Below, piece after piece: positions 1-64,000 of a DNA stretch of 64,000 bases (position 1 is the first letter of the stretch; every line of letters starts with the position of its first letter). The translations under genes and the position numbers were made by a program. This DNA comes from Rhodanobacter sp. AS-Z3. GTDB taxonomy: Bacteria > Pseudomonadota > Gammaproteobacteria > Xanthomonadales > Rhodanobacteraceae. A model generated the notes under the pieces. It did no database searches. It worked only from the letters and a program-made list of their open reading frames with translations, and was not told the DNA's origin. The stretch spans positions 1,635,001 to 1,699,000 of the forward strand of contig NZ_CP119392.1 in assembly GCF_029224025.1 (NCBI RefSeq). The letters run 5' to 3'.

Positions 1-341
1 TGCAGCTGGTTGCCCGTGAGTCTGGTTATGCCACGCTGCGTCTTCGCTCCGGCGAAATGCGTCGCGTCTCGGTCGATTGCCGCGCCACCATTGGTGAAGT
101 CGGCAACGGCGAGCACAGCCTGAAGAAGCTCGGCAAGGCTGGCGCGAAGCGCTGGCTGGGTATTCGCCCGACCGTTCGCGGTGTGGTGATGAACCCGGTC
201 GACCATCCGCACGGTGGTGGTGAAGGCAAGACCTCCGGCGGTCGTCATCCGGTCAGCCCGTGGGGCACGCCGGCCAAGGGTTACAAGACCCGTAACAACA
301 AGCGCACGCAGCAGTTCATCGTGCGTCGTCGTACCAAGTAA
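1..341 (+). CDS. rplB: 50S ribosomal protein L2, C-terminal part
   Basis: The 5' end is cut by the window; the reading frame runs from base 3 and about 113 residues remain. L2 binds 23S rRNA domain IV and is needed for subunit association and peptidyl transfer. The fragment keeps the family hallmark [12 protein letters not shown], with the conserved histidine near the peptidyl transferase centre, and a basic C-terminal tail ending in RRRTK. It is followed 12 bp later by rpsS, the usual S10-operon order. Confidence 0.97.
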
Positions 342-353
342 CAGGAAGCCGAC

Positions 354-626
354 ATGCCTCGCTCTTTGAAGAAAGGTCCGTTCGTCGACCTTCACCTCGT
401 AAAGAAGGTGGAAGCTGCGGTTTCCGCCCACAACAAGCGCCCGATCAAGACCTGGTCGCGTCGCTCGATGATCCTGCCGGAAATGGTCGGCTTGACCATT
501 GCCATCCACAACGGCCGTCAGCACGTGCCCGTTCTGATCAACGAGAACATGGTCGGGCACAAGCTCGGCGAGTTCGCGGTGACCCGCACGTTCAAAGGCC
601 ATGTCGGCGACAAGAAGGGCAAGTGA
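354..626 (+). CDS. rpsS: 30S ribosomal protein S19
   Basis: A 90-residue protein opening with the family-typical [12 protein letters not shown]19 sits in the head of the 30S subunit with S13 and contacts the A-site finger of the 50S. An AGGAAG Shine-Dalgarno lies upstream of the ATG. The TGA stop overlaps the ATG of rplV by one base (TGATG), which suggests translational coupling. Length and order match the S10 operon of other gammaproteobacteria. Confidence 0.98.
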
Positions 627-961
627 TGAGCACTGAAGCCAAAGCGATCCTGCGCGGCGCCCGCATTTCGGCGCAAAAGGCACGCCTGGTGGCTGATCTG
701 GTCCGCGGGCTTCCCGTGGGCCGAGCCAGCGACGTGCTCACCTTTACCAACAAGAAAGCCGCGCTCCTTGTCCGCAAGGTGCTGCTGTCGGCCGTCGCCA
801 ACGCCGAGAACAATCTCGGTGCCGACGTCGATGAGCTGAAAGTGGCCAGCATCTTCGTGGACGAAGGTCCGGCGATGAAGCGTATGTATGCCCGCGCCAA
901 AGGCCGCGGTTCGCGCATTCTCAAGCGCACCAGCCACATCACTGTGGTTGTTGGCAACTAA
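626..961 (+). CDS. rplV: 50S ribosomal protein L22
   Basis: 111 residues, close to E. coli L22. L22 contacts all six 23S rRNA domains, and its beta-hairpin lines the nascent-peptide exit tunnel. The hairpin region ([16 protein letters not shown]) and the C-terminal RTSHITVVV are clear. I chose the ATG at 626, which overlaps the rpsS stop, rather than the in-frame GTG at 623 just before it. The macrolide-relevant hairpin shows no obvious insertion or deletion. Confidence 0.97.
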
Positions 962-976
962 CCGAGGATAGAGACG

Positions 977-1729
977 ATGGGTCATAAAGTTCATCCCACC
1001 GGTATCCGCCTCGGCATTGCCAAGGACTGGAACTCGAAGTGGTTCGCCAACAAGCGTGATTACGCGAAGTATCTCGTGGCCGATATCAAGGTCCGCGATA
1101 TGCTGAAGAAGAAGCTGGCCGCTGCCGGCATCTCGAAAATCCAGATCGAGCGTCCGGCCAAAACCGCACGCGTGACGATCCACACCGCCCGTCCGGGCGT
1201 GGTGATCGGCAAGAAGGGCGAGGATATCGAGAAGCTGCGCAAGGAAGTCAGCGACATGATGGGCGTTCCGACGCACATCAACGTCAACGAAGTGCGCAAG
1301 CCCGAGCTCGACGCACAGCTGGTTGCCGAGTCGATCGCGCAACAGCTTGAGCGCCGCATCATGTTCCGTCGGGCAATGAAGCGCTCGGTCGGCAACGCGA
1401 TGCGCCTGGGCGCACTGGGCATCAAGATCAACGTCTCCGGTCGTCTGAACGGTGCCGAGATCGCTCGTTCCGAGTGGGCTCGTGAGGGTCGCGTGCCGCT
1501 GCATACGTTGCGCGCAGACATTGACTACGGTACGGCCGAGGCGAAAACCACCTACGGCATCATCGGTATCAAGGTCTGGGTCTACAAGGGTGAGATCTTC
1601 GATTTGGCTGCTGCCAGCCAGGAAACGAAGGACGAACCGTCGCAGCCGCGCCGCGAAGGTGGCGAAGGTCGTCGTAACGATTCGCGTCGCGAGGCCGGTG
1701 ACGGCCGCCGCGAGCGGTCTGCGAAGTAA
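977..1729 (+). CDS. rpsC: 30S ribosomal protein S3 with an extended charged C-terminus
   Basis: 250 residues, longer than the 233 of E. coli. S3 lines the mRNA entry channel and contributes to ribosomal helicase activity. The N-terminal [14 protein letters not shown] and the KH domain around residues 38-110 ([13 protein letters not shown]) are typical. From about residue 215 the protein turns into a low-complexity tail rich in Arg, Gly, Glu and Asp, including [13 protein letters not shown] very similar motif ends the S2 protein at 57587-58450. The tail is probably disordered. Confidence 0.97.
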
Positions 1730-1740
1730 GGAGAGTTGCC

Positions 1741-2154
1741 ATGTTGCAACCTAAGCGAACCAAATACCGCAAGCAGTTCAAGGGCCGTAATGACGGTCTG
1801 GCGCAATGCTCCAACCTCGTCAGCTTTGGCGAGTACGGCCTGAAGGCGACGACTCACGGTGCGCTTACCGCGCGTCAGATCGAAGCCGCACGTCGTTGCA
1901 TCACCCGCTTCGTCAAGCGTGGCGGCAAGTTGTGGATTCGTGTGTTCCCCGACAAGCCGATCACCAAGAAGCCCATCGAAGTCCGTATGGGTGCCGGCAA
2001 GGGCAGCGTCGAGTTCTGGGTCGCTCCGATCCAGCCTGGTCGCATGCTTTACGAGATCGAGGGCGTTGACGAGTTGACTGCGCGCGAGGCGTTCCGCCTC
2101 GCCGCTGCCAAGCTCTCGGTGCAGACTCAGTTTGTGACACGGGCGGTGATGTGA
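1741..2154 (+). CDS. rplP: 50S ribosomal protein L16
   Basis: 137 residues beginning [17 protein letters not shown], a strong L16 signature. L16 is a late-assembling protein that helps organise the A-site and CCA-end architecture of the 50S. The GAGAG sequence before the ATG serves as ribosome-binding site. Its TGA overlaps the rpmC ATG by one base, as in other tightly coupled S10-operon genes. Confidence 0.98.
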
Positions 2155-2339
2155 TGGCCAGCAAAGATATCAATAACCAGTCGGCCGACGAGCTGAAGCA
2201 GCATCTGCTGGACCTGCGCAAGGAGCAGTTCAATCTGCGCATGCAAAAGGGTTCCGGCCAGCTCACCCAGCCGCACCAGCTGCGCCGCGTTCGGCGCGAC
2301 ATCGCCCGCACGAAGTTCGTGCTCGGCAGCAAGAAGTAA
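2154..2339 (+). CDS. rpmC: 50S ribosomal protein L29
   Basis: 61 residues and largely helical: the [20 protein letters not shown] core is diagnostic of L29, which sits at the tunnel exit near L23 and forms part of the SRP and trigger-factor docking area. The ATG at 2154 overlaps the last base of the rplP stop; an in-frame GTG at 2151 is less likely because it lies before the coupled stop/start. Confidence 0.96.
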
Positions 2340-2351
2340 GGGACGGCCGAC

Positions 2352-2612
2352 ATGAGCGACAACAAGAAGCAGACGCGTACCCTTGAGGGCCGCGTCACCA
2401 GCAACAAGATGGACAAGACGGTTACCGTCCTGATCGAGCGTCAGGAGCAGCATTGGTTGCTCGGCAAGATCATTCGCCGGTCAACCAAGTTGCACGCGCA
2501 GGACGACCTGGGTGCGAACGAGGGTGACCTCGTGCGTATCGCCGAGTGCCGTCCATTGTCCAAGACCAAACATCACCGCGTGGTTGAGATCATCACGCGC
2601 GCCAACGTCTAA
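2352..2612 (+). CDS. rpsQ: 30S ribosomal protein S17
   Basis: 86-residue OB-fold protein binding the 5' domain of 16S rRNA. Conserved features include the [20 protein letters not shown] opening strand pair and the C-terminal [15 protein letters not shown]. It follows rpmC by 12 bp and closes the S10 operon. The next gene, rplN, classically begins the spc operon but follows after only 14 bp with no visible terminator, so read-through between the two operons is likely. Confidence 0.97.
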
Positions 2613-2626
2613 GGGAGGGTGCAGAC

Positions 2627-2995
2627 ATGATCCAGATGCAGAGCACGCTTTCCGCAGCGGACAATAGCGGCGCGAAGGAATTGATGTGCATCAAGGTGCT
2701 CGGCGGCTCCAAGCGCCGTTACGCCGCGATCGGTGACGTGATCAAAGTCACCGTGAAAGATGCGATTCCGCGCGGCAAGGTCAAGAAGGGCGAAGTTTAC
2801 AACGCCGTGGTGGTTCGTACCGCCAAGGGTGTGCGTCGTCCCGATGGTTCGCTGATCCGTTTTGACGGCAACGCAGCGGTCCTCCTCAACAACAAGCTCG
2901 AGCCTATCGGCACCCGTATTTTCGGACCGGTTACCCGCGAGCTGCGCAGCGAGAAGTTCATGAAGATCGTCTCGCTTGCTCCCGAAGTGCTCTGA
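2627..2995 (+). CDS. rplN: 50S ribosomal protein L14
   Basis: 122 residues, one shorter than E. coli. L14 forms bridge contacts with 16S helix 14 and is the docking site of the silencing factor RsfS. The family motifs [18 protein letters not shown] and the C-terminal [15 protein letters not shown] are intact. An AGGGAGG ribosome-binding site precedes the ATG. It is the first gene of the canonical spc operon. Confidence 0.98.
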
Positions 2996-3008
2996 GCGGA
3001 GTCAAGAT

Positions 3009-3323
3009 ATGAACCGTATCCGCAAGGGTGATCAGGTCCTCGTGATCACCGGCAAAAACAAGGGTCAGCGCGGCGATGTGCTGCGTGTTGCAGACGATCG
3101 TGTATTCGTCTCCAACGTGAACCTGGTCAAGCGTCACACCAAGCCGAATCCGCAGGCCAATCAGGCCGGTGGCATCGTCGAGCGTGAGGCTTCGATCCAT
3201 CTCTCCAATGTGCAGCTGTTCAACCCCGCCACGAACAAGGGTGAACGCGTCGGCACCAAAACGCTCGAAGATGGGCGCAAGGTCCGCGTGTTCCGTTCGA
3301 ATGGCGAGGTCGTGGACGCGTAA
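3009..3323 (+). CDS. rplX: 50S ribosomal protein L24
   Basis: 104 residues from the ATG at 3009 ([19 protein letters not shown]). The KOW motif occupies about residues 3-35. L24 is an assembly initiator protein near the tunnel exit. The start is preferred over upstream in-frame codons because those lie inside rplN and the encoded length then matches E. coli exactly. A GGAG sequence precedes the start. Confidence 0.97.
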
Positions 3324-3335
3324 GGAATCACGATC

Positions 3336-3875
3336 ATGACCCGCCTCGAAAATTTCTACAAAGAACAGGTAGTCGCCAAGCTCACCGAGCAGTTCGGCTA
3401 CCAGAACGTGATGCAGGTTCCCCGCATCACCAAGATCACGCTGAACATGGGCGTGGGCGAAGCTGCCGGCAACAAGAAGATTCTTGAAAACGCCGTGGCC
3501 GACATGGCCAAGCTTTCCGGCCAGAAGCCGATCACGACCAAGGCCCGCGTTTCAGTGGCTTCGTTCAAGATTCGTGACGGCTGGCCGATTGGTTGCAAGG
3601 TCACTCTGCGCCGTGCCCAGATGTGGGAGTTCATGGACCGCCTGATCAACATCTCGCTGCCGCGCGTGCGCGACTTCCGTGGTGTGTCGGCAAAAGCGTT
3701 TGACGGTCGTGGCAACTACAACTTCGGTATCAAGGAACAGATCATCTTTCCTGAAATCGACTTCGACCAGGTTGATGCGTTGCGCGGCATGGATATCTCC
3801 ATCGCCACCACCGCCAAGACTGACGAAGAGGCGAAAGCCCTGCTGACCGCGTTCAGCTTCCCGTTCCGCAACTGA
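3336..3875 (+). CDS. rplE: 50S ribosomal protein L5
   Basis: 179 residues, the family length. L5 binds 5S rRNA and forms intersubunit bridge B1b with S13. The motifs [10 protein letters not shown] near residue 35, GCKVTLRR and [20 protein letters not shown] are all present. In E. coli the S8 repressor binds the mRNA at the rplE start; I did not find an obvious S8-like site in the 12-bp rplX-rplE gap here, whereas a structured spacer lies before rpsH. Confidence 0.97.
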
Positions 3876-3887
3876 TAGGCGTTATCC

Positions 3888-4193
3888 ATGGCCAAGACAT
3901 CAATGGTGAACCGCGATATCAAGCGGACCAAACTCGTGCAGAAGTTCGCCGCCAAGCGCGCTGAGCTCAAGGCGATCGTGCAGAGCCCCAAGGCCTCTTA
4001 CGAGGAGAAGATGGAAGCTCAGACGAAGCTGCAGAAGCAGCCGCGCGACGCATGCCCAGCACGTCAGCGTACGCGTTGCGCCCTGACGGGTCGCCCGCGT
4101 GCCGTCTATGCGAAGTTTGGGCTGGGTCGCAACAAGCTGCGCGAAGCAACCATGCGCGGCGACGTGCCGGGTCTGCGCAAGGCCAGCTGGTAA
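3888..4193 (+). CDS. rpsN: 30S ribosomal protein S14, zinc-independent form
   Basis: 101 residues, the long C-minus class without the CxxC zinc ribbon. S14 lies in the 30S head near S3 and S10. The C-terminal half ([24 protein letters not shown]) is diagnostic. It is followed by an unusually long 229-bp spacer before rpsH, whereas earlier genes in this cluster overlap or are separated by no more than about 15 bp. Confidence 0.97.
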
Positions 4194-4422
4194 TCAAACA
4201 ACGTTCCTCGCCGGTTTGACGGGTCGTGTTCCCGTCAGCCGGTTGCTCGACCGCAGCCATTGCTGCAGTCGTTGGATGCGACTACCGCGTCGTTATTCGC
4301 CAAAACCTGAAATAGCTGTTATAGTCGGCGGTCTGCGCAAAGCAGACTGGCGCTTTTGCCAGCTCACAATTTGATTGATTTCCGGTTTTCTCGGATATCG
4401 GTGCACTCTGAAGGATGTTTTC
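4194..4422 (+). promoter_or_regulatory. structured spacer and candidate internal promoter before rpsH
   Basis: A 229-bp non-coding gap inside the spc operon. It holds a strong hairpin at 4211-4242 (TGACGGG/CCCGTCA, flanked by CCGG/CCGG), a perfect 6-bp stem at 4331-4347 (GTCTGC/GCAGAC, loop GCAAA) and a further stem at 4347-4362 (CTGGC/GCCAG). A candidate -10 TATAGT lies at 4320-4325 with a weak -35 TTCGCC at 4296-4301, spacer 18. The first hairpin lacks a U-run. A regulatory leader, for example for S8, is inference only. Confidence 0.45.
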
Positions 4423-4818
4423 ATGAGCATGACTGATCCCATCGCCGATCTGTTCACGCGCGTTCGCAATGCCCAGGCTATGGGCAAGCCCGTCGTGCGT
4501 ATGCCGTCGTCGAAAATGAAGGTGGCGATTGCCGACCTTCTCAAGAACGAGGGCTACATCCTCGACGCCAAGACTTCCGCTGAGGAAGGCAAGCCGGTGC
4601 TCGAGATCAAGCTCAAGTATTTCGAGGGCCAGCCGGCCATCGAGAAGATTTCCCGTGTCAGCCGGTCCGGCCTGCGTGTGTATCGCGGCAAGGATGAGCT
4701 GCCGAAGGTCCTCGGTGGCCTGGGTATCTCGATCATTTCGACTTCTGCCGGTCTGCTGACCGATGCGCAGGCCCGTGCCAAGGGTCTGGGCGGCGAAGTC
4801 ATCGGCCAAGTGGCATAA
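4423..4818 (+). CDS. rpsH: 30S ribosomal protein S8
   Basis: 131 residues from the ATG at 4423 ([18 protein letters not shown]). The upstream in-frame extension to 4375 has no family support, and AAGGA sits 6 bases before 4423. S8 binds the central domain of 16S rRNA and in E. coli represses spc-operon translation. The C-terminal block [20 protein letters not shown] fits the family. It follows the structured 229-bp spacer, so here S8 may be transcribed or regulated separately. Confidence 0.97.
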
Positions 4819-4829
4819 GGAGTCTTTCG

Positions 4830-5357
4830 ATGTCACGTGTTGCCAAACTACCAATTTCCCTGCCCAAGGGCGTCGAGATGACTGTCGGTAACGACAATAT
4901 CTCCGTCAAGGGTCCGAAGGGCACGCTGTCCGTGCATCACTTGCCGGGCGTCAGCATCGTTGTGGACAACGGCGTTGCCAACATCAGCCTCAACGAAGGC
5001 GCCGACGATAAATTCGGTGGCACCGCGCGTGCCTTGCTGGCGAACATGGTTACCGGTGTCTCCACTGGCTACGAGCGCAAGCTGGAGCTGGTTGGCGTCG
5101 GTTACCGCGTCTCCATGACCGGCACCACGTTGAACCTGAGTCTGGGTTTCTCGCATCCGGTGACGTTTGAGGCGCCGGCAGGCGTCAGCATCGAAACGCC
5201 GACGCAGACCGAAGTCCTGATCAAGGGTGCGGACAAGCAGGTTGTGGGTCAGGTTGCCGCCAAGATCCGTGGGTTCCGTCCGCCTGAGCCGTACAAGGGC
5301 AAGGGTGTGCGTTACTCCGGCGAGAAGATCACCCTGAAGGAAGCCAAGAAGGCTTGA
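4830..5357 (+). CDS. rplF: 50S ribosomal protein L6
   Basis: 175 residues with the two-repeat L6 fold. L6 contacts helix 97 near the factor-binding region. The C-terminal signature [16 protein letters not shown] is intact. It lies 11 bp after rpsH with an AGGAG site. The following gap to rplR is 97 bp and carries a GCGGCC palindrome, unlike the compact spacing elsewhere in the operon. Confidence 0.97.
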
Positions 5358-5380
5358 GTACGCTTTCCCTGCGTGTGGAG

Positions 5381-5398
5381 GCGGCCATCCATGGCCGC
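5381..5398. repeat. GCGGCC...GGCCGC palindrome between rplF and rplR
   Basis: GCGGCCA/TGGCCGC stem of 7 bp with the loop TCCA, not followed by a T-run. The same stem core GCGGCC/GGCCGC recurs at 11009-11025 and 50511-50527, each time between genes. This looks like a small interspersed palindrome family rather than a terminator. Confidence 0.55.
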
Positions 5399-5454
5399 AC
5401 TACTCACAAGAGCGCTACTTAGTTTTTGCCGATCCGCTTTCGAGGAATACAGAA

Positions 5455-5808
5455 ATGAACAAGAACGAAAATCGCCTGCGCCGCGCCAAGTCAACGCGCT
5501 CGCACATCCGCAAGCTGGCTGTAGCTCGCTTGTCGGTGCATCGCACTGGCCAGCATATCTATGCGCAGGTGTTCGACGCCTCCGGCACCAACGTGGTGGC
5601 TGCGGCCTCCACCGTGCAGAAGTCGGTCGCCGAAGGTCTGAAGGGCACCAAGAACCTTACGGCCGCAGCGGCAGTGGGCAAGGCCATCGCCGAGCGCGCC
5701 ATGGCTGCGGGTATCGAGTCGGTTGCATTTGACCGTTCGGGCTTCCGCTACCACGGTCGCATCAAGGCGTTGGCCGAAGCGGCTCGTGAGGCTGGTCTGA
5801 AGTTCTAA
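5455..5808 (+). CDS. rplR: 50S ribosomal protein L18
   Basis: 117 residues. L18 binds 5S rRNA with L5. The N-terminal basic stretch ([15 protein letters not shown]) and the C-terminal [20 protein letters not shown] are standard. A GAGGAA ribosome-binding site lies about 10 bases before the ATG. Both flanking spacers (97 and about 104 bp) are long and contain small hairpins, for example TCGGG/CCCGA at 5820-5834 and GCGGC/GCCGC at 5862-5874. Confidence 0.97.
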
Positions 5809-5912
5809 GGGTTACTGGGTCGGGCATCTCCCGATTTCCACTGCGTCATCTACAACTCCAAGCGGCTCAGCCGCAAGCAAAGTCCCGGTTCGCTGGGCAC
5901 ATGGAAAAGAAC

Positions 5913-6422
5913 ATGTCTTCTACCGATCGCGAAAATTCCGACGGCCTGCTGGAAAAGTTGATTGCCGTCAACCGTGTGGCCAAGACCGTCAAGGGCGGCC
6001 GCCAGATGAGCTTCACCGCACTGACTGTTGTTGGTGATGGCGAGGGCAAAGTGGGTTTTGGTTATGGCAAGGCGCGTGAAGTGCCGGTGGCCATTTCGAA
6101 AGCCATGGAGCGCGCCCGTCGCCAGATGGTCGATATCGAACTGAACAACGGTACGTTGTGGTACGCCGTCAAGGCGAATCATGGCGCGGCCCGCGTCTAC
6201 ATGCAGCCGGCCTCCGAGGGTACTGGCGTGATCGCCGGTGGCGCCATGCGCGCCGTGCTGGAAGTGGTCGGTGTGAAGAACGTGCTGGCCAAGGCCGTCG
6301 GTTCGCGCAACCCGATCAACCTGGTGCGCGCGACCATCAAGGGCCTGCAGGCGGTTGCCTCGCCCAAGAAGATCGCCGCCAAGCGTGGCAAGACTCTGGA
6401 TGAGGTGTTGGGCAATGGCTAA
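5913..6422 (+). CDS. rpsE: 30S ribosomal protein S5
   Basis: S5 sits at the mRNA entry with S3 and S4 and affects decoding fidelity. The double-stranded-RNA-binding-like N domain ([20 protein letters not shown]) and the C domain ([19 protein letters not shown]) are clear. I prefer the ATG at 5913 because GGAAAAG lies 4-8 bases upstream; the in-frame ATG at 5901 has no visible ribosome-binding site. The end overlaps the rpmD start by 8 bp. Confidence 0.95.
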
Positions 6423-6615
6423 TAAGAACGAAACCGCTGCCGCCACGGTGCGTGTGCGCCTGGTCAAGGGTCTGCGCGGTGTACAGGCTCGTCATCGCCT
6501 GAGCATCAAGGCGTTGGGCCTGGGCAAGATCAACGACGTCCGTGAGTTGAAGGACAGCCCGCAGGTTCGTGGCCTGATCAACACGGTCTACTACCTGGTC
6601 CGGGTCGAGGAGTAA
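6415..6615 (+). CDS. rpmD: 50S ribosomal protein L30
   Basis: 66 residues from the ATG at 6415, inside the end of rpsE. L30 is a small bacterial 50S protein near 5S rRNA. The core [28 protein letters not shown] is typical. Longer in-frame extensions upstream lie inside rpsE and have no family support. The 8-bp overlap with rpsE implies coupled translation. Confidence 0.95.
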
Positions 6616-6620
6616 TCATC

Positions 6621-7052
6621 ATGCGTTTGAATGAACTTAAGCCGGCCGCCGGTTCCCACAAGACGCGCCTGCGCGTTGGTCGTGGTATCGGTTCGGGCAT
6701 GGGCAAGACTGCGGGTCGCGGTCACAAGGGTCAGCACGCTCGCGCGGGCGGCACCCACAAGTTTGGTTTCGAAGGCGGCCAGATGCCGCTGAACCGCCGG
6801 ATGCCGAAGGTTGGTTTCCGTTCGAAGAAGCTGGTTGCGAGCCAGGAAGTGTTTCTGTATCAGTTGGCAGCCCTGAAGGCCGACGTGATCGACGCTGTCG
6901 TGCTGCATCAGGCTGGCCTGATCAACAGCCGCGCGAAGCGGGTCAAGGTCGTGCTCAAGGGTGAAATCGGTCGTGCGGTGAAGTTGTCCGGTCTGCTGGC
7001 TACCGCCGGCGCCAAGGCAGCCATCGAGGCGGCCGGCGGCAGCGTGGAGTAA
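6621..7052 (+). CDS. rplO: 50S ribosomal protein L15
   Basis: 143 residues. L15 is a late-assembly 50S protein whose extended Gly/Arg-rich N-terminus threads through 23S r[24 protein letters not shown] near residues 18-38 shows this. Only 5 bp separate its stop from the secY GTG, in keeping with the conserved rplO-secY pair. Confidence 0.97.
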
Positions 7053-7057
7053 GGCCG

Positions 7058-8380
7058 GTGGCAGCAGCCAAGGGCAACGCACTCGGCAAGCTCGGAAAAC
7101 TCACCGAGCTTCGCCAGCGCATCTTCTTCGTGATTGGTGCGTTGGTGGTGTTCCGGCTTGGTTCGTTCATTCCGGTACCTGGCGTCAACCCGGAAGCGAT
7201 GACCAGTCTGGTCAGTGGCAACGGCCTGATGGACATGTTCAACATGTTCTCGGGTGGTGCTTTGGCGCGGTTTTCGGTATTTGCGCTCGGCGTGATTCCG
7301 TACATCTCGGCGTCCATCGTGTTTCAGATGATGGGTTCGGTTGTGCCCAGCCTGCAAAGCCTCCGCAAGGAAGGCGAGTCAGGCAAGCGCAAGATGACCA
7401 TGTATACGCGGTATGCCACGGTGGCGCTGGCGGCTTTCCAGTCGTTCGGTATCGCGGTGGCACTGCAGGGACAGGTCGCGGCGGGTGGTGCTCCAGTCGT
7501 GTATACGCCTGGCTTCGGTTTCGTCATGTCATCGGTGGTAGGTCTGACCGCTGGCACGATGTTCCTGATGTGGCTGGGTGAGCAGATGACTGAGCGTGGT
7601 GTCGGCAACGGCATTTCGCTGCTTATCTTCGCTGGTATTGTGGCCGGTCTGCCTGGCGCGGTGGTGCATACGCTCGGCATGGCCAGCAACGGCGAGTTGA
7701 CGTTGATCAAGCTGTTGATGGTGTTCGGTCTGGCTTTGGCGGTGACCGCTTTCGTGGTCTTCATGGAGCGGGCGCAGCGTCGAATCACGGTGAACTACGC
7801 GCGACGGTCCGGTGGGCAGAAGGCCTACATGAACCAGAGCTCCAACCTGCCGCTGAAGATCAATATGGCGGGTGTGATTCCGCCGATCTTTGCCTCGAGT
7901 CTGCTGATGTTTCCGGCGACCGCGGTGAGTTGGTTCAGTACCGGGCAGCAGTCGCGCTGGGTGCAGGATCTGGTGCAGGCGCTCAGCCCCGGCAATCCGT
8001 TGTATGAAATTGTGTTTTCGGTACTGGTGATCGGTTTTGCGTTCTTCTACACCGCAATCGTGTTCAACGCGGATGAGACGGCCGACAACCTCAAGCGTTC
8101 GGGCGCCCTGATTCCGGGCATTCGTCCGGGCAAGGGAACGGCCAACTACATTGATGCGGTGATGACTCGTCTGACCGGTGTCGGTGCGTTGTATCTGGTA
8201 CTGGTGTGTCTGGTGCCGTCGTTCATGCAGAACGCCTGGCATGTACCGTTCTATTTCGGTGGCACGTCGCTGCTGATCGTGGTGGTGGTGGTGATGGACT
8301 TTACCTCTCAGGTGCAGGCGCATCTGGTCAGTCACCAGTACGAAAGTCTGCTCAAGAAGGCCAATCTTCGTCGCAACTAG
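7058..8380 (+). CDS. secY: Sec translocon channel subunit SecY
   Basis: 440 residues, ten predicted membrane segments, starting at GTG 7058. SecY forms the protein-conducting channel of the inner membrane with SecE and SecG and receives substrates from SecA and ribosomes. Visible landmarks are the plug-region VPGVNPEAM after the first membrane segment, LGVIPYISASIVFQ, the GERMTER-like cytoplasmic loop (GEQMTERGVGNGISL) and the basic C6 loop RRITVNYARR. The gene normally found next, rpmJ (L36), is absent here; rpsM follows after 136 bp. Confidence 0.98.
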   Translation: MAAAKGNALGKLGKLTELRQRIFFVIGALVVFRLGSFIPVPGVNPEAMTSLVSGNGLMDMFNMFSGGALARFSVFALGVIPYISASIVFQMMGSVVPSLQSLRKEGESGKRKMTMYTRYATVALAAFQSFGIAVALQGQVAAGGAPVVYTPGFGFVMSSVVGLTAGTMFLMWLGEQMTERGVGNGISLLIFAGIVAGLPGAVVHTLGMASNGELTLIKLLMVFGLALAVTAFVVFMERAQRRITVNYARRSGGQKAYMNQSSNLPLKINMAGVIPPIFASSLLMFPATAVSWFSTGQQSRWVQDLVQALSPGNPLYEIVFSVLVIGFAFFYTAIVFNADETADNLKRSGALIPGIRPGKGTANYIDAVMTRLTGVGALYLVLVCLVPSFMQNAWHVPFYFGGTSLLIVVVVVMDFTSQVQAHLVSHQYESLLKKANLRRN

Positions 8381-8445
8381 TGGCTGCTGGTGTGGGCGTG
8401 GTTGGTCAAACGTAGGAAGCTCGCGTCGCCTCGGTGTCGCAGGGC

Positions 8446-8474
8446 TTTCCAGTCAGGGTAATTCAGGTTAAAAT
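8446..8474 (+). promoter_or_regulatory. candidate promoter of the alpha operon (rpsM)
   Basis: A sigma-70-like pair: -35 TTTCCA at 8446-8451, 17-bp spacer, -10 TAAAAT at 8469-8474. A small hairpin (GCGCG TTTAT CGCGC, 8476-8490) lies in the presumed 5' leader. It fits a separate alpha operon starting after secY. Confidence 0.6.
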
Positions 8475-8516
8475 TGCGCGTTTATCGCGCACGAAACGCA
8501 TCGGAGAAAGTACATC

Positions 8517-8873
8517 ATGGCGCGCATCGCGGGTGTCAATTTGCCGGTCCAGAAGCATGTCTGGGTTGGTCTGCAGAGCATTTTCGGTATCGGCCGTAGC
8601 CGAGCCAAGCAAGTCTGCGTGGATGCTGGCGTGGTTCCGACCACCCAGATCAAATCCCTCAGTGAAGGCGAGGTGGAGAAGATCCGCCACGAGATCGCCA
8701 AGTACACCGTCGAGGGCGATCTTCGCCGCGAGGTGGGCATGGCGATCAAGCGTCTGATGGATCTCGGTTGCTACCGTGGCTTGCGCCACCGTCGCGGCCT
8801 GCCGGTGCGCGGCCAGCGCACGCGTACCAACGCACGTACCCGCAAGGGTCCCCGTCGCGCGATCAAGAAGTAA
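8517..8873 (+). CDS. rpsM: 30S ribosomal protein S13
   Basis: 118 residues. S13 lies in the 30S head, contacts the P-site tRNA through its basic tail and forms bridges to L5. [10 protein letters not shown] at the N-terminus and the [16 protein letters not shown] tail are diagnostic. A GGAG site precedes the ATG. First gene of the alpha operon, preceded by a good promoter candidate. Confidence 0.98.
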
Positions 8874-8885
8874 CGGATTCCGAAT

Positions 8886-9272
8886 ATGGCTAAGCCGGTT
8901 AAAACCAAGAAGAAGATCAAGCGCGTTGTCACGGATGCCGTGGCCCACGTGCAGGCCTCCTTCAACAACACCATCGTCACCATCACCGATCGCCAGGGCA
9001 ATGCCTTGTCGTGGGCTACTGCCGGCGGCGCCGGTTTCCGTGGCTCGCGCAAGTCGACCCCGTTCGCTGCGCAGGTTGCCGCCGAAAAGGCTGGCCGTGC
9101 TGCAGGCGACTACGGCGTGAAGACGGTCGAAGTTCGCATCAAGGGCCCAGGTCCGGGTCGCGAATCGGCTGTGCGCTCGCTGAACGCGCTCGGTTACAAG
9201 GTGCTGAACATCATTGACGTTACGCCGATTCCGCATAACGGCTGCCGTCCCCCCAAGAAGCGTCGAGTCTAA
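8886..9272 (+). CDS. rpsK: 30S ribosomal protein S11
   Basis: 128 residues. S11 forms part of the 30S platform beside the E-site mRNA. Motifs [20 protein letters not shown] and the C-terminal [18 protein letters not shown] match the family closely. Second gene of the alpha operon, 12 bp after rpsM. Confidence 0.98.
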
Positions 9273-9282
9273 GGAGTAACCC

Positions 9283-9909
<627 letters not shown>

Positions 9910-9924
9910 TTACCGGAGTTCTGC

Positions 9925-10923
9925 ATGGCAGTTTCGTCAACTAGTGTGCTGCGGCCGCGTGGCCTCAGCGTCGAACAGCTCGGAGCCAACCGCGCCAAGG
10001 TGGTGGTCGAGCCGCTCGAGCGTGGCTTTGGCCATACCCTGGGCAACGCGCTGCGTCGCGTGCTGCTCTCTTCGATCCCCGGCAGCGCCATCGTCGAGGT
10101 CGAGATCGATGGCGTGCTGCATGAATACACCACCCTGGAAGGCCTGCAGGAGGACGTGATTGAAGTCCTGCTCAACCTGAAAGACGTGGCGATTCGTCAG
10201 CATACCGGCGATGAAGTCACCCTGACCTTGTCCAAGAAGGGCAAGGGCGTGGTCACGGCCGGCGACATTGTCGTCGACCACTCGGTGGAAATCATCAACC
10301 CCGAGCACGTGATCTGCCATCTGACCAAGGACATCGTCCTCAACATGCGTCTGAAGGTGCGTCGCGGCGTCGGCTACCAGCCGGCCAGCACGCGCCAGCA
10401 TCCGGATGATGAAGCACGTCCGATCGGTCGCCTGCAGCTGGATGCGTCGTTCGCACCGGTGTTGCGCGTGGCTTACGAAGTGGACGCCGCTCGTGTCGAG
10501 CAGCGCACCAACCTCGACAAGCTGGTGCTGGACATCGAGACGAACGGTACGATCGGTGCTGAAGATGCAGTCCGCAAGGCTGCTGAAATCATCAACGACC
10601 AGCTGTCCGTGTTTGGTGACTTCTCGCGTCGCGAGAGTGCTACCGACAAGGCCGAGAAGAGCGGTTTCGATCCGCTGTTGCTGCGTCCGATCGATGATCT
10701 GGAGCTCACCGTGCGTTCGGCTAACTGCCTGAAGGCCGAGAGTATCTACTACATCGGCGACCTGGTGCAGAAGACCGAAGTCGAACTGCTGAAAACGCCG
10801 AACCTGGGCAAGAAGTCGCTGACGGAAATCAAGGACGTGTTGGGTGGCCGCGGTTTGGCTCTCGGCATGAAGCTTGAGAACTGGCCGCCGGCGGGTTTGT
10901 CACACGGCATGCAGTTGGGTTGA
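9925..10923 (+). CDS. rpoA: RNA polymerase alpha subunit
   Basis: 332 residues, near E. coli's 329. The N-terminal dimerisation domain (residues about 1-235; [19 protein letters not shown]) seeds RNA polymerase assembly. The C-terminal domain (from about 250; [18 protein letters not shown] and [13 protein letters not shown]) binds UP elements and activators. It is followed by an unusually long 316-bp gap before rplQ. Confidence 0.98.
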
Positions 10924-11239
10924 TTGGCGGTTTGCGATCATTCGTGATCGCAAGCGGCAACGGTGAACTGGCGAGTTCGAGTTTCGGCTCTCTCGCCAGG
11001 CACCACCAGCGGCCCACGTGGCCGCATTGTTTCTTTTGGCGATCCCCTTTGATCGCCGTGTCACCGCGGTTTGGCGAGTATGGGTCTACCTGCTCCGTCA
11101 GCCGTCAAAGTCGGTCATTCATGGCTGCGCTTTCAAACAAGAGCCCGTTCCAGAAAGGCTCCTCATAGCGGGTAACCGCGGGAATCCGGACCTACGTGCC
11201 GGCTTTTCATAACAACAGACATCCACAGAGAATCCAGTC
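10924..11239 (+). promoter_or_regulatory. 316-bp spacer between rpoA and rplQ with three stem-loops
   Basis: No gene is visible. Directly after the rpoA stop there is a perfect 9-bp stem closed by a UUCG tetraloop (10932-10953). A GCGGCC/GGCCGC palindrome follows at 11009-11025 and a 7-bp stem GGCGATC/GATCGCC at 11038-11057. None has a U-run, so none looks like a standard terminator. A processing site or mRNA-stability element separating rpoA from rplQ is inference. Confidence 0.5.
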
Positions 11240-11623
11240 ATGCGCCATCAAAAATCCGGACGCAAATTCAACCGCACCAGTTCGCATCGTGAAGCGATGT
11301 TCAAGAACATGGCTGCGTCGCTGATCAAGCACGAACTGATCCGCACCACCTTGCCCAAGGCGAAGGAACTTCGTCGCGTGGCTGAGCCGCTGATCACGCT
11401 GGGTAAGGTCGATGGCGTTGCCAATCGTCGTCTGGCCTTTGCGCGTCTGCGCGATAGCGAGGCGGTGGGCAAGCTGTTCGTCGAGCTGGGGCCGCGCTAC
11501 AAAGAGCGTCCCGGTGGTTACCTGCGCATCCTGAAGTGCGGCTTCCGCGTCGGTGACAATGCGCCGATGGCGTATGTCGAGCTGGTCGGTCGCCCGCAGG
11601 TCGAGGCTGTCGACGCCGAGTAA
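11240..11623 (+). CDS. rplQ: 50S ribosomal protein L17
   Basis: 127 residues, starting [20 protein letters not shown], an unmistakable L17 opening. L17 lies near the tunnel exit. It ends the alpha operon and is followed 31 bp later by a strong intrinsic terminator. It is detached from rpoA by a structured spacer, so its expression may differ from that of rpoA. Confidence 0.98.
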
Positions 11624-11654
11624 TCCACTCGCGTTGCAAAGCTCTGCAGTATCG

Positions 11655-11684
11655 AAACCCGGCCGGGCAACCCGCCGGGTTTTT
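11655..11684 (+). terminator. intrinsic terminator after rplQ
   Basis: Stem AAACCCGGC (11655-11663) with GCCGGGTTT (11674-11682), 10-base loop, running into a T-tract that ends at 11684. It ends the ribosomal-protein region. Confidence 0.85.
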
Positions 11685-11737
11685 CGTTTCATTTCGCCGG
11701 GCCTGCCGCGCATTTTTTACGAAATGTCGCAGGCAGG

Positions 11738-11766
11738 CTGACAGCGTCCCGGCGAACCGCTATGGT
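11738..11766 (+). promoter_or_regulatory. candidate dsbB promoter
   Basis: -35 CTGACA (11738-11743), 17-bp spacer, -10 TATGGT (11761-11766), leaving a leader of about 20 bases before the ATG at 11794. Confidence 0.6.
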
Positions 11767-11793
11767 CACGGTTCCGCAACGCAGCAATTCGCC

Positions 11794-12297
11794 ATGAATC
11801 CCTTTCGCTGGTCCTATCGTGTCACCTTCCTCGTCGGTTTTCTGATCTGTGCAGCGCTGCTCGCGTTTGCGCTGTACGCCGAATACGGGTTGGGTATGAC
11901 GCCTTGTCCGTTGTGCGTTTTTCAGCGCATCGCGTTCCTGGTGATGGCGCTGTTCTTCCTGCTCGGCGCCATTCACGCACCGCGTGGCAACGGGCGTTGG
12001 GTCTATACCGGTCTGGTGCTTGCAGGTGCCGTGGGCGGGGTGATCAGCGCGAGTCGCCATCTGTGGCTGCAGAGTTTGCCGGCCGACCAGGTACCGTCCT
12101 GCGGCCCCGGGCTCGGCTACATGCTCGATGCCTTTCCGTTCGCGAAGATGTTGAAGCTGGTGTTCACTGGCTCTGGCGAATGCGCCAAGGTCGAACCCAT
12201 TCTTGGTTTGCCGATGCCACTGTGGAGCCTGCTGTGGTTTATCGCGTTGGCCGTGTTGGCCGTGCTGGTAACGCGCCGTCGCACGGTTTTGAAGTGA
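11794..12297 (+). CDS. dsbB: disulfide bond formation protein DsbB
   Basis: 167 residues with four predicted membrane segments. DsbB re-oxidises periplasmic DsbA and passes electrons to quinones. Both periplasmic cysteine pairs are visible: C38 and C41 in the CPLC motif of the first loop, and C103 and C130 in the second loop, at nearly the E. coli positions. The conserved arginine follows the first pair (FQRIAF). It stands between the rplQ terminator and the DAHP synthase gene with its own candidate promoter. Confidence 0.93.
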   Translation: MNPFRWSYRVTFLVGFLICAALLAFALYAEYGLGMTPCPLCVFQRIAFLVMALFFLLGAIHAPRGNGRWVYTGLVLAGAVGGVISASRHLWLQSLPADQVPSCGPGLGYMLDAFPFAKMLKLVFTGSGECAKVEPILGLPMPLWSLLWFIALAVLAVLVTRRRTVLK

Positions 12298-12325
12298 CTG
12301 ATCCAACTCCTTTCGGGAATTCGAA

Positions 12326-13699
12326 ATGATTCACGCTGTACCCAATGTTTTCGCGCCCAGGGATTGGGAGCCTGCTTCCTGGCAACAGCGCGAGGCATTG
12401 CAACAGCCGCGCTATGACGACCCCGTTGAACTGGCCGAAGCCACCACGCAACTGGCGCGCCTGCCGCCCTTGGTGACCTCGTGGGAAGTATTGGCGTTGA
12501 AACAGTCGCTGGCCGAAGCCCAGGAAGGCACGCGGTTCCTGCTGCAGGGCGGTGACTGTGCCGAGAGCTTTGCCGACTGCAGCAGCCCGATCATTTCCAA
12601 CCGCCTGAAGGTGCTGTTGCAGATGAGCTTGGTGCTGGTGCACGGACTGAAGAAACCGGTATTGCGCGTCGGTCGTTTTGCCGGGCAATACGCCAAGCCG
12701 CGTTCAACCGATGAGGAGACCCGCGATGGCGTGAGCCTGCCGAGTTTTCGCGGCGATCTGGTCAACGGGCCGGAGTTCACGGCCGTTGCGCGTCGCCCCG
12801 ATCCGCAGCGGATGATTCGCGCCCACGCGCATTCGGCGTTGACGATGAACTTCGTGCGCGCGCTGATTGATGGTGGCTTCGCCGATTTGCGTCACCCGGA
12901 ATATTGGGATCTGGCCTGGGTTGAGCATTCGCCGCTGGCGGCGGAATACCGCCAGATGGTCTCGGCCATCGGCGATTCGCTGCGCTTCATGGAAACGCTG
13001 GCCGGTCCGATTGGTGGCTTCTCCAAGGTGGATTTCTTCACCTCGCACGAGGCTTTGCTGCTGCACTACGAGGAAGCGTTGACGCGTGAAGTGCCGCGCA
13101 ATCCCGGCTGGTTCAACCTGTCCACCCATTTTCCGTGGATCGGCATGCGCACCGCGGCGCTCGATGGTGCGCACGTCGAGTACTTCCGGGGCATCCGCAA
13201 TCCGATCGCGGTCAAGGTCGGGCCCACGGTCACGCCCGAGCAGTTGTTGCCGCTGATCGAAGCACTGAACCCGCACGATGAACCGGGTCGGTTGACCCTG
13301 ATTCATCGCATGGGCAACGGCAAGATCGCGGCGGCGCTGCCGCCGCTGCTCGACGCAGTGAAGCGCGAAGGGCGGCGCGTGCTGTGGGTGGCTGATCCGA
13401 TGCATGGCAACACCGAGAGCACTTCGAATGGCTACAAGACCCGCCGCTTCGACAATATTCGCGGCGAGCTCGACCAGGCGTTCGATATCCATGCGGCGGC
13501 CGGTACCCGGCTGGGTGGCGTGCATCTGGAGTTGACTGGCGAAGATGTCACCGAATGCATGGGTGGCGCCCGTGATTTGTCCGAAACCGACCTTGACCGG
13601 GCCTACAAGTCGATGGTCGATCCCCGCTTGAACTACGAGCAGTCGCTGGAGCTTGCGATGCTGATCGTGCGCAAATCGGTGGGACATTCCGACCGCTGA
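12326..13699 (+). CDS. class II 3-deoxy-7-phosphoheptulonate (DAHP) synthase
   Basis: 457 residues of the class II (plant/actinobacterial-type) family that condenses PEP and erythrose 4-phosphate at the entry of the shikimate pathway. Hallmarks are LLQGGDCAE (metal-binding cysteine), RVGRFAGQYAKPRS, and WVADPMHGNT with the metal-binding histidine. Length is as expected. Class II enzymes occur in Xanthomonadales and need no ACT domain, and none is seen. It lies 28 bp after dsbB and may share its transcript. Confidence 0.93.
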   Translation: MIHAVPNVFAPRDWEPASWQQREALQQPRYDDPVELAEATTQLARLPPLVTSWEVLALKQSLAEAQEGTRFLLQGGDCAESFADCSSPIISNRLKVLLQMSLVLVHGLKKPVLRVGRFAGQYAKPRSTDEETRDGVSLPSFRGDLVNGPEFTAVARRPDPQRMIRAHAHSALTMNFVRALIDGGFADLRHPEYWDLAWVEHSPLAAEYRQMVSAIGDSLRFMETLAGPIGGFSKVDFFTSHEALLLHYEEALTREVPRNPGWFNLSTHFPWIGMRTAALDGAHVEYFRGIRNPIAVKVGPTVTPEQLLPLIEALNPHDEPGRLTLIHRMGNGKIAAALPPLLDAVKREGRRVLWVADPMHGNTESTSNGYKTRRFDNIRGELDQAFDIHAAAGTRLGGVHLELTGEDVTECMGGARDLSETDLDRAYKSMVDPRLNYEQSLELAMLIVRKSVGHSDR

Positions 13700-13774
13700 G
13701 CGGGTGACAGCTGTCATCGGCGGTGGCTGGCACGACGCACTGAAGTTTCACGGCCAGATGCGTGAAAGTGGTGA

Positions 13775-14611
13775 ATGCCAACCATTGCCGAGTTAACCAA
13801 GATGCCGCTGAGCAGCCCCGTTTCCCCGCGCGTGAACCCCTGGACCCTTGCCGGACTGGCGTTGCTGTTGCTGCCGCTGCTGACCATGGCGCATGAAGTG
13901 GCGGGCCATGCACTGGCGTGCGTCGCCACCGGCCATATGCCCAGCGAGATCGGTGCGTATTACGTGGAGTGTCCGAATACCGGCCCATGGGCCCGGCGCA
14001 TCGTGGCGATGGCTGGTACCGGCATGGACGTCCTCCTTGCCGTGCTGGCGCTGATTGGCTGGCATCGCGTGCGCCGACCGCTACCGCGGCTGGTGCTGTG
14101 GCTGGTGTTCACGGTGAAGGGCATGGTGGCTGCGGGCTACTGGATGTTCTCCGGTGTTTCCAATCTGGGTGATTGGGGGCCGGACGTGGGTGGTGGTATC
14201 GGCCCGTTGCCGTGGCCCTGGCTATGGCGGGTGGTTCTGTTCGCGGTCGGTTTGTTCTTTTACATCGTGGTGACCCGGCGAGCGATCCGCATGCTGGGCG
14301 CGATGCTCGGCGGCGGCGAGCCAGCACGGCAGGCGCAAAGGCGCATCGCCATGACGATCTACCTGATTGGCGGCGTATCGGCGGTACTGGTCAGCATGGT
14401 CAATCCCCTGGGCATCGTGATCACCCTGATCTCGGCGGTGGCGTCGACCTTTGGCGGCACCGCCGGCTTGTTCAACGTGGCCTACGCGAAACCGCGCGAC
14501 GAGTCGCCGCGGGATTTCGTGATCGGCCGTCACCAGGCGATCATCGTGGCTGGCGTGTTGATGATGCTGGCCTTTGCCACGGTGCTGGGACCTACGTTGT
14601 ACCTGCACTAG
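13775..14611 (+). CDS. multi-pass membrane protein of unknown function with an HEVAGH motif
   Basis: 278 residues with about six hydrophobic segments. The first segment ends in H40-E41-V-A-G-H45, an HExxxH rather than the HExxH of M50 site-2 proteases. A second polar cluster (NLGDWGPD) follows a later segment. A membrane metallopeptidase-like fold is possible, but I do not recognise the family. The gene converges with the amidase gene, with only 18 bp between their stops. The start at 13775 is the longest plausible; 13802 is an alternative. Confidence 0.7.
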   Translation: MPTIAELTKMPLSSPVSPRVNPWTLAGLALLLLPLLTMAHEVAGHALACVATGHMPSEIGAYYVECPNTGPWARRIVAMAGTGMDVLLAVLALIGWHRVRRPLPRLVLWLVFTVKGMVAAGYWMFSGVSNLGDWGPDVGGGIGPLPWPWLWRVVLFAVGLFFYIVVTRRAIRMLGAMLGGGEPARQAQRRIAMTIYLIGGVSAVLVSMVNPLGIVITLISAVASTFGGTAGLFNVAYAKPRDESPRDFVIGRHQAIIVAGVLMMLAFATVLGPTLYLH

Positions 14612-14629
14612 CGGAGGGTGATATCCCGA

Positions 14630-16249
14630 TCAGGGCGAGGCCAGCGGCTTGCCGCCGATGGTGTCGAGGAACTGCGGCGCCTGCCATGCCCTGGCATGCT
14701 GCTCGAAACCGTAGGCGATGGTGATCAGCGTCGGCTCGCTCCACTTTGCGCCAAACAGCACGATGCCGACCGGCAGTCCGTGCGCGAACCCGGCCGGTAC
14801 GGTCATCGATGGATAGCCGGCGACGGCCGCCGGCTGCGAGGCACCACCGACCGTCGGATCACCGCTGACGATGTGGTCGCCGAGTAGCGGATCGGTCATG
14901 AACGCCGGACCCCACGAGGGCGCCAGCAACGCATCCAGATGCTGCGCTTTCAGCGCCGCGTCGATGCCTTGCGGACCGGACAGCCGTTTCGCCTTCGCCA
15001 ATGCCTCGGTATACGCCTTGTCGCTGAGCGGGCCCTTCTGCTCGGCCTGCTCAAACAATTCCTGGCCGAACCACGGCATCTCTTCGCTGGCATGCGCGCG
15101 GTTGAAGGCGATCAGGTCGGCCAGCGTTTTCACGCCCAGTCCTTGGCGCGTGGCCAGGTAGGCGTTGATGTCGTGCTTGAAGTCGTACAGCAGCACGGTC
15201 ATTTGCGGTGCGCCCAATTCAGCCAGATGCGGCACAGTGACCGGATCGATGATGATCGCGCCCTGTGCCTTCATCACGGCGATCGACTGATCGAGCACGC
15301 GATCGGCATTCGGCTCGGCGCCGGCGAACTGGCGCACCACGCCGATGCGCTTGCCCTTCAGTCCATTCGGATCAAGGAAGCGGCTGTAGTCGGTGGCATG
15401 ACGATCGGCCTCGGCGGTTGCCGGGTCGCGCGGGTCGCTGCCGGCAATCACGCTGAGCAACGCAGCCGCATCGGCCACGTTGCGAGCCATCGGGCCGGCG
15501 GTGTCCTGGCTGTGGCTGATCGGCACGATGCCGGCGCGGCTGACCAGGCCAAGGGTGGGCTTGATGCCGACAATCCCGTTCATCGAGGCGGGGCAGATGA
15601 TCGAACCGTCGGTTTCGCTACCTATGGCCACGGTGGCCAGCCCGGCGGCTACGGCGGCCGCCGAGCCGGCACTGGAGCCGCAGGGGTTGCGATCGAGCAC
15701 GTAGGGATTGCGGGTCTGGCCGCCACGCGCGCTCCAGCCGCTGCTGGCATGGCTGGAGCGGAAGTTCGCCCATTCGCTGAGATTGGTCTTGCCGAGGATC
15801 AGCGCACCGGCGTTGCGCAGGCGTTCGACCAGGCCAGCATCACGCGGAGCCGGCGCGCCCGCCAGTCCGAGCGAACCGGCGGTGGTGAGCATGTGGTCAC
15901 CGGTGTCGACATTGTCCTTGAGCAGCACGGGAATGCCGTATAGCCGACCGCGCTTGCTGTCGCTGGCGCGTGCCTCGTCGAGCTGGCGAGCCAGCGCCAA
16001 GGCGTCGGGATTGGTCTCGATCACCGCACGCAGGGTCGGACCGGAGCGGTCGAGCTGGTCGATCCGCTTCAGCAATTGTGTGGTCAGTTGCTGACTGTCG
16101 AGCGTGCCGGCGTCCATGCGCTGCTGCAGCTGGGCGATCGATGCATAGGCGACCTCGGGAGGCGGCGAGGTGGAGGCGTCGGTGGCTGCGGCGGACGTGA
16201 CGAGCAGGGCGGTGGCCAGTGCGGCGAGATGGACGGCTGAACGATTCAC
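14630..16249 (-). CDS. secreted amidase-signature family hydrolase
   Basis: 539 residues from a GTG start. An N-terminal signal peptide (hydrophobic residues 6-21, Ala-rich cleavage region) points to the periplasm. The amidase-signature triad is readable: K111 in LLKDNVDT, the cis-serine S192 in [10 protein letters not shown] and the nucleophile S216 in ETDGSI, with spacing close to the family. It hydrolyses some carboxamide or peptide amide; the substrate is unknown. It is not GatA, which is cytoplasmic and accompanied by gatB/gatC. It diverges from the cytochrome operon. Confidence 0.88.
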
Positions 16250-16336
16250 GGTAACCCCCGTTTGAGATGAGGCGGCATAGTTTCGCCTGCTTGCAGCTTA
16301 GCGCCGCTTCGTGGCGAATGAGGCGGTAGGCATGCG

Positions 16337-16342
16337 TACAAT
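16337..16342 (+). promoter_or_regulatory. candidate -10 box giving a leaderless transcript
   Basis: TACAAT lies only 6 bp before the ATG at 16349, so transcription would start at or next to the start codon. There is no Shine-Dalgarno sequence and the -35 region is poor. Confidence 0.4.
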
Positions 16343-16348
16343 GCCCGG

Positions 16349-17098
16349 ATGACCATCCTCCTCCGTCCGTTTGTTGCCAGGTCCTTCGCTGTTGCCACGC
16401 TGTTCGTGCTGGCCATGGTTTGCGGATCGGCCAGCCGTGCCGCCGACGCCCCGGTGGTTCCCGATACCTTGCAGCAGCGGATCGCCGCCTGTACCACCTG
16501 CCACGGCGTGCATGGCGAAGGTACGCCAGGCAGCGGGTATTTCCCGCGACTGGCCGGCAAGCCGGCCGCTTATTTGACGCGGCAGCTGCAGGATTTCCAG
16601 AACGGTTTGCGCAAATACGCGCCGATGCAATACACCGTGCGTCAATTACCGCCGGCGTACATGCGCGAGATCGCCGAATACTTCGCAGCGCAGCAAGTAC
16701 CGTACAGCCGATCACCCTTGCCGGCGGTTTCAGTGGCAACACTGCAGCGCGGTGAGGAGTTGCTCGGCAAGGGTGATCCTGCGCGAAAGATTCTTGCCTG
16801 CAGCGCTTGCCACGGAACCCAGTTGACCGGGGTGGAGCCGTCCACACCGGGTCTGGTCGGTCTGCCGTATGACTACATCAGCGCGCAGCTCGGGTCATGG
16901 CGCACACATACGCGTTCCACGGTGGCGCCGGATTGCATGGCTACCGTGGCGAGTCGGTTGAGCGCTTCGGATATCACAGCGGTGGCTGCTGCGCTGGCCA
17001 GTCGCGAGTTGCCGGGCGATACCCATGCACAACCTGCCGGTTCGGTGACGCCGCCGTTGTCGTGCGGCGTGCTCGGCGCCGCCGGGGACAACTCATGA
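16349..17098 (+). CDS. di-haem cytochrome c (c4-like)
   Basis: 249 residues with an N-terminal signal peptide (hydrophobic residues about 12-30). Two haem-attachment motifs are visible: CTTCH at 48-52 and CSACH at 151-155, consistent with two cytochrome c domains in the periplasm. Methionine ligand candidates include M93 in the first domain. It overlaps the next cytochrome gene by 4 bp (ATGA), so the two are co-translated and probably act in one electron-transfer chain. The electron donor is unknown. Confidence 0.88.
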   Translation: MTILLRPFVARSFAVATLFVLAMVCGSASRAADAPVVPDTLQQRIAACTTCHGVHGEGTPGSGYFPRLAGKPAAYLTRQLQDFQNGLRKYAPMQYTVRQLPPAYMREIAEYFAAQQVPYSRSPLPAVSVATLQRGEELLGKGDPARKILACSACHGTQLTGVEPSTPGLVGLPYDYISAQLGSWRTHTRSTVAPDCMATVASRLSASDITAVAAALASRELPGDTHAQPAGSVTPPLSCGVLGAAGDNS

Positions 17099-18384
17099 GA
17101 GCGCTGCGCTGGCTGCTGCTGGCGGCGGTAGTGCTGATCGCCTTATTGCTGGCGTGGCTGGGGTTGGCGGGTGGTCATGCGCCCACGCCACGTTCGGCGA
17201 GCAAGGTTTCGGAAGCCACGCTGGCCGATCCGGCGTTGATTGCGAAAGGGCAGTATCTGGCTACCGTCGGCGACTGCGCCGGCTGTCATACCGCGCAAGG
17301 CGGCGCGCGGTTAGCCGGTGGCCGGGTCATGGTCACGCCGTTCGGTGATATCCCGGTGCCGAATATCACGCCTGATCGCGAGACCGGTCTGGGTGAATGG
17401 AGTTTCGAGGATTTCTGGCAGGCGCTGCATGCCGGCAAGGGACGTCATGGCGAGCTGTTGTATCCGGCGTTTTCGTATACCTCCTACACCAAGGTAAGTC
17501 ACGACGATGCGCTGGCCATGTTTGCCTGGCTGCAGTCGCTGCCGCCGGTGCACCAGCCTGCTCGTGCGCCATCGCTGGCGTTTCCGTACAGTGTGCGCAA
17601 CAGCCTGAAAGCGTGGCGCGCACTGTATTTCAACGAGGGTGAATTCAAGCCCGATCCGGCGCAATCGGCCGAATGGAATCGCGGTGCGTATCTGGTGCAG
17701 GGCCTCGGCCATTGCAACGAATGTCATGCGGCGCGCGATTCGCTGGGTGGTACGGCGAACAACGCGCTTCTCAGCGGCGGAAAGATCCCGGTGCAGGATT
17801 GGTACGCGCCCGATCTGAGCACGCGCGAGCACGGCGGCCTCGAGGGCTGGAGTGCACAGGACATCGTCGACCTGCTGAAGACGGGGCAATCCTCCAGGGG
17901 TGTGGCATTCGGGCCGATGGCGGCGGTGATCTCCGACAGCACCCAGCACATGACCGAGGCCGACCTGCACGCGGTGGCCAACTATCTGCAGTCGCTGCCG
18001 CCGCGCGCTCCGGCGACGGTAGCGACGACACCGTTCGACGCGAAGGCACTGACCGAGCAAGGCAGCAAAGTCTATGCACAGCATTGCGTTGATTGCCATG
18101 GCAAGCAGGGCGAGGGTGTAGCCGGTGTCTATCCGCCACTGGACGGCAATTCCTCGGTGACGGAACCGACCGGCATCAATGCGACGCGAATGGTTTTGCT
18201 GGGCGGTTTTGCTCCGGTCACCGCCGCCAACCAGCGGCCGTATTCGATGCCGCCGTTTGCCCAGCAATTGAGTGATGCCGACGTGGCGGCGGTGGTGACT
18301 TACCTGCGTCGCAGCTGGAGCAACCACGGTTCGATCGTGCGTTCCGAGCAGGTCCGCGCCTCGCGGCATACACCGGTCGATTGA
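17095..18384 (+). CDS. membrane-anchored tri-haem cytochrome c, alcohol/gluconate dehydrogenase subunit type
   Basis: 429 residues from the ATG at 17095. An N-terminal hydrophobic segment (residues 5-26) is followed by three haem motifs: CAGCH (61-65), CNECH (207-211) and CVDCH (331-335). This matches the three-haem cytochrome subunits of membrane alcohol, gluconate and aldehyde dehydrogenases, which pass electrons to ubiquinol or a terminal oxidase. No flavin or PQQ dehydrogenase gene is adjacent, so the partner must lie elsewhere or be the upstream di-haem protein alone. Confidence 0.87.
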   Translation: MRALRWLLLAAVVLIALLLAWLGLAGGHAPTPRSASKVSEATLADPALIAKGQYLATVGDCAGCHTAQGGARLAGGRVMVTPFGDIPVPNITPDRETGLGEWSFEDFWQALHAGKGRHGELLYPAFSYTSYTKVSHDDALAMFAWLQSLPPVHQPARAPSLAFPYSVRNSLKAWRALYFNEGEFKPDPAQSAEWNRGAYLVQGLGHCNECHAARDSLGGTANNALLSGGKIPVQDWYAPDLSTREHGGLEGWSAQDIVDLLKTGQSSRGVAFGPMAAVISDSTQHMTEADLHAVANYLQSLPPRAPATVATTPFDAKALTEQGSKVYAQHCVDCHGKQGEGVAGVYPPLDGNSSVTEPTGINATRMVLLGGFAPVTAANQRPYSMPPFAQQLSDADVAAVVTYLRRSWSNHGSIVRSEQVRASRHTPVD

Positions 18385-18409
18385 GTCGGCTTCGTGTGAC
18401 GCCGCTGTC

Positions 18410-18474
18410 GTAGGGCGGGCACTGCCCGCCGGCTCTTCGCTCATTCAAAAGCCGGCGGGCAGTGCCCGCCCTAC
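18410..18474. repeat. perfect 25-bp inverted repeat between convergent genes
   Basis: Arms 18410-18434 and 18450-18474 are exact reverse complements (GTAGGGCGGGCACTGCC..., 25 bp) around a 15-base loop. It probably acts as a bidirectional terminator or REP element. Its right edge supplies the TAG stop of the minus-strand gene that ends at 18471. Confidence 0.85.
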
Positions 18475-18992
18475 CGTGGCTTGCCGATGGCGTGGTACCG
18501 CTCGCTCAAGGCCAGCCACGGCTTGATGTCCCAGTGACCACGTGCCTGTCCGGAAGGTGACGGCAGCACGAACAGTTGGGTGCTGCCGATCGTCTCGTCT
18601 TGCAGGCCATAGCCGACCGCATGCCCGAGCGCAGCGCGTGCCGCGTTCTTGCTGGTGAAGGCGAGCAGGCGTGGCGAATAGCGTTCGATCTTGCTGCGCA
18701 ACGCGGGTGCGTCGAACGCATCATGCGGCAGTTCGTCGTCATTGCCTGAGTGGCGTTTGGCCAGATCGGTGAGGCCGATGCCGTAGTCGGGCAGCAGCGG
18801 AAATTCCGCCGGAGCCAGCAGGCGCCGCGTCAGGCCAGCTTCGAACAGCGCACGCCAGAACAGGTTGCCGGGGTGGGCGTAGTAGGCGTGTTCTGCGGCG
18901 GAGCGCTTGCCGGCGGCGGTGCCGCAGAACACCAGCGCGAGGCCTGCTTGCAGCAGGTCGGGCAGCACGTGGTCGTCAGTCGGCCGCGACAT
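18471..18992 (-). CDS. Mug/deoxyinosine-type uracil-DNA glycosylase family protein
   Basis: 173 residues from the ATG at 18992, which lies inside the end of the upstream PP-loop gene (17-bp overlap). Family features are an FCGTAAGKRSA loop in place of the NPG loop of Mug, AHPGNLFWRAL (the HPxNRFW motif), and a C-terminal LPSPSG motif. It would remove uracil, hypoxanthine or related lesions from DNA. The stop codon TAG falls inside the 25-bp inverted repeat, so the C-terminus may have been set by insertion of that element. Confidence 0.82.
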   Translation of the reverse strand: MSRPTDDHVLPDLLQAGLALVFCGTAAGKRSAAEHAYYAHPGNLFWRALFEAGLTRRLLAPAEFPLLPDYGIGLTDLAKRHSGNDDELPHDAFDAPALRSKIERYSPRLLAFTSKNAARAALGHAVGYGLQDETIGSTQLFVLPSPSGQARGHWDIKPWLALSERYHAIGKPR

Positions 18993-19668
18993 GTTCGTCC
19001 AGCAGGAAGTCGGTGAACTGGAAGCGGTCATCGCGCAGCACCGATTCGCCGCGACGCAGCTTCAATGGCTGGCGGAACAACGGGCCGGCGTAGCTCAGCG
19101 TGTGGAATTCGCCGCGCTCGCCGCAAGGATCAACCCCGGCGGGCAGCGCGTCGAGCAGGGCCGCATCGTAGGGGCGTCCACAATAGCTGGCGTCGAGTTG
19201 CTGGGTGTCCACACAGCACAGCATCGCGCGGTGGCCTGCGCGGAGGAAGTGGCGTGACAGGCTGGCGGTGTCTTCGCCCCACAGCGGAAATACCGCGCGC
19301 CAGTTTTCGCGACCCAGTTGGCGGACACGGTAGTCGCGCACGTCTTCCAGAAACAGATCGCCGAACGCGCAATGACGGATCCCCGGCCAGCGCATGCGTG
19401 CCTCCACCAGCGCCTGTGCGTGTGCTGCCTCGTACGCTTCGTTGCTACCCGGCCAGTCCAGCATCACTTCGACCAGCGGCAGCCCCAGTGAGCTGGCCTG
19501 GGCCAGCAGCACGTCGCGCTGCGTGCCATGCATGGCCACTCGCTGGTAATTGCGATTGACCGTGGTCAACAGCCCGACCACCTGCCATTGCGGATCGGCC
19601 AACAGTCGCTGCAGGGCGAGCAGGCAGTCCTTGCCGCCGCTCCAGGCCAGCAGGATGGGCGTAGTCAT
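18976..19668 (-). CDS. Dph6-like PP-loop ATP pyrophosphatase (DUF71)
   Basis: 230 residues from the ATG at 19668. The ATP-binding PP-loop SGGKDC is at residues 10-15 and the family motif GERGEFHT lies in the C-terminal half. Eukaryotic relatives amidate diphthine on EF-2; bacteria lack diphthamide, so the bacterial role is unknown and is probably an ATP-dependent amidation or thiolation. It is followed by the overlapping glycosylase gene, which suggests joint expression. The upstream in-frame extension lacks a ribosome-binding site. Confidence 0.83.
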   Translation of the reverse strand: MTTPILLAWSGGKDCLLALQRLLADPQWQVVGLLTTVNRNYQRVAMHGTQRDVLLAQASSLGLPLVEVMLDWPGSNEAYEAAHAQALVEARMRWPGIRHCAFGDLFLEDVRDYRVRQLGRENWRAVFPLWGEDTASLSRHFLRAGHRAMLCCVDTQQLDASYCGRPYDAALLDALPAGVDPCGERGEFHTLSYAGPLFRQPLKLRRGESVLRDDRFQFTDFLLDEHVAAD

Positions 19669-19807
19669 GGCTTGGGCTCCAGGGTGGCTCGTCCGGCGAT
19701 CGTGTTCATTTGGCGTAATTCGGTATGTGAATGCAGATTCCATGCCGCAGTTCATCGACAGTCTACGGCTGCACCGCTATAAAGATGGTCTGTCCGGGGA
19801 GTATGCA

Positions 19808-21274
19808 GTGAGCGAAGAAATTCTGATCAACGTGACCCCACGCGAAACCAGGGTCGGGGTGGTCGAGAACGGCATGTTGCAGGAGGTGCATGTCGAGCGT
19901 GCGTCAAAGCGCGGTTACGTGGGCAACATCTACAAGGGACGCGTGCAACGGGTGATGCCGGGCATGCAGGCGGTGTTCGTGGAGATCGGGCTGGAGCGCG
20001 CGGCGTTCCTGCATGCCTCGGACATCGTGCGACCCACGCCGGTCGAAGGCAGCGAAGGCAATGGCCACGTGCCGTCGATCAGTGAGCTGGTGCACGAAGG
20101 CCAGGAGATCGTGGTGCAGGTGGTCAAGGACCCGATCAGCACCAAGGGTGCGCGACTGTCGACACATCTGTCGATTCCTTCCCGCTATCTGGTGCTGCTG
20201 CCGTATGCGCGCACGCTGGGCATCTCGGCGCGGATCGAGGATGAGGAAGAGCGCCAGCGCCTGCGTGATGTGTTGAATCCGCTGATCGGCGAAACGCCGC
20301 TGGGCTATATCGTGCGTACCAATGCCGAGGGGCAGAGTGCCGAGTCGCTCGCGTTCGACGTGACCTATCTGGGCAAGGTCTGGCGTGTGGTGCAGGAAAA
20401 CATCGCCAAGGCGAAGATGGGCGAGCGCGTTTACGAGGAGTTGTCGCTGCCGCTGCGAAGTCTGCGCGACATGCTCAACGAGGATATCGAAAAGGTGCGC
20501 GTGGACTCGCGCCTCACCTTCGAGAATGTGGTCAAGTTCGTGCACAAATTCATGCCGAATCTGGACGACCGCATCGAGCATTACGACGGCGAGCGGCCAA
20601 TCTTCGACCTGTACGGTGTCGAGGACGAAATGCAGCGCGCGCTGAAGAAGGAAGTGCCGCTGAAGTCCGGTGGTTATCTGGTGGTCGACCAGACCGAGGC
20701 GATGACCACGATCGACGTCAACACCGGCGCCTACCTCGGCACGCGCAACCTGGAAGAGACGGTCTACCGCACCAATCTGGAAGCGGCCCAGGCGGCGGCG
20801 CGTCAGCTGCGCCTGCGCAACCTGGGCGGCATCATCATCATCGACTTCATCGACATGAGCGATGAAGAACACAAGCGCCAGGTACTGCGCATGCTGGCCA
20901 AGGGCCTGGCACGCGATCACGCCAAGACCACCGTGTATCCGATGTCGGCGCTGGGCCTGGTCGAGATGACCCGCAAGCGCACCACCGAAAGCCTGGCCCG
21001 CCAGCTGTGCGAGCCGTGCCCGGCCTGCAACGGTCGTGGCCTGTTGAAAACCGCCGAGACGGTGACTTACGAGATCTTCCGCGAGATCACCCGCGCCGTG
21101 CGCCAATTCAATGCACAGAAGCTGCTGGTGATGGCGAATCCGGCGGTGGTCAACCGGATTCTTGAGGAAGAATCCAGCGCGGTGGCCGAGTTGGAGGAGT
21201 TCATCTCCAAAAGCATACGCTTCCAGGCGGAAGAGCATTATTCGCAGGAACAGTTTGATGTTGTCTTGCTGTAA
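19808..21274 (+). CDS. rng: ribonuclease G
   Basis: 488 residues from the GTG at 19808, with GGGGAG 7 bases upstream; E. coli RNase G has 489. The N-terminal S1 domain (about residues 35-125; GNIYKGRVQRVMPGMQAVFVE), the RNase H-like catalytic domain with TTIDVNTG and IIIDFIDM aspartates, and the CEPCPACNGRG region are present, ending in EQFDVVLL as in the family. It processes 16S rRNA 5' ends and decays mRNAs. The stop is directly followed by the yhdP ATG. Confidence 0.94.
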   Translation: MSEEILINVTPRETRVGVVENGMLQEVHVERASKRGYVGNIYKGRVQRVMPGMQAVFVEIGLERAAFLHASDIVRPTPVEGSEGNGHVPSISELVHEGQEIVVQVVKDPISTKGARLSTHLSIPSRYLVLLPYARTLGISARIEDEEERQRLRDVLNPLIGETPLGYIVRTNAEGQSAESLAFDVTYLGKVWRVVQENIAKAKMGERVYEELSLPLRSLRDMLNEDIEKVRVDSRLTFENVVKFVHKFMPNLDDRIEHYDGERPIFDLYGVEDEMQRALKKEVPLKSGGYLVVDQTEAMTTIDVNTGAYLGTRNLEETVYRTNLEAAQAAARQLRLRNLGGIIIIDFIDMSDEEHKRQVLRMLAKGLARDHAKTTVYPMSALGLVEMTRKRTTESLARQLCEPCPACNGRGLLKTAETVTYEIFREITRAVRQFNAQKLLVMANPAVVNRILEEESSAVAELEEFISKSIRFQAEEHYSQEQFDVVLL

Positions 21275-24200
21275 ATGGATCGTGGATTGCCGCGCGTGAA
21301 CGTGCTGTGGCAGCGCCGGTTGCACCGTTGCGCGCGCGCCTCGGGTTGGTTGGCCGGCATTGCGCTGATTCTGCTGGCCGTCGTGGCGGCGTTGTCGCAG
21401 CTGCTGCTGCCCTTGCTGGCACAGCATCCGGAGTGGGTGGCAGCGCAACTCAGTGCACGCCTGCAACGACCGGTGAGCTTCGAGTCGATGGAGGGGCGCT
21501 GGACGCCGTCCGGTCCTGAGTTCGTGATGCGTGGCGTGACCGTAGGCGCTGCTGCGGGCCAGGCTGGTGCGGTGGTGAAGCTGCCCGAAGCCGATTTGCG
21601 GTTCGATTTTGGTGGCTGGCTGCTGCCGTCACGGCATCTGATCAATCTGCATGTTCGCGGCCTGCAACTCGACCTGTTGCATCAGGTTGATGGCTGGCAC
21701 GTCAACGGCATCGGTGCGGCCGGCGGCAATGCACGACAGCCGCTCTCCCTGGGGCATTTGTCAGCCGACCTGTGGCTGGAAGATCTGCGTGTCTCGGTGA
21801 CCGACGCTGTGCTGGACAAGCATTACATCGTGTTGTCAAAACAGCTGCGGCTGAGTCGTCAGGGTGATCAGTTGCGTTTTGCCGGCGCGCTTCGACGCGA
21901 AGGCGTCGCCGCCACCGTGCATAGCGTTGGTCGCTTTCAGCTCGATGGCAGCGCCGGTCAGGTCTGGGCCAGTGTTGACGGCGCCGAATTGAAACCCTTG
22001 CTTGATGGCGTCGATCTGTCCGGCTATGCGGTGCAGGACGGTCACGGCAAGATCAGCGCGTGGCTTGACTGGCGCGACGGTCGACTTGATCGCAGCCTGC
22101 TCCAGCTGAACCTGGACAGCTTGAGCGTCAGCGCGACGGGCGGCGACACCGTCCATGTCACCTCGCTCCACGCCCTGGCTGGCGTCCAGCGCGCTGATGA
22201 CGGTTACCAATTGCGTTGGGCGGGCAGCGATGGCAGTGCGCTGGTGCTGAATCTGCATCAGCCGGGTACCGAACAGGTGGCGGTGGATGCGGTGGCGCGC
22301 CAGCTGCAGCTGGCTCCGTTGTTGCCATGGCTGGCATTGAAGCCGGGCCTGTCGCCGGCGCTGTCGCAATGGCTGGGCAGTGGCCATCCGCGCGGCGAAG
22401 TGAAACAGCTTCGGCTGCAGTGGAATCACCACGATGGCCTGCGCGCGCTGGAGCTGGCCTTCAGTGGCGTAGGCATCGATGCGGTGGGCACGTTGCCCGG
22501 GCTGGACAGCCTTGACGGCGAGTTGCGCGGCGATGCCGGGGCGTTGTCGGTGACCTTGCCCAGTCAGCCCGCCACGGTAGATCTTCCACAGTTCCGTCAG
22601 CCGTTTGTCTTGTCCAGATTCGGCGGCACCTTGGCATTCTGGTCGCAGGATGGCCAGTCGCACCTGGGCATCGATACGCTGGATTTCAGCGGTGCCGGTT
22701 ATGCCGGCGAAGCACGCGGCGAAGTGGTGTTGCCCACGCAAGGTGGTGCGCCGTTCGTCGAACTGTATGCACAGCTGGATCACGCCGACCTTGCCGCAGC
22801 CAAGCTGTTCTGGCCGCGGTCGATGTCGCCCGCCAGCGTCGCATGGCTCGATCGTGGCCTGCAGGCCGGCCAGCTGGACGATGCCCAGGTAGTGCTGCGC
22901 GGCAACCTGCAAGACTGGCCGTTTCCTCACAACGAGGGGCGCTTTGAAGCCCACGCAGCGATCAGTGGTCTGAGCCTCGACTACGGCAAGGATTGGCCGC
23001 GGGCCGAGGACATCACCGCGGTGGCCAGCTTCGTCAACAACGGCATGCTGGTCGAGGCCAGTGGCGGCCACGCGCTGGGTGTGAAAACCGACAAGGTGGT
23101 GGCGTTGATTCCTGATTTTGCCGACCCGCTGCTCGATCTCAATGCACAGGGCAGCGGCAGTGGCAGCAGCTTGATGGAATTCGTGCGCAAGAGTCCAGTC
23201 GGCAGCCACGTGGCCGATACGCTGGCCAAGTTGAAGCTTGGTGGCAGTGGCAGCTTCGCCTTCCACCTGATCTTGCCGATGAAGCATGATGATGTTTCGG
23301 CGCAACTTGATGGCGTGGCCCAGCTGAAGGATGCCGACCTCAGCGCGCCGGAGTGGAACCTCAAGCTGGACAAGCTCAACGGCCCGCTGAAGTTTGATCT
23401 GCACGGCATGCAGGCCGGCCCGCTGGATGCAGGCTTCCGTGGCCAGCCATCGAAGCTGCAACTGACCGTGGCCGGTGCGAACACCGATCCGGCTACCGTG
23501 CTGTCAGCGCAGTTGCAAGGCGACTATCGCGTGGATGAACTGGTGCGCGACTACCCCACACTGGACTGGCTCGGCAAGCTGTCCGATGGGCGCGGTCCGT
23601 TCGATATCGGTTTCACCATCGCGCATGTCGCCGGCAGCGACGCGCTCAGCCAGACGCTCAGCGTCGACTCACCCATGCAGGGCGTCGCGCTGAGTCTGCC
23701 GGCGCCGTTGCACAAGGTCGCTGAAGAAAATCTGCCGTTGCACCTGAGCATGAGTTTGCCCATCAGCGGCAGCGAATTGCGCTTCGGTCTCGGCGATGCG
23801 TTGCGCGGCTATCTGCGGCTTGCCGATGGCGAGCAGCGTCCGCTGGTGGGCACGTTGGCGCTGGGTGCACAGATGCCGACAACGCTTCCCGATCACGACC
23901 TGCGCGTTCGCGGTCATGCCAGCAAGCTCGATGTCACCGGCTGGGTGCAGCAGGTAGCCGGTGGCAGCGGCAGCGGTGGGCCTGGGCTGGAAAGTCTGGA
24001 CATCAGCACCGATCAGGCACAGTGGTTCGGCAATCAATTGGGTCCGTTGAAACTGCAGGCGCAGCCGCAGCCGGATGTACTCAGTGTGGAGGTGGAAGGG
24101 CCGGCCATGCTCGGCAATTACAGCGTGCCCACGCGCGAGCTGGACAAGCGCGGAGTCACCGCGCGCCTGAAGCGCATGTACTGGCCCAAGGCTGCCCCGG

Positions 24201-25276
24201 CTGAAGCTTCCAGCCCGCTGCACAAGGCCGCGGACAAAGCGCCCGCGTCGCTCGCGACGGCGCCCGCGCTAGCGCTGCAAGACCCGGCCAATACCGGCAT
24301 CAATCCGGCGGCCTTGCCGCCGTTCCATCTATGGGTGGGCGACCTGCGCCTGGGTGATGCGAAGCTTGGTGAGGCGCGACTGGAAACCTGGCCGACGCCC
24401 GATGGTTTGCACATTGAACAGTTGCGTGCCCTGTCCAGTCGCGTACAGATCAATGGCAGCGGCGACTGGAACGGCGATGCGCGTTCCAGTCATACCCACA
24501 TGCGGATCAACTTCGCCGCCGAGGATCTCGGTGGCATGCTCGGTGCGCTGGGTTTCGATGGGCTGGTCAACGGCGGCAAGACGCATGACCAGCTTGATGC
24601 GCGCTGGCCCGGTTCACCCAGCGGGCTGTCGCTGGCGACCATGGATGGCACGCTGAGCATCCAGGTCAATGACGGTCGTATTCCCGAGGCGACATCACCC
24701 GGTGTGGGTCGCCTGCTCGGGCTGGTTTCGCTGGCGGAACTGCCGCGCCGGCTCACCCTGGATTTCGGCGACGTGTTCGGCAAAGGGCTGGCGTTCGATT
24801 CGATCAGTGGCGATTTCAAACTGGCCAACGGCAATGCGACCACCACCAACCTGGTGATCGATGGGCCGGCTGCCAACATCAAGGTGACTGGCCGCACCGG
24901 TCTGCGCGCCAAGGATTACGACCAGCAGATGCTGGTGATTCCACACGTTGGCAACAGCCTGCCGCTGGTTGGCGCGGTGGTCGGTGGGCCGATTGGTGCA
25001 GCGGCGGGCTTTGCGGTGCAGGGCATTCTCGGCAAGGGCTTGAACCAGGCCGCCAGCGCGCGTTACCAGATCACCGGCAGCTGGGAAAATCCCGTCATTA
25101 CCCTGCTCGAAAAACACGCCGCACCGCTGCCTGTTGCACCGTTGCTCAGTCCCGACGGCAACTCGCCCGCGGCTGCGGCAAGCGCAGGCACGCCGGCGCC
25201 GCCAACATCCCTGCGGGTTCCAGTGGCCGCAGCCAGCAGCGTCGCGCCGGCCTCGTCGAGTTCGGTCCGGCACTGA
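21275..25276 (+). CDS. yhdP: AsmA-like intermembrane phospholipid transport protein YhdP
   Basis: 1333 residues with one N-terminal membrane anchor (about residues 25-50) and a huge periplasmic region. YhdP-family proteins bridge the inner and outer membranes as hydrophobic-groove channels and move phospholipid outward, together with TamB and YdbH. The C-terminal AsmA-type block (LTLDFGDVFGKGLAFDSISGDF; GPAANIKVTGRTGLRAKDYDQ) is typical, and an Ala/Pro-rich tail follows. It begins at the base after the rng stop; a GTG at 21299 is an alternative start. The rng-yhdP pair is conserved in gammaproteobacteria. Confidence 0.9.
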   Translation: MDRGLPRVNVLWQRRLHRCARASGWLAGIALILLAVVAALSQLLLPLLAQHPEWVAAQLSARLQRPVSFESMEGRWTPSGPEFVMRGVTVGAAAGQAGAVVKLPEADLRFDFGGWLLPSRHLINLHVRGLQLDLLHQVDGWHVNGIGAAGGNARQPLSLGHLSADLWLEDLRVSVTDAVLDKHYIVLSKQLRLSRQGDQLRFAGALRREGVAATVHSVGRFQLDGSAGQVWASVDGAELKPLLDGVDLSGYAVQDGHGKISAWLDWRDGRLDRSLLQLNLDSLSVSATGGDTVHVTSLHALAGVQRADDGYQLRWAGSDGSALVLNLHQPGTEQVAVDAVARQLQLAPLLPWLALKPGLSPALSQWLGSGHPRGEVKQLRLQWNHHDGLRALELAFSGVGIDAVGTLPGLDSLDGELRGDAGALSVTLPSQPATVDLPQFRQPFVLSRFGGTLAFWSQDGQSHLGIDTLDFSGAGYAGEARGEVVLPTQGGAPFVELYAQLDHADLAAAKLFWPRSMSPASVAWLDRGLQAGQLDDAQVVLRGNLQDWPFPHNEGRFEAHAAISGLSLDYGKDWPRAEDITAVASFVNNGMLVEASGGHALGVKTDKVVALIPDFADPLLDLNAQGSGSGSSLMEFVRKSPVGSHVADTLAKLKLGGSGSFAFHLILPMKHDDVSAQLDGVAQLKDADLSAPEWNLKLDKLNGPLKFDLHGMQAGPLDAGFRGQPSKLQLTVAGANTDPATVLSAQLQGDYRVDELVRDYPTLDWLGKLSDGRGPFDIGFTIAHVAGSDALSQTLSVDSPMQGVALSLPAPLHKVAEENLPLHLSMSLPISGSELRFGLGDALRGYLRLADGEQRPLVGTLALGAQMPTTLPDHDLRVRGHASKLDVTGWVQQVAGGSGSGGPGLESLDISTDQAQWFGNQLGPLKLQAQPQPDVLSVEVEGPAMLGNYSVPTRELDKRGVTARLKRMYWPKAAPAEASSPLHKAADKAPASLATAPALALQDPANTGINPAALPPFHLWVGDLRLGDAKLGEARLETWPTPDGLHIEQLRALSSRVQINGSGDWNGDARSSHTHMRINFAAEDLGGMLGALGFDGLVNGGKTHDQLDARWPGSPSGLSLATMDGTLSIQVNDGRIPEATSPGVGRLLGLVSLAELPRRLTLDFGDVFGKGLAFDSISGDFKLANGNATTTNLVIDGPAANIKVTGRTGLRAKDYDQQMLVIPHVGNSLPLVGAVVGGPIGAAAGFAVQGILGKGLNQAASARYQITGSWENPVITLLEKHAAPLPVAPLLSPDGNSPAAAASAGTPAPPTSLRVPVAAASSVAPASSSSVRH

Positions 25277-25300
25277 ATTCGTGCACGAGCTACCGGCGGA

Positions 25301-26503
25301 TCACTCCGTCGGTTTGCCGTCGGTCTTGTGCCCGCGGAATGGAAACAGCTGCTGTTTCACGAAGCCGTCCGGCATGTAGTCACCGACCACACCATAGCTT
25401 TCGGGAAACTGGTTCTTCGACTTCACTGCGGTGCCGAACAGGTAGTCGAGAAACGCGTAATGTGCGGCGTAGTTCTTGTCGATCGCTTCGTCATCCGACG
25501 CGTGATGCCAGTGATGGAAGTCCGGGGTCACCAGCACGTATTTCAACGGTCCCCACGGCAAGTGCACGTTCGCGTGGTTGAACACCGCCTGGAAACCCAC
25601 AATCAGGATGTAACCGTTCATGGCCGCCTCGGAAAAACCGAGGATGTACAGCGGCGCCAGCACGCAGACGCGAGTGAAGATCAGCTCCAGCATGTGCTGG
25701 CGTGAACCGGCCAGCCAGTCCATCGTCTTCACGCTGTGATGCACCGAATGGAAGCGCCACAGGAACGGTATCTCGTGGTACGCGCGATGCGTCCAGTACT
25801 GGGCGAGGTCCGCCACCAGCACGCACAGCAGCAACTGCGGCAGGAACGGAATGTGCTGCACGCCCTGCTGGAAGTTGCTGCTGACCAGCCAGCCGAACAT
25901 GTGGTGCAACAGGAAGTTCACCGACAGCAGGGCCAGCCCCACGATGAAATGATTCACCGCGAAATGTTTCAGGTCCGTCTGCCATTCCTTGCGGAAAATC
26001 GCCTGGCCCTTGTACAGCGGAAACAGCTTCTCGATCACCACGAAAATCAGCGTGGAGCCGAGCAGGTCGAGGATGAACCAGTCCAGCCCGATGTACGGCG
26101 TGTGGTCGGGGAATGCGCCTACCGGCACGCGCGAACCGCCCAGTGCTACCGCGGCGATCACCAGCACGAAGGCCATCACGTTGAGGTTGCGCTGGCGATT
26201 GAGAATGACATTGGCCAGCGACATGCCACCGGCCACCAGCAGGCCGACCAGCAACACCTGGCGCAGCACGTCCACCGAATACTTGTGGCGCAGGTCCGGT
26301 GTGGTCAGGTATTGCGGAAAATGGAACGCGATCACCGCCAGCAGGCAGAGGAAGCCGAGCGACAGTGCGATCACGCCAGTGATCTTGCCCAGCCCCGGTT
26401 TCAGCTCGCCGTCGCGATGCAACAGTTCGCGTGTTTCGGCTACCGGCCGCGCAGCACGAGTGACGGCGTCGCGCGCCGCTTGACGCCTGGAATGTTCGCT
26501 CAC
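25301..26503 (-). CDS. sterol desaturase/fatty acid hydroxylase family membrane protein
   Basis: 400 residues from GTG 26503, with several hydrophobic segments. The di-iron histidine boxes are clear: HRAYH, HSVHHS and HHWHHASDD. Such enzymes use O2 to hydroxylate or desaturate lipids at the membrane. The substrate is unknown; nothing adjacent suggests sterols. It converges with yhdP (24 bp between stops) and diverges from tldD, which rules out the longer upstream extension. Confidence 0.87.
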   Translation of the reverse strand: MSEHSRRQAARDAVTRAARPVAETRELLHRDGELKPGLGKITGVIALSLGFLCLLAVIAFHFPQYLTTPDLRHKYSVDVLRQVLLVGLLVAGGMSLANVILNRQRNLNVMAFVLVIAAVALGGSRVPVGAFPDHTPYIGLDWFILDLLGSTLIFVVIEKLFPLYKGQAIFRKEWQTDLKHFAVNHFIVGLALLSVNFLLHHMFGWLVSSNFQQGVQHIPFLPQLLLCVLVADLAQYWTHRAYHEIPFLWRFHSVHHSVKTMDWLAGSRQHMLELIFTRVCVLAPLYILGFSEAAMNGYILIVGFQAVFNHANVHLPWGPLKYVLVTPDFHHWHHASDDEAIDKNYAAHYAFLDYLFGTAVKSKNQFPESYGVVGDYMPDGFVKQQLFPFRGHKTDGKPTE

Positions 26504-26635
26504 GGGTGATTCTTCACTGATGGGCCGGTTGGCGTTGTCGCATGGTAGTGGAAGACCGCCTGCGCAGGCTTTAAAGGGCCGCGCCGCAACCCCATGTGGG
26601 ATAGTTCCGGAATCGCCACAGACCGAACACATCCC

Positions 26636-28075
26636 ATGGATTCATTGATTGCCCTCGCCGAAAGCAAGCTGTTGTCCCCCGGCGGCATTGCCACCGGTGA
26701 CCTCGACCGCGTATTCGCCCAGTTGATGGGCCCGTCCATCGACGCGGCCGACTTGTACTTCCAGCATTCGCGCAGCGAGTCGTGGACGCTGGAAGAGGGC
26801 ATCGTCAAGGACGGCAGCCACTCGATCGAGCAGGGCGTGGGTGTGCGCGCGATGTCCGGCGAAAAGACCGGCTTCGCCTATTCCGACGAAATCGTGCTGC
26901 CACAGTTGCTGGAAGCCTCCAAGGCCGCGCGTGCGATTGCCCATGATGGCAACGGTGCCGGCAAGCCGCTGGCGCTGCACAATGCCCGCGCGTTGTACCC
27001 GGCGATCGACCCGGTCGAAAGCCTGCCCAATCCCGACAAGATCGCCTTGCTGCGCGAAGTCGACGCCTATGCGCGCTCGCGCGATCCGCGCATCAAGCAA
27101 GTCATCGTCAGCCTCGCCGCCACGATGGATACCATCCTGATCGCCGCCTCCGACGGCACTTTGGCTGCCGACGTGCGCCCGCTGGTGCGCATCAACGTGC
27201 AGGTAATCGCCGAGCAGAACGGTCGCCGCGAACAGGGTTACGCCGGCGGCGGTGGCCGTTACGGTTATGGCGAACTGATCGAGAACGGTCGCGCGCTCGG
27301 CTTCGCCGACGAAGCCGTGCGCCAGGCGCTGGTCAACCTCGATTCGGTCGACGCCCCCGCCGGCCAGATGACCGTGGTACTCGGACCCGGCTGGCCCGGC
27401 GTGCTGCTGCACGAGGCCATCGGCCACGGGCTGGAAGGCGACTTCAACCGCAAGGGCAGCTCCGCCTTCTCCGGACGCATCGGCGAGCGCGTCGCCGCCA
27501 AGGGCGTCACCATCGTCGATGACGGCACCCTCGCCGGTCTGCGCGGCTCGCTCAGCATCGACGACGAAGGCACCCCGACCGAGTGCACCACGTTGATCGA
27601 GGATGGCATTCTAAAAGGCTATATGCAGGACAAGCTCAACGCGCGCCTGATGGGCATGGCGCCTACCGGCAACGGCCGCCGCGAATCGTTCAACGCACTG
27701 CCGATGCCGCGCATGACCAACACCTACATGCTGGCCGGTTCGCATGATCCGGCCGAGATCATTCGCTCGGTGAAGAAGGGTTTGTACGCACCGAATTTCG
27801 GCGGTGGTCAGGTCGACATCACCAACGGCAAGTTCACGTTCTCGGCCTCCGAGGCTTACCTGATCGAAGACGGCAAGATCACTCGTCCGGTGAAGGGTGC
27901 CACCTTGATCGGCTCCGGTCCCGAGGTGCTCCATCGCGTGTCGATGATCGGCAATGATCTGGCGCTGGATGCGGGCGTCGGCATCTGCGGCAAGGATGGG
28001 CAGAGTGTGCCGGTCGGCGTGGGTCAGCCGACGCTGAAGATTGATTCGATGACGGTCGGTGGTACAGCGTCGTGA
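26636..28075 (+). CDS. tldD: metalloprotease TldD
   Basis: 479 residues from ATG 26636, close to E. coli's 481. TldD forms a heterodimeric zinc protease with PmbA (TldE) that trims unfolded peptides and matures some RiPPs such as microcin B17. The zinc motif HEAIGH (residues 259-264, HExxxH) is intact, as is the [14 protein letters not shown] strand near the C-terminus. Its partner pmbA lies 3.7 kb downstream, separated by an accessory island and darP. Confidence 0.95.
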
Positions 28076-28332
28076 TTATTGCCACCTGAATGGCGGGGCC
28101 TTTTTAGGGGCGGGCCCTGCGCGCGATGCTCCCGATTGTGCTGCTTCGCTGGTTCGAAAGATCCTGCAAGGGGAAGTACTTTCCGTGTGAACGCCTGAGT
28201 CTATCTACTCTCCAGCACACGAAGTTTCTTCAGTGCCACCGGTTTTGCTATTTTGGTGGAGCCAAACGCCAGATAGCTGCGCTGGGCAGTAAATCTAATT
28301 GTTGAGCTTCAGGACGAACCTAGGAGAAACAC

Positions 28333-28757
28333 ATGCCGGATAGCAGATATCTTGTTGGCATCGAAGCGGCAATGAAGATCGACATCGATCTATACAGAGG
28401 TGGAAATTCATCATCGCCACGTTTGGATCACGTTCGGGACAAGGACGTCGTAAAATATAAGGGCGACTTGACGGGGATCATGATGGTCAAGGGTATGTCC
28501 GGAGGCATTTCGACGTTCACGGCCCCCAAGGCGGAAACCAATTGGTGGTGGATAAAGGCCGGGACCCGGTGCCAGCCAAGCTGGTCGTTACGCGCGATAC
28601 AACGGATCCAAAAACCGGGATCACCCACTACACCATCTGCCCAGCTTCAGACATTTTTCTAACGGAATTCGTCACCCAACTTCAGTCATTCCTGAATATT
28701 GAGAGACTTCCGATAGAGCGCGCGATTGAGCTCGGTGGGCGCTGGGAGAATAGATAA
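28333..28757 (+). pseudogene. Tse2-like ADP-ribosyltransferase toxin, frameshifted
   Basis: Translation starts at ATG 28333 after a strong AGGAG. The frame carries DLYRGG, GGISTF and WWWIKAGT up to about 28566. The family then continues in another frame (PVPAKLVVTRD, THYTICPASDIF, TQLQSF) to the TAA at 28755-28757. Adding one base in the ACCCGG run at 28564-28569 would restore a single protein of about 141 residues. Order and motifs (LYR; GTxxPxxLxVxxD; THYTIxPA; LxxF) recall Tse2 of Pseudomonas aeruginosa. GC is lower than in the flanks. It could be a real mutation or a sequencing error. Confidence 0.6.
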
Positions 28758-28758
28758 A

Positions 28759-28953
28759 ATGATGACTATCGAATGGTCCGAGGTCAATTGTCTGATAGAG
28801 GCGTTGGTGCTTCTGGAAGCAAAACATAAAGTGATTCTTGAGGACGCTTCTATCGACGAAGATACTCGCTCTGATCATGTGAATGATCTGGCATACGTCG
28901 AAATTCTCATGCACAAGTACGAGCAAATGCGTGATCAAATCCAGGCCGGATAG
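28759..28953 (+). CDS. small acidic protein, candidate immunity/antitoxin partner of the Tse2-like toxin
   Basis: 64 residues, mostly helical and strongly acidic (many Asp/Glu), with a GGGAGA site 9 bases before ATG 28759 and only 1 bp after the toxin stop. Size, charge and position fit a Tsi2-like immunity protein that would block the toxin by direct binding. I see only a general resemblance in helical pattern (AYxQ/KYEQ near the end), so function rests on context. The frame is intact even though the toxin frame is broken. Confidence 0.5.
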   Translation: MMTIEWSEVNCLIEALVLLEAKHKVILEDASIDEDTRSDHVNDLAYVEILMHKYEQMRDQIQAG

Positions 28954-29088
28954 GCCCCGGTAACAGGCATGACTCCCGGCCCGATCGTCATTCCGGCGAA
29001 GGTCGAAATCGCACTTGCTTCTACTCTGCATGCAGAAAAGCATCGCCCGCGAGCGGTGACGGGAGGTAACACCCGGAGAGTCAATCAC

Positions 29089-29375
29089 GAAAACGGGGTC
29101 GGGTTCAGTTATCGCAGGGCTGCTTCGGTTGACCGGATGCCGCCGGTGAAGTCTTCGGGCCATCGACTAAGTGTTCGGCCGCTTGCTCGGCCACGTGCGA
29201 GGCGGCGGGCGTCGTGGTGAGCAGGCGTCGTTGCGGATTGGCAGGGCCGGGCTGCCATTCCTCGGGGGTGGCGCGATCTTGCAGGTCGGTGCGCAGCTCG
29301 TCGCTGCAGCCGGCGAGGAACGCATCCCAGTCATGCGCCGATTTCAGGGTGATCGGTGCCGCCGTGCCGTGAATC
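29089..29375. repeat. 287-bp direct duplication, copy A (copy B at 30038-30324)
   Basis: The two segments match over 287 bp at a constant 949-bp offset with only about five substitutions. Copy A is the 3' third of the SLOG-type gene plus a short non-coding end. Both copies begin with GAAAACGGGGTCGGGTTCA, a version of the island's short repeat, and copy B is immediately followed by another such motif. Confidence 0.9.
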
Positions 29376-29767
29376 AGCACGGTGGCCTTGCCGGCGCGTA
29401 TCAGGCGCAAAGTATTCAACACGGTGCCGGGACTCTTGCCGTCCCAGATCATCAGGCCGAAGTCGGCGGCCGCGGCCATCTCGCGATCTTTGGCGGCGTA
29501 GAACTGGAAGCCCCTGGCTGCCTTCGGCGGCGTAACGGCATACAGGCTCCACTGCCCGAGGTTGTTGCGTGGACGATCGCCCGAGCAGTACACGGTGACC
29601 TTGCGGTAGTTCGCCTCATGCAGAAATTTCTGCACCGCCTTGTCGGCACCGTTGGCATCGCCGACGACCACGTCATGGTTCTTGTCCATGACATTGTTGA
29701 TCCGCTCCCTGACTTGGCTGGACAGGCGCGACACATGGCGTGAGCCACCGATAAAGATCGTGCTCAA
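29105..29767 (-). CDS. SLOG/YpsA-like nucleotide-binding protein of unknown role
   Basis: 220 residues from a TTG start with GGAG 6 bases upstream. Rossmann-like features: FIGGSRH (5-11), VGDANGADKAVQKFL (35-49), CSGDRPRNN (61-69) and LMIWDGKSPGT (105-114), a pattern typical of SLOG-superfamily proteins that bind nucleotides or NAD derivatives. SLOG domains occur in stress and defence systems, but no effector gene is adjacent. The C-terminal 70 residues are low-complexity and end in the short repeat that abuts the stop codon. The last 89 codons are duplicated at 30054-30324. Confidence 0.75.
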   Translation of the reverse strand: MSTIFIGGSRHVSRLSSQVRERINNVMDKNHDVVVGDANGADKAVQKFLHEANYRKVTVYCSGDRPRNNLGQWSLYAVTPPKAARGFQFYAAKDREMAAAADFGLMIWDGKSPGTVLNTLRLIRAGKATVLIHGTAAPITLKSAHDWDAFLAGCSDELRTDLQDRATPEEWQPGPANPQRRLLTTTPAASHVAEQAAEHLVDGPKTSPAASGQPKQPCDN

Positions 29768-29830
29768 TGATGGCTCCGCGTGCGGGTGATGGTGTGGAAA
29801 ACGGGGTCATGTGGAATACGGGGTGCAAGG

Positions 29831-29994
29831 GAAAACGGGGTCAGGTTCACTTACAAGCGTTTGATTTTTATGTGGCACCCGGCGCCTTACCGCAACCGTA
29901 GTGCCTGCGGCAGAAAACGGGGTCAGGTTCACTTACAAGCGTTTGATTTTTATGTTGCAACCGGCGCCTTACCGCAACCGTAGTGCCTGCCGTG
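29831..29994. repeat. tandem pair of 82-bp repeats, GAAAACGGGGTCAGGTTCA type
   Basis: Units 29831-29912 and 29913-29994 are nearly identical, each starting GAAAACGGGGTCAGGTTCAC and containing a GTTTGATTTTTATG stretch. A third copy is at 30325-30438. Isolated heads of the motif occur at 29089, 29797, 29814 (variant) and 30038, all in the same orientation. The head resembles sequences I associate with REP-associated (Y1-type) transposases; no transposase is present. Confidence 0.85.
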
Positions 29995-30053
29995 TGCTGC
30001 CATCTCGGCTCTGCTCTGGCCCTTCTGGAAAACGGTGGAAAACGGGGTCGGGT

Positions 30054-30324
30054 TCAGTTATCGCAGGGCTGCTTCGGTTGACCGGATGCCGCCGGTGAAG
30101 TCTTCGGGCCATCGACTAAGTGTTCGGCCGCTTGCTCGGCCACGTGCGAGGCGGCGGGCGTCGTGGTGAGCAGGCGTCGTTGCGGATTGGCAGAGCCGGG
30201 CTGCCATTCTTCGGGGGTGGCGCGATCTTGCAGGTCGGTGCGCAGCTCGTCGCTGCAGCCGGCGAGGAACTGATCCCAGTCATGCGCCGATTTCAGGGTG
30301 ATCGGTGCCGCCGTGCCGTGAATC
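30054..30324 (-). pseudogene. duplicated C-terminal fragment of the SLOG-type gene
   Basis: It encodes the last 89 codons of the gene at 29105-29767, nearly identical (for example Gln for Ala at one site and Ser for Pro at another) and with the same stop context. The N-terminal nucleotide-binding part is missing and a repeat head joins directly at 30325. It has no start signal of its own and is almost certainly non-functional. Confidence 0.85.
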
Positions 30325-30438
30325 GAAAACGGGGTCAGGTTCACTTACAAGCGTTTGATTTTTATGTGGCAACTGGCGCCTTACCGCAACCGTGGTGCCT
30401 GCCGTGTGCTGCCATCTCGGCTCTGCTCTGGCCCTTCT
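30325..30438. repeat. third copy of the GAAAACGGGGTC repeat with extended tail
   Basis: Matches 29913-30026 over about 114 bp, including the downstream CTGCCATCTCGGCTCTGC stretch that the first tandem unit lacks. It directly follows the duplicated SLOG fragment. Confidence 0.85.
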
Positions 30439-30778
30439 GAAACGTGCGGGCCACGATGGCCCGCTGCTCTACCCAGGGTCCCTTGTGCGGCGGTGAGGCG
30501 GGGACGACAGGCCGCGCAGCGGGAGTTGACAGGGATGTCGGCTCCTTTTCGCACGGGCAGGAGCCCGTTCGAAAAGCCCGGCCCCGGCTCACGTACTTGT
30601 TGGGCAGGATGCCCAACAAGCGCCAAGCGGGGTGGCCTTTCTCTTTGGTTAGCTTTCTCTTTGGCCACGCAAAGAGAAAGTAACTCGCCCTCCGAAGGAG
30701 GACGAAAGCTCTGACCCTGGAAGCGGCAAAAGCATCGCGCACAAGGTGCGCTCCTACAGGATACAAACAGCGAGCCGA
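30439..30778. repeat. gene-free palindrome array with REP element upstream of darP
   Basis: No gene is supported. Four inverted repeats follow one another: an imperfect stem at about 30547-30575 (ACGGGC/GCCCGT core); an 11-bp stem at 30596-30620 (CTTGTTGGGCA, loop GGA); an 11-bp stem at 30653-30680 (CTTTCTCTTTG, loop GCCACG); and CCTCC/GGAGG at 30689-30701. At 30733-30757 lies, on the minus strand, the REP consensus GTAGGAGCGCACCTTGTGCG. These modules resemble known multi-copy intergenic repeats of Xanthomonadales. Confidence 0.75.
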
Positions 30779-31336
30779 TCAGCCCTCGGCTGAATCATAC
30801 GTCTGCACCAGATCCTTCAACAACTGAAAAATTTCCCGGTACGCCTTTGGCGGCTTGTTCGGTATGTCCTTCTCGACGCGCGCCTGCCGCACCAGCGAAC
30901 GCAGATGTTGGCGATCGACCTGCGGATGCTCGGCGATCAATTCGGACAACGCCGCTTCGTCTTCGGCGATCAACCGATCGCGCATGGACTCCAGCCGATG
31001 CATCGCCGCGGTTTCCTGCCGCTGCTTCTCGCGGTTTTCGCCGAGCTCGGCGCGCACGGCGGCGAAGTCTTCTTCCTCGAAACGGCGCATGACCTTGGCC
31101 AGGAAGGCGAGCTGACGCTTTTTTGCGCCGTGCGAGGTGGTGCGGCGGGTGACGTCGATTTCGTGGCGCACGTCGTCGGGCAGCGGCAGCTTGGCCAGCC
31201 GACTCGGTTGCAGGTCGACCAGTTGCTGGGCCAGGGCGAGTACGGCCAGCGCATCGCGGCGCTGCTGGGTGCGGCTGGGGCCGTAGTCCGCTTCTTCTTC
31301 GAGTTCGTATTGGTTGCGGCTGCGGCTCGGGCTCAC
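30779..31336 (-). CDS. darP: ribosome biogenesis protein DarP/YjgA
   Basis: 185 residues from a GTG start. DarP (YjgA, DUF615) associates with late pre-50S particles. Conserved blocks include QQRRDALAVLALAQQLVDL, LESMRDRLI, DRQHLRSLVRQARVEK and NKPPKAYREIFQLLK. It normally sits beside pmbA, as here, though on the opposite strand. The palindrome array ends at its stop codon. Confidence 0.92.
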   Translation of the reverse strand: MSPSRSRNQYELEEEADYGPSRTQQRRDALAVLALAQQLVDLQPSRLAKLPLPDDVRHEIDVTRRTTSHGAKKRQLAFLAKVMRRFEEEDFAAVRAELGENREKQRQETAAMHRLESMRDRLIAEDEAALSELIAEHPQVDRQHLRSLVRQARVEKDIPNKPPKAYREIFQLLKDLVQTYDSAEG

Positions 31337-31361
31337 GGTGTCATTCCAGAATAGGGGTGGA

Positions 31362-31637
31362 TCAGGTGTGCGGGTCTTCGCGGCCAGTCAGGTTGACTGC
31401 GTGGTTGCCACCGGCGGGCGCTGTGTCAGCTTGTTCCAGTGCGAAGCGGGGTAGCGGTTCGCCATCCAGTTCGACGGTCTCACAGAACATGGCTGCCGGA
31501 CGTACCCACAGGCCGAAGTCGCCGTAGAGTGCCTGATAGACCACCAGTGGCTCCATCGTTTCGCTGTGTCGTGCGGTGCCAAGCACGCGATAGCGTTGAC
31601 CCTTGTAGTGGCGATAAATGCCGGCGGCAGGTTGCAT
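31362..31637 (-). CDS. DUF1653 family protein
   Basis: 91 residues from ATG 31637 with GGAG 8 bases upstream. The family core GIYRHYKGQRYRVLG, ARHSETMEPLVVYQALYG and WVRPAAMF is clear. Function is unknown; the fold is a small beta-barrel. It lies 25 bp upstream of darP on the same strand and diverges from pmbA. The eight extra upstream residues to 31661 are not conserved-looking. Confidence 0.82.
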   Translation of the reverse strand: MQPAAGIYRHYKGQRYRVLGTARHSETMEPLVVYQALYGDFGLWVRPAAMFCETVELDGEPLPRFALEQADTAPAGGNHAVNLTGREDPHT

Positions 31638-31741
31638 GGACGTGCTCCGCAGCTCTTTCATTTGGCGTTCGTGCCCCCAATTCGGGAGCCGACGGTCGCG
31701 AACCGCCTATTCTACCCGCCTAATAGCCAGGAATGCCCAAC

Positions 31742-33115
31742 GTGAGCGAAGTTGCCATCTGCCAGACGCCGGACCGCAGTGAACAGGAAATGGAGCGACT
31801 GGCCGAACTTGCCGCTGACGTGATCCGCCGTACCAAGGCCGCGGGCGCCAGCCAGGCCGAGGTGGCGGCCAGCATCAGCAGCGGGCTGAGCGTGAATGTG
31901 CGGTTGGGCGAGGTGGAGACGGTTGAACATACCCGCGACCGCGGCTTCGGGCTGACCGTGTATTTCGGCCAGCGCAAGGGCTCGGCCAGCACCGCCGATC
32001 TCAACCCCGATTCGATCCAGGCGACGATTGACCAGGCCTGCGCGATCGCCCGCTATACCGAGGAAGATCCCGCCGCCGGGCTGGCCGATGCGGCGCGCAT
32101 GGCGACGGCTTTCCGTGATCTGGACTTGTGGCATCCGTGGCCATTGGATACCGCGCAGGCGATCGAGCTCGGTATTGCCATCGAGGATGCCGGCCGCGCG
32201 CATGCGGGCATCAGCAATTCCGACGGCGCCAGCGTGCAGGCCGGGCAGGGTGTGTCGGTGTATGCGAATTCGCACGGTTTTGTCGGACGCGAGCGCGGCA
32301 CGCGGCACTCGCTGTCGCTGGCCTTGATCGCCGGTGACGACGACGGCATGCAGCGCGACTACTGGTACGACAGTGTGCGTGCTGCCGGTGACTTCATGAG
32401 TGCGCAGGCGCTTGGCGACAAGGCGGCCGAACGCACGCTGGCGCGACTGGGCGCACGCAGCCTGTCGACGCGGCAATGCCCGGTGCTGTTCGTGCCGGAG
32501 CTGGCGCGTGGCTTGATCGGCCATTTGCTCGGCGCGGTAAGCGGCGGTGCGCTGTATCGCCAAGCCAGTTTTCTGCTCGACCACGTCGGCAAGTCGGTAA
32601 TGCCGGGGTGGCTCAATATCAACGAACGCCCGCATCTTCTGCATGGCCAGGGTTCGGCCAATTTCGACGCCGAGGGTGTGGCCACGGTGGACAGCGCGCT
32701 GATTGAAGGCGGCGTGCTGGCGCGTTACATGCTGAGCAGTTATTCGGCGCGCAAGCTGGGCTTGTCCTCGACCGGCAATGCCGGTGGCATCCACAACCTG
32801 ATCGTGGATGCGGGAGCGGCCGACGGCGAGTCTTCGGATTTCGAAGGCATGCTGGCGCGGCTGGGTACCGGTCTGCTGCTGACCGAGGCGATGGGTCAGG
32901 GCGTATCCATCGTCACTGGCGATTACTCGCGGGGTGCTTCGGGTTTCTGGGTCGAGAACGGCAAGATCGCTTATCCGGTGGAAGGCGTCACGATTGCCGC
33001 CAATCTGCGCGACATGTTCACCGGCATTGTCGCCGTGGGCAGCGATGTGGACCCTCGGTCGCACCTGCTCACCGGTTCGATCCTGCTGGAGCAGATGACC
33101 GTGGCTGGCGAGTAG
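31742..33115 (+). CDS. pmbA: metalloprotease PmbA/TldE
   Basis: About 457 residues. PmbA is the non-catalytic partner of TldD in the TldDE peptidase. I prefer GTG 31742 (CCAGGA lies 9 bases upstream); ATG 31733 directly abuts that site. Motifs include NVRLGEVETVEHTRDRGFGL near the N-terminus and TGNAGGIHNL and GYSRGASGFWVENG-like GDYSRGASGFWVENG in the C-terminal half. No HExxxH is present, as expected for TldE. It is separated from tldD by the island. Confidence 0.93.
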   Translation: MSEVAICQTPDRSEQEMERLAELAADVIRRTKAAGASQAEVAASISSGLSVNVRLGEVETVEHTRDRGFGLTVYFGQRKGSASTADLNPDSIQATIDQACAIARYTEEDPAAGLADAARMATAFRDLDLWHPWPLDTAQAIELGIAIEDAGRAHAGISNSDGASVQAGQGVSVYANSHGFVGRERGTRHSLSLALIAGDDDGMQRDYWYDSVRAAGDFMSAQALGDKAAERTLARLGARSLSTRQCPVLFVPELARGLIGHLLGAVSGGALYRQASFLLDHVGKSVMPGWLNINERPHLLHGQGSANFDAEGVATVDSALIEGGVLARYMLSSYSARKLGLSSTGNAGGIHNLIVDAGAADGESSDFEGMLARLGTGLLLTEAMGQGVSIVTGDYSRGASGFWVENGKIAYPVEGVTIAANLRDMFTGIVAVGSDVDPRSHLLTGSILLEQMTVAGE

Positions 33116-33149
33116 GTCGTAATAGCTTTCGCCTGTGCCGCAAGTTTAC

Positions 33150-33178
33150 TCGGCAAGCCGGAGGAAGCTTGCTAGGAT
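33150..33178 (+). promoter_or_regulatory. candidate promoter for the DUF4870 gene
   Basis: -35 TCGGCA (33150-33155), 17-bp spacer, -10 TAGGAT (33173-33178); the start codon is at 33241. Confidence 0.45.
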
Positions 33179-33240
33179 CGTCAGCACCGGTGTTCGATCG
33201 CCGACCTGTTGATCACGTTTCGATCCTGAAGGAGATGCGC

Positions 33241-33645
33241 ATGAGCGTTCCACCCGAGTCCGTGATTCCGCCGCCGCCGCCGAGCGAGCCGCCGATGGCC
33301 AGCGGGCCTTCTGCTGAAGAACGTCAGTGGGCCATGTTTGCGCATTTGTCGGCGCTGGTCGGTCTGCTCATTCCCTTTGGCAGCATCATTGGTCCGCTGG
33401 TGATCTGGCTGATCAAGAAAGACACCATGCCGTTCGTCAACGATCAGGGCAAGGAAGCGCTGAATTTCAACATCACCATGGGTATCGCGGCGATTGTGTG
33501 CTCGATGCTGATGTTGATTCTGATTGGCTTCCTGTTGTTGCCGGTACTGGTCATTCTGTGGCTGGTGTTCGTGATCATCGGCACGATCAAGGCCAACGAG
33601 GGCACCGCGTATCGTTACCCGTTCACCCTGCGTCTGGTCAGCTGA
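33241..33645 (+). CDS. DUF4870 family small membrane protein
   Basis: 134 residues from ATG 33241, six bases after AAGGAG. A Pro-rich N-terminus is followed by EERQWAMFAHLSALVGLLIP, the DUF4870 signature, and three hydrophobic segments around residues 30-55, 75-95 and 95-120. The family is common and uncharacterised (Tic20-like topology). A strong terminator follows. Confidence 0.82.
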   Translation: MSVPPESVIPPPPPSEPPMASGPSAEERQWAMFAHLSALVGLLIPFGSIIGPLVIWLIKKDTMPFVNDQGKEALNFNITMGIAAIVCSMLMLILIGFLLLPVLVILWLVFVIIGTIKANEGTAYRYPFTLRLVS

Positions 33646-33669
33646 GCGTCAAGCAACACGTAACGAAAG

Positions 33670-33694
33670 GGGGCGGCGCGAGCCGCCTTTTTTT
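33670..33694 (+). terminator. intrinsic terminator after the DUF4870 gene
   Basis: Stem GGCGGC (33672-33677) and GCCGCC (33682-33687) with loop GCGA, followed by seven T. It lies between convergent genes. Confidence 0.85.
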
Positions 33695-33708
33695 ATGGGC
33701 GTCGCCCG

Positions 33709-34641
33709 TCAGTAGTGGCGGTGGGCCGCGTACAAGGCTAGCTCACGCAGCCCGCCCGCGTGGTTGCCCAGTGGCGCGATCGCCGCCAGTGCATGGTCGG
33801 TGAGTTCACGCAAGCGTGCGCGTGAAGCGTCCAGGCCGATGATCGAGGGGAAGGTGGGTTTGTCGGCGGCGGCGTCCTTGCCGGCGGTCTTGCCGATCAC
33901 TGCCGATTCGCCTTCCACATCGAGAATGTCGTCGCGCACCTGGAAGGCCAGCCCGACAGCGTGGGCGTAGTGATCCAGCGCTTTTTGCGTGTTGGTGTCG
34001 GCGCCTGCAGCGAGCGCACCCAACTGCACTGAGGCGCGAATCAGCGCGCCGGTCTTGCACGCGTGCATGTGTTCCAGTTCGGTCAGGCTCAGTCGCTGGC
34101 CCACCGCAGCAAGGTCGAGTGCCTGACCGCCGGCCATGCCTTCCGCACCGCACGCCCGGCCCAGTACCTGCAGCATGGCGATGCCGGTGGTGGCGTCGGT
34201 CTGGCGCAGCGTGTCGTCGGCCAGCAATTCGAAAGCCAGCGCCTGCAGTGCATCGCCAGCAAGAATTGCCATCGCCTCGCCGAACACGATGTGGCAGGTC
34301 GGGCGACCGCGGCGCAGCGCGTCGTCGTCCATCGCCGGCAGATCGTCATGCACCAGCGAATAAGCGTGGATCAGTTCGACCGCGCAAGCCGGTGCATCCA
34401 GCGCTGTGCTGTCATGTCCCAGCGCGTGGGCGGCGGCGTAGACCAGCAACGGGCGCAGCCGCTTGCCGCCGCCGAGCACGGCATAGCGCATCGCGCGGTG
34501 CAGTTCGGCAGGGGAATGGTCGGCTGGCGGCAGATGCCGGTCCAGCGCCTGTTCGGCGCGCTGGATCAGGGACTGCAACGCGGGGCCGAGCTCGGCGTGA
34601 TCAGAGTTCGGGTTCAAACGGTTGGGCGCCGTCGGGGGCAT
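33709..34641 (-). CDS. ispA: farnesyl diphosphate synthase
   Basis: 310 residues from ATG 34641. It condenses IPP with DMAPP and GPP to give FPP for undecaprenyl, quinone and haem-side-chain synthesis. Both Asp-rich motifs are visible: DDLPAMDDD and DDILD, with GGGKRLRP and GKTAGKD. It overlaps xseB by 41 bp, the familiar xseB-ispA arrangement; dxs, often next, is absent here. A TTG at 34617 is an alternative start. Confidence 0.93.
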
Positions 34642-34858
34642 CGGGATCGAGCAGCAGGCGCACGCGCAATTCGGCTTGTTCCAGTGACTGCTGGCAATGA
34701 CGAAACAGGCCGATGCCACGCTCGAACGAGGCCAGCGAGTCGTCGAGACTCATGTCGCCACCTTCCATCTTGGCGACCAGTTGTTCCAGCTCGTCGAGCG
34801 AGTGTTCAAAGTCGGCGGCGGGCGGAGTCTTGCTGGTTGCGGAAACGGTCTTGGCCAT
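34601..34858 (-). CDS. xseB: exodeoxyribonuclease VII small subunit
   Basis: 85 residues from ATG 34858. XseB assembles with XseA to degrade single-stranded DNA. The pattern [35 protein letters not shown] is the family core. It overlaps ispA and is probably co-translated with it. A further 170 bp upstream holds only a CTCTCCC/GGGAGAG palindrome. Confidence 0.93.
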
Positions 34859-34982
34859 GACCCGCAACGCTAACGCAGAGGGGCCCGGGAATCAATCCAG
34901 AAAGCCAACCCATCAACAAGACCCGATCCACCATGCCACGGTGATGCACGAAGTCCCGACCCCCGCTCGGCACCTTCGCCTG

Positions 34983-35002
34983 CTCTCCCACTGGCGGGAG
35001 AG
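34983..35002. repeat. CTCTCCC/GGGAGAG palindrome between tilS and xseB
   Basis: 7-bp stem with a 6-base loop (ACTGGC), embedded in a run of further purine/pyrimidine blocks. It resembles a common intergenic repeat of related genomes and could serve as a terminator for tilS read on the minus strand, though no U-run follows. Confidence 0.5.
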
Positions 35003-35046
35003 GATCGAGGAGAGGGTACGCGGCCAAGCCGATCCGTCAACGCAGA

Positions 35047-36348
35047 TCAACGTCCCGGACGCCAAAGGGGGCGGGCACCGGCCTGCCGGAAAAGAGCCGC
35101 GCCGCGTGCGCTGATCCATCGATCGGCGACCGCGACCAGTTCGCGGTCGGCATGAATCATGGGACAGGCCTGGCGCTGCCATGGCGGCAGCCGCGCCTGC
35201 TGGAACAGATCGCGCAGTTCGCGGGTATGCGGGTTGCCTTCGGGCTTGATCCGTTCGCCACCGCGGCGCAGTTGCACGCGCAACGGCTGGGCCAGTCGCG
35301 CGCCGGGGTCGTCCAGCGACAGTTCACCGCCATCCGGCAGGGCCAGGGGTTCGCCGTGCCAGTCGGCGCACCAGTCCTCGACGATCTCGTTGGCTGCCGG
35401 CAGTGACCACAAGCGATCCTTCCAGATATGCAGCTCGGTATCGTCCCAGCGCACGCACGGCAGTCGGCCGGCGCGCGCCAGGCATTGCTGCTCTATCTGT
35501 CGGCGCTGCGCGGTGGTCGGTGCGCTGCGGCCTCGCGCATGCAGCCAGTGATCGAGCAGCGGTTCGCGCAAGGCCGGTGCCAGGGCCAGCCAGCCGCTCG
35601 CGTCCAGGCTGCCGCTGGCCGGGTCGCGCAGCGTGGCGAAGGCGAGCAGCCACTGGCTGCGCAACGTGTCGGCTGCGGCGCGGCTGAGTGCGGCGCTGTG
35701 CAGGATCGAGTCGCTGGCCTGCGGCCAGTAGTGCGCCAGTTGCGGCAAAATTTCGTGGCGCAGGCGATTGCGTGCCAGTCGGGTGTCGGCATTGGAGGGA
35801 TCGTCGAGGCAGTCGAGCTGATGCGCGGCGACATAGTCGTGCAATTGCTGGCGAGATAGTTCGAGCAACGGTCGCCACAACTGGCCGCGACCGAACGGAC
35901 GCAGCACGCGCATGCCGCCGAGTCCATCGGGGCCAGCGCCGCGCAGCAATTTCAGCAGCACCGTCTCCACCTGATCGTCGCGGTGATGGGCAAACAGCAG
36001 CAGCTCGCCGTTGCCCAGTTCACTAGCCAGTGCGGCATGACGCACTTCGCGTGCGGCGGCTTCCAGGCCCAAACCGCTGCCACGTTGTACCTGCACCGGC
36101 AACACGTCGCAGCTGATGTCGAGCGCGCTGCAGAACGTCCGGCAATGTTCAGCCCAGGCGGAACTGTCGGCATGCAGGCCGTGATCGACATGCAGCGCGC
36201 GCAGCCCTCGCGTGCGTGCTTGCGGCATGTGCGCCAGCGCGTGCAGTAGCGCGGTGGAATCGGGGCCGCCGCTGAGCGCGACGCACAGCGGCGCCGGTGG
36301 CATGCCTGTCAATGCGACGAGCAGATGCTTCTGCAACGTATCGCTCAC
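35047..36348 (-). CDS. tilS: tRNA(Ile)-lysidine synthase
   Basis: 433 residues from GTG 36348; E. coli has 432. TilS adds lysine to C34 of tRNA-Ile(CAU), switching its identity from Met to Ile, and is essential. The PP-loop SGGPDS is at residues 26-31, followed by HVDHGLHADS and HHRDDQVETVLLKLLRG. The C-terminal domain has the conserved PEGNPHTRELRDLFQQ. It starts 10 bp after the NYN gene stop. Confidence 0.95.
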   Translation of the reverse strand: MSDTLQKHLLVALTGMPPAPLCVALSGGPDSTALLHALAHMPQARTRGLRALHVDHGLHADSSAWAEHCRTFCSALDISCDVLPVQVQRGSGLGLEAAAREVRHAALASELGNGELLLFAHHRDDQVETVLLKLLRGAGPDGLGGMRVLRPFGRGQLWRPLLELSRQQLHDYVAAHQLDCLDDPSNADTRLARNRLRHEILPQLAHYWPQASDSILHSAALSRAAADTLRSQWLLAFATLRDPASGSLDASGWLALAPALREPLLDHWLHARGRSAPTTAQRRQIEQQCLARAGRLPCVRWDDTELHIWKDRLWSLPAANEIVEDWCADWHGEPLALPDGGELSLDDPGARLAQPLRVQLRRGGERIKPEGNPHTRELRDLFQQARLPPWQRQACPMIHADRELVAVADRWISARGAALFRQAGARPLWRPGR

Positions 36349-36358
36349 TTTGGATCGC

Positions 36359-37099
36359 TCATTTCTTTGCGACACGCTGGCGCACGTAGATATGCTTGCC
36401 GTTGCCGATCTGGCGTTCCTCGGCATCGAACAAGCCGATGCCCTTGATCAGTCCACTGAGCTTGGCGTAACCGTAGTTGCGCGAATCGAAATCGGGCGAT
36501 TGCTTGTTGATGATGCTGCCGATGGTTCCCAGCCCGGCCCAGCCGCTTTCATCGGAGGCCGCTTCAATGGCGTGGCGCAACAGGTTCATCAAATGCGTGT
36601 CGCCACGCAATTCCTTGGCCGAACGCTGCTTTGGCGGCGCTTCGGTTTCAGCGGTGCTGGGTGAGGTGCCGGCCAGTACTTCGGTGTAGATGAACTTGTC
36701 GCAGGCGGTGCGGAACGGTTCGGGCGTCTTGCGCTCGCCGAAGCCATAGACGGTGAGTCCGGACTCGCGGATGCGCGAGGCAAGGCGAGTGAAATCGCTG
36801 TCGCTGGAGACAATGCAGAAGCCATCGAAGCGATCGGCGTAGAGCAGGTCCATCGCGTCGATGATCATCGCCGAGTCGGTGGCGTTCTTGCCCACGGTGT
36901 AGCGGAATTGCTGGATGGGCTGGATCGAATGGCGCAGCAGCACTTCTTTCCAGCCATTCAGATCCGGCTTGGTCCAGTCGCCGTAGATGCGCTTGACGTG
37001 GGCGGTGCCGTACTTCGCGACTTCGGCCAGCAGGCCCTCGATGATCGCTGGTCGCGCATTGTCGGCGTCGATCAGGACGGTGAGCTTGTCATGGGCCAT
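36359..37099 (-). CDS. NYN-domain (PIN-like) ribonuclease with C-terminal OST-HTH/LOTUS domain
   Basis: 246 residues. The NYN/LabA-like fold spans about residues 5-145 with the acidic nuclease residues in LIDADN (9-14), DSAMIIDAMD and SSDSDF. The segment from about 163 to 240 (LMNLLRHAIEAA...GYAKLSGLI) looks like an OST-HTH/LOTUS RNA-binding domain. The expected activity is RNA cleavage, target unknown. It precedes tilS closely, hinting at a link to tRNA metabolism, which is inference. Confidence 0.85.
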   Translation of the reverse strand: MAHDKLTVLIDADNARPAIIEGLLAEVAKYGTAHVKRIYGDWTKPDLNGWKEVLLRHSIQPIQQFRYTVGKNATDSAMIIDAMDLLYADRFDGFCIVSSDSDFTRLASRIRESGLTVYGFGERKTPEPFRTACDKFIYTEVLAGTSPSTAETEAPPKQRSAKELRGDTHLMNLLRHAIEAASDESGWAGLGTIGSIINKQSPDFDSRNYGYAKLSGLIKGIGLFDAEERQIGNGKHIYVRQRVAKK

Positions 37100-37175
37100 G
37101 GCGGGTTCCGGCAGTCAGAAGGTGCTGCCGATGGTAGCGCCAAGTGCGTGATGGCTGCGGGAGCGCGGCCGGCAC

Positions 37176-38132
<957 letters not shown>

Positions 38133-38162
38133 TCGTAGAAATTCATCGTGCTGAAGCGCTCC

Positions 38163-38192
38163 AGTATACCGTTCCGCAGCAAAACGCGAGAA
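38163..38192 (-). promoter_or_regulatory. candidate accA promoter
   Basis: On the minus strand, -35 TTCTCG (38192-38187), 18-bp spacer, -10 TATACT (38168-38163), about 30 bases upstream of the accA ATG. Confidence 0.5.
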
Positions 38193-38290
38193 CGCCTCCG
38201 TATGGCTGGGATCGGTCGGAGGCGACCTGCCGCGGGCGCCGGGATTGGGTTATCTTCCGCCCATCACGCATCTACCGCCGGATCACCGTC

Positions 38291-38668
38291 ATGCCCAACC
38301 CGCCCGTCATCGACAACGCGAAACTTGACCGCATCGTGGCCGAGGCCCGGCGTGCTGCCGAGCAGCGTGAACTGGGTTACCGCGAGCGGGCGCTGAAGAT
38401 GTACCCGTGGATCTGTGGCCGCTGCGCGCGCGAGTTCACCCGCACGAACCTCACTGAACTGACCGTGCATCACCGCAACCACGATCACGACTTCAACCCG
38501 GCCGATGGCAGCAACTGGGAGCTGCTGTGTGTGTATTGCCACGATAACGAGCATTCGCGGCATATCGACCATGTGCGCGGTGGCGTGATGGCGGTGGAGG
38601 AAGCGCCGCCGGCTACCGGCAATCCGTTCGCGGATCTGAAGGCACTGATGGAGCGGGGCAAGAAGTAG
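38291..38668 (+). CDS. yajD: HNH nuclease family protein YajD
   Basis: 125 residues. The HNH core is clear: C42xxC45, the HHRNHDHDFNPADGSN segment at 60-75 and C80xxC83H, a zinc-supported beta-beta-alpha nuclease fold. The biological target is unknown. It is convergent with the hypothetical gene ending at 38675 (6 bp between stops) and divergent from accA. Confidence 0.88.
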   Translation: MPNPPVIDNAKLDRIVAEARRAAEQRELGYRERALKMYPWICGRCAREFTRTNLTELTVHHRNHDHDFNPADGSNWELLCVYCHDNEHSRHIDHVRGGVMAVEEAPPATGNPFADLKALMERGKK

Positions 38669-38674
38669 TCCGCG

Positions 38675-39343
38675 TCATTGCCGCTGATAGGTGCCGTTGA
38701 AGCGCACATTCATGCCGCCGCATTGTTGATTGTCGCTGACCACCAGAAACTTGCCGGCCAGAATCGCCGTTACGCGGCAGTCTTCTTCCACGAACCGCAC
38801 CTGACGACCCTGCGGCCGTGCCGTGCCACCCATGGAGCCCAGATTGGGGCCGCCCGGGAACTGCTCCAGCGGTGGGTCGGCCATCGGGTAGTACGCCTCG
38901 CCATCGGCGTGCAGCGACGACCCACGACGTGAGAGGGTGATGACGTTGTCATCCAGCGTCCAGCGCCCCTCCCAGTCGCTCAGTGACGGCGTGTCGGATC
39001 GTGGCAGCAATCGATCCTTGCGCAGCCAGCCGGCATGACCATCATGGCTATCGGGGAAGAATGCGCAGACATACTCACCGACCGGCTTGGTGGTCAGTAC
39101 CGTGTCGCCGGGAACGAGATACGCCTTTTCCCGGCATGCTGACTGATCACTGGGGCAGCCTATGCCCTTCCTGATGAAGAACAGAGGTCCTTCACCTTGC
39201 ACCGTCGCCACGGCGATGGCCGTCTCTGGAGTTGCGTTGCCATCACAGGAAAACGGGGCTTCGGGGTTCTGGCTTTGTGCGTGCGTCGTGCCGCCGGCCA
39301 CGCTGAGGAAGCCCAGAAGCAGGAGTTGGGGGACGGGTCGGAT
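38675..39343 (-). CDS. hypothetical exported protein lacking a normal start codon
   Basis: About 222 residues. A signal peptide (QLLLLGFLSVAGG...AQ) is followed by a Cys-containing domain with an SH3-like GWLRKDRL stretch and a C-terminal part with WEGRWTLDDNVITL. A good AAGGAG is at 39355-39350, but six bases later the codon is ATC (39343), not ATG, and no ATG, GTG or TTG lies between it and the signal peptide. The only in-frame ATG upstream is inside dnaE. Either start-codon loss, a sequencing error, or ATC initiation. Function unknown. Confidence 0.6.
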   Translation of the reverse strand: MRPVPQLLLLGFLSVAGGTTHAQSQNPEAPFSCDGNATPETAIAVATVQGEGPLFFIRKGIGCPSDQSACREKAYLVPGDTVLTTKPVGEYVCAFFPDSHDGHAGWLRKDRLLPRSDTPSLSDWEGRWTLDDNVITLSRRGSSLHADGEAYYPMADPPLEQFPGGPNLGSMGGTARPQGRQVRFVEEDCRVTAILAGKFLVVSDNQQCGGMNVRFNGTYQRQ

Positions 39344-39422
39344 GACGCTCTCCTTGTCGTTGGAATGTGCCGAAGGAATCGCTGTGTTCCATCTTGGTGA
39401 CCCGCCTTGGCTCGGGTGGCGT

Positions 39423-42400
39423 TCAATCTTGTTGCTTGACGATACGCAGTCGAGCGGCTTGCACGCCGGGGAGTGCACGCACCGCACGCAGCAGGTCGGG
39501 TACGGCTTCCACGCGCCACGCCTCGCCCAGTTCCAGGTCGGCCTGGGCGCTGCGGTTGCGGTAGCCGTGGAGGGTCACGCTGGCGCGACCGCCACGATAG
39601 CCGGCCAGGGTCTTCTGCAATTGCGCGATGAAATCGGGGCCGATGCCGTTCAATTTCAACTGCAGCAATCGCGCGTGCTTGCGGCAGGCATCGGCCAGTG
39701 ACAAGGCGCTGCGTGCGCGCAACTGGAAGCCGCCGCCGGAGAAGTCGTCGATGCGCAGGCCGCCTTCGACAATCAGCATCTGGTCGCGGGTGAGCAAGGG
39801 CGCAATCTGCTGGTATAGCTCCCCGAAGAAACTGACCTCGATGATGCCGCTGCCGTCTTCCAGGCGCACGAAGGCATCGCTGTCGCCGCGCTTGCGCACC
39901 GCGGTGACCATGCCGGCGACGGTCCACGGTGTATCGGGGCCACGGCGGAAGCGGTTGTTGTCGCCATCGTCATTCTTGCGCGGCTTGGGCGGTTGGTAGC
40001 GATCGACGATTTCACCCAGCGGGCAGGTCGACAGCTGCGCCAGTTCTTCCTTCCACGGATCGGTCGGATGACCTGATAGATAGTGACCGAGGGTGTCGCG
40101 CTCGCCCTGCAGCTTTTGTTCCAGTGGCCATTCGGCCACCGTCGGCAGATCGATCTTCACGACCGGCGTGGTGCTACCCATGGCCGCACCGAACATGTCG
40201 TTCTGGCCGGACTGGCGATCGCGCAGATGTTGTTCGGCGGCCTTGATCGCATCGGGCAGTTGCAGCATCAGGCTGGCGCGATTGGCGGCCAGTGCATCCA
40301 GCGCACCGGCCATGATCAGCGCTTCCAGTACGCGTCGGTTGAGCTTGGTCGGATCAACGCGGCGGCAGAAGTCGGCCAGGTCGGTGTACTTGCCGTTGGC
40401 GCGTTCGGCCACGATGGCTTCGCAGGCGCCTTGCCCGACACCCTTGATCGCGCCCAGACCGTACTGGATCACCTTCGGCTCGATGGCGACGAACATGTAG
40501 TCGGACGCATTGACGTCTGGCGGCTGCACGGCGATGCCAATGGCGCGCGCTTCGTTGAGGAAGGTCACGGCCTTGTCGGTGTTGTCCATATCCGCGGAAA
40601 TGGTCGCGGCCATGAATTCGGCAGGGTAGTGCGCCTTCAGCCAGGCGGTCTGGTAGGAGACCAGCGCATACGCGGCCGCGTGCGACTTGTTGAAGCCGTA
40701 GCCGGCGAATTTTTCCATCAGGTCGAAGATGGAATCGGCTTTCTCGCCGGTCAGCCCGTCCTTCGCCGCACCTTCGCGGAACTTGGCGCGCTCCTTCGCC
40801 ATTTCCTCCAGCTTCTTCTTGCCCATCGCGCGGCGCAGCAGGTCGGCGCCGCCGAGCGAGTAACCGCCAACGATCTGCGCCATCTGCATGACCTGCTCCT
40901 GGTAGACCATGATGCCGTAGGTCTCTTTCAGGATCGGCTCGACGCGCGGGTCGGGATATTCCACTTCCTCGCGACCGTGCTTGCGCGCCACGAAGCTGGG
41001 AATCAGGTCCATCGGGCCGGGTCGGTACAGCGCCACCAGCGCGATGATGTCCTCGAAGCGGTCGGGCTTGGCGTCCTTGAGCATGCGCTGCATGCCGGAG
41101 GATTCGAGCTGGAACACGGCGATGGTCTGCGCCTTTTTCAACAGCTCGTAAGGCTTGGGGTCGTCCAGCGGCAGCTTGGAAATATCCAGCGGCTCTTCGC
41201 CGGTCTTGGCGCGACGCCGATTGATCGCCTTCACCGCCCAGTCGATGATGGTCAGCGTGCGCAGGCCGAGAAAGTCGAACTTCACCAGGCCGACCGCTTC
41301 GACGTCGTCCTTGTCGTACTGGGTCACCACGCCGCCACCGCCGGCTTCGCAATACAGCGGTGCGAAGTCAGTCAGCGGCGTCGGCGCGATCACCACGCCA
41401 CCGGCGTGTTTGCCGGCATTGCGGGTGAGGTTTTCCAGGCTCAGCGCCAGATCGATCAGCGCGTGCGCGTCCTCGTCCTGCTCGTAGGTTTCGCAGAATT
41501 CCTTGACGACGCGGTCAGGCTCTTTCTTCGATTTCTCGGAACGGCCCAGCGCATCGGACAGGGTGAGATCCAAGGGGCGCGGCGGCACCATCTTGGCCAG
41601 CCGGTCGACCTGACCGTAAGACATGCTGAGCACGCGACCGGAGTCGCGCAGCACGGCCTTGGCCGCCATCGAGCCGTAGGTGATGATCTGGCTGACGCGG
41701 TCGCGACCGTATTTGCGCGCGACGTAATCGATCACCTCGTCGCGGCGATCCATGCAGAAGTCGATGTCGAAGTCAGGCATCGACACGCGTTCGGGATTCA
41801 GGAATCGCTCGAACAGCAGGTTGAACTGCAGCGGGTCGAGATCGGTGATCTTCAGTGCCCAGGCGACCAGCGAGCCGGCACCGGAACCGCGGCCCGGGCC
41901 GACTGGAATGCCGTTCTGTTTGCCCCAGTTGATGAAGTCCGCCACGATCAGGAAGTAGCCGGGGAAGCCCATCTCGATGATGACGTCGAGCTCGCGCTCC
42001 AGCCGGGCGTCGTAGTCTTCGCGGCTGTGGTCAGCAGCCAGGGGAGCAAGCGCCAGGCGCTCTTCCAGGCCCTGGCGCGACAGCTCGCGGATGTGGCTGT
42101 TGAGGTCGTGACCTTCGGGCACCGGGAAGTCGGGCAGGTAATACGTGCCGAACTGCAGCTCAAGCGTGCAGCGCCTGGCCAGCTCGACGGTGTTTTCAAG
42201 CGCTTCGGGCAAGTCGGCGAACAACGCCGCCATTTCGTCCGGAGTCTTCAGATACTGCTGGTCGCTGTATTCGCGTGGTCGCTTGGGATCAGCCAGCACG
42301 CGGCCCTGGTTGATGCATACGCGTGCCTCGTGTGAACTGAAGTCATCCTGCTTGAGGAAGCGCACGTCGTTGCTGGCCAGCACGGGCAACTGAAGTTCGC

Positions 42401-42962
42401 TGGCCATGGCCAGCGCGGCGCTGTTCCAGTGTTCTTCACCGTCGCGCCCGCAGCGGGTCAGTTCCAGATACAGCCGCTCCGGGAACCGCCGCGCCAGTGG
42501 ACGCAGTTTGGCCAGTGCAGCATCGTGGCCCTGGCCGATCGCCAGTCGCGCGACTTCACTGTCGCGACCGAGCAGCGCGATCAGGCCGTCGGTGGCGGCG
42601 GCGGTGAGCCACGCGGAGTCGATCAGCGCACGACCACCGTGCTGACCTTCCTGCCATGCACGGGAAACCAGCCGCGACAGGTTGAGATAACCGTCGCGGT
42701 TCTGGCACAGCAGGGTCAGTCGCCATGGGCGCGGGTCATCCGATGACGAGACCCACAGGTCGCAACCACCGATCGGTTTGATGCCGGCCGCGCTGCATGC
42801 CTTGTAGAACTTCACCAGCGCGAACATGTTGCTGTCGTCGGTCAACGCCACCGCGGGAATGCCATCGCGCACGCACGCGGCGACCAGCGCCTTGATGCGG
42901 ATGGTCGAATCGACCAGCGAATATTCGCTGTGCAGGTGCAGGTGGGTGTAGCTGACGGTCAT
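39423..42962 (-). CDS. dnaE: DNA polymerase III alpha subunit
   Basis: 1179 residues, the replicative polymerase catalytic subunit. The N-terminal PHP domain opens THLHLHSEYSLVDS. The polymerase palm carries DFDIDFCMDRRDEVIDY, the aspartates that bind Mg. Downstream are the helix-hairpin-helix and OB-fold regions (FVRLEDGSGIIEVSFF). A TlpA-like gene sits just upstream on the same strand rather than rnhB. Confidence 0.98.
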   Translation of the reverse strand: MTVSYTHLHLHSEYSLVDSTIRIKALVAACVRDGIPAVALTDDSNMFALVKFYKACSAAGIKPIGGCDLWVSSSDDPRPWRLTLLCQNRDGYLNLSRLVSRAWQEGQHGGRALIDSAWLTAAATDGLIALLGRDSEVARLAIGQGHDAALAKLRPLARRFPERLYLELTRCGRDGEEHWNSAALAMASELQLPVLASNDVRFLKQDDFSSHEARVCINQGRVLADPKRPREYSDQQYLKTPDEMAALFADLPEALENTVELARRCTLELQFGTYYLPDFPVPEGHDLNSHIRELSRQGLEERLALAPLAADHSREDYDARLERELDVIIEMGFPGYFLIVADFINWGKQNGIPVGPGRGSGAGSLVAWALKITDLDPLQFNLLFERFLNPERVSMPDFDIDFCMDRRDEVIDYVARKYGRDRVSQIITYGSMAAKAVLRDSGRVLSMSYGQVDRLAKMVPPRPLDLTLSDALGRSEKSKKEPDRVVKEFCETYEQDEDAHALIDLALSLENLTRNAGKHAGGVVIAPTPLTDFAPLYCEAGGGGVVTQYDKDDVEAVGLVKFDFLGLRTLTIIDWAVKAINRRRAKTGEEPLDISKLPLDDPKPYELLKKAQTIAVFQLESSGMQRMLKDAKPDRFEDIIALVALYRPGPMDLIPSFVARKHGREEVEYPDPRVEPILKETYGIMVYQEQVMQMAQIVGGYSLGGADLLRRAMGKKKLEEMAKERAKFREGAAKDGLTGEKADSIFDLMEKFAGYGFNKSHAAAYALVSYQTAWLKAHYPAEFMAATISADMDNTDKAVTFLNEARAIGIAVQPPDVNASDYMFVAIEPKVIQYGLGAIKGVGQGACEAIVAERANGKYTDLADFCRRVDPTKLNRRVLEALIMAGALDALAANRASLMLQLPDAIKAAEQHLRDRQSGQNDMFGAAMGSTTPVVKIDLPTVAEWPLEQKLQGERDTLGHYLSGHPTDPWKEELAQLSTCPLGEIVDRYQPPKPRKNDDGDNNRFRRGPDTPWTVAGMVTAVRKRGDSDAFVRLEDGSGIIEVSFFGELYQQIAPLLTRDQMLIVEGGLRIDDFSGGGFQLRARSALSLADACRKHARLLQLKLNGIGPDFIAQLQKTLAGYRGGRASVTLHGYRNRSAQADLELGEAWRVEAVPDLLRAVRALPGVQAARLRIVKQQD

Positions 42963-43072
42963 GCAGATTTACGCGCTGAATCCATGCAGGCTACCTGTCG
43001 CTGCGTGCAGCGGCAAGATTGACTTGTGCGCCGTTTGCGCGAAGCGCGCCAGAGCTGCTTATGGAGCTGAAC

Positions 43073-43621
43073 TCATGGCCTTGTGACGGCTGCGGTGGCT
43101 GCCGGCTGTTCCAGCATCAGGGCATTGATTTCGCCAAGCAGGCTATCGAGCATGTCCTCGCCGTAACCGACATGGATATGGGCAATCGTGCCGTCACGAT
43201 GCAACATCACCATCACCGGAATGCCGCTTACGCCGTACGGTTTGCCGATCGCACCATCGCGATCCCAGGTGACCAGCAGTTCCGGCAGGCTGCTGCGCAG
43301 CACGCGCGACGTACGCACGAACGTCTCGCGGTCCTCGCGATAGTTGACCGCAACGACTTGCAACGGCAGTCCGCGCTGGGTAGCCACGGCCTGCAACTTC
43401 GCCAGTACCGGAATTTCTTCCATGCAGTAGCCACACCAGGTGGCCCAGAAACTGATTACCACCACCTTGCCGTGCAACGACGAGACGGTTACATCCTGCC
43501 CGTGTTGGGTGCTGCCCAGCGTGTCCGGCGGGGTATCACCAGGCTGCAGTTTCGGTCTTGCGCTGGCGACTGCGTTGAAGCAGAACAACAGGCCAAGCAA
43601 TGTGATCGCGATTCGGCACAT
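43073..43621 (-). CDS. TlpA-like periplasmic thiol-disulfide protein
   Basis: 182 residues with an N-terminal signal peptide (residues 4-20) and a thioredoxin fold with the active site WCGYC (C63, C66) and the cis-proline GIPVMVML. It probably reduces periplasmic disulfides, for example in cytochrome c maturation or protein repair; the partner is unknown. It is inserted between rnhB and dnaE, which are usually adjacent in related clusters. Confidence 0.85.
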   Translation of the reverse strand: MCRIAITLLGLLFCFNAVASARPKLQPGDTPPDTLGSTQHGQDVTVSSLHGKVVVISFWATWCGYCMEEIPVLAKLQAVATQRGLPLQVVAVNYREDRETFVRTSRVLRSSLPELLVTWDRDGAIGKPYGVSGIPVMVMLHRDGTIAHIHVGYGEDMLDSLLGEINALMLEQPAATAAVTRP

Positions 43622-43701
43622 GTCATGCGTTCCGCAGAGGAAGTGGCCAGCGTAGCAACAGGGATGCAGGTGAGGAAGGCGGCACGCGGCGTCTTGCTGC
43701 C

Positions 43702-43744
43702 GCGGGCTACGCCATCGCCGCGAGTTGGCGATAGCGTAGCCCGC
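43702..43744. repeat. long palindrome downstream of rnhB
   Basis: GCGGGCTACGC (43702-43712) pairs with GCGTAGCCCGC (43734-43744), and ATCGCC pairs with GGCGAT inside, with one mismatch and a 7-base loop: 17 of 18 positions paired. No U-run on either strand, so it resembles a REP-type element more than an intrinsic terminator. Confidence 0.75.
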
Positions 43745-43747
43745 CGC

Positions 43748-44389
43748 TCAGAACAGTCGCGCCTGATCAAGCAGTAGGCGTACCGGGGCAAAGCTGCGGC
43801 GGTGCTGGGGGCAGGGCCCCAACTGTTGCAGCGCTGCCAGATGCGCCGGTGTCGGATAACCCTTGTGTACGGCAAAGCCATAGCCGGGGTGCAGTGCATC
43901 CATCGCCACCATCAGCCGATCACGGCTGACTTTGGCAAGGATCGATGCGGCGCTTATCGACGGCTCCAGCGCGTCGCCACCGACGATGGCGCGACCGGCG
44001 CAGGGCAGGTCCTTCGGCAGCTTGTTGCCGTCAATCAGTGCTTCGTGTGCGGCAGGTGTGAGGCCGACAACCGCCCGGCTCATGCCGGTCATGGTGGCCT
44101 GGAAGATGTTCAGCCGATCAATTTCGTCCGGTTCGATCAGGATCACGCACCAGGCCAGCGCGCGCTCGATGATCTGCGGGTAGAGCGCTTCGCGTTTCGC
44201 TGCGCTGAGTTTTTTCGAATCGTTCAGTCCGCTGATTGGACGCGTCGAATCGAGGATCACGGCGGCGACAGCCAGCGGGCCGGCCAGCGGGCCGCGTCCC
44301 GCTTCGTCGACACCGGCGATGAGCACGCCCGCGCTGCTCAAAGGCGGGGCGGCAGCGGGATGCTCAAGCACCGTCTTGCGCTTGATCAA
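43748..44389 (-). CDS. rnhB: ribonuclease HII
   Basis: 213 residues. It removes RNA and single ribonucleotides from DNA hybrids. Catalytic acidic residues are in [13 protein letters not shown] (D28, E29), with NDSKKLS and the conserved [18 protein letters not shown]. The start overlaps the end of lpxB by 26 bp, as in the conserved lpxB-rnhB pair. Confidence 0.95.
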
Positions 44390-45587
44390 TCAACTCGGCA
44401 ATCGCCGCCGCGGCACGATCACCGGCGTGGTCGTGAAAACCACCTTGCAGCACGTGATGCAGGTGCTCGAACGCAGCGACAATGGTGCCGCGTCGCTCGC
44501 TGTTCTGAAACAGCGCCAGCGTGGCGGCCGCGAGCTTGTCGGCGGTGCAGTTTTCCTGCATCAGTTCCGGTACCAGCATGCCGCCGCCGATGTCGATGCC
44601 GCTGGCACGCGCCAAAATGTTCGGCAACGAGTAGACGTCGGTCTTCAGCATTTTCAGGGCGCGCGCAATCCGGTAACTCATGGGCGCCACGCGATAGCCG
44701 ACCACCATCGGACGCTTGGCCAGCATTGCCTCGAGTGTGGCGGTACCCGAGGCCAGCAACACCACGTCGGCAGCGAGCATGGCCTCATGTGCCTGACCGT
44801 CCATCAGCACCGGTTTGCTGCCTTGCTGCGGCAGGCTGGCCAGCAAGGCAGCGAGTCGGTCGCGCACTTGCGGGTTGGCAGCCGGAATGATCACCTGCAG
44901 CCCGGGTATCGCCGCTGCCACGCGGACGGCGGCATCAATGAAGGGTTGGCCCAGTCGGCCCACTTCAGACAGCCGGCTGCCCGGCAGCACGGCGAGCACG
45001 GGTGCTTGCTGCGACAACTGCAGCGTGTCGCGCGCGCCGACGCGGTCGGAGACCAGCGCGAAGCGATCGGCCAGCGGGTGGCCGACGAAGCGCGCGTCGA
45101 TGCCGTGCTTCGCATAGATCGCCGGTTCCATCGGGAACAGACAGAGCACACGCTGCGCGCTGCGGCCGATTTTTTCGGCGCGTTTCTCGCGCCACGCCCA
45201 GACCGAGGGACTGACGTAGTGCACGGTCAGCAGACCCGCCTGTTTCAGCCGTTGTTCCACGCCGAGGTTGAAATCCGGCGCGTCAATACCGACCACCACA
45301 TCGGGCTTTGCCTTGAGCAGTCGCGCAACCAGCGTCTTGCGCAGGCGCAGCAGTCGCGGCAAATGGCGAACGACTTCACTGAAGCCGAACAGCGACAGCT
45401 CGCCAATGTCGTACCAGGACTCAAACCCCTCGCGCTGCATGCGCGCACCGCCGATACCGACGAAGCGTGCTTGCGGGTAGCGCTTGCGCAAGGCGACGAT
45501 CAGGTCCGCGCCCAACTGGTCGCCGGATTCTTCGCCGGCAAGCATGGCGATCAAGGGAGTGTGCTTGGAGACGTCGATGTCTTGCAT
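44364..45587 (-). CDS. lpxB: lipid-A-disaccharide synthase
   Basis: 407 residues from ATG 45587 (AGGAG 6 bases upstream). LpxB, a GT19 enzyme at the inner membrane, joins UDP-2,3-diacylglucosamine and lipid X. Motifs: [40 protein letters not shown] and [10 protein letters not shown]. Here it is separated from lpxA by 77 bp rather than overlapping. Confidence 0.96.
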
Positions 45588-45664
45588 TTCGTCTCCTGGG
45601 TGAAGCGGACGCCGTGGCGTGTGTGGGTTCTTCCGACCAGCATGCAACGCTGGTCAGTCACATG

Positions 45665-46438
45665 TCAGCGCGCCAGCGACCGCTCGCTCTGGTCGACGAA
45701 CTCCAGCATGGCGCGTACATCGTCGCTTTCGCGGGCCTGTTCGACCAGCTTTTCGCGTGCCTCGGGCAGCGACAGACCGGCCATGTACAGGGTGCGGTAG
45801 GCACGTTTGATCGCGGCGATGCGTGGCGCATCGAAGCCGCGACGCTTGAGGCCTTCACTGTTGATGCCGCGTGGACGACCGTGCTGCTCGTTGGCCATCA
45901 TCACGAACGGCGGTACGTCATGACCGACCAGACAGCCCATGCCGATGAACGCGTGGGCGCCGACCTTGCAGAACTGGTGCACGCCGGAGTAGCCGGAAAG
46001 GATGGTCCAGTCGCCGATGCTGACGTGTCCGGCCAGCGCCGAGTAGTTGGAGAACACCACGTTGTTGCCGATCTGGCAGTCGTGGGCGATATGCACATAG
46101 GCCAGCACCCAGTTGTCGTTGCCAAGCCGGGTGAGTGCACCACCGTCACCGGTGCCGCGATTGATGGTGGTGAATTCGCGAATCAGGTTGCGGTCGCCAA
46201 TCACCAGTTCGGTGCGTTCGCCCTGCCACTTCTTGTCCTGCGGATCGCCACCCAGCGAAGCGAACTGGTTGATCCGGTTGTCGCGGCCGATTCGGGTCGG
46301 TCCTTCAATCACCACATGCGGACCGATCACGGTGCCGTCGCCGATCTCCACGTCGGCACCGATCACGCTGTACGCGCCGATGCTGACGTTGGCGCCGATG
46401 ATGGCTGACGGGTCAATCACCGCGGTGGGATGAATCAT
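45665..46438 (-). CDS. lpxA: UDP-N-acetylglucosamine acyltransferase
   Basis: 257 residues from ATG 46438, overlapping fabZ by 4 bp. LpxA starts lipid A synthesis by O-acylating UDP-GlcNAc. The left-handed beta-helix hexapeptide repeats fill residues 1-180, the catalytic His lies in AYVHIAHDC, and [12 protein letters not shown] is typical. The long ORF start at 46459 has no family support. Confidence 0.96.
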
Positions 46439-46908
46439 TTGCCCGACCTCGCTGCGCACATCAGTTCGCAGCTGGCCACTTCCTTGCCGTCGACCAGCGA
46501 GCGTGCGGTAAAGATGCCCATGCTGCGCATCAACCTTTTCAGACTGACTTCCATGCGCACCTGATCACCCGGAACCACCGGCGCACTGAAGCGTGCGTTG
46601 TCGACCTTGACCAGATAGAACAGCGCACTGACCTGGTCGCCTTTCATGTGGCGGCTGATCTGGGTGAGCAGGCCGGCCGCCTGCGCCATCGCCTCGATGA
46701 GCAATACGCCGGGCATCACCGGGTGACCGGGGAAGTGCCCCTGGAAGAACGGTTCGTTGATGGTCACGTTCTTGATCGCCACCACGCTGACGTCGGGTAC
46801 GATCTCGACCACCCGGTCCACCAGCAGGAAAGGGTAACGATGCGGAAGCAAGGCCTGGATCTGCTCCACATCGATCGGCAGGGTCAAGAGGTCGCTGTTG
46901 TCAGTCAT
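46435..46908 (-). CDS. fabZ: 3-hydroxyacyl-ACP dehydratase FabZ
   Basis: 157 residues from ATG 46908, within the end of lpxD (8-bp overlap). FabZ dehydrates beta-hydroxyacyl-ACP in fatty acid elongation and competes with LpxA/LpxD for the same acyl-ACP pool. The hot-dog fold signature [14 protein letters not shown], catalytic H58 in [11 protein letters not shown] and E72 in LLIEAMAQ are seen. Confidence 0.96.
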
Positions 46909-47944
46909 TGTTGTTGTCCTTCTCCAGCGTCGACAGGCGACGCGCGTACTCGTCCAGATGTTTGAAGCGTGCAGCATTCTTCCGCCACTGGCGGTTGTCC
47001 TGCAGCGGCACGCCCGATGAATATTCGCCGGCCTCGCGGATGGAATGCGTCACCAGGCTCTTGGCGGTAATGGTAACCCCGTCGGCGAGTTCCAGATGAC
47101 CGAGCACGCCGGCGTTGCCGCCGATCATGCAGTAGCGGCCGATCTTCGCGCTGCCGGCAACCGCGGCGCAACCGGCCATGGCGGTGTGCGCGCCGATGTG
47201 GACGTTGTGGGCGATCTGGATTTGATTGTCCAGTCGCACGTCTTCTTCCAGCACGGTGTCGTCCAGTGCGCCGCGGTCGATCGTGGTGTTGGCACCGATC
47301 TCGCAGTCGTCACCGATGCGCACGCCGCCCAGTTGCGGCAGCTTGATCCAGCCACCGTGGTCGGACACGCTGCGATCGAAAGCGAGGCCGAAGCCGTCCG
47401 AGCCGATCACTGCGCCGGGATGCACCAGTACGCGCTGGCCAAGCGTCACTCGGGTGACCAGGGTGACCCGGGCCACCAGACGGCAGTCGGCACCGATCGT
47501 GCAGTCTTCGCCGATGATGCAGTGCGGGCCCAGCACCACGTTGTCGCCGATCACGGCGCGCTCGGCGATGACGCAGCCGGGACCGATGCTGGCGCTGGAG
47601 CTGATCTGCGCACTGTTGGCCACTACCGCAGCAGGATGAATGCCTGCAGGGGCGACGGGCACCCGCTCGAACAGCGTAGCCAGCTTTGCGTACGCCACGT
47701 AGGGATCGCTAGCGATCAATGCAGCGGTGGGACACTGCGCCAGATCGGCTTCGCGCAGGACGACCACGCCGGCGCGGGTCGCCGCCAGCTGGACGGTGTA
47801 TTTGCTGTTCGAGAGAAAGCTGAGCTGGCTCGGTCCGGCCGCTGCCAGGGTGCCGACGCCGTCGATCACCCGGGTGCCGTCACCGTTGGCGACCAAACCC
47901 AGGTGCTGTGCCAGTTCGGCCACCGTGTAATGGATTGTGCTCAT
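46901..47944 (-). CDS. lpxD: UDP-3-O-acylglucosamine N-acyltransferase
   Basis: 347 residues from ATG 47944 (GGAG just upstream). LpxD performs the third step of lipid A synthesis. N-terminal uridine-binding domain, then hexapeptide beta-helix, catalytic His in NQIQIAHNVHIG. In E. coli skp precedes it; here a terminator and bamA do, with no skp gene. Confidence 0.96.
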   Translation of the reverse strand: MSTIHYTVAELAQHLGLVANGDGTRVIDGVGTLAAAGPSQLSFLSNSKYTVQLAATRAGVVVLREADLAQCPTAALIASDPYVAYAKLATLFERVPVAPAGIHPAAVVANSAQISSSASIGPGCVIAERAVIGDNVVLGPHCIIGEDCTIGADCRLVARVTLVTRVTLGQRVLVHPGAVIGSDGFGLAFDRSVSDHGGWIKLPQLGGVRIGDDCEIGANTTIDRGALDDTVLEEDVRLDNQIQIAHNVHIGAHTAMAGCAAVAGSAKIGRYCMIGGNAGVLGHLELADGVTITAKSLVTHSIREAGEYSSGVPLQDNRQWRKNAARFKHLDEYARRLSTLEKDNNND

Positions 47945-48009
47945 GCTTGCTCCGGAACTGCCGGCCATTGTAAAGGGTGGCGGCATGGCGTGCAGTCGAC
48001 CCTTCCGGC

Positions 48010-48038
48010 AAAAGAAAGCGCGGCCAGGCCGCGCTTTC
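48010..48038 (-). terminator. intrinsic terminator downstream of bamA
   Basis: On the minus strand GAAAGCGCGGC and GCCGCGCTTTC form an 11-bp stem with a 3-base loop, followed by TTTT. It would at least partly separate bamA from lpxD-lpxB. Confidence 0.75.
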
Positions 48039-48060
48039 CTGATTCAACGGATGGACGTGT

Positions 48061-50481
48061 TCAGAACTGGCTGCCGAAGGTGAACTGGATGCGTTCCTGA
48101 TAGTGACGGTCGGCCTCCTGCGAGCGTAGCGGCACGGCCAGGCTGATGATCAGCGGTCCGATCGGTGCTTGCCACTGCAGCGACAGGCCGGTTGATGCCC
48201 GCAGTTCCGAGGAGTTGAAGCTCTTGTAATCCTTGAACGCGTTACCGACGTCCATGAACCACGAGACGCGTGCGGTGTTGACGTCCTTGAGGAACGGCAG
48301 CGGCAGGAACACCTGCGCCGTGCCCAAGACCTTGAACGCGCCACCGATTGGCTGAGCGTAGTAACCGCCGCCGCCGCACATGCCCTTCAGATCAGGGACG
48401 CTGCCGTCGATGCACACGCGTGGTCCCAGCGTGTTGTCCTGGAAGCCACGCACGTCACGCACACCGCCGGCATAGTAGTTCTGCCAGAACGGCAGGTCCT
48501 GGCGCATGTCGGTAAGAGTACGGCCCGGGGTTTGTGCCTGGGTGGCCGTGTTCAGCGCATCGAAGGCAGCATCGGTGATGCCGTTCTTGCCGTAGGTCTT
48601 GCCGTAACCGAGCTGACCATCGAGGTAGAGCACAAAGCCCTTGCCGATCGGCCAGTAATGATTGAGTTCGGTGGTGAGCTTCCAGTACTGCACGGTCGAG
48701 CCGGGCAGGGCGACGTCACTCGACGCCGACATCAGGCCGCCGCGGGTCGGAGCCCAGTAACTGTTGCGGGTGTCGTGGTTCCAGCCCAGCGTGCCAGTCC
48801 AGGTATGGATGGTCTTGTTGCCGATCTGGTTCTGGTAGTCGACCAGCACCCGAGGGCTGTATCCCGGGAACAGGTTTACCTTGTTGGTACTGATGCCCAG
48901 ACCCACGCGCAGACCATCGGTTTCGCTGATCGGAATGCCCAGGTAGGAAGAGAAACTCTTCGCGCTGGTGGCGTAGTTCGCGAAATCGGTATTGCCGTAG
49001 TCGGTCTTTGAATACGACGCGCTGTAGCCGAGGCCGATGCCGCTGTCGGTCAGATACGGGTTGTAGTAATTCATCGACAGGCGCGTGTAATAGCTGCTGC
49101 GCTCGCCGCTGACCGAGACACTGTCACCGGTGCCGAACAGATTGTTCTGCGACACCGAGGCATTCAGGATGATGCCGGAGTATTGCGAGTAGCCCACGCC
49201 GAACTGCATGCTGCCGGCGGATTGTTCTTCGACCTTGACCGTGACATCCACCTTGTCCTGGGTTCCAGGCACGAGCTTCTTGTCGATGTCGACTGTCTTG
49301 AAATAGCCAAGCCGCTGCAGACGCACCTTGGAGCGGTCGATGGCCGCCTGCGAATACCACGAGCCCTCAAGCTGACGCAGTTCGCGGCGCAGCACGCCGT
49401 CTTCGGTGCGCGTATTGCCCTGGAACACCACGCGGCGCACGTAAACGCGCTGGCCGGGCTCGACGTACATGGTCAGGTCGACCGTGCGCTTTTCCTTGTC
49501 CAGCTTCGGGATCGGAGTGACCTTGGCGTAGGCGTAGCCGATATTGGCCAGTACCGCCTTGATCGCCTTGCTGCTCGCTTCGATCGCGGCGCGGTTGAAG
49601 GTCTCACCTTCCTTCACGAACACCAGCTGGCGCATGGTCTTCTCAGGCAGGATCAAGTCACCGAGCAACTTGACGTCGGTCACCTTGTAGATCTCGCCTT
49701 CCTTGATCGAGGCGTCGATGTACATCGCGCGCTTGTCCGGCGAAATAGCCACCTGGGTGGAGTCCACGCCAAAGTCGGCATAGCCGCGATCCATATAGTA
49801 GGACTGCAGCTTTTCCAGGTCGCCGGAAAGCTTTTCGCGTGAATACTGGTCGTTCTTCGAGTACCAGGACATCAAGCCAGTGGTGTCTGATTCGAAATTT
49901 TCGCGAATGTCCTTGTCGGTAAACGCATGGTTGCCAAGGATGTTCAGCTCCTTGATCTTGGCGGCCTTGCCTTCGCGGATTTCGATTTCCACGGCAACGC
50001 GGTTGCGATCCAGACGGGTTACGTGCGGGTCGACCGAGACGTTGTACTTGCCGCGGTTGTAGTACTGCCGGATCAGCTCTTGCTGCACATTGTCCAGTGC
50101 CAGTCGATCAAAGGTCTCGCCTTCGGTGAGGCCGATCTCTTTCAGGCCCTTTTTCAGGTCGTCGGTCTTGATGTCCTTGTTGCCGCGCAGGGTCAACTTG
50201 GCGATTGACGGTCGTTCGACCACCTTGATCACCAGGATGCTGCCTTGGCGATCCATCTCGACGTCGCTGAAGAACTTGGTCTGATACAGCGCGCGGATGG
50301 CGCGCTGGGCGCCGTCGTTGGTCAGCTGGTCGCCCTTGTTGATCGGCAGATAGTTGTAGACGGTGCCGGCGGAAATCCGGCTGAGGCCGTCGATGCGGAT
50401 GTCGGACACCACGAACGGGTCGAACGCAAACGCATTGGCGGAGAGGGAGGCAAGCAGGATCAGCGCGGCGATACGCTTCAT
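48061..50481 (-). CDS. bamA: outer-membrane protein assembly factor BamA
   Basis: 806 residues. Signal peptide of about 19 residues, then five POTRA repeats (about 20-420), then a 16-strand Omp85 barrel ending in phenylalanine (FGSQF). BamA inserts beta-barrel proteins into the outer membrane. The barrel contains the VRGF motif (GGVRDVRGFQ). Its loop near residues 710-730 holds a short Cys/Gly-rich insert (GMCGGGGYY). Confidence 0.96.
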   Translation of the reverse strand: MKRIAALILLASLSANAFAFDPFVVSDIRIDGLSRISAGTVYNYLPINKGDQLTNDGAQRAIRALYQTKFFSDVEMDRQGSILVIKVVERPSIAKLTLRGNKDIKTDDLKKGLKEIGLTEGETFDRLALDNVQQELIRQYYNRGKYNVSVDPHVTRLDRNRVAVEIEIREGKAAKIKELNILGNHAFTDKDIRENFESDTTGLMSWYSKNDQYSREKLSGDLEKLQSYYMDRGYADFGVDSTQVAISPDKRAMYIDASIKEGEIYKVTDVKLLGDLILPEKTMRQLVFVKEGETFNRAAIEASSKAIKAVLANIGYAYAKVTPIPKLDKEKRTVDLTMYVEPGQRVYVRRVVFQGNTRTEDGVLRRELRQLEGSWYSQAAIDRSKVRLQRLGYFKTVDIDKKLVPGTQDKVDVTVKVEEQSAGSMQFGVGYSQYSGIILNASVSQNNLFGTGDSVSVSGERSSYYTRLSMNYYNPYLTDSGIGLGYSASYSKTDYGNTDFANYATSAKSFSSYLGIPISETDGLRVGLGISTNKVNLFPGYSPRVLVDYQNQIGNKTIHTWTGTLGWNHDTRNSYWAPTRGGLMSASSDVALPGSTVQYWKLTTELNHYWPIGKGFVLYLDGQLGYGKTYGKNGITDAAFDALNTATQAQTPGRTLTDMRQDLPFWQNYYAGGVRDVRGFQDNTLGPRVCIDGSVPDLKGMCGGGGYYAQPIGGAFKVLGTAQVFLPLPFLKDVNTARVSWFMDVGNAFKDYKSFNSSELRASTGLSLQWQAPIGPLIISLAVPLRSQEADRHYQERIQFTFGSQF

Positions 50482-50510
50482 CGTCGATTCCGTTAGGTTA
50501 TTTCGATGAA

Positions 50511-50527
50511 GCGGCCAGCGCGGCCGC
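50511..50527. repeat. GCGGCC...GGCCGC palindrome between rseP and bamA
   Basis: 6-bp stem GCGGCC/GGCCGC with loop AGCGC, the same core as at 5381 and 11009. The rest of the 200-bp rseP-bamA gap holds two more short inverted repeats (around 50535 and 50580) and no gene. Confidence 0.5.
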
Positions 50528-50682
50528 TCCGATCAGAAGCATGAGGCAGGGCCAGGCCCTGTCTCGAAAAAAGAAAGCTGCTCCCTGCCAGGGCAGGGCG
50601 CGACCAGGAACGTTGTTGCACCACATTGCGGCTGGTGCAGCCCGCCGTGTCGCGTGAATGCCGCAGTCGTCGTGCAGGAACA

Positions 50683-52029
50683 TCACGACGGCAGCATGCG
50701 GTGAATATCGTTGTAAAAAGCCAGCCCCATCAGGGTGAACAACAAGGCAATGCCGATGTACTGGCCGATCACCATCGTCTGTTCGCTGACCGGGCTACCC
50801 TTGACCAACTCGACAACATAATACAGCAGGTGTCCGCCATCGAGGACCGGGATCGGCAGCAGGTTGAGGATCGCCAGGCTCAGCGATACCAGCGCGAGGA
50901 AATTGAGGAACCAGGGCAGGCCCATGCTGGCGGACTGGTTGGCAACCGAGGCAATGCCGATGACGCCGGACAGGTTGTTCGTCGATGCCTGACCGCTGAC
51001 CATCTTGCCGATCAGGTTGAAGGTCTGCGCGGTGTTGCGCCAGGTGGCTTCGAGCGAGGCGGAAAACGCCTTGATCGGCCCATAGCGAAGGGTGACCTGT
51101 TCCGGGCCCGTGCCCATCACACCGATGACCCAGCGAGCCGGCTGGCCTTGCAGCGACTCGTGTCGCGCCTCGACGCTCAGCTGCACAGGCTTGCCATGGC
51201 GGTCGATGGCCAGGGTCAGGCGTGGCGACTTTGCCGCTTCAACCGGCACCAGCGTCTGGAAGGCGGCATAGTCGGCCACCGGCAGGCTGTTCACCGCCAC
51301 GATGCGATCACCGGCTTGCAGACCGCCCAGGGCCGCCGGTTGCCCGGGCATGACGCTGGCGACCACAGCCGGTGACGACGCGAGCTTCAGGCCCAATTGG
51401 TCGAGGTATTTGGCCACGCCTTCACCAGCCGGCAGTTCGTCCAGCGGCAATACCAATTCGCGCGAACGACCGTCGGCTCCGCGCACGGTCAGTGGCAGTG
51501 GCGTGCGCCCAAGCAGCGCGTTGACCACGCCGTCCATCGCGTCGGTGTACGTGCTGACCTGTTCACCATCCACGCTGAGGATGCGGTCGCCGGGCAGGAT
51601 GCCGGCCTGGGCGGCGATGCTTTGCGGCGTGGCGGTCACCAGCGGCGCGGCATCCGGTCGGCCGAGCATGAACATCAGCCAGAACGCAGCAATGGTGAAG
51701 ATCAGATTGAAACCCGGGCCGGCGGCGACAATGGCGATGCGTCTCCACACCGACTTGCCGGTGAATTCCTGGCCCTGCAGCGCGGGGTCGACCTCGCCCT
51801 CGCGGGCGTCCAGCATCTTGACGTAGCCGCCCAGCGGGATCGCGGCGATCTGGTATTCGGTGCCATCGCGGCCGATGTGCTTCCAGATCGCGTTGCCGAA
51901 GCCGACCGAAAAGCGCAGCACCTTGACCCCACAGCGGCGCGCGACCCAGTAGTGGCCAAATTCATGAAAGGTCACCAGGACGCCAAGCGTCACCAGCAAC
52001 CAGAACACCGAGCCGAAGAAGGAAGTCAT
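50683..52029 (-). CDS. rseP: intramembrane zinc protease RseP
   Basis: 448 residues from ATG 52029 (the preceding TTG is a less likely start). Site-2 protease that cleaves RseA and remnant signal peptides in the sigma-E envelope stress pathway. HEFGH zinc motif at 22-26, two PDZ domains around 115-200 and 205-290, and the C-terminal LLPIPVLDGGH with the third ligand. Located between dxr and bamA as in the conserved cluster. Confidence 0.96.
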   Translation of the reverse strand: MTSFFGSVFWLLVTLGVLVTFHEFGHYWVARRCGVKVLRFSVGFGNAIWKHIGRDGTEYQIAAIPLGGYVKMLDAREGEVDPALQGQEFTGKSVWRRIAIVAAGPGFNLIFTIAAFWLMFMLGRPDAAPLVTATPQSIAAQAGILPGDRILSVDGEQVSTYTDAMDGVVNALLGRTPLPLTVRGADGRSRELVLPLDELPAGEGVAKYLDQLGLKLASSPAVVASVMPGQPAALGGLQAGDRIVAVNSLPVADYAAFQTLVPVEAAKSPRLTLAIDRHGKPVQLSVEARHESLQGQPARWVIGVMGTGPEQVTLRYGPIKAFSASLEATWRNTAQTFNLIGKMVSGQASTNNLSGVIGIASVANQSASMGLPWFLNFLALVSLSLAILNLLPIPVLDGGHLLYYVVELVKGSPVSEQTMVIGQYIGIALLFTLMGLAFYNDIHRMLPS

Positions 52030-52065
52030 CAAGTACCGGGGCGGAAAGTCATCGAAGCAAGAATA

Positions 52066-53241
52066 TCAGCAAGCATTGCGCAGGACGCGACGTGCGGCAG
52101 CCCGCGCCATGGCGTCGCGTTCACAAAGCGTTCCAACATCGACCACGGCTTGCGCCGGCAGTTCCGCAAGCACGGACTCGACCACGTCAGCGATCGCCAG
52201 GAACGGCAGCGCACCAGCGAGGAAGGCTTCCACGGCAACCTCGTTGGCCGCGTTCAGTACTGCAGGGGCATCGCCGCCGGCGCGCAGCGCCTGAAAAGCC
52301 AGGGCCAGGCAGCGGAAGGTGACCAGGTCAGGTTGCTCGAACTGCAGCGGGGCGCAACTGGCGAGGTCCAGCGAGGCTACGCCGGACTCGACCCGTTCCG
52401 GCCAGGCCAGTGCGTGAGCGATTGCCGTGCGCATGTCCGGGTTGCCGAGCTGGGCGAGTACCGAGCCATCGACATACTCGACCATTGAATGAATCAGGCT
52501 TTGCGGATGCACCACCACGTCGATGACATCCGCTGGCGCGGCGAACAGATGGTGGGCCTCGATGACCTCCAGGCCCTTGTTCATCAGGGTGGCTGAATCG
52601 ACCGAGATCTTGCGCCCCATCACCCAGTTGGGGTGTTTGCAGGCCTGCTCCGGCGTGATCTCAGCGAGCTCAGCACGACCGCGACCCCGAAATGGTCCGC
52701 CGGAAGCGGTCAGAATGATTCGACGCACACCGTGCTTGCCAAGGTCGGGTCGGCCGCCTGGAAGGCACTGGAAGATCGCGTTGTGTTCGGAGTCGACCGG
52801 AATCAGCACGCCACCGCTGGCAGCCAGTGCTTCGAGCAACAGCGAGCCGGCCATCACGATGGATTCTTTGTTGGCCAGCAACAGCCGTTTGCCGGTGCGT
52901 GCGGCGGCCAGCGTGGATTCCAGTCCGGCGGCGCCGACGATGGCGGCCACCACGGTGTCACACAGCTCACTGGAGACGGCGGCAGTCAGCGCGTCATGGC
53001 CGCTGGCCACCTCGCAATGCACCCCGGCCGCAGCCAGACGACGCGCCAGCTCGGCTTCCAGCGCCGGATCGGCAATCACCGCCAGCTCGGGGCGATGCTT
53101 CACACACAACGCGACCAGTGCCTCGACCTGGCGGTGCGCGGTCAACACAGTGGCGCGAAAGTGCTGCGGGTGGCGTGCGATGACATCAAGCGTGCTGCCA
53201 CCGATGGAACCGGTGGCGCCCAGAACGGCAACCTTGTGCAT
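52066..53241 (-). CDS. dxr: 1-deoxy-D-xylulose 5-phosphate reductoisomerase
   Basis: 391 residues. Dxr makes MEP, the committed step of the non-mevalonate isoprenoid pathway. NADPH-binding [13 protein letters not shown] at the N-terminus; substrate and metal-binding [13 protein letters not shown] and [27 protein letters not shown]. Its start is one base from the cdsA stop. Confidence 0.97.
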
Positions 53242-53242
53242 G

Positions 53243-54061
53243 TCAGATATCCAGCAGCAACAGACCGGCGGCGAATACCGGCAACGCGGCGAACACGCTG
53301 TCCAGTCGATCCATCAAGCCGCCGTGGCCGGGGAAAATGCTGCCGGAATCCTTCACCTGGGCATGTCGCTTCATCAGGCTTTCGAGCAGGTCGCCGACGA
53401 TTGATATGGCAACGGTGATGGCCGCCAGCACTGACAGCGCGAGCAGCGAGCTGCCGCGGACACCGAGCAGCCAGCCGCCGATATCGGCAATCAGGACGCC
53501 GGCCACCATCGCGCCATAGGCGCCAGCCCAGGTCTTGCCGGGGCTGATCTGCGGCGCCAGTTTGCGTTTGCCGAAGGTGCGCCCGCTAAAGTACGCGCCG
53601 ATGTCCGAAGCCCACACGATCAGCAGCGCCAGCAAGGTCCACCAGTGACCATGCGGCAGGCGGGCATGGATGCTGGTCAGGGCGACCCAGGTGGGAAAGA
53701 TCACGAACGCACCGGCAATCAGTTTCAACGCGAGGTTTTCACGGGTCGGCGCCGCGCCAAAGGCGAAATGGCGCAACCACCAGCAGGCCACCACCCACCA
53801 TGCCACGCCGGCGGCCAGTAGCCACGGTGTCCAGGCGCTGCCTTGAACCAGCCAGAGCAAGCCAAACACGATGGCGGCGACGGCCATCAGGGCCATCCGC
53901 GCGGAGCGGTTCGTCAGCCCGCTCAGCTTCGCCCATTCCCACCAGGCACCAAGGAAGGCCAGTGCAACGATCGCGCCGAAGATCCCGGTGGGTGCCAGCA
54001 TGATGATCAGGATCGTCAGCGGCGCGAGCACCAGGGCGGTGAGAATGCGCTGAAGCAGCAT
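53243..54061 (-). CDS. cdsA: phosphatidate cytidylyltransferase
   Basis: 272 residues with about eight hydrophobic segments. CdsA makes CDP-diacylglycerol for all phospholipids. The C-terminal signature is visible in two parts: [17 protein letters not shown] and [20 protein letters not shown]. Located 9 bp after uppS. Confidence 0.95.
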
Positions 54062-54070
54062 GGGAATCCT

Positions 54071-54811
54071 CTACGTAACAGGGGCGACCTGCTCACCGGT
54101 GCGGCCAAAGCGGCGCTCCCGGCGGGCATAGTCTTCGATGGCCCGACGCAGACAAGTCTGGTCGAAGTCAGGCCACAGGGTATCGGTAAAGTACAGCTCG
54201 GCGTAGGCCACCTGCCACAGCAGGAAATTGCTGATGCGGCATTCGCCGCCAGTGCGGATGAACAGATCCAGTGGTGGCAGTTCGGCCAGGCTCATCCACT
54301 GAGCCAGTCGCGCCTCGTCGATGTCGTCAACCTGCAGTTCACCGCGAGCTACGGCGAGGGCAGCCTGACGACTGGCTTGCACGATGTCCCAGCGACCGCC
54401 GTAGCTCACTGCAATATTTACCTGCAGCTTGCTGTTGCTGGCGGTACGTGTCATTGCGGCCTGCATGCGTTCGCGCAGGTTCGGCTCGAACGCCGCCAGG
54501 TCGCCGATGAAGCGCAAGCGCACGCCATGACCGTGCAGCTCGTCCACTTCCTTGTCCAGCGCACGGACGAACAGGCTCATCAGTGCGCCCACTTCTTCCT
54601 GCGGGCGCTGCCAGTTTTCGCTGGAGAAGGCGAACAGGGTCAGCGCCTGCACACCTTCGCGCACGCAGGCCTCGATCACTTCACGCACGGCTTTGCGGCC
54701 GGCGTTATGGCCGAAACTGCGCGGGCGATGCCGCGCTTTTGCCCAACGCCCGTTGCCGTCCATGACGATGGCAATGTGACGCGGAACCGTGGCCGCTGCG
54801 GCGCCGGTCAT
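54071..54811 (-). CDS. uppS: undecaprenyl diphosphate synthase
   Basis: 246 residues. It extends FPP to C55-PP, the carrier for peptidoglycan and O-antigen. IAIVMDGNGRWAKAR holds the catalytic Asp, followed by HNAGRKAVREV, FAFSSENWQRP and the C-terminal RTGGECRISNFLLWQ. It links the FPP made by IspA and the MEP pathway (dxr) with envelope synthesis. Confidence 0.96.
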   Translation of the reverse strand: MTGAAAATVPRHIAIVMDGNGRWAKARHRPRSFGHNAGRKAVREVIEACVREGVQALTLFAFSSENWQRPQEEVGALMSLFVRALDKEVDELHGHGVRLRFIGDLAAFEPNLRERMQAAMTRTASNSKLQVNIAVSYGGRWDIVQASRQAALAVARGELQVDDIDEARLAQWMSLAELPPLDLFIRTGGECRISNFLLWQVAYAELYFTDTLWPDFDQTCLRRAIEDYARRERRFGRTGEQVAPVT

Positions 54812-54828
54812 GGTGGCTGTGATGACGC

Positions 54829-55386
54829 TCAGAGCGCCATCAACTCATCTTCCTTCGCCTTGACCACGGCGTCGATGTCCTTCACCGCGCGGTCGGTGAG
54901 CTTCTGGATATCACTGTCCGCGCCGCTTTCGTCGTCTTCGGTGATCAGTTTTTCCTTGAGCAGATCCTTGACCTGCTGCAGGGCGTCACGACGCACGTTG
55001 CGGATCGCGATCTTGGCGTTCTCACCTTCGTGGCCGACTCGTTTGGCCAGCTCGCGGCGACGCTCTTCGGTGAGTGCCGGCATGTTCAGGCGAATCACGG
55101 TGCCTGCCGTGGTCGGCGTGATACCCAGGTCAGAAGCCATCAAGGCCTTCTCGATCGGCGCCACCATGTTCTTTTCCCACGGCGTGATCAGGATGGTGCG
55201 TGCGTCGGACAGCGAGACCGAGGCAACCTGCGACAGCGGCATGTCCGAGCCGTAGTACGACACCTTGATGCCGTCCACCAGCGAGGTGCTGGCACGGCCG
55301 GTGCGGATGCGGGTGAGGTCGTGCCTGAGCGAGTCGATGCTCTTGCCCATGCGGGTTTGCGCATCTGTCTTGATGTCATTGAGCAT
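54829..55386 (-). CDS. frr: ribosome recycling factor
   Basis: 185 residues, the exact family length. RRF splits post-termination ribosomes together with EF-G. L-shaped helical protein with LRTGRAS-like IRTGRASTSLVDGI and the C-terminal QKLTDRAVKDID. 72 bp after pyrH. Confidence 0.97.
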   Translation of the reverse strand: MLNDIKTDAQTRMGKSIDSLRHDLTRIRTGRASTSLVDGIKVSYYGSDMPLSQVASVSLSDARTILITPWEKNMVAPIEKALMASDLGITPTTAGTVIRLNMPALTEERRRELAKRVGHEGENAKIAIRNVRRDALQQVKDLLKEKLITEDDESGADSDIQKLTDRAVKDIDAVVKAKEDELMAL

Positions 55387-55458
55387 GTCGTGCGTCCCGG
55401 TGAATCGTGCAACGTTTGATTATAGCAGTGGCTGCCTGCGCGGCTGCTTGCGGCGCGT

Positions 55459-56181
55459 TCAGCCGTTGTCGACCAGGGTGCCGATCGACTCGCCACGCAT
55501 GATTCGCATGAGGTTGCCGGCCACGGTCATGTCGTAGATGCGCAGCGGCATCTGCTGGTCACGGCACAGCGCGATCGCCGCGGTGTCCATCACGGCCAGC
55601 TTGCGCTCGATCACATCGTCGTAGCCAAGACGATCGTAGCGGGTGGCTTCCGGGTGCGTGGCCGGGTCGGCGGTGTATACGCCATCGACCTTGGTGGCCT
55701 TCAACAACAGGTCCGCGCCGATTTCCACCGCGCGCAAGGCGGCGGCCGAATCGGTGGTGAAGAACGGATTGCCGGTGCCGGCAGCGAACAGCACGATGCG
55801 GCCTTTTTCGATGTGACGGATCGCGCGGCGGCGGATGTAATCCTCGGCCACGTCGTGGATCTGGATGGCGCTGGTCACGCGTGCGTAACCGCCGCGCTTC
55901 TCGATCGCGTCCTGCATCGCCAGCGCGTTCATCACGGTGGCCAGCATGCCCATGTGGTCGCCGGTAACCCGGTCCATTCCGGCGGCGGCTAGGCCGGCGC
56001 CACGGAAGATGTTGCCGCCGCCGATCACGATGCCGATCTGCACGCCGGTCTTCTGTACTTCGATGATTTCATCGGCCAGTCGGCCGATCACCTTGGGATC
56101 GATGCCGTAATCGGCCTCGCCCATCAAGGCTTCCCCGGAGAGCTTCAGCAGGATGCGGCGGTATTTCGGCTGGTCGCTCAT
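55459..56181 (-). CDS. pyrH: UMP kinase
   Basis: 240 residues. PyrH phosphorylates UMP to UDP and belongs to the amino acid kinase fold. [37 protein letters not shown] and [12 protein letters not shown] are all standard. It lies 424 bp after tsf, an unusually large gap with its own candidate promoter and the tsf terminator. Confidence 0.97.
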
Positions 56182-56549
56182 GGGGGCTCCGGATTGTGTG
56201 GGGTAAACCGGCTTATTGTAGCGGCAGCCGCGTGGGGCAGGGGCGTTTGTTGGGCCTGGTCAGCATATTTTTCGACCAATCAGACGAGGAAGGTCTGGAT
56301 GCAACGGCATGACGCGCAAAACACGATGGGTGGGAAACCCTGGAATACGGCCGAAAAGCAGCGTCATCTCTTCATGGCCGTTGGTTCTTCGCCGGGTCGT
56401 GACCGGTCAGGGCCCGCAGCATGTCGGCGACCGGGCTTTGCGTTGCCCGATGCAGATTGTCTGCGGCTTTCGCTGGCTCAGGCTGCGGTGCGGCTCGCAA
56501 GCAGATCGCAGCGGGGAATCCGCTTTTCGGAAGGCATCGACAAGGCAAA
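56182..56549. other. gene-free spacer between pyrH and the tsf terminator
   Basis: About 370 bp with no convincing gene. A minus-strand -10 TACAAT (plus coordinates 56215-56220) about 30 bases upstream of pyrH is a plausible promoter core, though its -35 is poor. I see no repeat or hairpin of note in 56290-56540. Confidence 0.5.
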
Positions 56550-56582
56550 TAAAAAAAGGCCGCGATTGCTCGCGGCCTTTTC
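56550..56582 (-). terminator. intrinsic terminator after tsf
   Basis: On the minus strand AAAAGGCCGCG pairs with CGCGGCCTTTT (11 bp, 6-base loop), followed by a T-tract. It separates rpsB-tsf from pyrH. Confidence 0.88.
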
Positions 56583-56605
56583 TGTAGCGGAATGACTTGG
56601 CAGGC

Positions 56606-57484
56606 TTAGCCCTGCATCGCCTTGGCCACTTCGGCCAGGTAGTCTTCCTGCACTTTCTCGATGCCTTCGCCAACCGCCAGGCGGGCCACCGAGATGACGT
56701 CGGCGCCTTCCTTCTTCAGCGCATCGGCGACGGTGACATTGGTGTCCAGCACGTAGGGCTGGCCGAGCAGGGTCACTTCGGAGACGATCTTCTGCACCTT
56801 GCCGGAGATGATCTTTTCGAGGATCTCGGCCGGCTTGGCCTTTTCCTTGTCGGACATCAGGCTCAGCGCGATCTCTTTTTCCTTGGCCAGGAATTCGGCC
56901 GGGACGTCTTCAGCGCGGATATGCGCCGGGTTCATCGCGGCCACGTGCATCGCGATGCCCTTGGCCAGCTCTTCGGAGCCGCCGGTGAGCGTCACCAGCA
57001 CGCCAATGCGGCCGCCGTGGATGTAGCTGCCGATCACGCCGTCGGTGTTGACCACGGCCATGCGGCGCACGTCGATCTTCTCACCGATGGTAGCGATCAG
57101 CGTCTTGGCGGCTTCCTCGACATTGCTGGCACCCGGGTAAGCGGCGGCCTTCAGTGCGTCGATGTCCGTGGCACCGGAATTCAGCGCGACGTCGGCGACG
57201 GTGTCGCTGAATTTCAGGAAGCTCTCGTCCTTGCCGACGAAATCGGTTTCGCAGTTGATTTCGACCAGCACGGCCTTGCCGGCGCTCTGCGCGGCCACGA
57301 TGCGGCCTTCGGCGGCGACGCGGCTGGCCTTCTTGTCAGCCTTGGCGAGGCCGGACTTGCGCAGCCATTCCATCGCGGTTTCGATGTCGGCATTGTTCTC
57401 GACCAGTGCCTTCTTGCATTCCATCATGCCGGCACCGGACCGCTCGCGCAGTTCCTTGACCAGTTGGGCGGAAATATTGCTCAT
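56606..57484 (-). CDS. tsf: elongation factor Ts
   Basis: 292 residues from ATG 57484, six bases after AGAGGA; the ATG at 57490 abuts that site directly. EF-Ts exchanges nucleotide on EF-Tu. [16 protein letters not shown] and the TDFVGKD motif of the core are clear. Second gene of the rpsB-tsf operon, ended by a strong terminator. Confidence 0.97.
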
Positions 57485-57586
57485 CGTCATTCCTCTAATA
57501 CGTGAATGGCGCGATGGCGAACGAACGCCACCGCGCGGTGATCTCGGGCAGGACCGGACGGCGGTCAGTGACCGCCGTCGGTGCGC

Positions 57587-58450
57587 TTACCTGGCGTCGT
57601 TGCGCGGACCGCGGCCGCCGTCACGACCACCGTCACGGCCGCCTTCGCGGCGCGGGGCAGACTTGCGCGGAGCAGCATCGCGACGCGGACGATCAACCTT
57701 GGCCACCGGGTTGCCTTCTTCGTCCAGTTCGACGAAGTCGTTGCCGTCACCCTGGGCGGCAGCCGGCGCAGCGGCCTTGCCTTCGAGGATGGAGTCGGCG
57801 GCAGCACGAGCGTACAGCTGGATCGCGCGGATCGCGTCGTCATTGCCCGGGATCGCATAGTCGACCAGTTCCGGGTTGTAGTTGGTGTCGACCACGGCGA
57901 TCACCGGAATGCCCAACTTCTTGGCTTCCAGCACGGCGATGTCTTCGTGGCCGATATCGATCACGAACAGCGCGTCGGGCAGGCGATTCATGTCCTTGAT
58001 GCCGCCCAGCGAAGCCTGCAGCTTGTCGCGTTCGCGACGACGGGCCAGCACTTCGTGCTTGACCAGCTTCTCGAACGAACCGTCGGTCTCAGCTGCTTCC
58101 AGTTCCTTCAGGCGCGAAACGGACTGCTTCACGGTGCGGAAGTTGGTCAGCATGCCGCCGAGCCAGCGCGAGGTGACGAACGGCATGCCGGCGCGGGCAG
58201 CCTCTTCGGCCAACGGCTCACGGGCCGAACGCTTGGTGCCGACGAACAGGATGGTGCCGCGCTTCTGCGCCAGCGCCGACAGGAAATTCATCGCGTCGGT
58301 GAACAGCGGCAGGGTCTTTTCGAGATTGATGATGTGGATCTTGCCGCGGGCGCCGAAGATGTACGGAGCCATCTTGGGGTTCCAGTAACGGGTCTGGTGA
58401 CCGAAATGGACGCCGGCTTCCAGCATCTGACGCATGGTGACTTGTGCCAT
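57587..58450 (-). CDS. rpsB: 30S ribosomal protein S2 with an Arg/Gly-rich C-terminal tail
   Basis: 287 residues from ATG 58450, against 241 in E. coli. S2 binds last to the 30S back and helps recruit S1. The S2 core ([53 protein letters not shown]) ends near residue 225. The remaining 60 or so residues are low-complexity, with PRREGG and [11 protein letters not shown], echoing the S3 tail. A GGAG site and a stem-loop leader lie upstream. Confidence 0.97.
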
Positions 58451-58470
58451 GGGTGTCGCTCCGAATTGTC

Positions 58471-58492
58471 GGTTCCCTTCAAAGAAGGAACC
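58471..58492 (-). promoter_or_regulatory. stem-loop in the rpsB leader
   Basis: GGTTCC/GGAACC stem with an inner TTC/GAA extension and one bulge, 20 bases before the rpsB start and next to its Shine-Dalgarno. In gammaproteobacteria rpsB-tsf is controlled by S2 through a structured leader; this stem is a candidate part of it. Confidence 0.45.
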
Positions 58493-58603
58493 TGGGGGTT
58501 GGGACCTCCACGCATCCCCGGCTTCGACCGCGACTTGCCCGATTTTTTGAGTGGGTGAGGCGCAGCACCCCGAAGGCGGTGCCGATGCGTGTGTGGCGTT
58601 GGT

Positions 58604-58632
58604 TTGGGTGTTGAACCGCTGAGGGTTACAAT
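58604..58632 (+). promoter_or_regulatory. candidate map promoter
   Basis: -35 TTGGGT (58604-58609), 17-bp spacer, -10 TACAAT (58627-58632). The leader would be about 130 bases. The same area must also hold the divergent rpsB promoter, for which I only see a weak pair (TTCAGC, 17 bp, TGTAAC on the minus strand). Confidence 0.5.
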
Positions 58633-58771
58633 CCCGGTTCGCTTTGCGCTGAATGACTGCCAAAACAGTTACGTCAGATCAGCAAAACTCGGAAATTGTA
58701 GCCGGTTCGCCGGCGCTGCGGCAAGTCACTGGATTCAGAGGGCTTTCGCCGCCACATCGAAAGTGGAATGC

Positions 58772-59539
58772 ATGGCTATTACCCTGAAATCCCCCGAAGA
58801 CCTCGAAGGCATGCGCGTTGCCGGCAAGCTGGCTGCCGAAGTGCTGGCCATGCTGAAGGAGCACGTCAAGCCGGGCGTCTCCACCGAAGAGCTGGATCGG
58901 CTTGCCTACGAGCACATCGTCAATGTACAGAAGTCGATCCCGGCGAATGTCGGCTACCACGGCTTTCCGAAGACCCTGTGCACCTCGGTGAATCATGTGA
59001 TCTGTCACGGCATTCCGAACGTGGGCAAGGTGCTCAAGGATGGCGACATCGTCAATTGTGATGTCACCGTCATCAAGGATGGCTGGCACGGGGATACCAG
59101 CCGCATGTATATCGCGGGCACGCCTTCGGTGCTGGCCAAGCGACTGGTTGATACCACCTTCGAGGCGATGATGCGCGGCATCCAGGCGGTGCGCCCGGGT
59201 GCGACGCTGGGTGATGTGGGTCATGCCATTCAGCAACATGCCGAGGCGGCCGGTTTTTCGGTGGTGCGCGAGTACTGCGGCCACGGCATCGGCAAGATTT
59301 ATCACGACGAGCCGCAGGTACTCCATTACGGCAAGGCGGGCACCGGCATCGAGCTGAAGAAGGGCATGACCTTCACCATCGAGCCGATGATCAACGCGGG
59401 CAAGCCGCAGACGCGGCAATTGCCGGACGGCTGGACGGTAGTCACCCGCGACCACTCGCTGTCGGCGCAATGGGAGCACACCATCGCGGTGACCGACGAT
59501 GGCTTCGAGATTCTCACCGCGTGGCCTGATCAGGCTTAA
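58772..59539 (+). CDS. map: methionine aminopeptidase type I
   Basis: 255 residues from ATG 58772 (MAITLKSPEDLEGMRVAGKLAAE). It removes N-terminal Met from nascent proteins. Metal-binding residues are in NCDVTV, DTSRMY, the GHGIGKIYHDEP histidine, IEPMI and WEHTIAV. Divergent from rpsB, a conserved arrangement. The upstream in-frame extension lacks support. Confidence 0.97.
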   Translation: MAITLKSPEDLEGMRVAGKLAAEVLAMLKEHVKPGVSTEELDRLAYEHIVNVQKSIPANVGYHGFPKTLCTSVNHVICHGIPNVGKVLKDGDIVNCDVTVIKDGWHGDTSRMYIAGTPSVLAKRLVDTTFEAMMRGIQAVRPGATLGDVGHAIQQHAEAAGFSVVREYCGHGIGKIYHDEPQVLHYGKAGTGIELKKGMTFTIEPMINAGKPQTRQLPDGWTVVTRDHSLSAQWEHTIAVTDDGFEILTAWPDQA

Positions 59540-59552
59540 GCGGAGCACGAAC

Positions 59553-59612
59553 GAGGGGGTGGGGAACGGGGTCAGGCACGATGTGCTTTACTCGTTGCCA
59601 CGCCCTTTTTTT
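59553..59612 (+). terminator. probable terminator of map, overlapping a GAACGGGGTCAGG motif
   Basis: A G-rich segment (GGGGGTGGGGAACG) can pair imperfectly with CGTTGCCACGCCC before a run of seven T ending at 59612. It includes GGAACGGGGTCAGG (59563-59576), like the island repeat head. Confidence 0.45.
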
Positions 59613-59629
59613 GTTCTTCAAGGTTTGCC

Positions 59630-62272
59630 ATGCCCGCGTCCATTGTTGCCTTGCCACCGCTGCCACGCCTGCCTGTGGCGGTGCCGCGTTCAGGCGTTGC
59701 TACCGAGGCGCGGCGTGCGCTGAGGCAGCTGCTGGGTGATGTTGACCGGGCCCTGGCTACCGCATTTCGTGATGGTGCTGACGCCACTGCACTGGCGCAT
59801 CGTCGTGGCGAATCGGTGGCGCGTGTCGTTGCTCACGTATGGATGGCCTGCCTGGGTGAGGTGGCTGGCGCCGCGCTGTTTGCGGTCGGTGGATTTGGCC
59901 GTGGTCTGCTGTTTCCCTGTTCCGACGTGGATCTGCTGGCGCTGGCCGAGGCGCCGGACCCGGCACGGCTGCGCGCGATTGAACAGTGCTTTGCCACCTT
60001 GTGGGATATCGGTCTGAAGGTCGGTCACGCGGTACGCGATCCTGCTCAGTGCCGCGCGCTTGCGGCGCAGGAAGCGAGTGTCTTCACCAGCCTGCTGGAC
60101 GCGCGTCGACTGGCGGGCGATCCGGAAATGGAAGGTGTGTTGCGCACCATCGTCGATGATCCGGGACTGTGGCCGCCGCGCGAGTATCTGGCCGCGCGAC
60201 TGGCCGAGCGCAATGCGCGGCATGCGCGTTACGACGACACGGCCTATAACCTCGAACCGAATCTGAAGGATGGCCCCGGCGGCTTGCGCACGCTCGATTC
60301 GCTGCGCTGGATGGGTCGTCGGCTGGCGCATGCCAATGACCTGGCCGACATGGTGACCGAAGGCTTGCTCGACCCTGCCGAACAAGCCGTTCTGGAAGAG
60401 TCCGAGGCGACCTTGCGCCGCTATCGCTATGCGCTGCATCTCGAAGCGGGCCGGCCCGAAGAGCGTTTGCTGTTCGACTATCAACGGGGGCTGGCCGAAC
60501 GACTGGGTTTCGAGGACGAACACGCGAAGAATCTCGGCGTCGAGCAGTTCATGCAGGGCTATTATCGCGCAGCCAGCCAGGTGGAACGGCTTGGTGTGCA
60601 GGTGGCCGAGCGCTTCGAGGAAATGCTGGAGTCACCCGGCGAGGCGCTACCCGTCGGCGAGGCGTTCGTGCGTTATGGATCGCGACTGGCGGCGATCGAT
60701 CCGCAATTGTTCATGCGACGCCCGGCCGCACTCGTGGAAATTTTTATTGCCCGGCTGGATCAGCCTGGCTTGGTCGGCTTCACCGCGGACACCATGCGCC
60801 GCATCCATCAGGCCACCGCCGTGCACGCGGACGCGCTGGCCGATGACCGCGAGGCGCTGGCGGCTTTTCTGCATCTGCTGCGTCGGGGTGCGCCCGCGGT
60901 GGAGGCATTGTGGCGAATGAATCGACACGGCTTGCTGGCGGCGATCCTGCCGGCTTTCGGCAAGGTGTTCGGGCGCATGCAGTACGACCTTTTCCATGTC
61001 TATACGGTCGACGAGCACACCTTGCGCGTGCTGCGCAACCTGGCGCGCTTTGCCGATCCGGCGGCGCAGAGTGAGTTTTCGCTGGGCTGCGAGATATGGG
61101 CCAGCCTGCCGACGCCTGAAGTGCTGCTGCTGGCCGGGTTGTTCCACGATATTGCCAAGGGACGCGGCGGCGATCACTCGATCTTGGGCGAGCAGGATGC
61201 GAGAGCATTCTGCAGCCGTCTTGGCTTGCCACCTGCCGATGTCGAACGGATTGCCTGGTTGGTACGCCACCACCTGCTGATGAGCACCACGGCACAACGC
61301 CAGGACATCACCGATCCTGACGTCGTGCATCGTTTTGCCGAGTTGGTGGTCAATCGCGAGCAGTTGGGCCAGCTCTACCTGTTGACCGTGGCGGACATCA
61401 TCGGCACCAGTCCGCGGCTGTGGAATGGCTGGAAGGACCGCCTGCTGGCTGACCTGTATACCGGCACTCGCTATGCGCTGCGCAGCGACGTGGAACTGCC
61501 TCGCGACATCGGCGAGCGTGTGCGCGATTGTTCCGAATATGCGCTGGCGCTGTTGCTGGATGAGGGACATGTCGAAGCAGAAGTGATTCGCGTGTGGGCG
61601 GGCTTTCCGCAACTGAGCTTCCTGCGCCACCGGCCCGAGCAGATCGCCTGGCAGACCGCGGCCATCCTCCATGCAAACGGCGCCGTGCCGTTGGTGGCCG
61701 TGCATCCGTTGTCGGTGCGCGGCAGTACCGAATTGTTTGTTTATACGCCCGACCGCGATGGTCTGTTCGCCACGGTGACCGCGGTGCTCGATCGCTTGCG
61801 TTTCTCGGTGATGGAGGCGCGCATTCTCAGTTCAACGACCGGCATGGCGCTGGATACTTTCCTGTTGCTCGACGCAGACAGCCAGCAGCCGGTAAGCCTG
61901 GCCCGCGCTGAGGAATTGCAGCAGCGGCTACAGCGTGCACTGGCACAGTCCACTGGCGTGCAGCCGAGCAAGCGCGGCATGTCGCGCCATCAGAAGCACT
62001 TCCAGATGACTCCGCGCATCAGCTTCCATGCGGCGGGTGATCGCACGCAACTGGCACTGATCGGTACGGATCGTCCGGGGTTGCTGGCCGCGGTGGCCCA
62101 GGTGATGTCGAGCGCGGGCGTGCGCGTGCACGATGCGCGCATTGCCACCTTCGGCGAGCGCGTGGAGGATTTCTTTCAGCTCACCGATCGGCACAATGCG
62201 CCGCTCAACGAGGCCGTGCAGCAGCGCTTGCTGCAGGCCTTGCTGGAACGCGTGGGGCCGGCGGCAGGTTGA
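59630..62272 (+). CDS. glnD: bifunctional PII uridylyltransferase/uridylyl-removing enzyme
   Basis: 880 residues. GlnD senses glutamine and modifies or demodifies PII. The nucleotidyltransferase motif GGFGRGLLFPCSDVDLL has the Mg ligands D99 and D101. The HD domain contains LFHDIAKGRGGDHS. Two ACT domains fill the C-terminus (from about 695 and 800; RDGLFATVTAVLDRL and RPGLLAAVAQVM). Next to map, as in E. coli. Confidence 0.96.
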   Translation: MPASIVALPPLPRLPVAVPRSGVATEARRALRQLLGDVDRALATAFRDGADATALAHRRGESVARVVAHVWMACLGEVAGAALFAVGGFGRGLLFPCSDVDLLALAEAPDPARLRAIEQCFATLWDIGLKVGHAVRDPAQCRALAAQEASVFTSLLDARRLAGDPEMEGVLRTIVDDPGLWPPREYLAARLAERNARHARYDDTAYNLEPNLKDGPGGLRTLDSLRWMGRRLAHANDLADMVTEGLLDPAEQAVLEESEATLRRYRYALHLEAGRPEERLLFDYQRGLAERLGFEDEHAKNLGVEQFMQGYYRAASQVERLGVQVAERFEEMLESPGEALPVGEAFVRYGSRLAAIDPQLFMRRPAALVEIFIARLDQPGLVGFTADTMRRIHQATAVHADALADDREALAAFLHLLRRGAPAVEALWRMNRHGLLAAILPAFGKVFGRMQYDLFHVYTVDEHTLRVLRNLARFADPAAQSEFSLGCEIWASLPTPEVLLLAGLFHDIAKGRGGDHSILGEQDARAFCSRLGLPPADVERIAWLVRHHLLMSTTAQRQDITDPDVVHRFAELVVNREQLGQLYLLTVADIIGTSPRLWNGWKDRLLADLYTGTRYALRSDVELPRDIGERVRDCSEYALALLLDEGHVEAEVIRVWAGFPQLSFLRHRPEQIAWQTAAILHANGAVPLVAVHPLSVRGSTELFVYTPDRDGLFATVTAVLDRLRFSVMEARILSSTTGMALDTFLLLDADSQQPVSLARAEELQQRLQRALAQSTGVQPSKRGMSRHQKHFQMTPRISFHAAGDRTQLALIGTDRPGLLAAVAQVMSSAGVRVHDARIATFGERVEDFFQLTDRHNAPLNEAVQQRLLQALLERVGPAAG

Positions 62273-62332
62273 GCAACCGCGCCCGCGCTATCATCCCGTT
62301 GCTGCACGCCGCAGTGGCCATTCGTTTCCTTC

Positions 62333-62782
62333 ATGACCTATCTGTTGATCAAGTCGTTGCACCTGCTGTTCGTTATCGCCTGGATGGCTACGGTGTTCTA
62401 CCTGCCGCGGATACTGGTGAATTTGTCCGAAAGTGCCGGTGAGCCCGCAGTGCAGGCGCGACTGCAATTGATGGGGCGACGTTTGTACAAGTTCGGCCAC
62501 AACATGTTCGGCATCGCCTTCGTGTTTGGACTGGCGCTGTGGCAGGGCTGGCGGGTGTTTCCGCAAAGCTTGCCGAACGTCAGCGCCGGCATGCACTGGA
62601 TCGACGCCAAGCTGACCCTGGTGGCGCTGCTGCTGGCTTATTTCATCTGGGCCGGGCGCCTGCTCAAGCGCAGCATGAAGGGTGTGGCGCTGCCGTCGTC
62701 AAAGGCGATGCGTTGGTTCAATGAGTTGCCGGTGCTGCTGTTGCTGGGTGTGCTCTGGCTGGTGATTGCCAAGCCGTTCTGA
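62333..62782 (+). CDS. HemJ/CopD-like membrane protein
   Basis: 149 residues with four hydrophobic segments. The N-terminal LIKSLHLLFVIAWMATVFYLPRILV with H10 matches the UPF0093/HemJ family, whose members oxidise protoporphyrinogen IX; some are annotated as CopD. Conserved HemJ-like features also include KLTLVALLLAYF. Function as HemJ is likely but not certain from sequence alone. Confidence 0.72.
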   Translation: MTYLLIKSLHLLFVIAWMATVFYLPRILVNLSESAGEPAVQARLQLMGRRLYKFGHNMFGIAFVFGLALWQGWRVFPQSLPNVSAGMHWIDAKLTLVALLLAYFIWAGRLLKRSMKGVALPSSKAMRWFNELPVLLLLGVLWLVIAKPF

Positions 62783-62858
62783 AGCCGTGATGTCCGCGCC
62801 GGATAACCCTCGGTATCGACCATGCGCCTGGGTCAAGCCGAGGCGTTGGCGGAGGGGA

Positions 62859-62887
62859 TTGACGGCAAATTTGGGCTAAACTAGCGT
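62859..62887 (+). promoter_or_regulatory. candidate thrS promoter
   Basis: -35 TTGACG (62859-62864), 17-bp spacer, -10 TAGCGT (62882-62887). Transcription from about 62894 would place the leader peptide and attenuator in the 5' leader of thrS. Confidence 0.5.
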
Positions 62888-62940
62888 TTCAGCAGCATCC
62901 ACAAGCCCAAGGTGGCCTGCGCGCAGGTCGAGTGTGTGAC

Positions 62941-62967
62941 ATGACGACTACCTGCTTGCACGGTTAA
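62941..62967 (+). CDS. thrS leader peptide MTTTCLHG
   Basis: Eight codons plus TAA. Codons 2-4 are ACG, ACT and ACC, three different Thr codons in a row. GAG (62930-62932) or AGG (62925-62927) may be the ribosome-binding site; a GTG at 62932 in frame could add three residues. A CCTGC/GCAGG palindrome precedes it. Such a Thr-rich leader fits attenuation by charged tRNA-Thr, logically matched to thrS, which encodes the enzyme that charges that tRNA. Confidence 0.7.
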   Translation: MTTTCLHG

Positions 62968-63018
62968 TCCACCGCGCCTTGTGTTGTTATTTTCAGAGAA
63001 GGGCGGACGCCCTTTTTT
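62958..63018 (+). promoter_or_regulatory. transcription attenuator of thrS (pause hairpin, antiterminator, terminator)
   Basis: Four segments: 1 (62958-62964, GCACGGT), 2 (62971-62980, ACCGCGCCTT), 3 (62999-63006, AAGGGCGG), 4 (63009-63014, GCCCTT). 1:2 forms a stem with one mismatch, overlapping the leader stop codon. 2:3 (CCGCgCCTT with AAGGGCGG, one bulged G) is the antiterminator. 3:4 with the loop GGAC, followed by T's to 63018, is the terminator. Stalling at the Thr codons frees segment 2; reaching the stop covers it. Confidence 0.7.
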
Positions 63019-63039
63019 GCTTTCCAGAGAATGGTTCCC

Positions 63040-64000
63040 ATGATTGAAATTACGCTACCCGACGGCAGCAAACGGCCGTTCGATCACCCCGTTACCGTGC
63101 AAGACGTGGCCGCTTCCATCGGCGCCGGTCTGGCCAAGGCGACGTTGGCTGGCAAGGTCGACGACAAGCTGGTCGATGCCGGCTACCTGATCGAACATGA
63201 TGCCAGCCTGCAGATCGTCACCGAGAAAAGCCCGGAGGCGCTGGAAATCCTGCGCCACTCCACGGCCCATCTGATGGGTCAGGCGGTGCAGCGGCTGTTC
63301 CCCGGCGCACAGGTCACGATCGGTCCGGTAATCGACAACGGGTTCTTCTACGACTTTGCCTATGAGCGTCCGTTTACCCCGGATGACCTACCGAAGATCG
63401 AGGCGGAAATGCTGAAAATCGTCGCCGAGCAGTTGCCGGTGACCCGCAGCGTGAAATCGCGCGACGAGGCGGTGGCGTTCTTTCGTGGCATGGGCGAGAA
63501 CTACAAGGCCGAGATCATCGAAGGCATTCCGGCCAACGAAGACCTGTCGCTGTACTCGCAGGGCGAATTCACCGACCTGTGCCGCGGCCCGCATGTGCCA
63601 AACACCGGCAAGCTGCACTCATTCAAGCTGATGAAGGTAGCTGGTGCCTATTGGCGCGGCGATTCGAACAACGCAATGCTCAGCCGCATCTACGGCACCG
63701 CGTGGCTCAACGACAAAGACCTGAAGGCGCACCTGTTCCAACTGGAAGAGGCCGAGAAGCGCGACCATCGCAAAATCGGCAAGCAGCTCGACCTGTTTCA
63801 CCAGCAGGAAGAAAGTCCGGGCATGGTGTTCTGGCACCCCAACGGCTGGGCGATCTGGCAGCAGGTCGAGCAGTACATGCGCGGTGTCTACAAAAAGAGT
63901 GGCTATCAGGAAGTGCGTTGTCCGATGGTGCTGGATGTGTCGCTGTGGAAGCGTTCCGGCCATTGGGACAATTACGCCGAGAACATGTTCTTCACCGAGT
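63040..64000 (+). CDS. thrS: threonine-tRNA ligase, N-terminal part
   Basis: The window ends within the gene; 320 residues are visible from ATG 63040 ([20 protein letters not shown]). It charges tRNA-Thr. The TGS domain spans about residues 1-62, then the editing domain with [11 protein letters not shown] and DLCRGPHVP (the Cys-His site), and the start of the catalytic domain ([15 protein letters not shown]). An ATG at 63031 is three codons upstream; AGAGA precedes both. Downstream infC-rpmI-rplT-pheST are expected but outside the window. Confidence 0.95.

Follow-up and report, generated by a model that had tools for sequence, protein, structure and literature searches.

A predicted threonine leader-peptide attenuator upstream of thrS in Rhodanobacter and related genomes

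Leader-peptide attenuators control the trp, his and thr operons of Escherichia coli and Salmonella, and in the trp leader the ribosome-binding site is known to pair with a downstream segment. The E. coli thrS gene carries a translational operator through which it is autoregulated by its own enzyme: a hairpin lies within the split ribosome-binding site, and translation of thrS is blocked when the enzyme binds to anticodon-like loops. A 2010 survey by Lopatovskaya, Seliverstov and Lyubetsky, cited in PMC4833913, is said to cover classical attenuators of amino-acid and aminoacyl-tRNA operons, and it may already predict thrS attenuators. In the open-licence literature, a passage of PMC1183508 describes attenuation of trp, his and thr by leader peptides. 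Self-regulation of E. coli threonyl-tRNA synthetase (ThrRS) is mentioned in PMC2965389; in the parts of that paper considered here this is the only thrS-related passage, and none concerns Xanthomonas or Burkholderia thrS. A part of PMC8079986 reports a predicted thrL leader peptide upstream of thrS in Streptomyces lividans TK24.

We analysed a 64,000-nt stretch of the Rhodanobacter sp. AS-Z3 genome (NZ_CP119392.1, positions 1,635,001 to 1,699,000; hereafter the window), for which an original prediction had proposed a threonine leader-peptide attenuator of thrS. The comparisons below support that proposal: the Thr codons and the terminator are conserved, and the segment after the leader stop codon has alternative partners. 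On this sequence evidence we consider it likely that the thrS 5' leader is a ribosome-mediated transcription attenuator.

Like the trp, his and thr attenuators, the leader has a short open reading frame (ORF) that contains codons for the amino acid to be sensed; predicted alternative pairings and an intrinsic terminator follow ahead of the gene. It differs from them in that it would control a tRNA synthetase operon, has only eight codons with two or three Thr codons, Thr being fixed at positions 3 and 4, and contains a covarying hairpin between the Shine–Dalgarno sequence (SD) and the start codon; the SD region seems to serve as its first pairing strand (region 1). That an SD pairs is not unprecedented, since pairing of the ribosome-binding site is known from the trp leader. 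The thrS leader would follow the same principle as the trp, his and thr attenuators, as a variant of it. With the E. coli thrS operator it shares the predicted regulation of thrS from the 5' leader and a hairpin inside a split ribosome-binding site. Unlike that operator, the leader in the window has no supported anticodon-like hairpin, and the ribosome-binding site is that of the leader peptide. The S. lividans peptide, as described in the part of PMC8079986 considered, likewise has two adjacent Thr residues (MKRVRPFLETTPGFVPAR) and lies upstream of thrS, but it is leaderless and has 18 residues, and its authors reported a hairpin without a U-rich terminator; it comes from another phylum, and we saw no similarity to the leader in the window. 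The suggestion that such a mechanism may be undescribed thus does not wholly hold for thrS in general, as a leader peptide is annotated in that species; for Proteobacteria, we recognised no description of a thrS leader-peptide attenuator in the open-licence literature, and the 2010 survey may contain one.

The thrS locus and the spread of its leader domain

In the window, the leader lies between a UPF0093 family gene (62333–62782) and thrS, which is followed on its 3' side by infC, rpmI, rplT, pheS and pheT. The best named match in the search is a Rhodanobacter metagenome-assembled genome (MAG), with 95% identity over the query. From the UPF0093 gene towards thrS, the elements are TTGACG-17-TAGCGT, the SD-like AAGGTGG with a hairpin after it, then the ORF MTTTCLHG and finally a terminator with a U-tail (Table 1). 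The promoter, leader ORF, antiterminator pairing and U-tailed terminator are all found in the window as originally described. A promoter pattern (TTGAC-type, 16–18 nt, TANNNT) occurs 42–70 nt upstream of the conserved 5' domain in 60/108 leaders. A generic promoter and terminator scan of the window listed neither the leader promoter nor the leader terminator; it may have missed the latter because the predicted stem extends into the U-run.

Table 1. Elements of the thrS leader and their positions in the window
Feature	Positions	Strand	Details
Predicted sigma-70-type promoter	62859..62887	+	TTGACG 62859–62864, 17 nt, TAGCGT 62882–62887
Putative region 1: SD-like AAGGTGG (62909–62915) and 5' flank	62891..62917	+	Can pair with, and coevolves with, region 2
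Conserved hairpin separating the SD from the leader start	62914..62929	+	Covariation, fold in the window
Invariant linker GAGYGTGYGAC, 5' of the start codon	62930..62940	+	Column counts
Leader ORF MTTTCLHG	62941..62967	+	Thr codons 62944–62952
Putative region 2: post-stop segment	62968..62988	+	Candidate partners: region 1, or region 3 via 62972–62980
Regions 3 and 4: predicted intrinsic terminator	62999..63018	+	Stem 62999–63004 with 63009–63014, U-run to 63018
thrS (threonyl-tRNA synthetase)	63040..64000	+	Continues past the window end; in-frame ATG also at 63031

A covariance model of the 5' domain and the first codons, built from 36 sequences of alignment A1, matched 205 of 226 genomes of the host family, in 25 of its 26 genera (E up to 0.01). 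Four of the 205 matches fall between E 0.001 and 0.01, and two of these genomes (G071 and G076) carry another leader type, so the true family count is slightly under 205. Within the host order, 243 of 348 genomes matched (E up to 0.001); they belong to two families, apart from a single weak match in another family. The class sample gave eight matches in 370 genomes, five in the two families and three weak; the weak class-level matches L232–L234 have no GACATG core and were rejected as copies of the domain. Named carriers include Rhodanobacter, Dyella, Luteibacter, Thermomonas, Luteimonas, Lysobacter, Rehaibacterium and a Pseudoxanthomonas MAG. The comparison covered loci named Rhodanobacter and Dyella, in a set with no locus named Xanthomonas.

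The host genome itself has one strong model match, at thrS, the next having an E value of 0.03. A pattern search allowing up to one mismatch returned eight hits, against ten for a reversed control pattern, and further copies in this genome were rejected. The same applies to second matches in G237 and G246, which sit within long reading frames. Four weak second matches were removed by hand from 116 model matches. Of the 112 that were left, 106 have a thrS-like start further downstream, as identified by a script. Removal of L232–L234 left 109 leaders, 108 of them distinct. N given for each test below is the number of sequences left after redundancy filters.

Leader ORF, start domain and terminator

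The eight-codon ORF with three successive Thr codons that had been placed at 62941–62967 is present exactly there (ATG ACG ACT ACC TGC TTG CAC GGT TAA). Conservation of the Thr codons in relatives, proposed as a check, was borne out: among the 108 distinct leaders, codon 3 encodes Thr in every case (ACT in 103) and codon 4 in 97, by all four synonyms (ACC 68, ACG 22, ACT 4, ACA 3). Codon 2 is free to vary. Leaders contain two Thr codons in 60 cases, three in 39, one in eight and four in one; these counts make two at positions 3 and 4 the rule, and the three adjacent codons originally described hold for the window but not as a general feature. The ORF has eight codons in 96/108 leaders. In an amino-acid control, Thr was the enriched residue, with 95/108 leaders passing the Thr rule and 25 passing for the next residue, Arg. 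A short, predicted translatable ORF with codons of the regulated amino acid is therefore found across the 108 leaders, as in known attenuators. The Thr fraction is nevertheless low (2–3 of 8 leader codons), and according to an argument in a passage of PMC1183508 a low fraction of regulatory codons lowers attenuator sensitivity. This low fraction, together with the 8/108 leaders that have one Thr codon, counts against the attenuator reading. Two Rhodanobacter-type leaders upstream of thrS, L002 and L299 (genome G039), look decayed: neither has a recognisable start codon or Thr codons, and the U-tailed terminator is still there.

The most conserved part of the leader, absent from the original prediction, is a structured domain at 62907–62940, with AGGTGG, a covarying hairpin and GAGYGTGYGAC, followed by the ATG. 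In this order, an SD-like sequence is set apart from the leader start by hairpin and linker; should AAGGTGG be the SD, both would lie between it and its start codon. GGTGG, the linker letters AG, GTG and GAC, and the following ATG are invariant in the 97 distinct rows of alignment A4, which contains matches picked by score from 100 of the fetched sources and leaves out divergent leaders or leaders with GGCGG for GGTGG (including L010, L029 and L108; at least one leader outside, L108, has GGCGG). Six of the eight hairpin pairs change on both sides in these 97 rows, a level reached in 0/500 shuffles, and slid versions of the hairpin fail the test, the alignment itself having been fitted to the hairpin structure. 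Taken alone, the hairpin in the window is not unusually stable (z +0.26 for 62909–62943). A cmscan of 62000–64000 against Rfam 15 (E up to 1) found nothing in the leader and one chance match to another family; the T-box model had no match in that interval. The Rfam threonine operon leader matched neither the window stretch nor ten related loci (E up to 0.1).

An invariant structured domain before an aminoacyl-tRNA synthetase gene could be a binding site that lets ThrRS regulate either the leader or thrS itself in the manner of the E. coli operator, and the linker contains AGYGTG, where CGU or UGU would be Thr anticodons. We regard such binding as very improbable. The hairpin loop is variable across the alignment, and the conserved Thr codons would be left unexplained. 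An anticodon-mimic hairpin in the linker, which would present AGYGTG, was rejected as it lacks pairs that change on both sides and its U-A pair is missing in 70/97 rows.

The terminator predicted just before thrS is also present: AAGGGC pairs with GCCCTT, and the six T occupy 63013–63018, the first two still belonging to the stem. The folding energy of these 16 nt is −8.4 kcal/mol (z −2.6). In 106/108 leaders a terminator was found no more than 110 nt from the leader stop (104/108 by a stricter rule), so that an intrinsic terminator between leader ORF and gene is nearly always found. In ribosome-free minimum-energy folds it forms in 79/106 leaders. In two leaders, L204 and L213, both the 5' domain and the Thr codons are conserved, yet a search of 110 nt after the stop found no terminator with a U-tail.

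The terminator might merely end upstream transcription, with the short ORF being incidental. A tRNA gene precedes the leader in some relatives (L008, L013, L015), and the promoter pattern is missing from many leaders, as would suit this explanation; conservation of the Thr codons, the ORF length and the start domain argues against it. So does a class-wide set of 60 genomes, which is not a random sample since it consists mostly of the better matches among 138 genomes with a thrS match: a terminator was found in 26 and a Thr ORF before the terminator in two. The latter count indicates that the scoring does not create such leaders everywhere. We give this explanation hardly any weight.

Competing partners of the post-stop segment

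An antiterminator had been predicted between 62972–62980 and 62999–63006. This pairing is the minimum-energy fold of 62970–63010 in the window (−12.5 kcal/mol), though its z against shuffles is only −1.55. Coevolution was tested by swapping segments between genomes, with sequence relatedness partly controlled. For region 2 with region 3 (2:3), swap tests gave z −2.5 (N 51), −3.2 (N 91) and −1.8 (N 54), whereas swaps between nearest relatives gave 43 better and 30 worse (P 0.22); the coevolution of this stem that had been proposed as a check is thus present at a modest level in the former and not seen in the latter. Per-sequence shuffles did not set the pairing apart (mean z −0.5, with 6% of 106 leaders ranking at 0.05 or better; mean z −0.1 in a second run), and GCCAC-type leaders alone gave no significant result (P 0.12). 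Within the leader type of the window, the sequence comparisons lend the antiterminator modest support. The alternative fold of the window has −12.5 kcal/mol with a ribosome placed at Thr codon 4 and −0.9 with one at the stop. The means for 106 leaders are −11.2 and −6.6, and −12.4 for the terminator; these folds use assumed ribosome edges, and a stalled ribosome leaves more RNA exposed by its position alone.

A hairpin over the stop codon (62958–62977) exists in the window as predicted (−6.4 kcal/mol, z −3.0), but is not conserved: its mean z is +0.5 in 106 leaders, with z below −1 in 3/106. It is therefore a local feature, and we rejected it as a conserved protector. The leader ORF showed no coevolution with region 2 (z +0.8; null also with nearest relatives). 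Both results speak against an arrangement that places region 1 within the coding part of the leader or across its stop and leaves the SD domain to serve leader translation alone. Classical attenuators are built in that way, and the strength of the stop hairpin in the window would accord with it; we consider it unlikely here.

In the window, region 2 can pair with the SD region (1:2), as CACAAG (62900–62905) with 62978–62983 and GGTGG (62911–62915) with 62969–62973. The SD and its flanks pair better with region 2 of their own genome than with swapped segments (z −4.7, N 90), also within two subsets, and nearest-relative swaps agree (48 better, 29 worse, 9 ties, P 0.002). Seven control windows (upstream, hairpin and linker, ORF, past the terminator) gave z −1.0 to +1.3 against region 2. 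A reversed region 1 gave z −2.0, so part of the 1:2 signal is composition or relatedness. The region 1 window was set to include the SD after an SD-less upstream window had failed, the 5'-proximal stretch without the SD being not significant against region 2, and was then compared with the other windows. Against the terminator arm, the 5'-proximal stretch, run as a control, gave P 0.01 at N 12, and the SD region P 0.058 in the nearest-relative test. In ribosome-free minimum-energy folds the SD pairs with region 2 in 55/106 leaders. A competing 1:2 pairing is thus found, and what competes for the antiterminator strand in a conserved way seems to be the SD region of the leader.

As this best supported long-range pairing involves the leader SD, the leader peptide could instead act on translation or RNA stability, by SD sequestration or re-initiation, with termination minor. 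The two leaders without a U-tailed terminator would fit. Against this stand the terminator kept between leader stop and thrS in nearly all leaders and the many leaders in which thrS starts >100 nt past the leader stop, and we hold such action to be most improbable.

Comparison of genomes supports four parts of the attenuator. These are the Thr-containing ORF, the terminator, the hairpin that separates SD and start codon, and coevolution of the SD region with the post-stop segment. The transcript start, the ribosome positions, the direction of the response and any effect on expression we infer as follows. Transcription would begin near 62894, and a ribosome would start on the eight-codon ORF. 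With ample Thr-tRNA, it would pass codons 3 and 4, reach the stop and partly mask region 2; after its release, region 2 could pair back onto the leader SD region (1:2) and the terminator (3:4) would form. With scarce Thr-tRNA, the ribosome would stall at the Thr codons and region 2 would pair with the 5' arm of the terminator (2:3), so that RNA polymerase would read into thrS and probably infC-rpmI-rplT-pheS-pheT. The device probably turns thrS up when threonine-loaded tRNA runs short.

A more specific version, which we put forward tentatively and hold to be possible rather than probable, makes the leader's own SD, split from the start codon by the conserved hairpin, the switch strand. A stalled ribosome would hold the SD and leave region 2 free for antitermination; once it moved on, the freed SD would capture region 2, shut the leader and let the terminator form. 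Since the Thr codons are fixed at positions 3 and 4, a stalled ribosome would still be near the initiation site, close enough to hold the SD, and might keep it across the hairpin.

Related leaders and biological meaning

Among loci L020–L080, mostly from Betaproteobacteria, a Thr leader ORF precedes a terminator in 35/59, typically encoding MTPRTTT. For 32 of these 35 leaders (L046, L054 and L068 were left out), swap tests alone gave z −5.6 for 2:3 (N 27) and z −5.0 when region 2 was tested with the 30 nt that precede the leader start (N 28). Elsewhere in the order, 18/29 loci score for a Thr leader ORF ahead of a terminator; this set includes three type-1 loci (L306, L321, L322), and the ORF scored in L015 overlaps a tRNA region and is not its leader. 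Across otherwise unlike thrS leaders, an Arg codon just before a Thr codon, CGA-AC(T/C/G), recurs, as in MTPRTTT, MSTRT, MTRT and FRTTT (e.g., L021, L163, L301, L306, L314).

Some other Xanthomonadales have an unlike thrS leader with the same layout (GGAG, hairpin, ATCACC, ATGACGCGAAC). This second conserved leader type (type 3; GGAG, hairpin, ATCACC, ATGACGCG) shows a covarying hairpin between SD and start codon and was seen at L301–L305, L307, L311, L315–L317, L319, L320, L012, L015 and L038. Fourteen of the 15 matches entered the alignment, as L307 repeats L038. All 98 of 98 cells of the hairpin pair, and three of seven pairs change on both sides, with 2/500 shuffles as high; the count of further pair types in these 14 sequences was not above shuffles. 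Betaproteobacteria and other Xanthomonadales carry leaders of similar logic and unlike sequence. tRNA genes were observed upstream of thrS in L008, L013, L015, L031, L037, L046, L061 and L022 (Xanthomonadales and Betaproteobacteria); because several sit directly before the leader, the two may be transcribed together.

It appears that charged tRNA is sensed by a leader peptide, and not by enzyme autoregulation of the E. coli type, in two families of Xanthomonadales and also in many Betaproteobacteria, whose leader sequences are unlike. The operon behind the thrS leader also contains the genes for IF3, L35, L20 and PheRS. As a structured RNA element, the conserved split ribosome-binding site has no Rfam match here, and it allows a direct test of whether a leader's own SD can serve as the switch strand of an attenuator.
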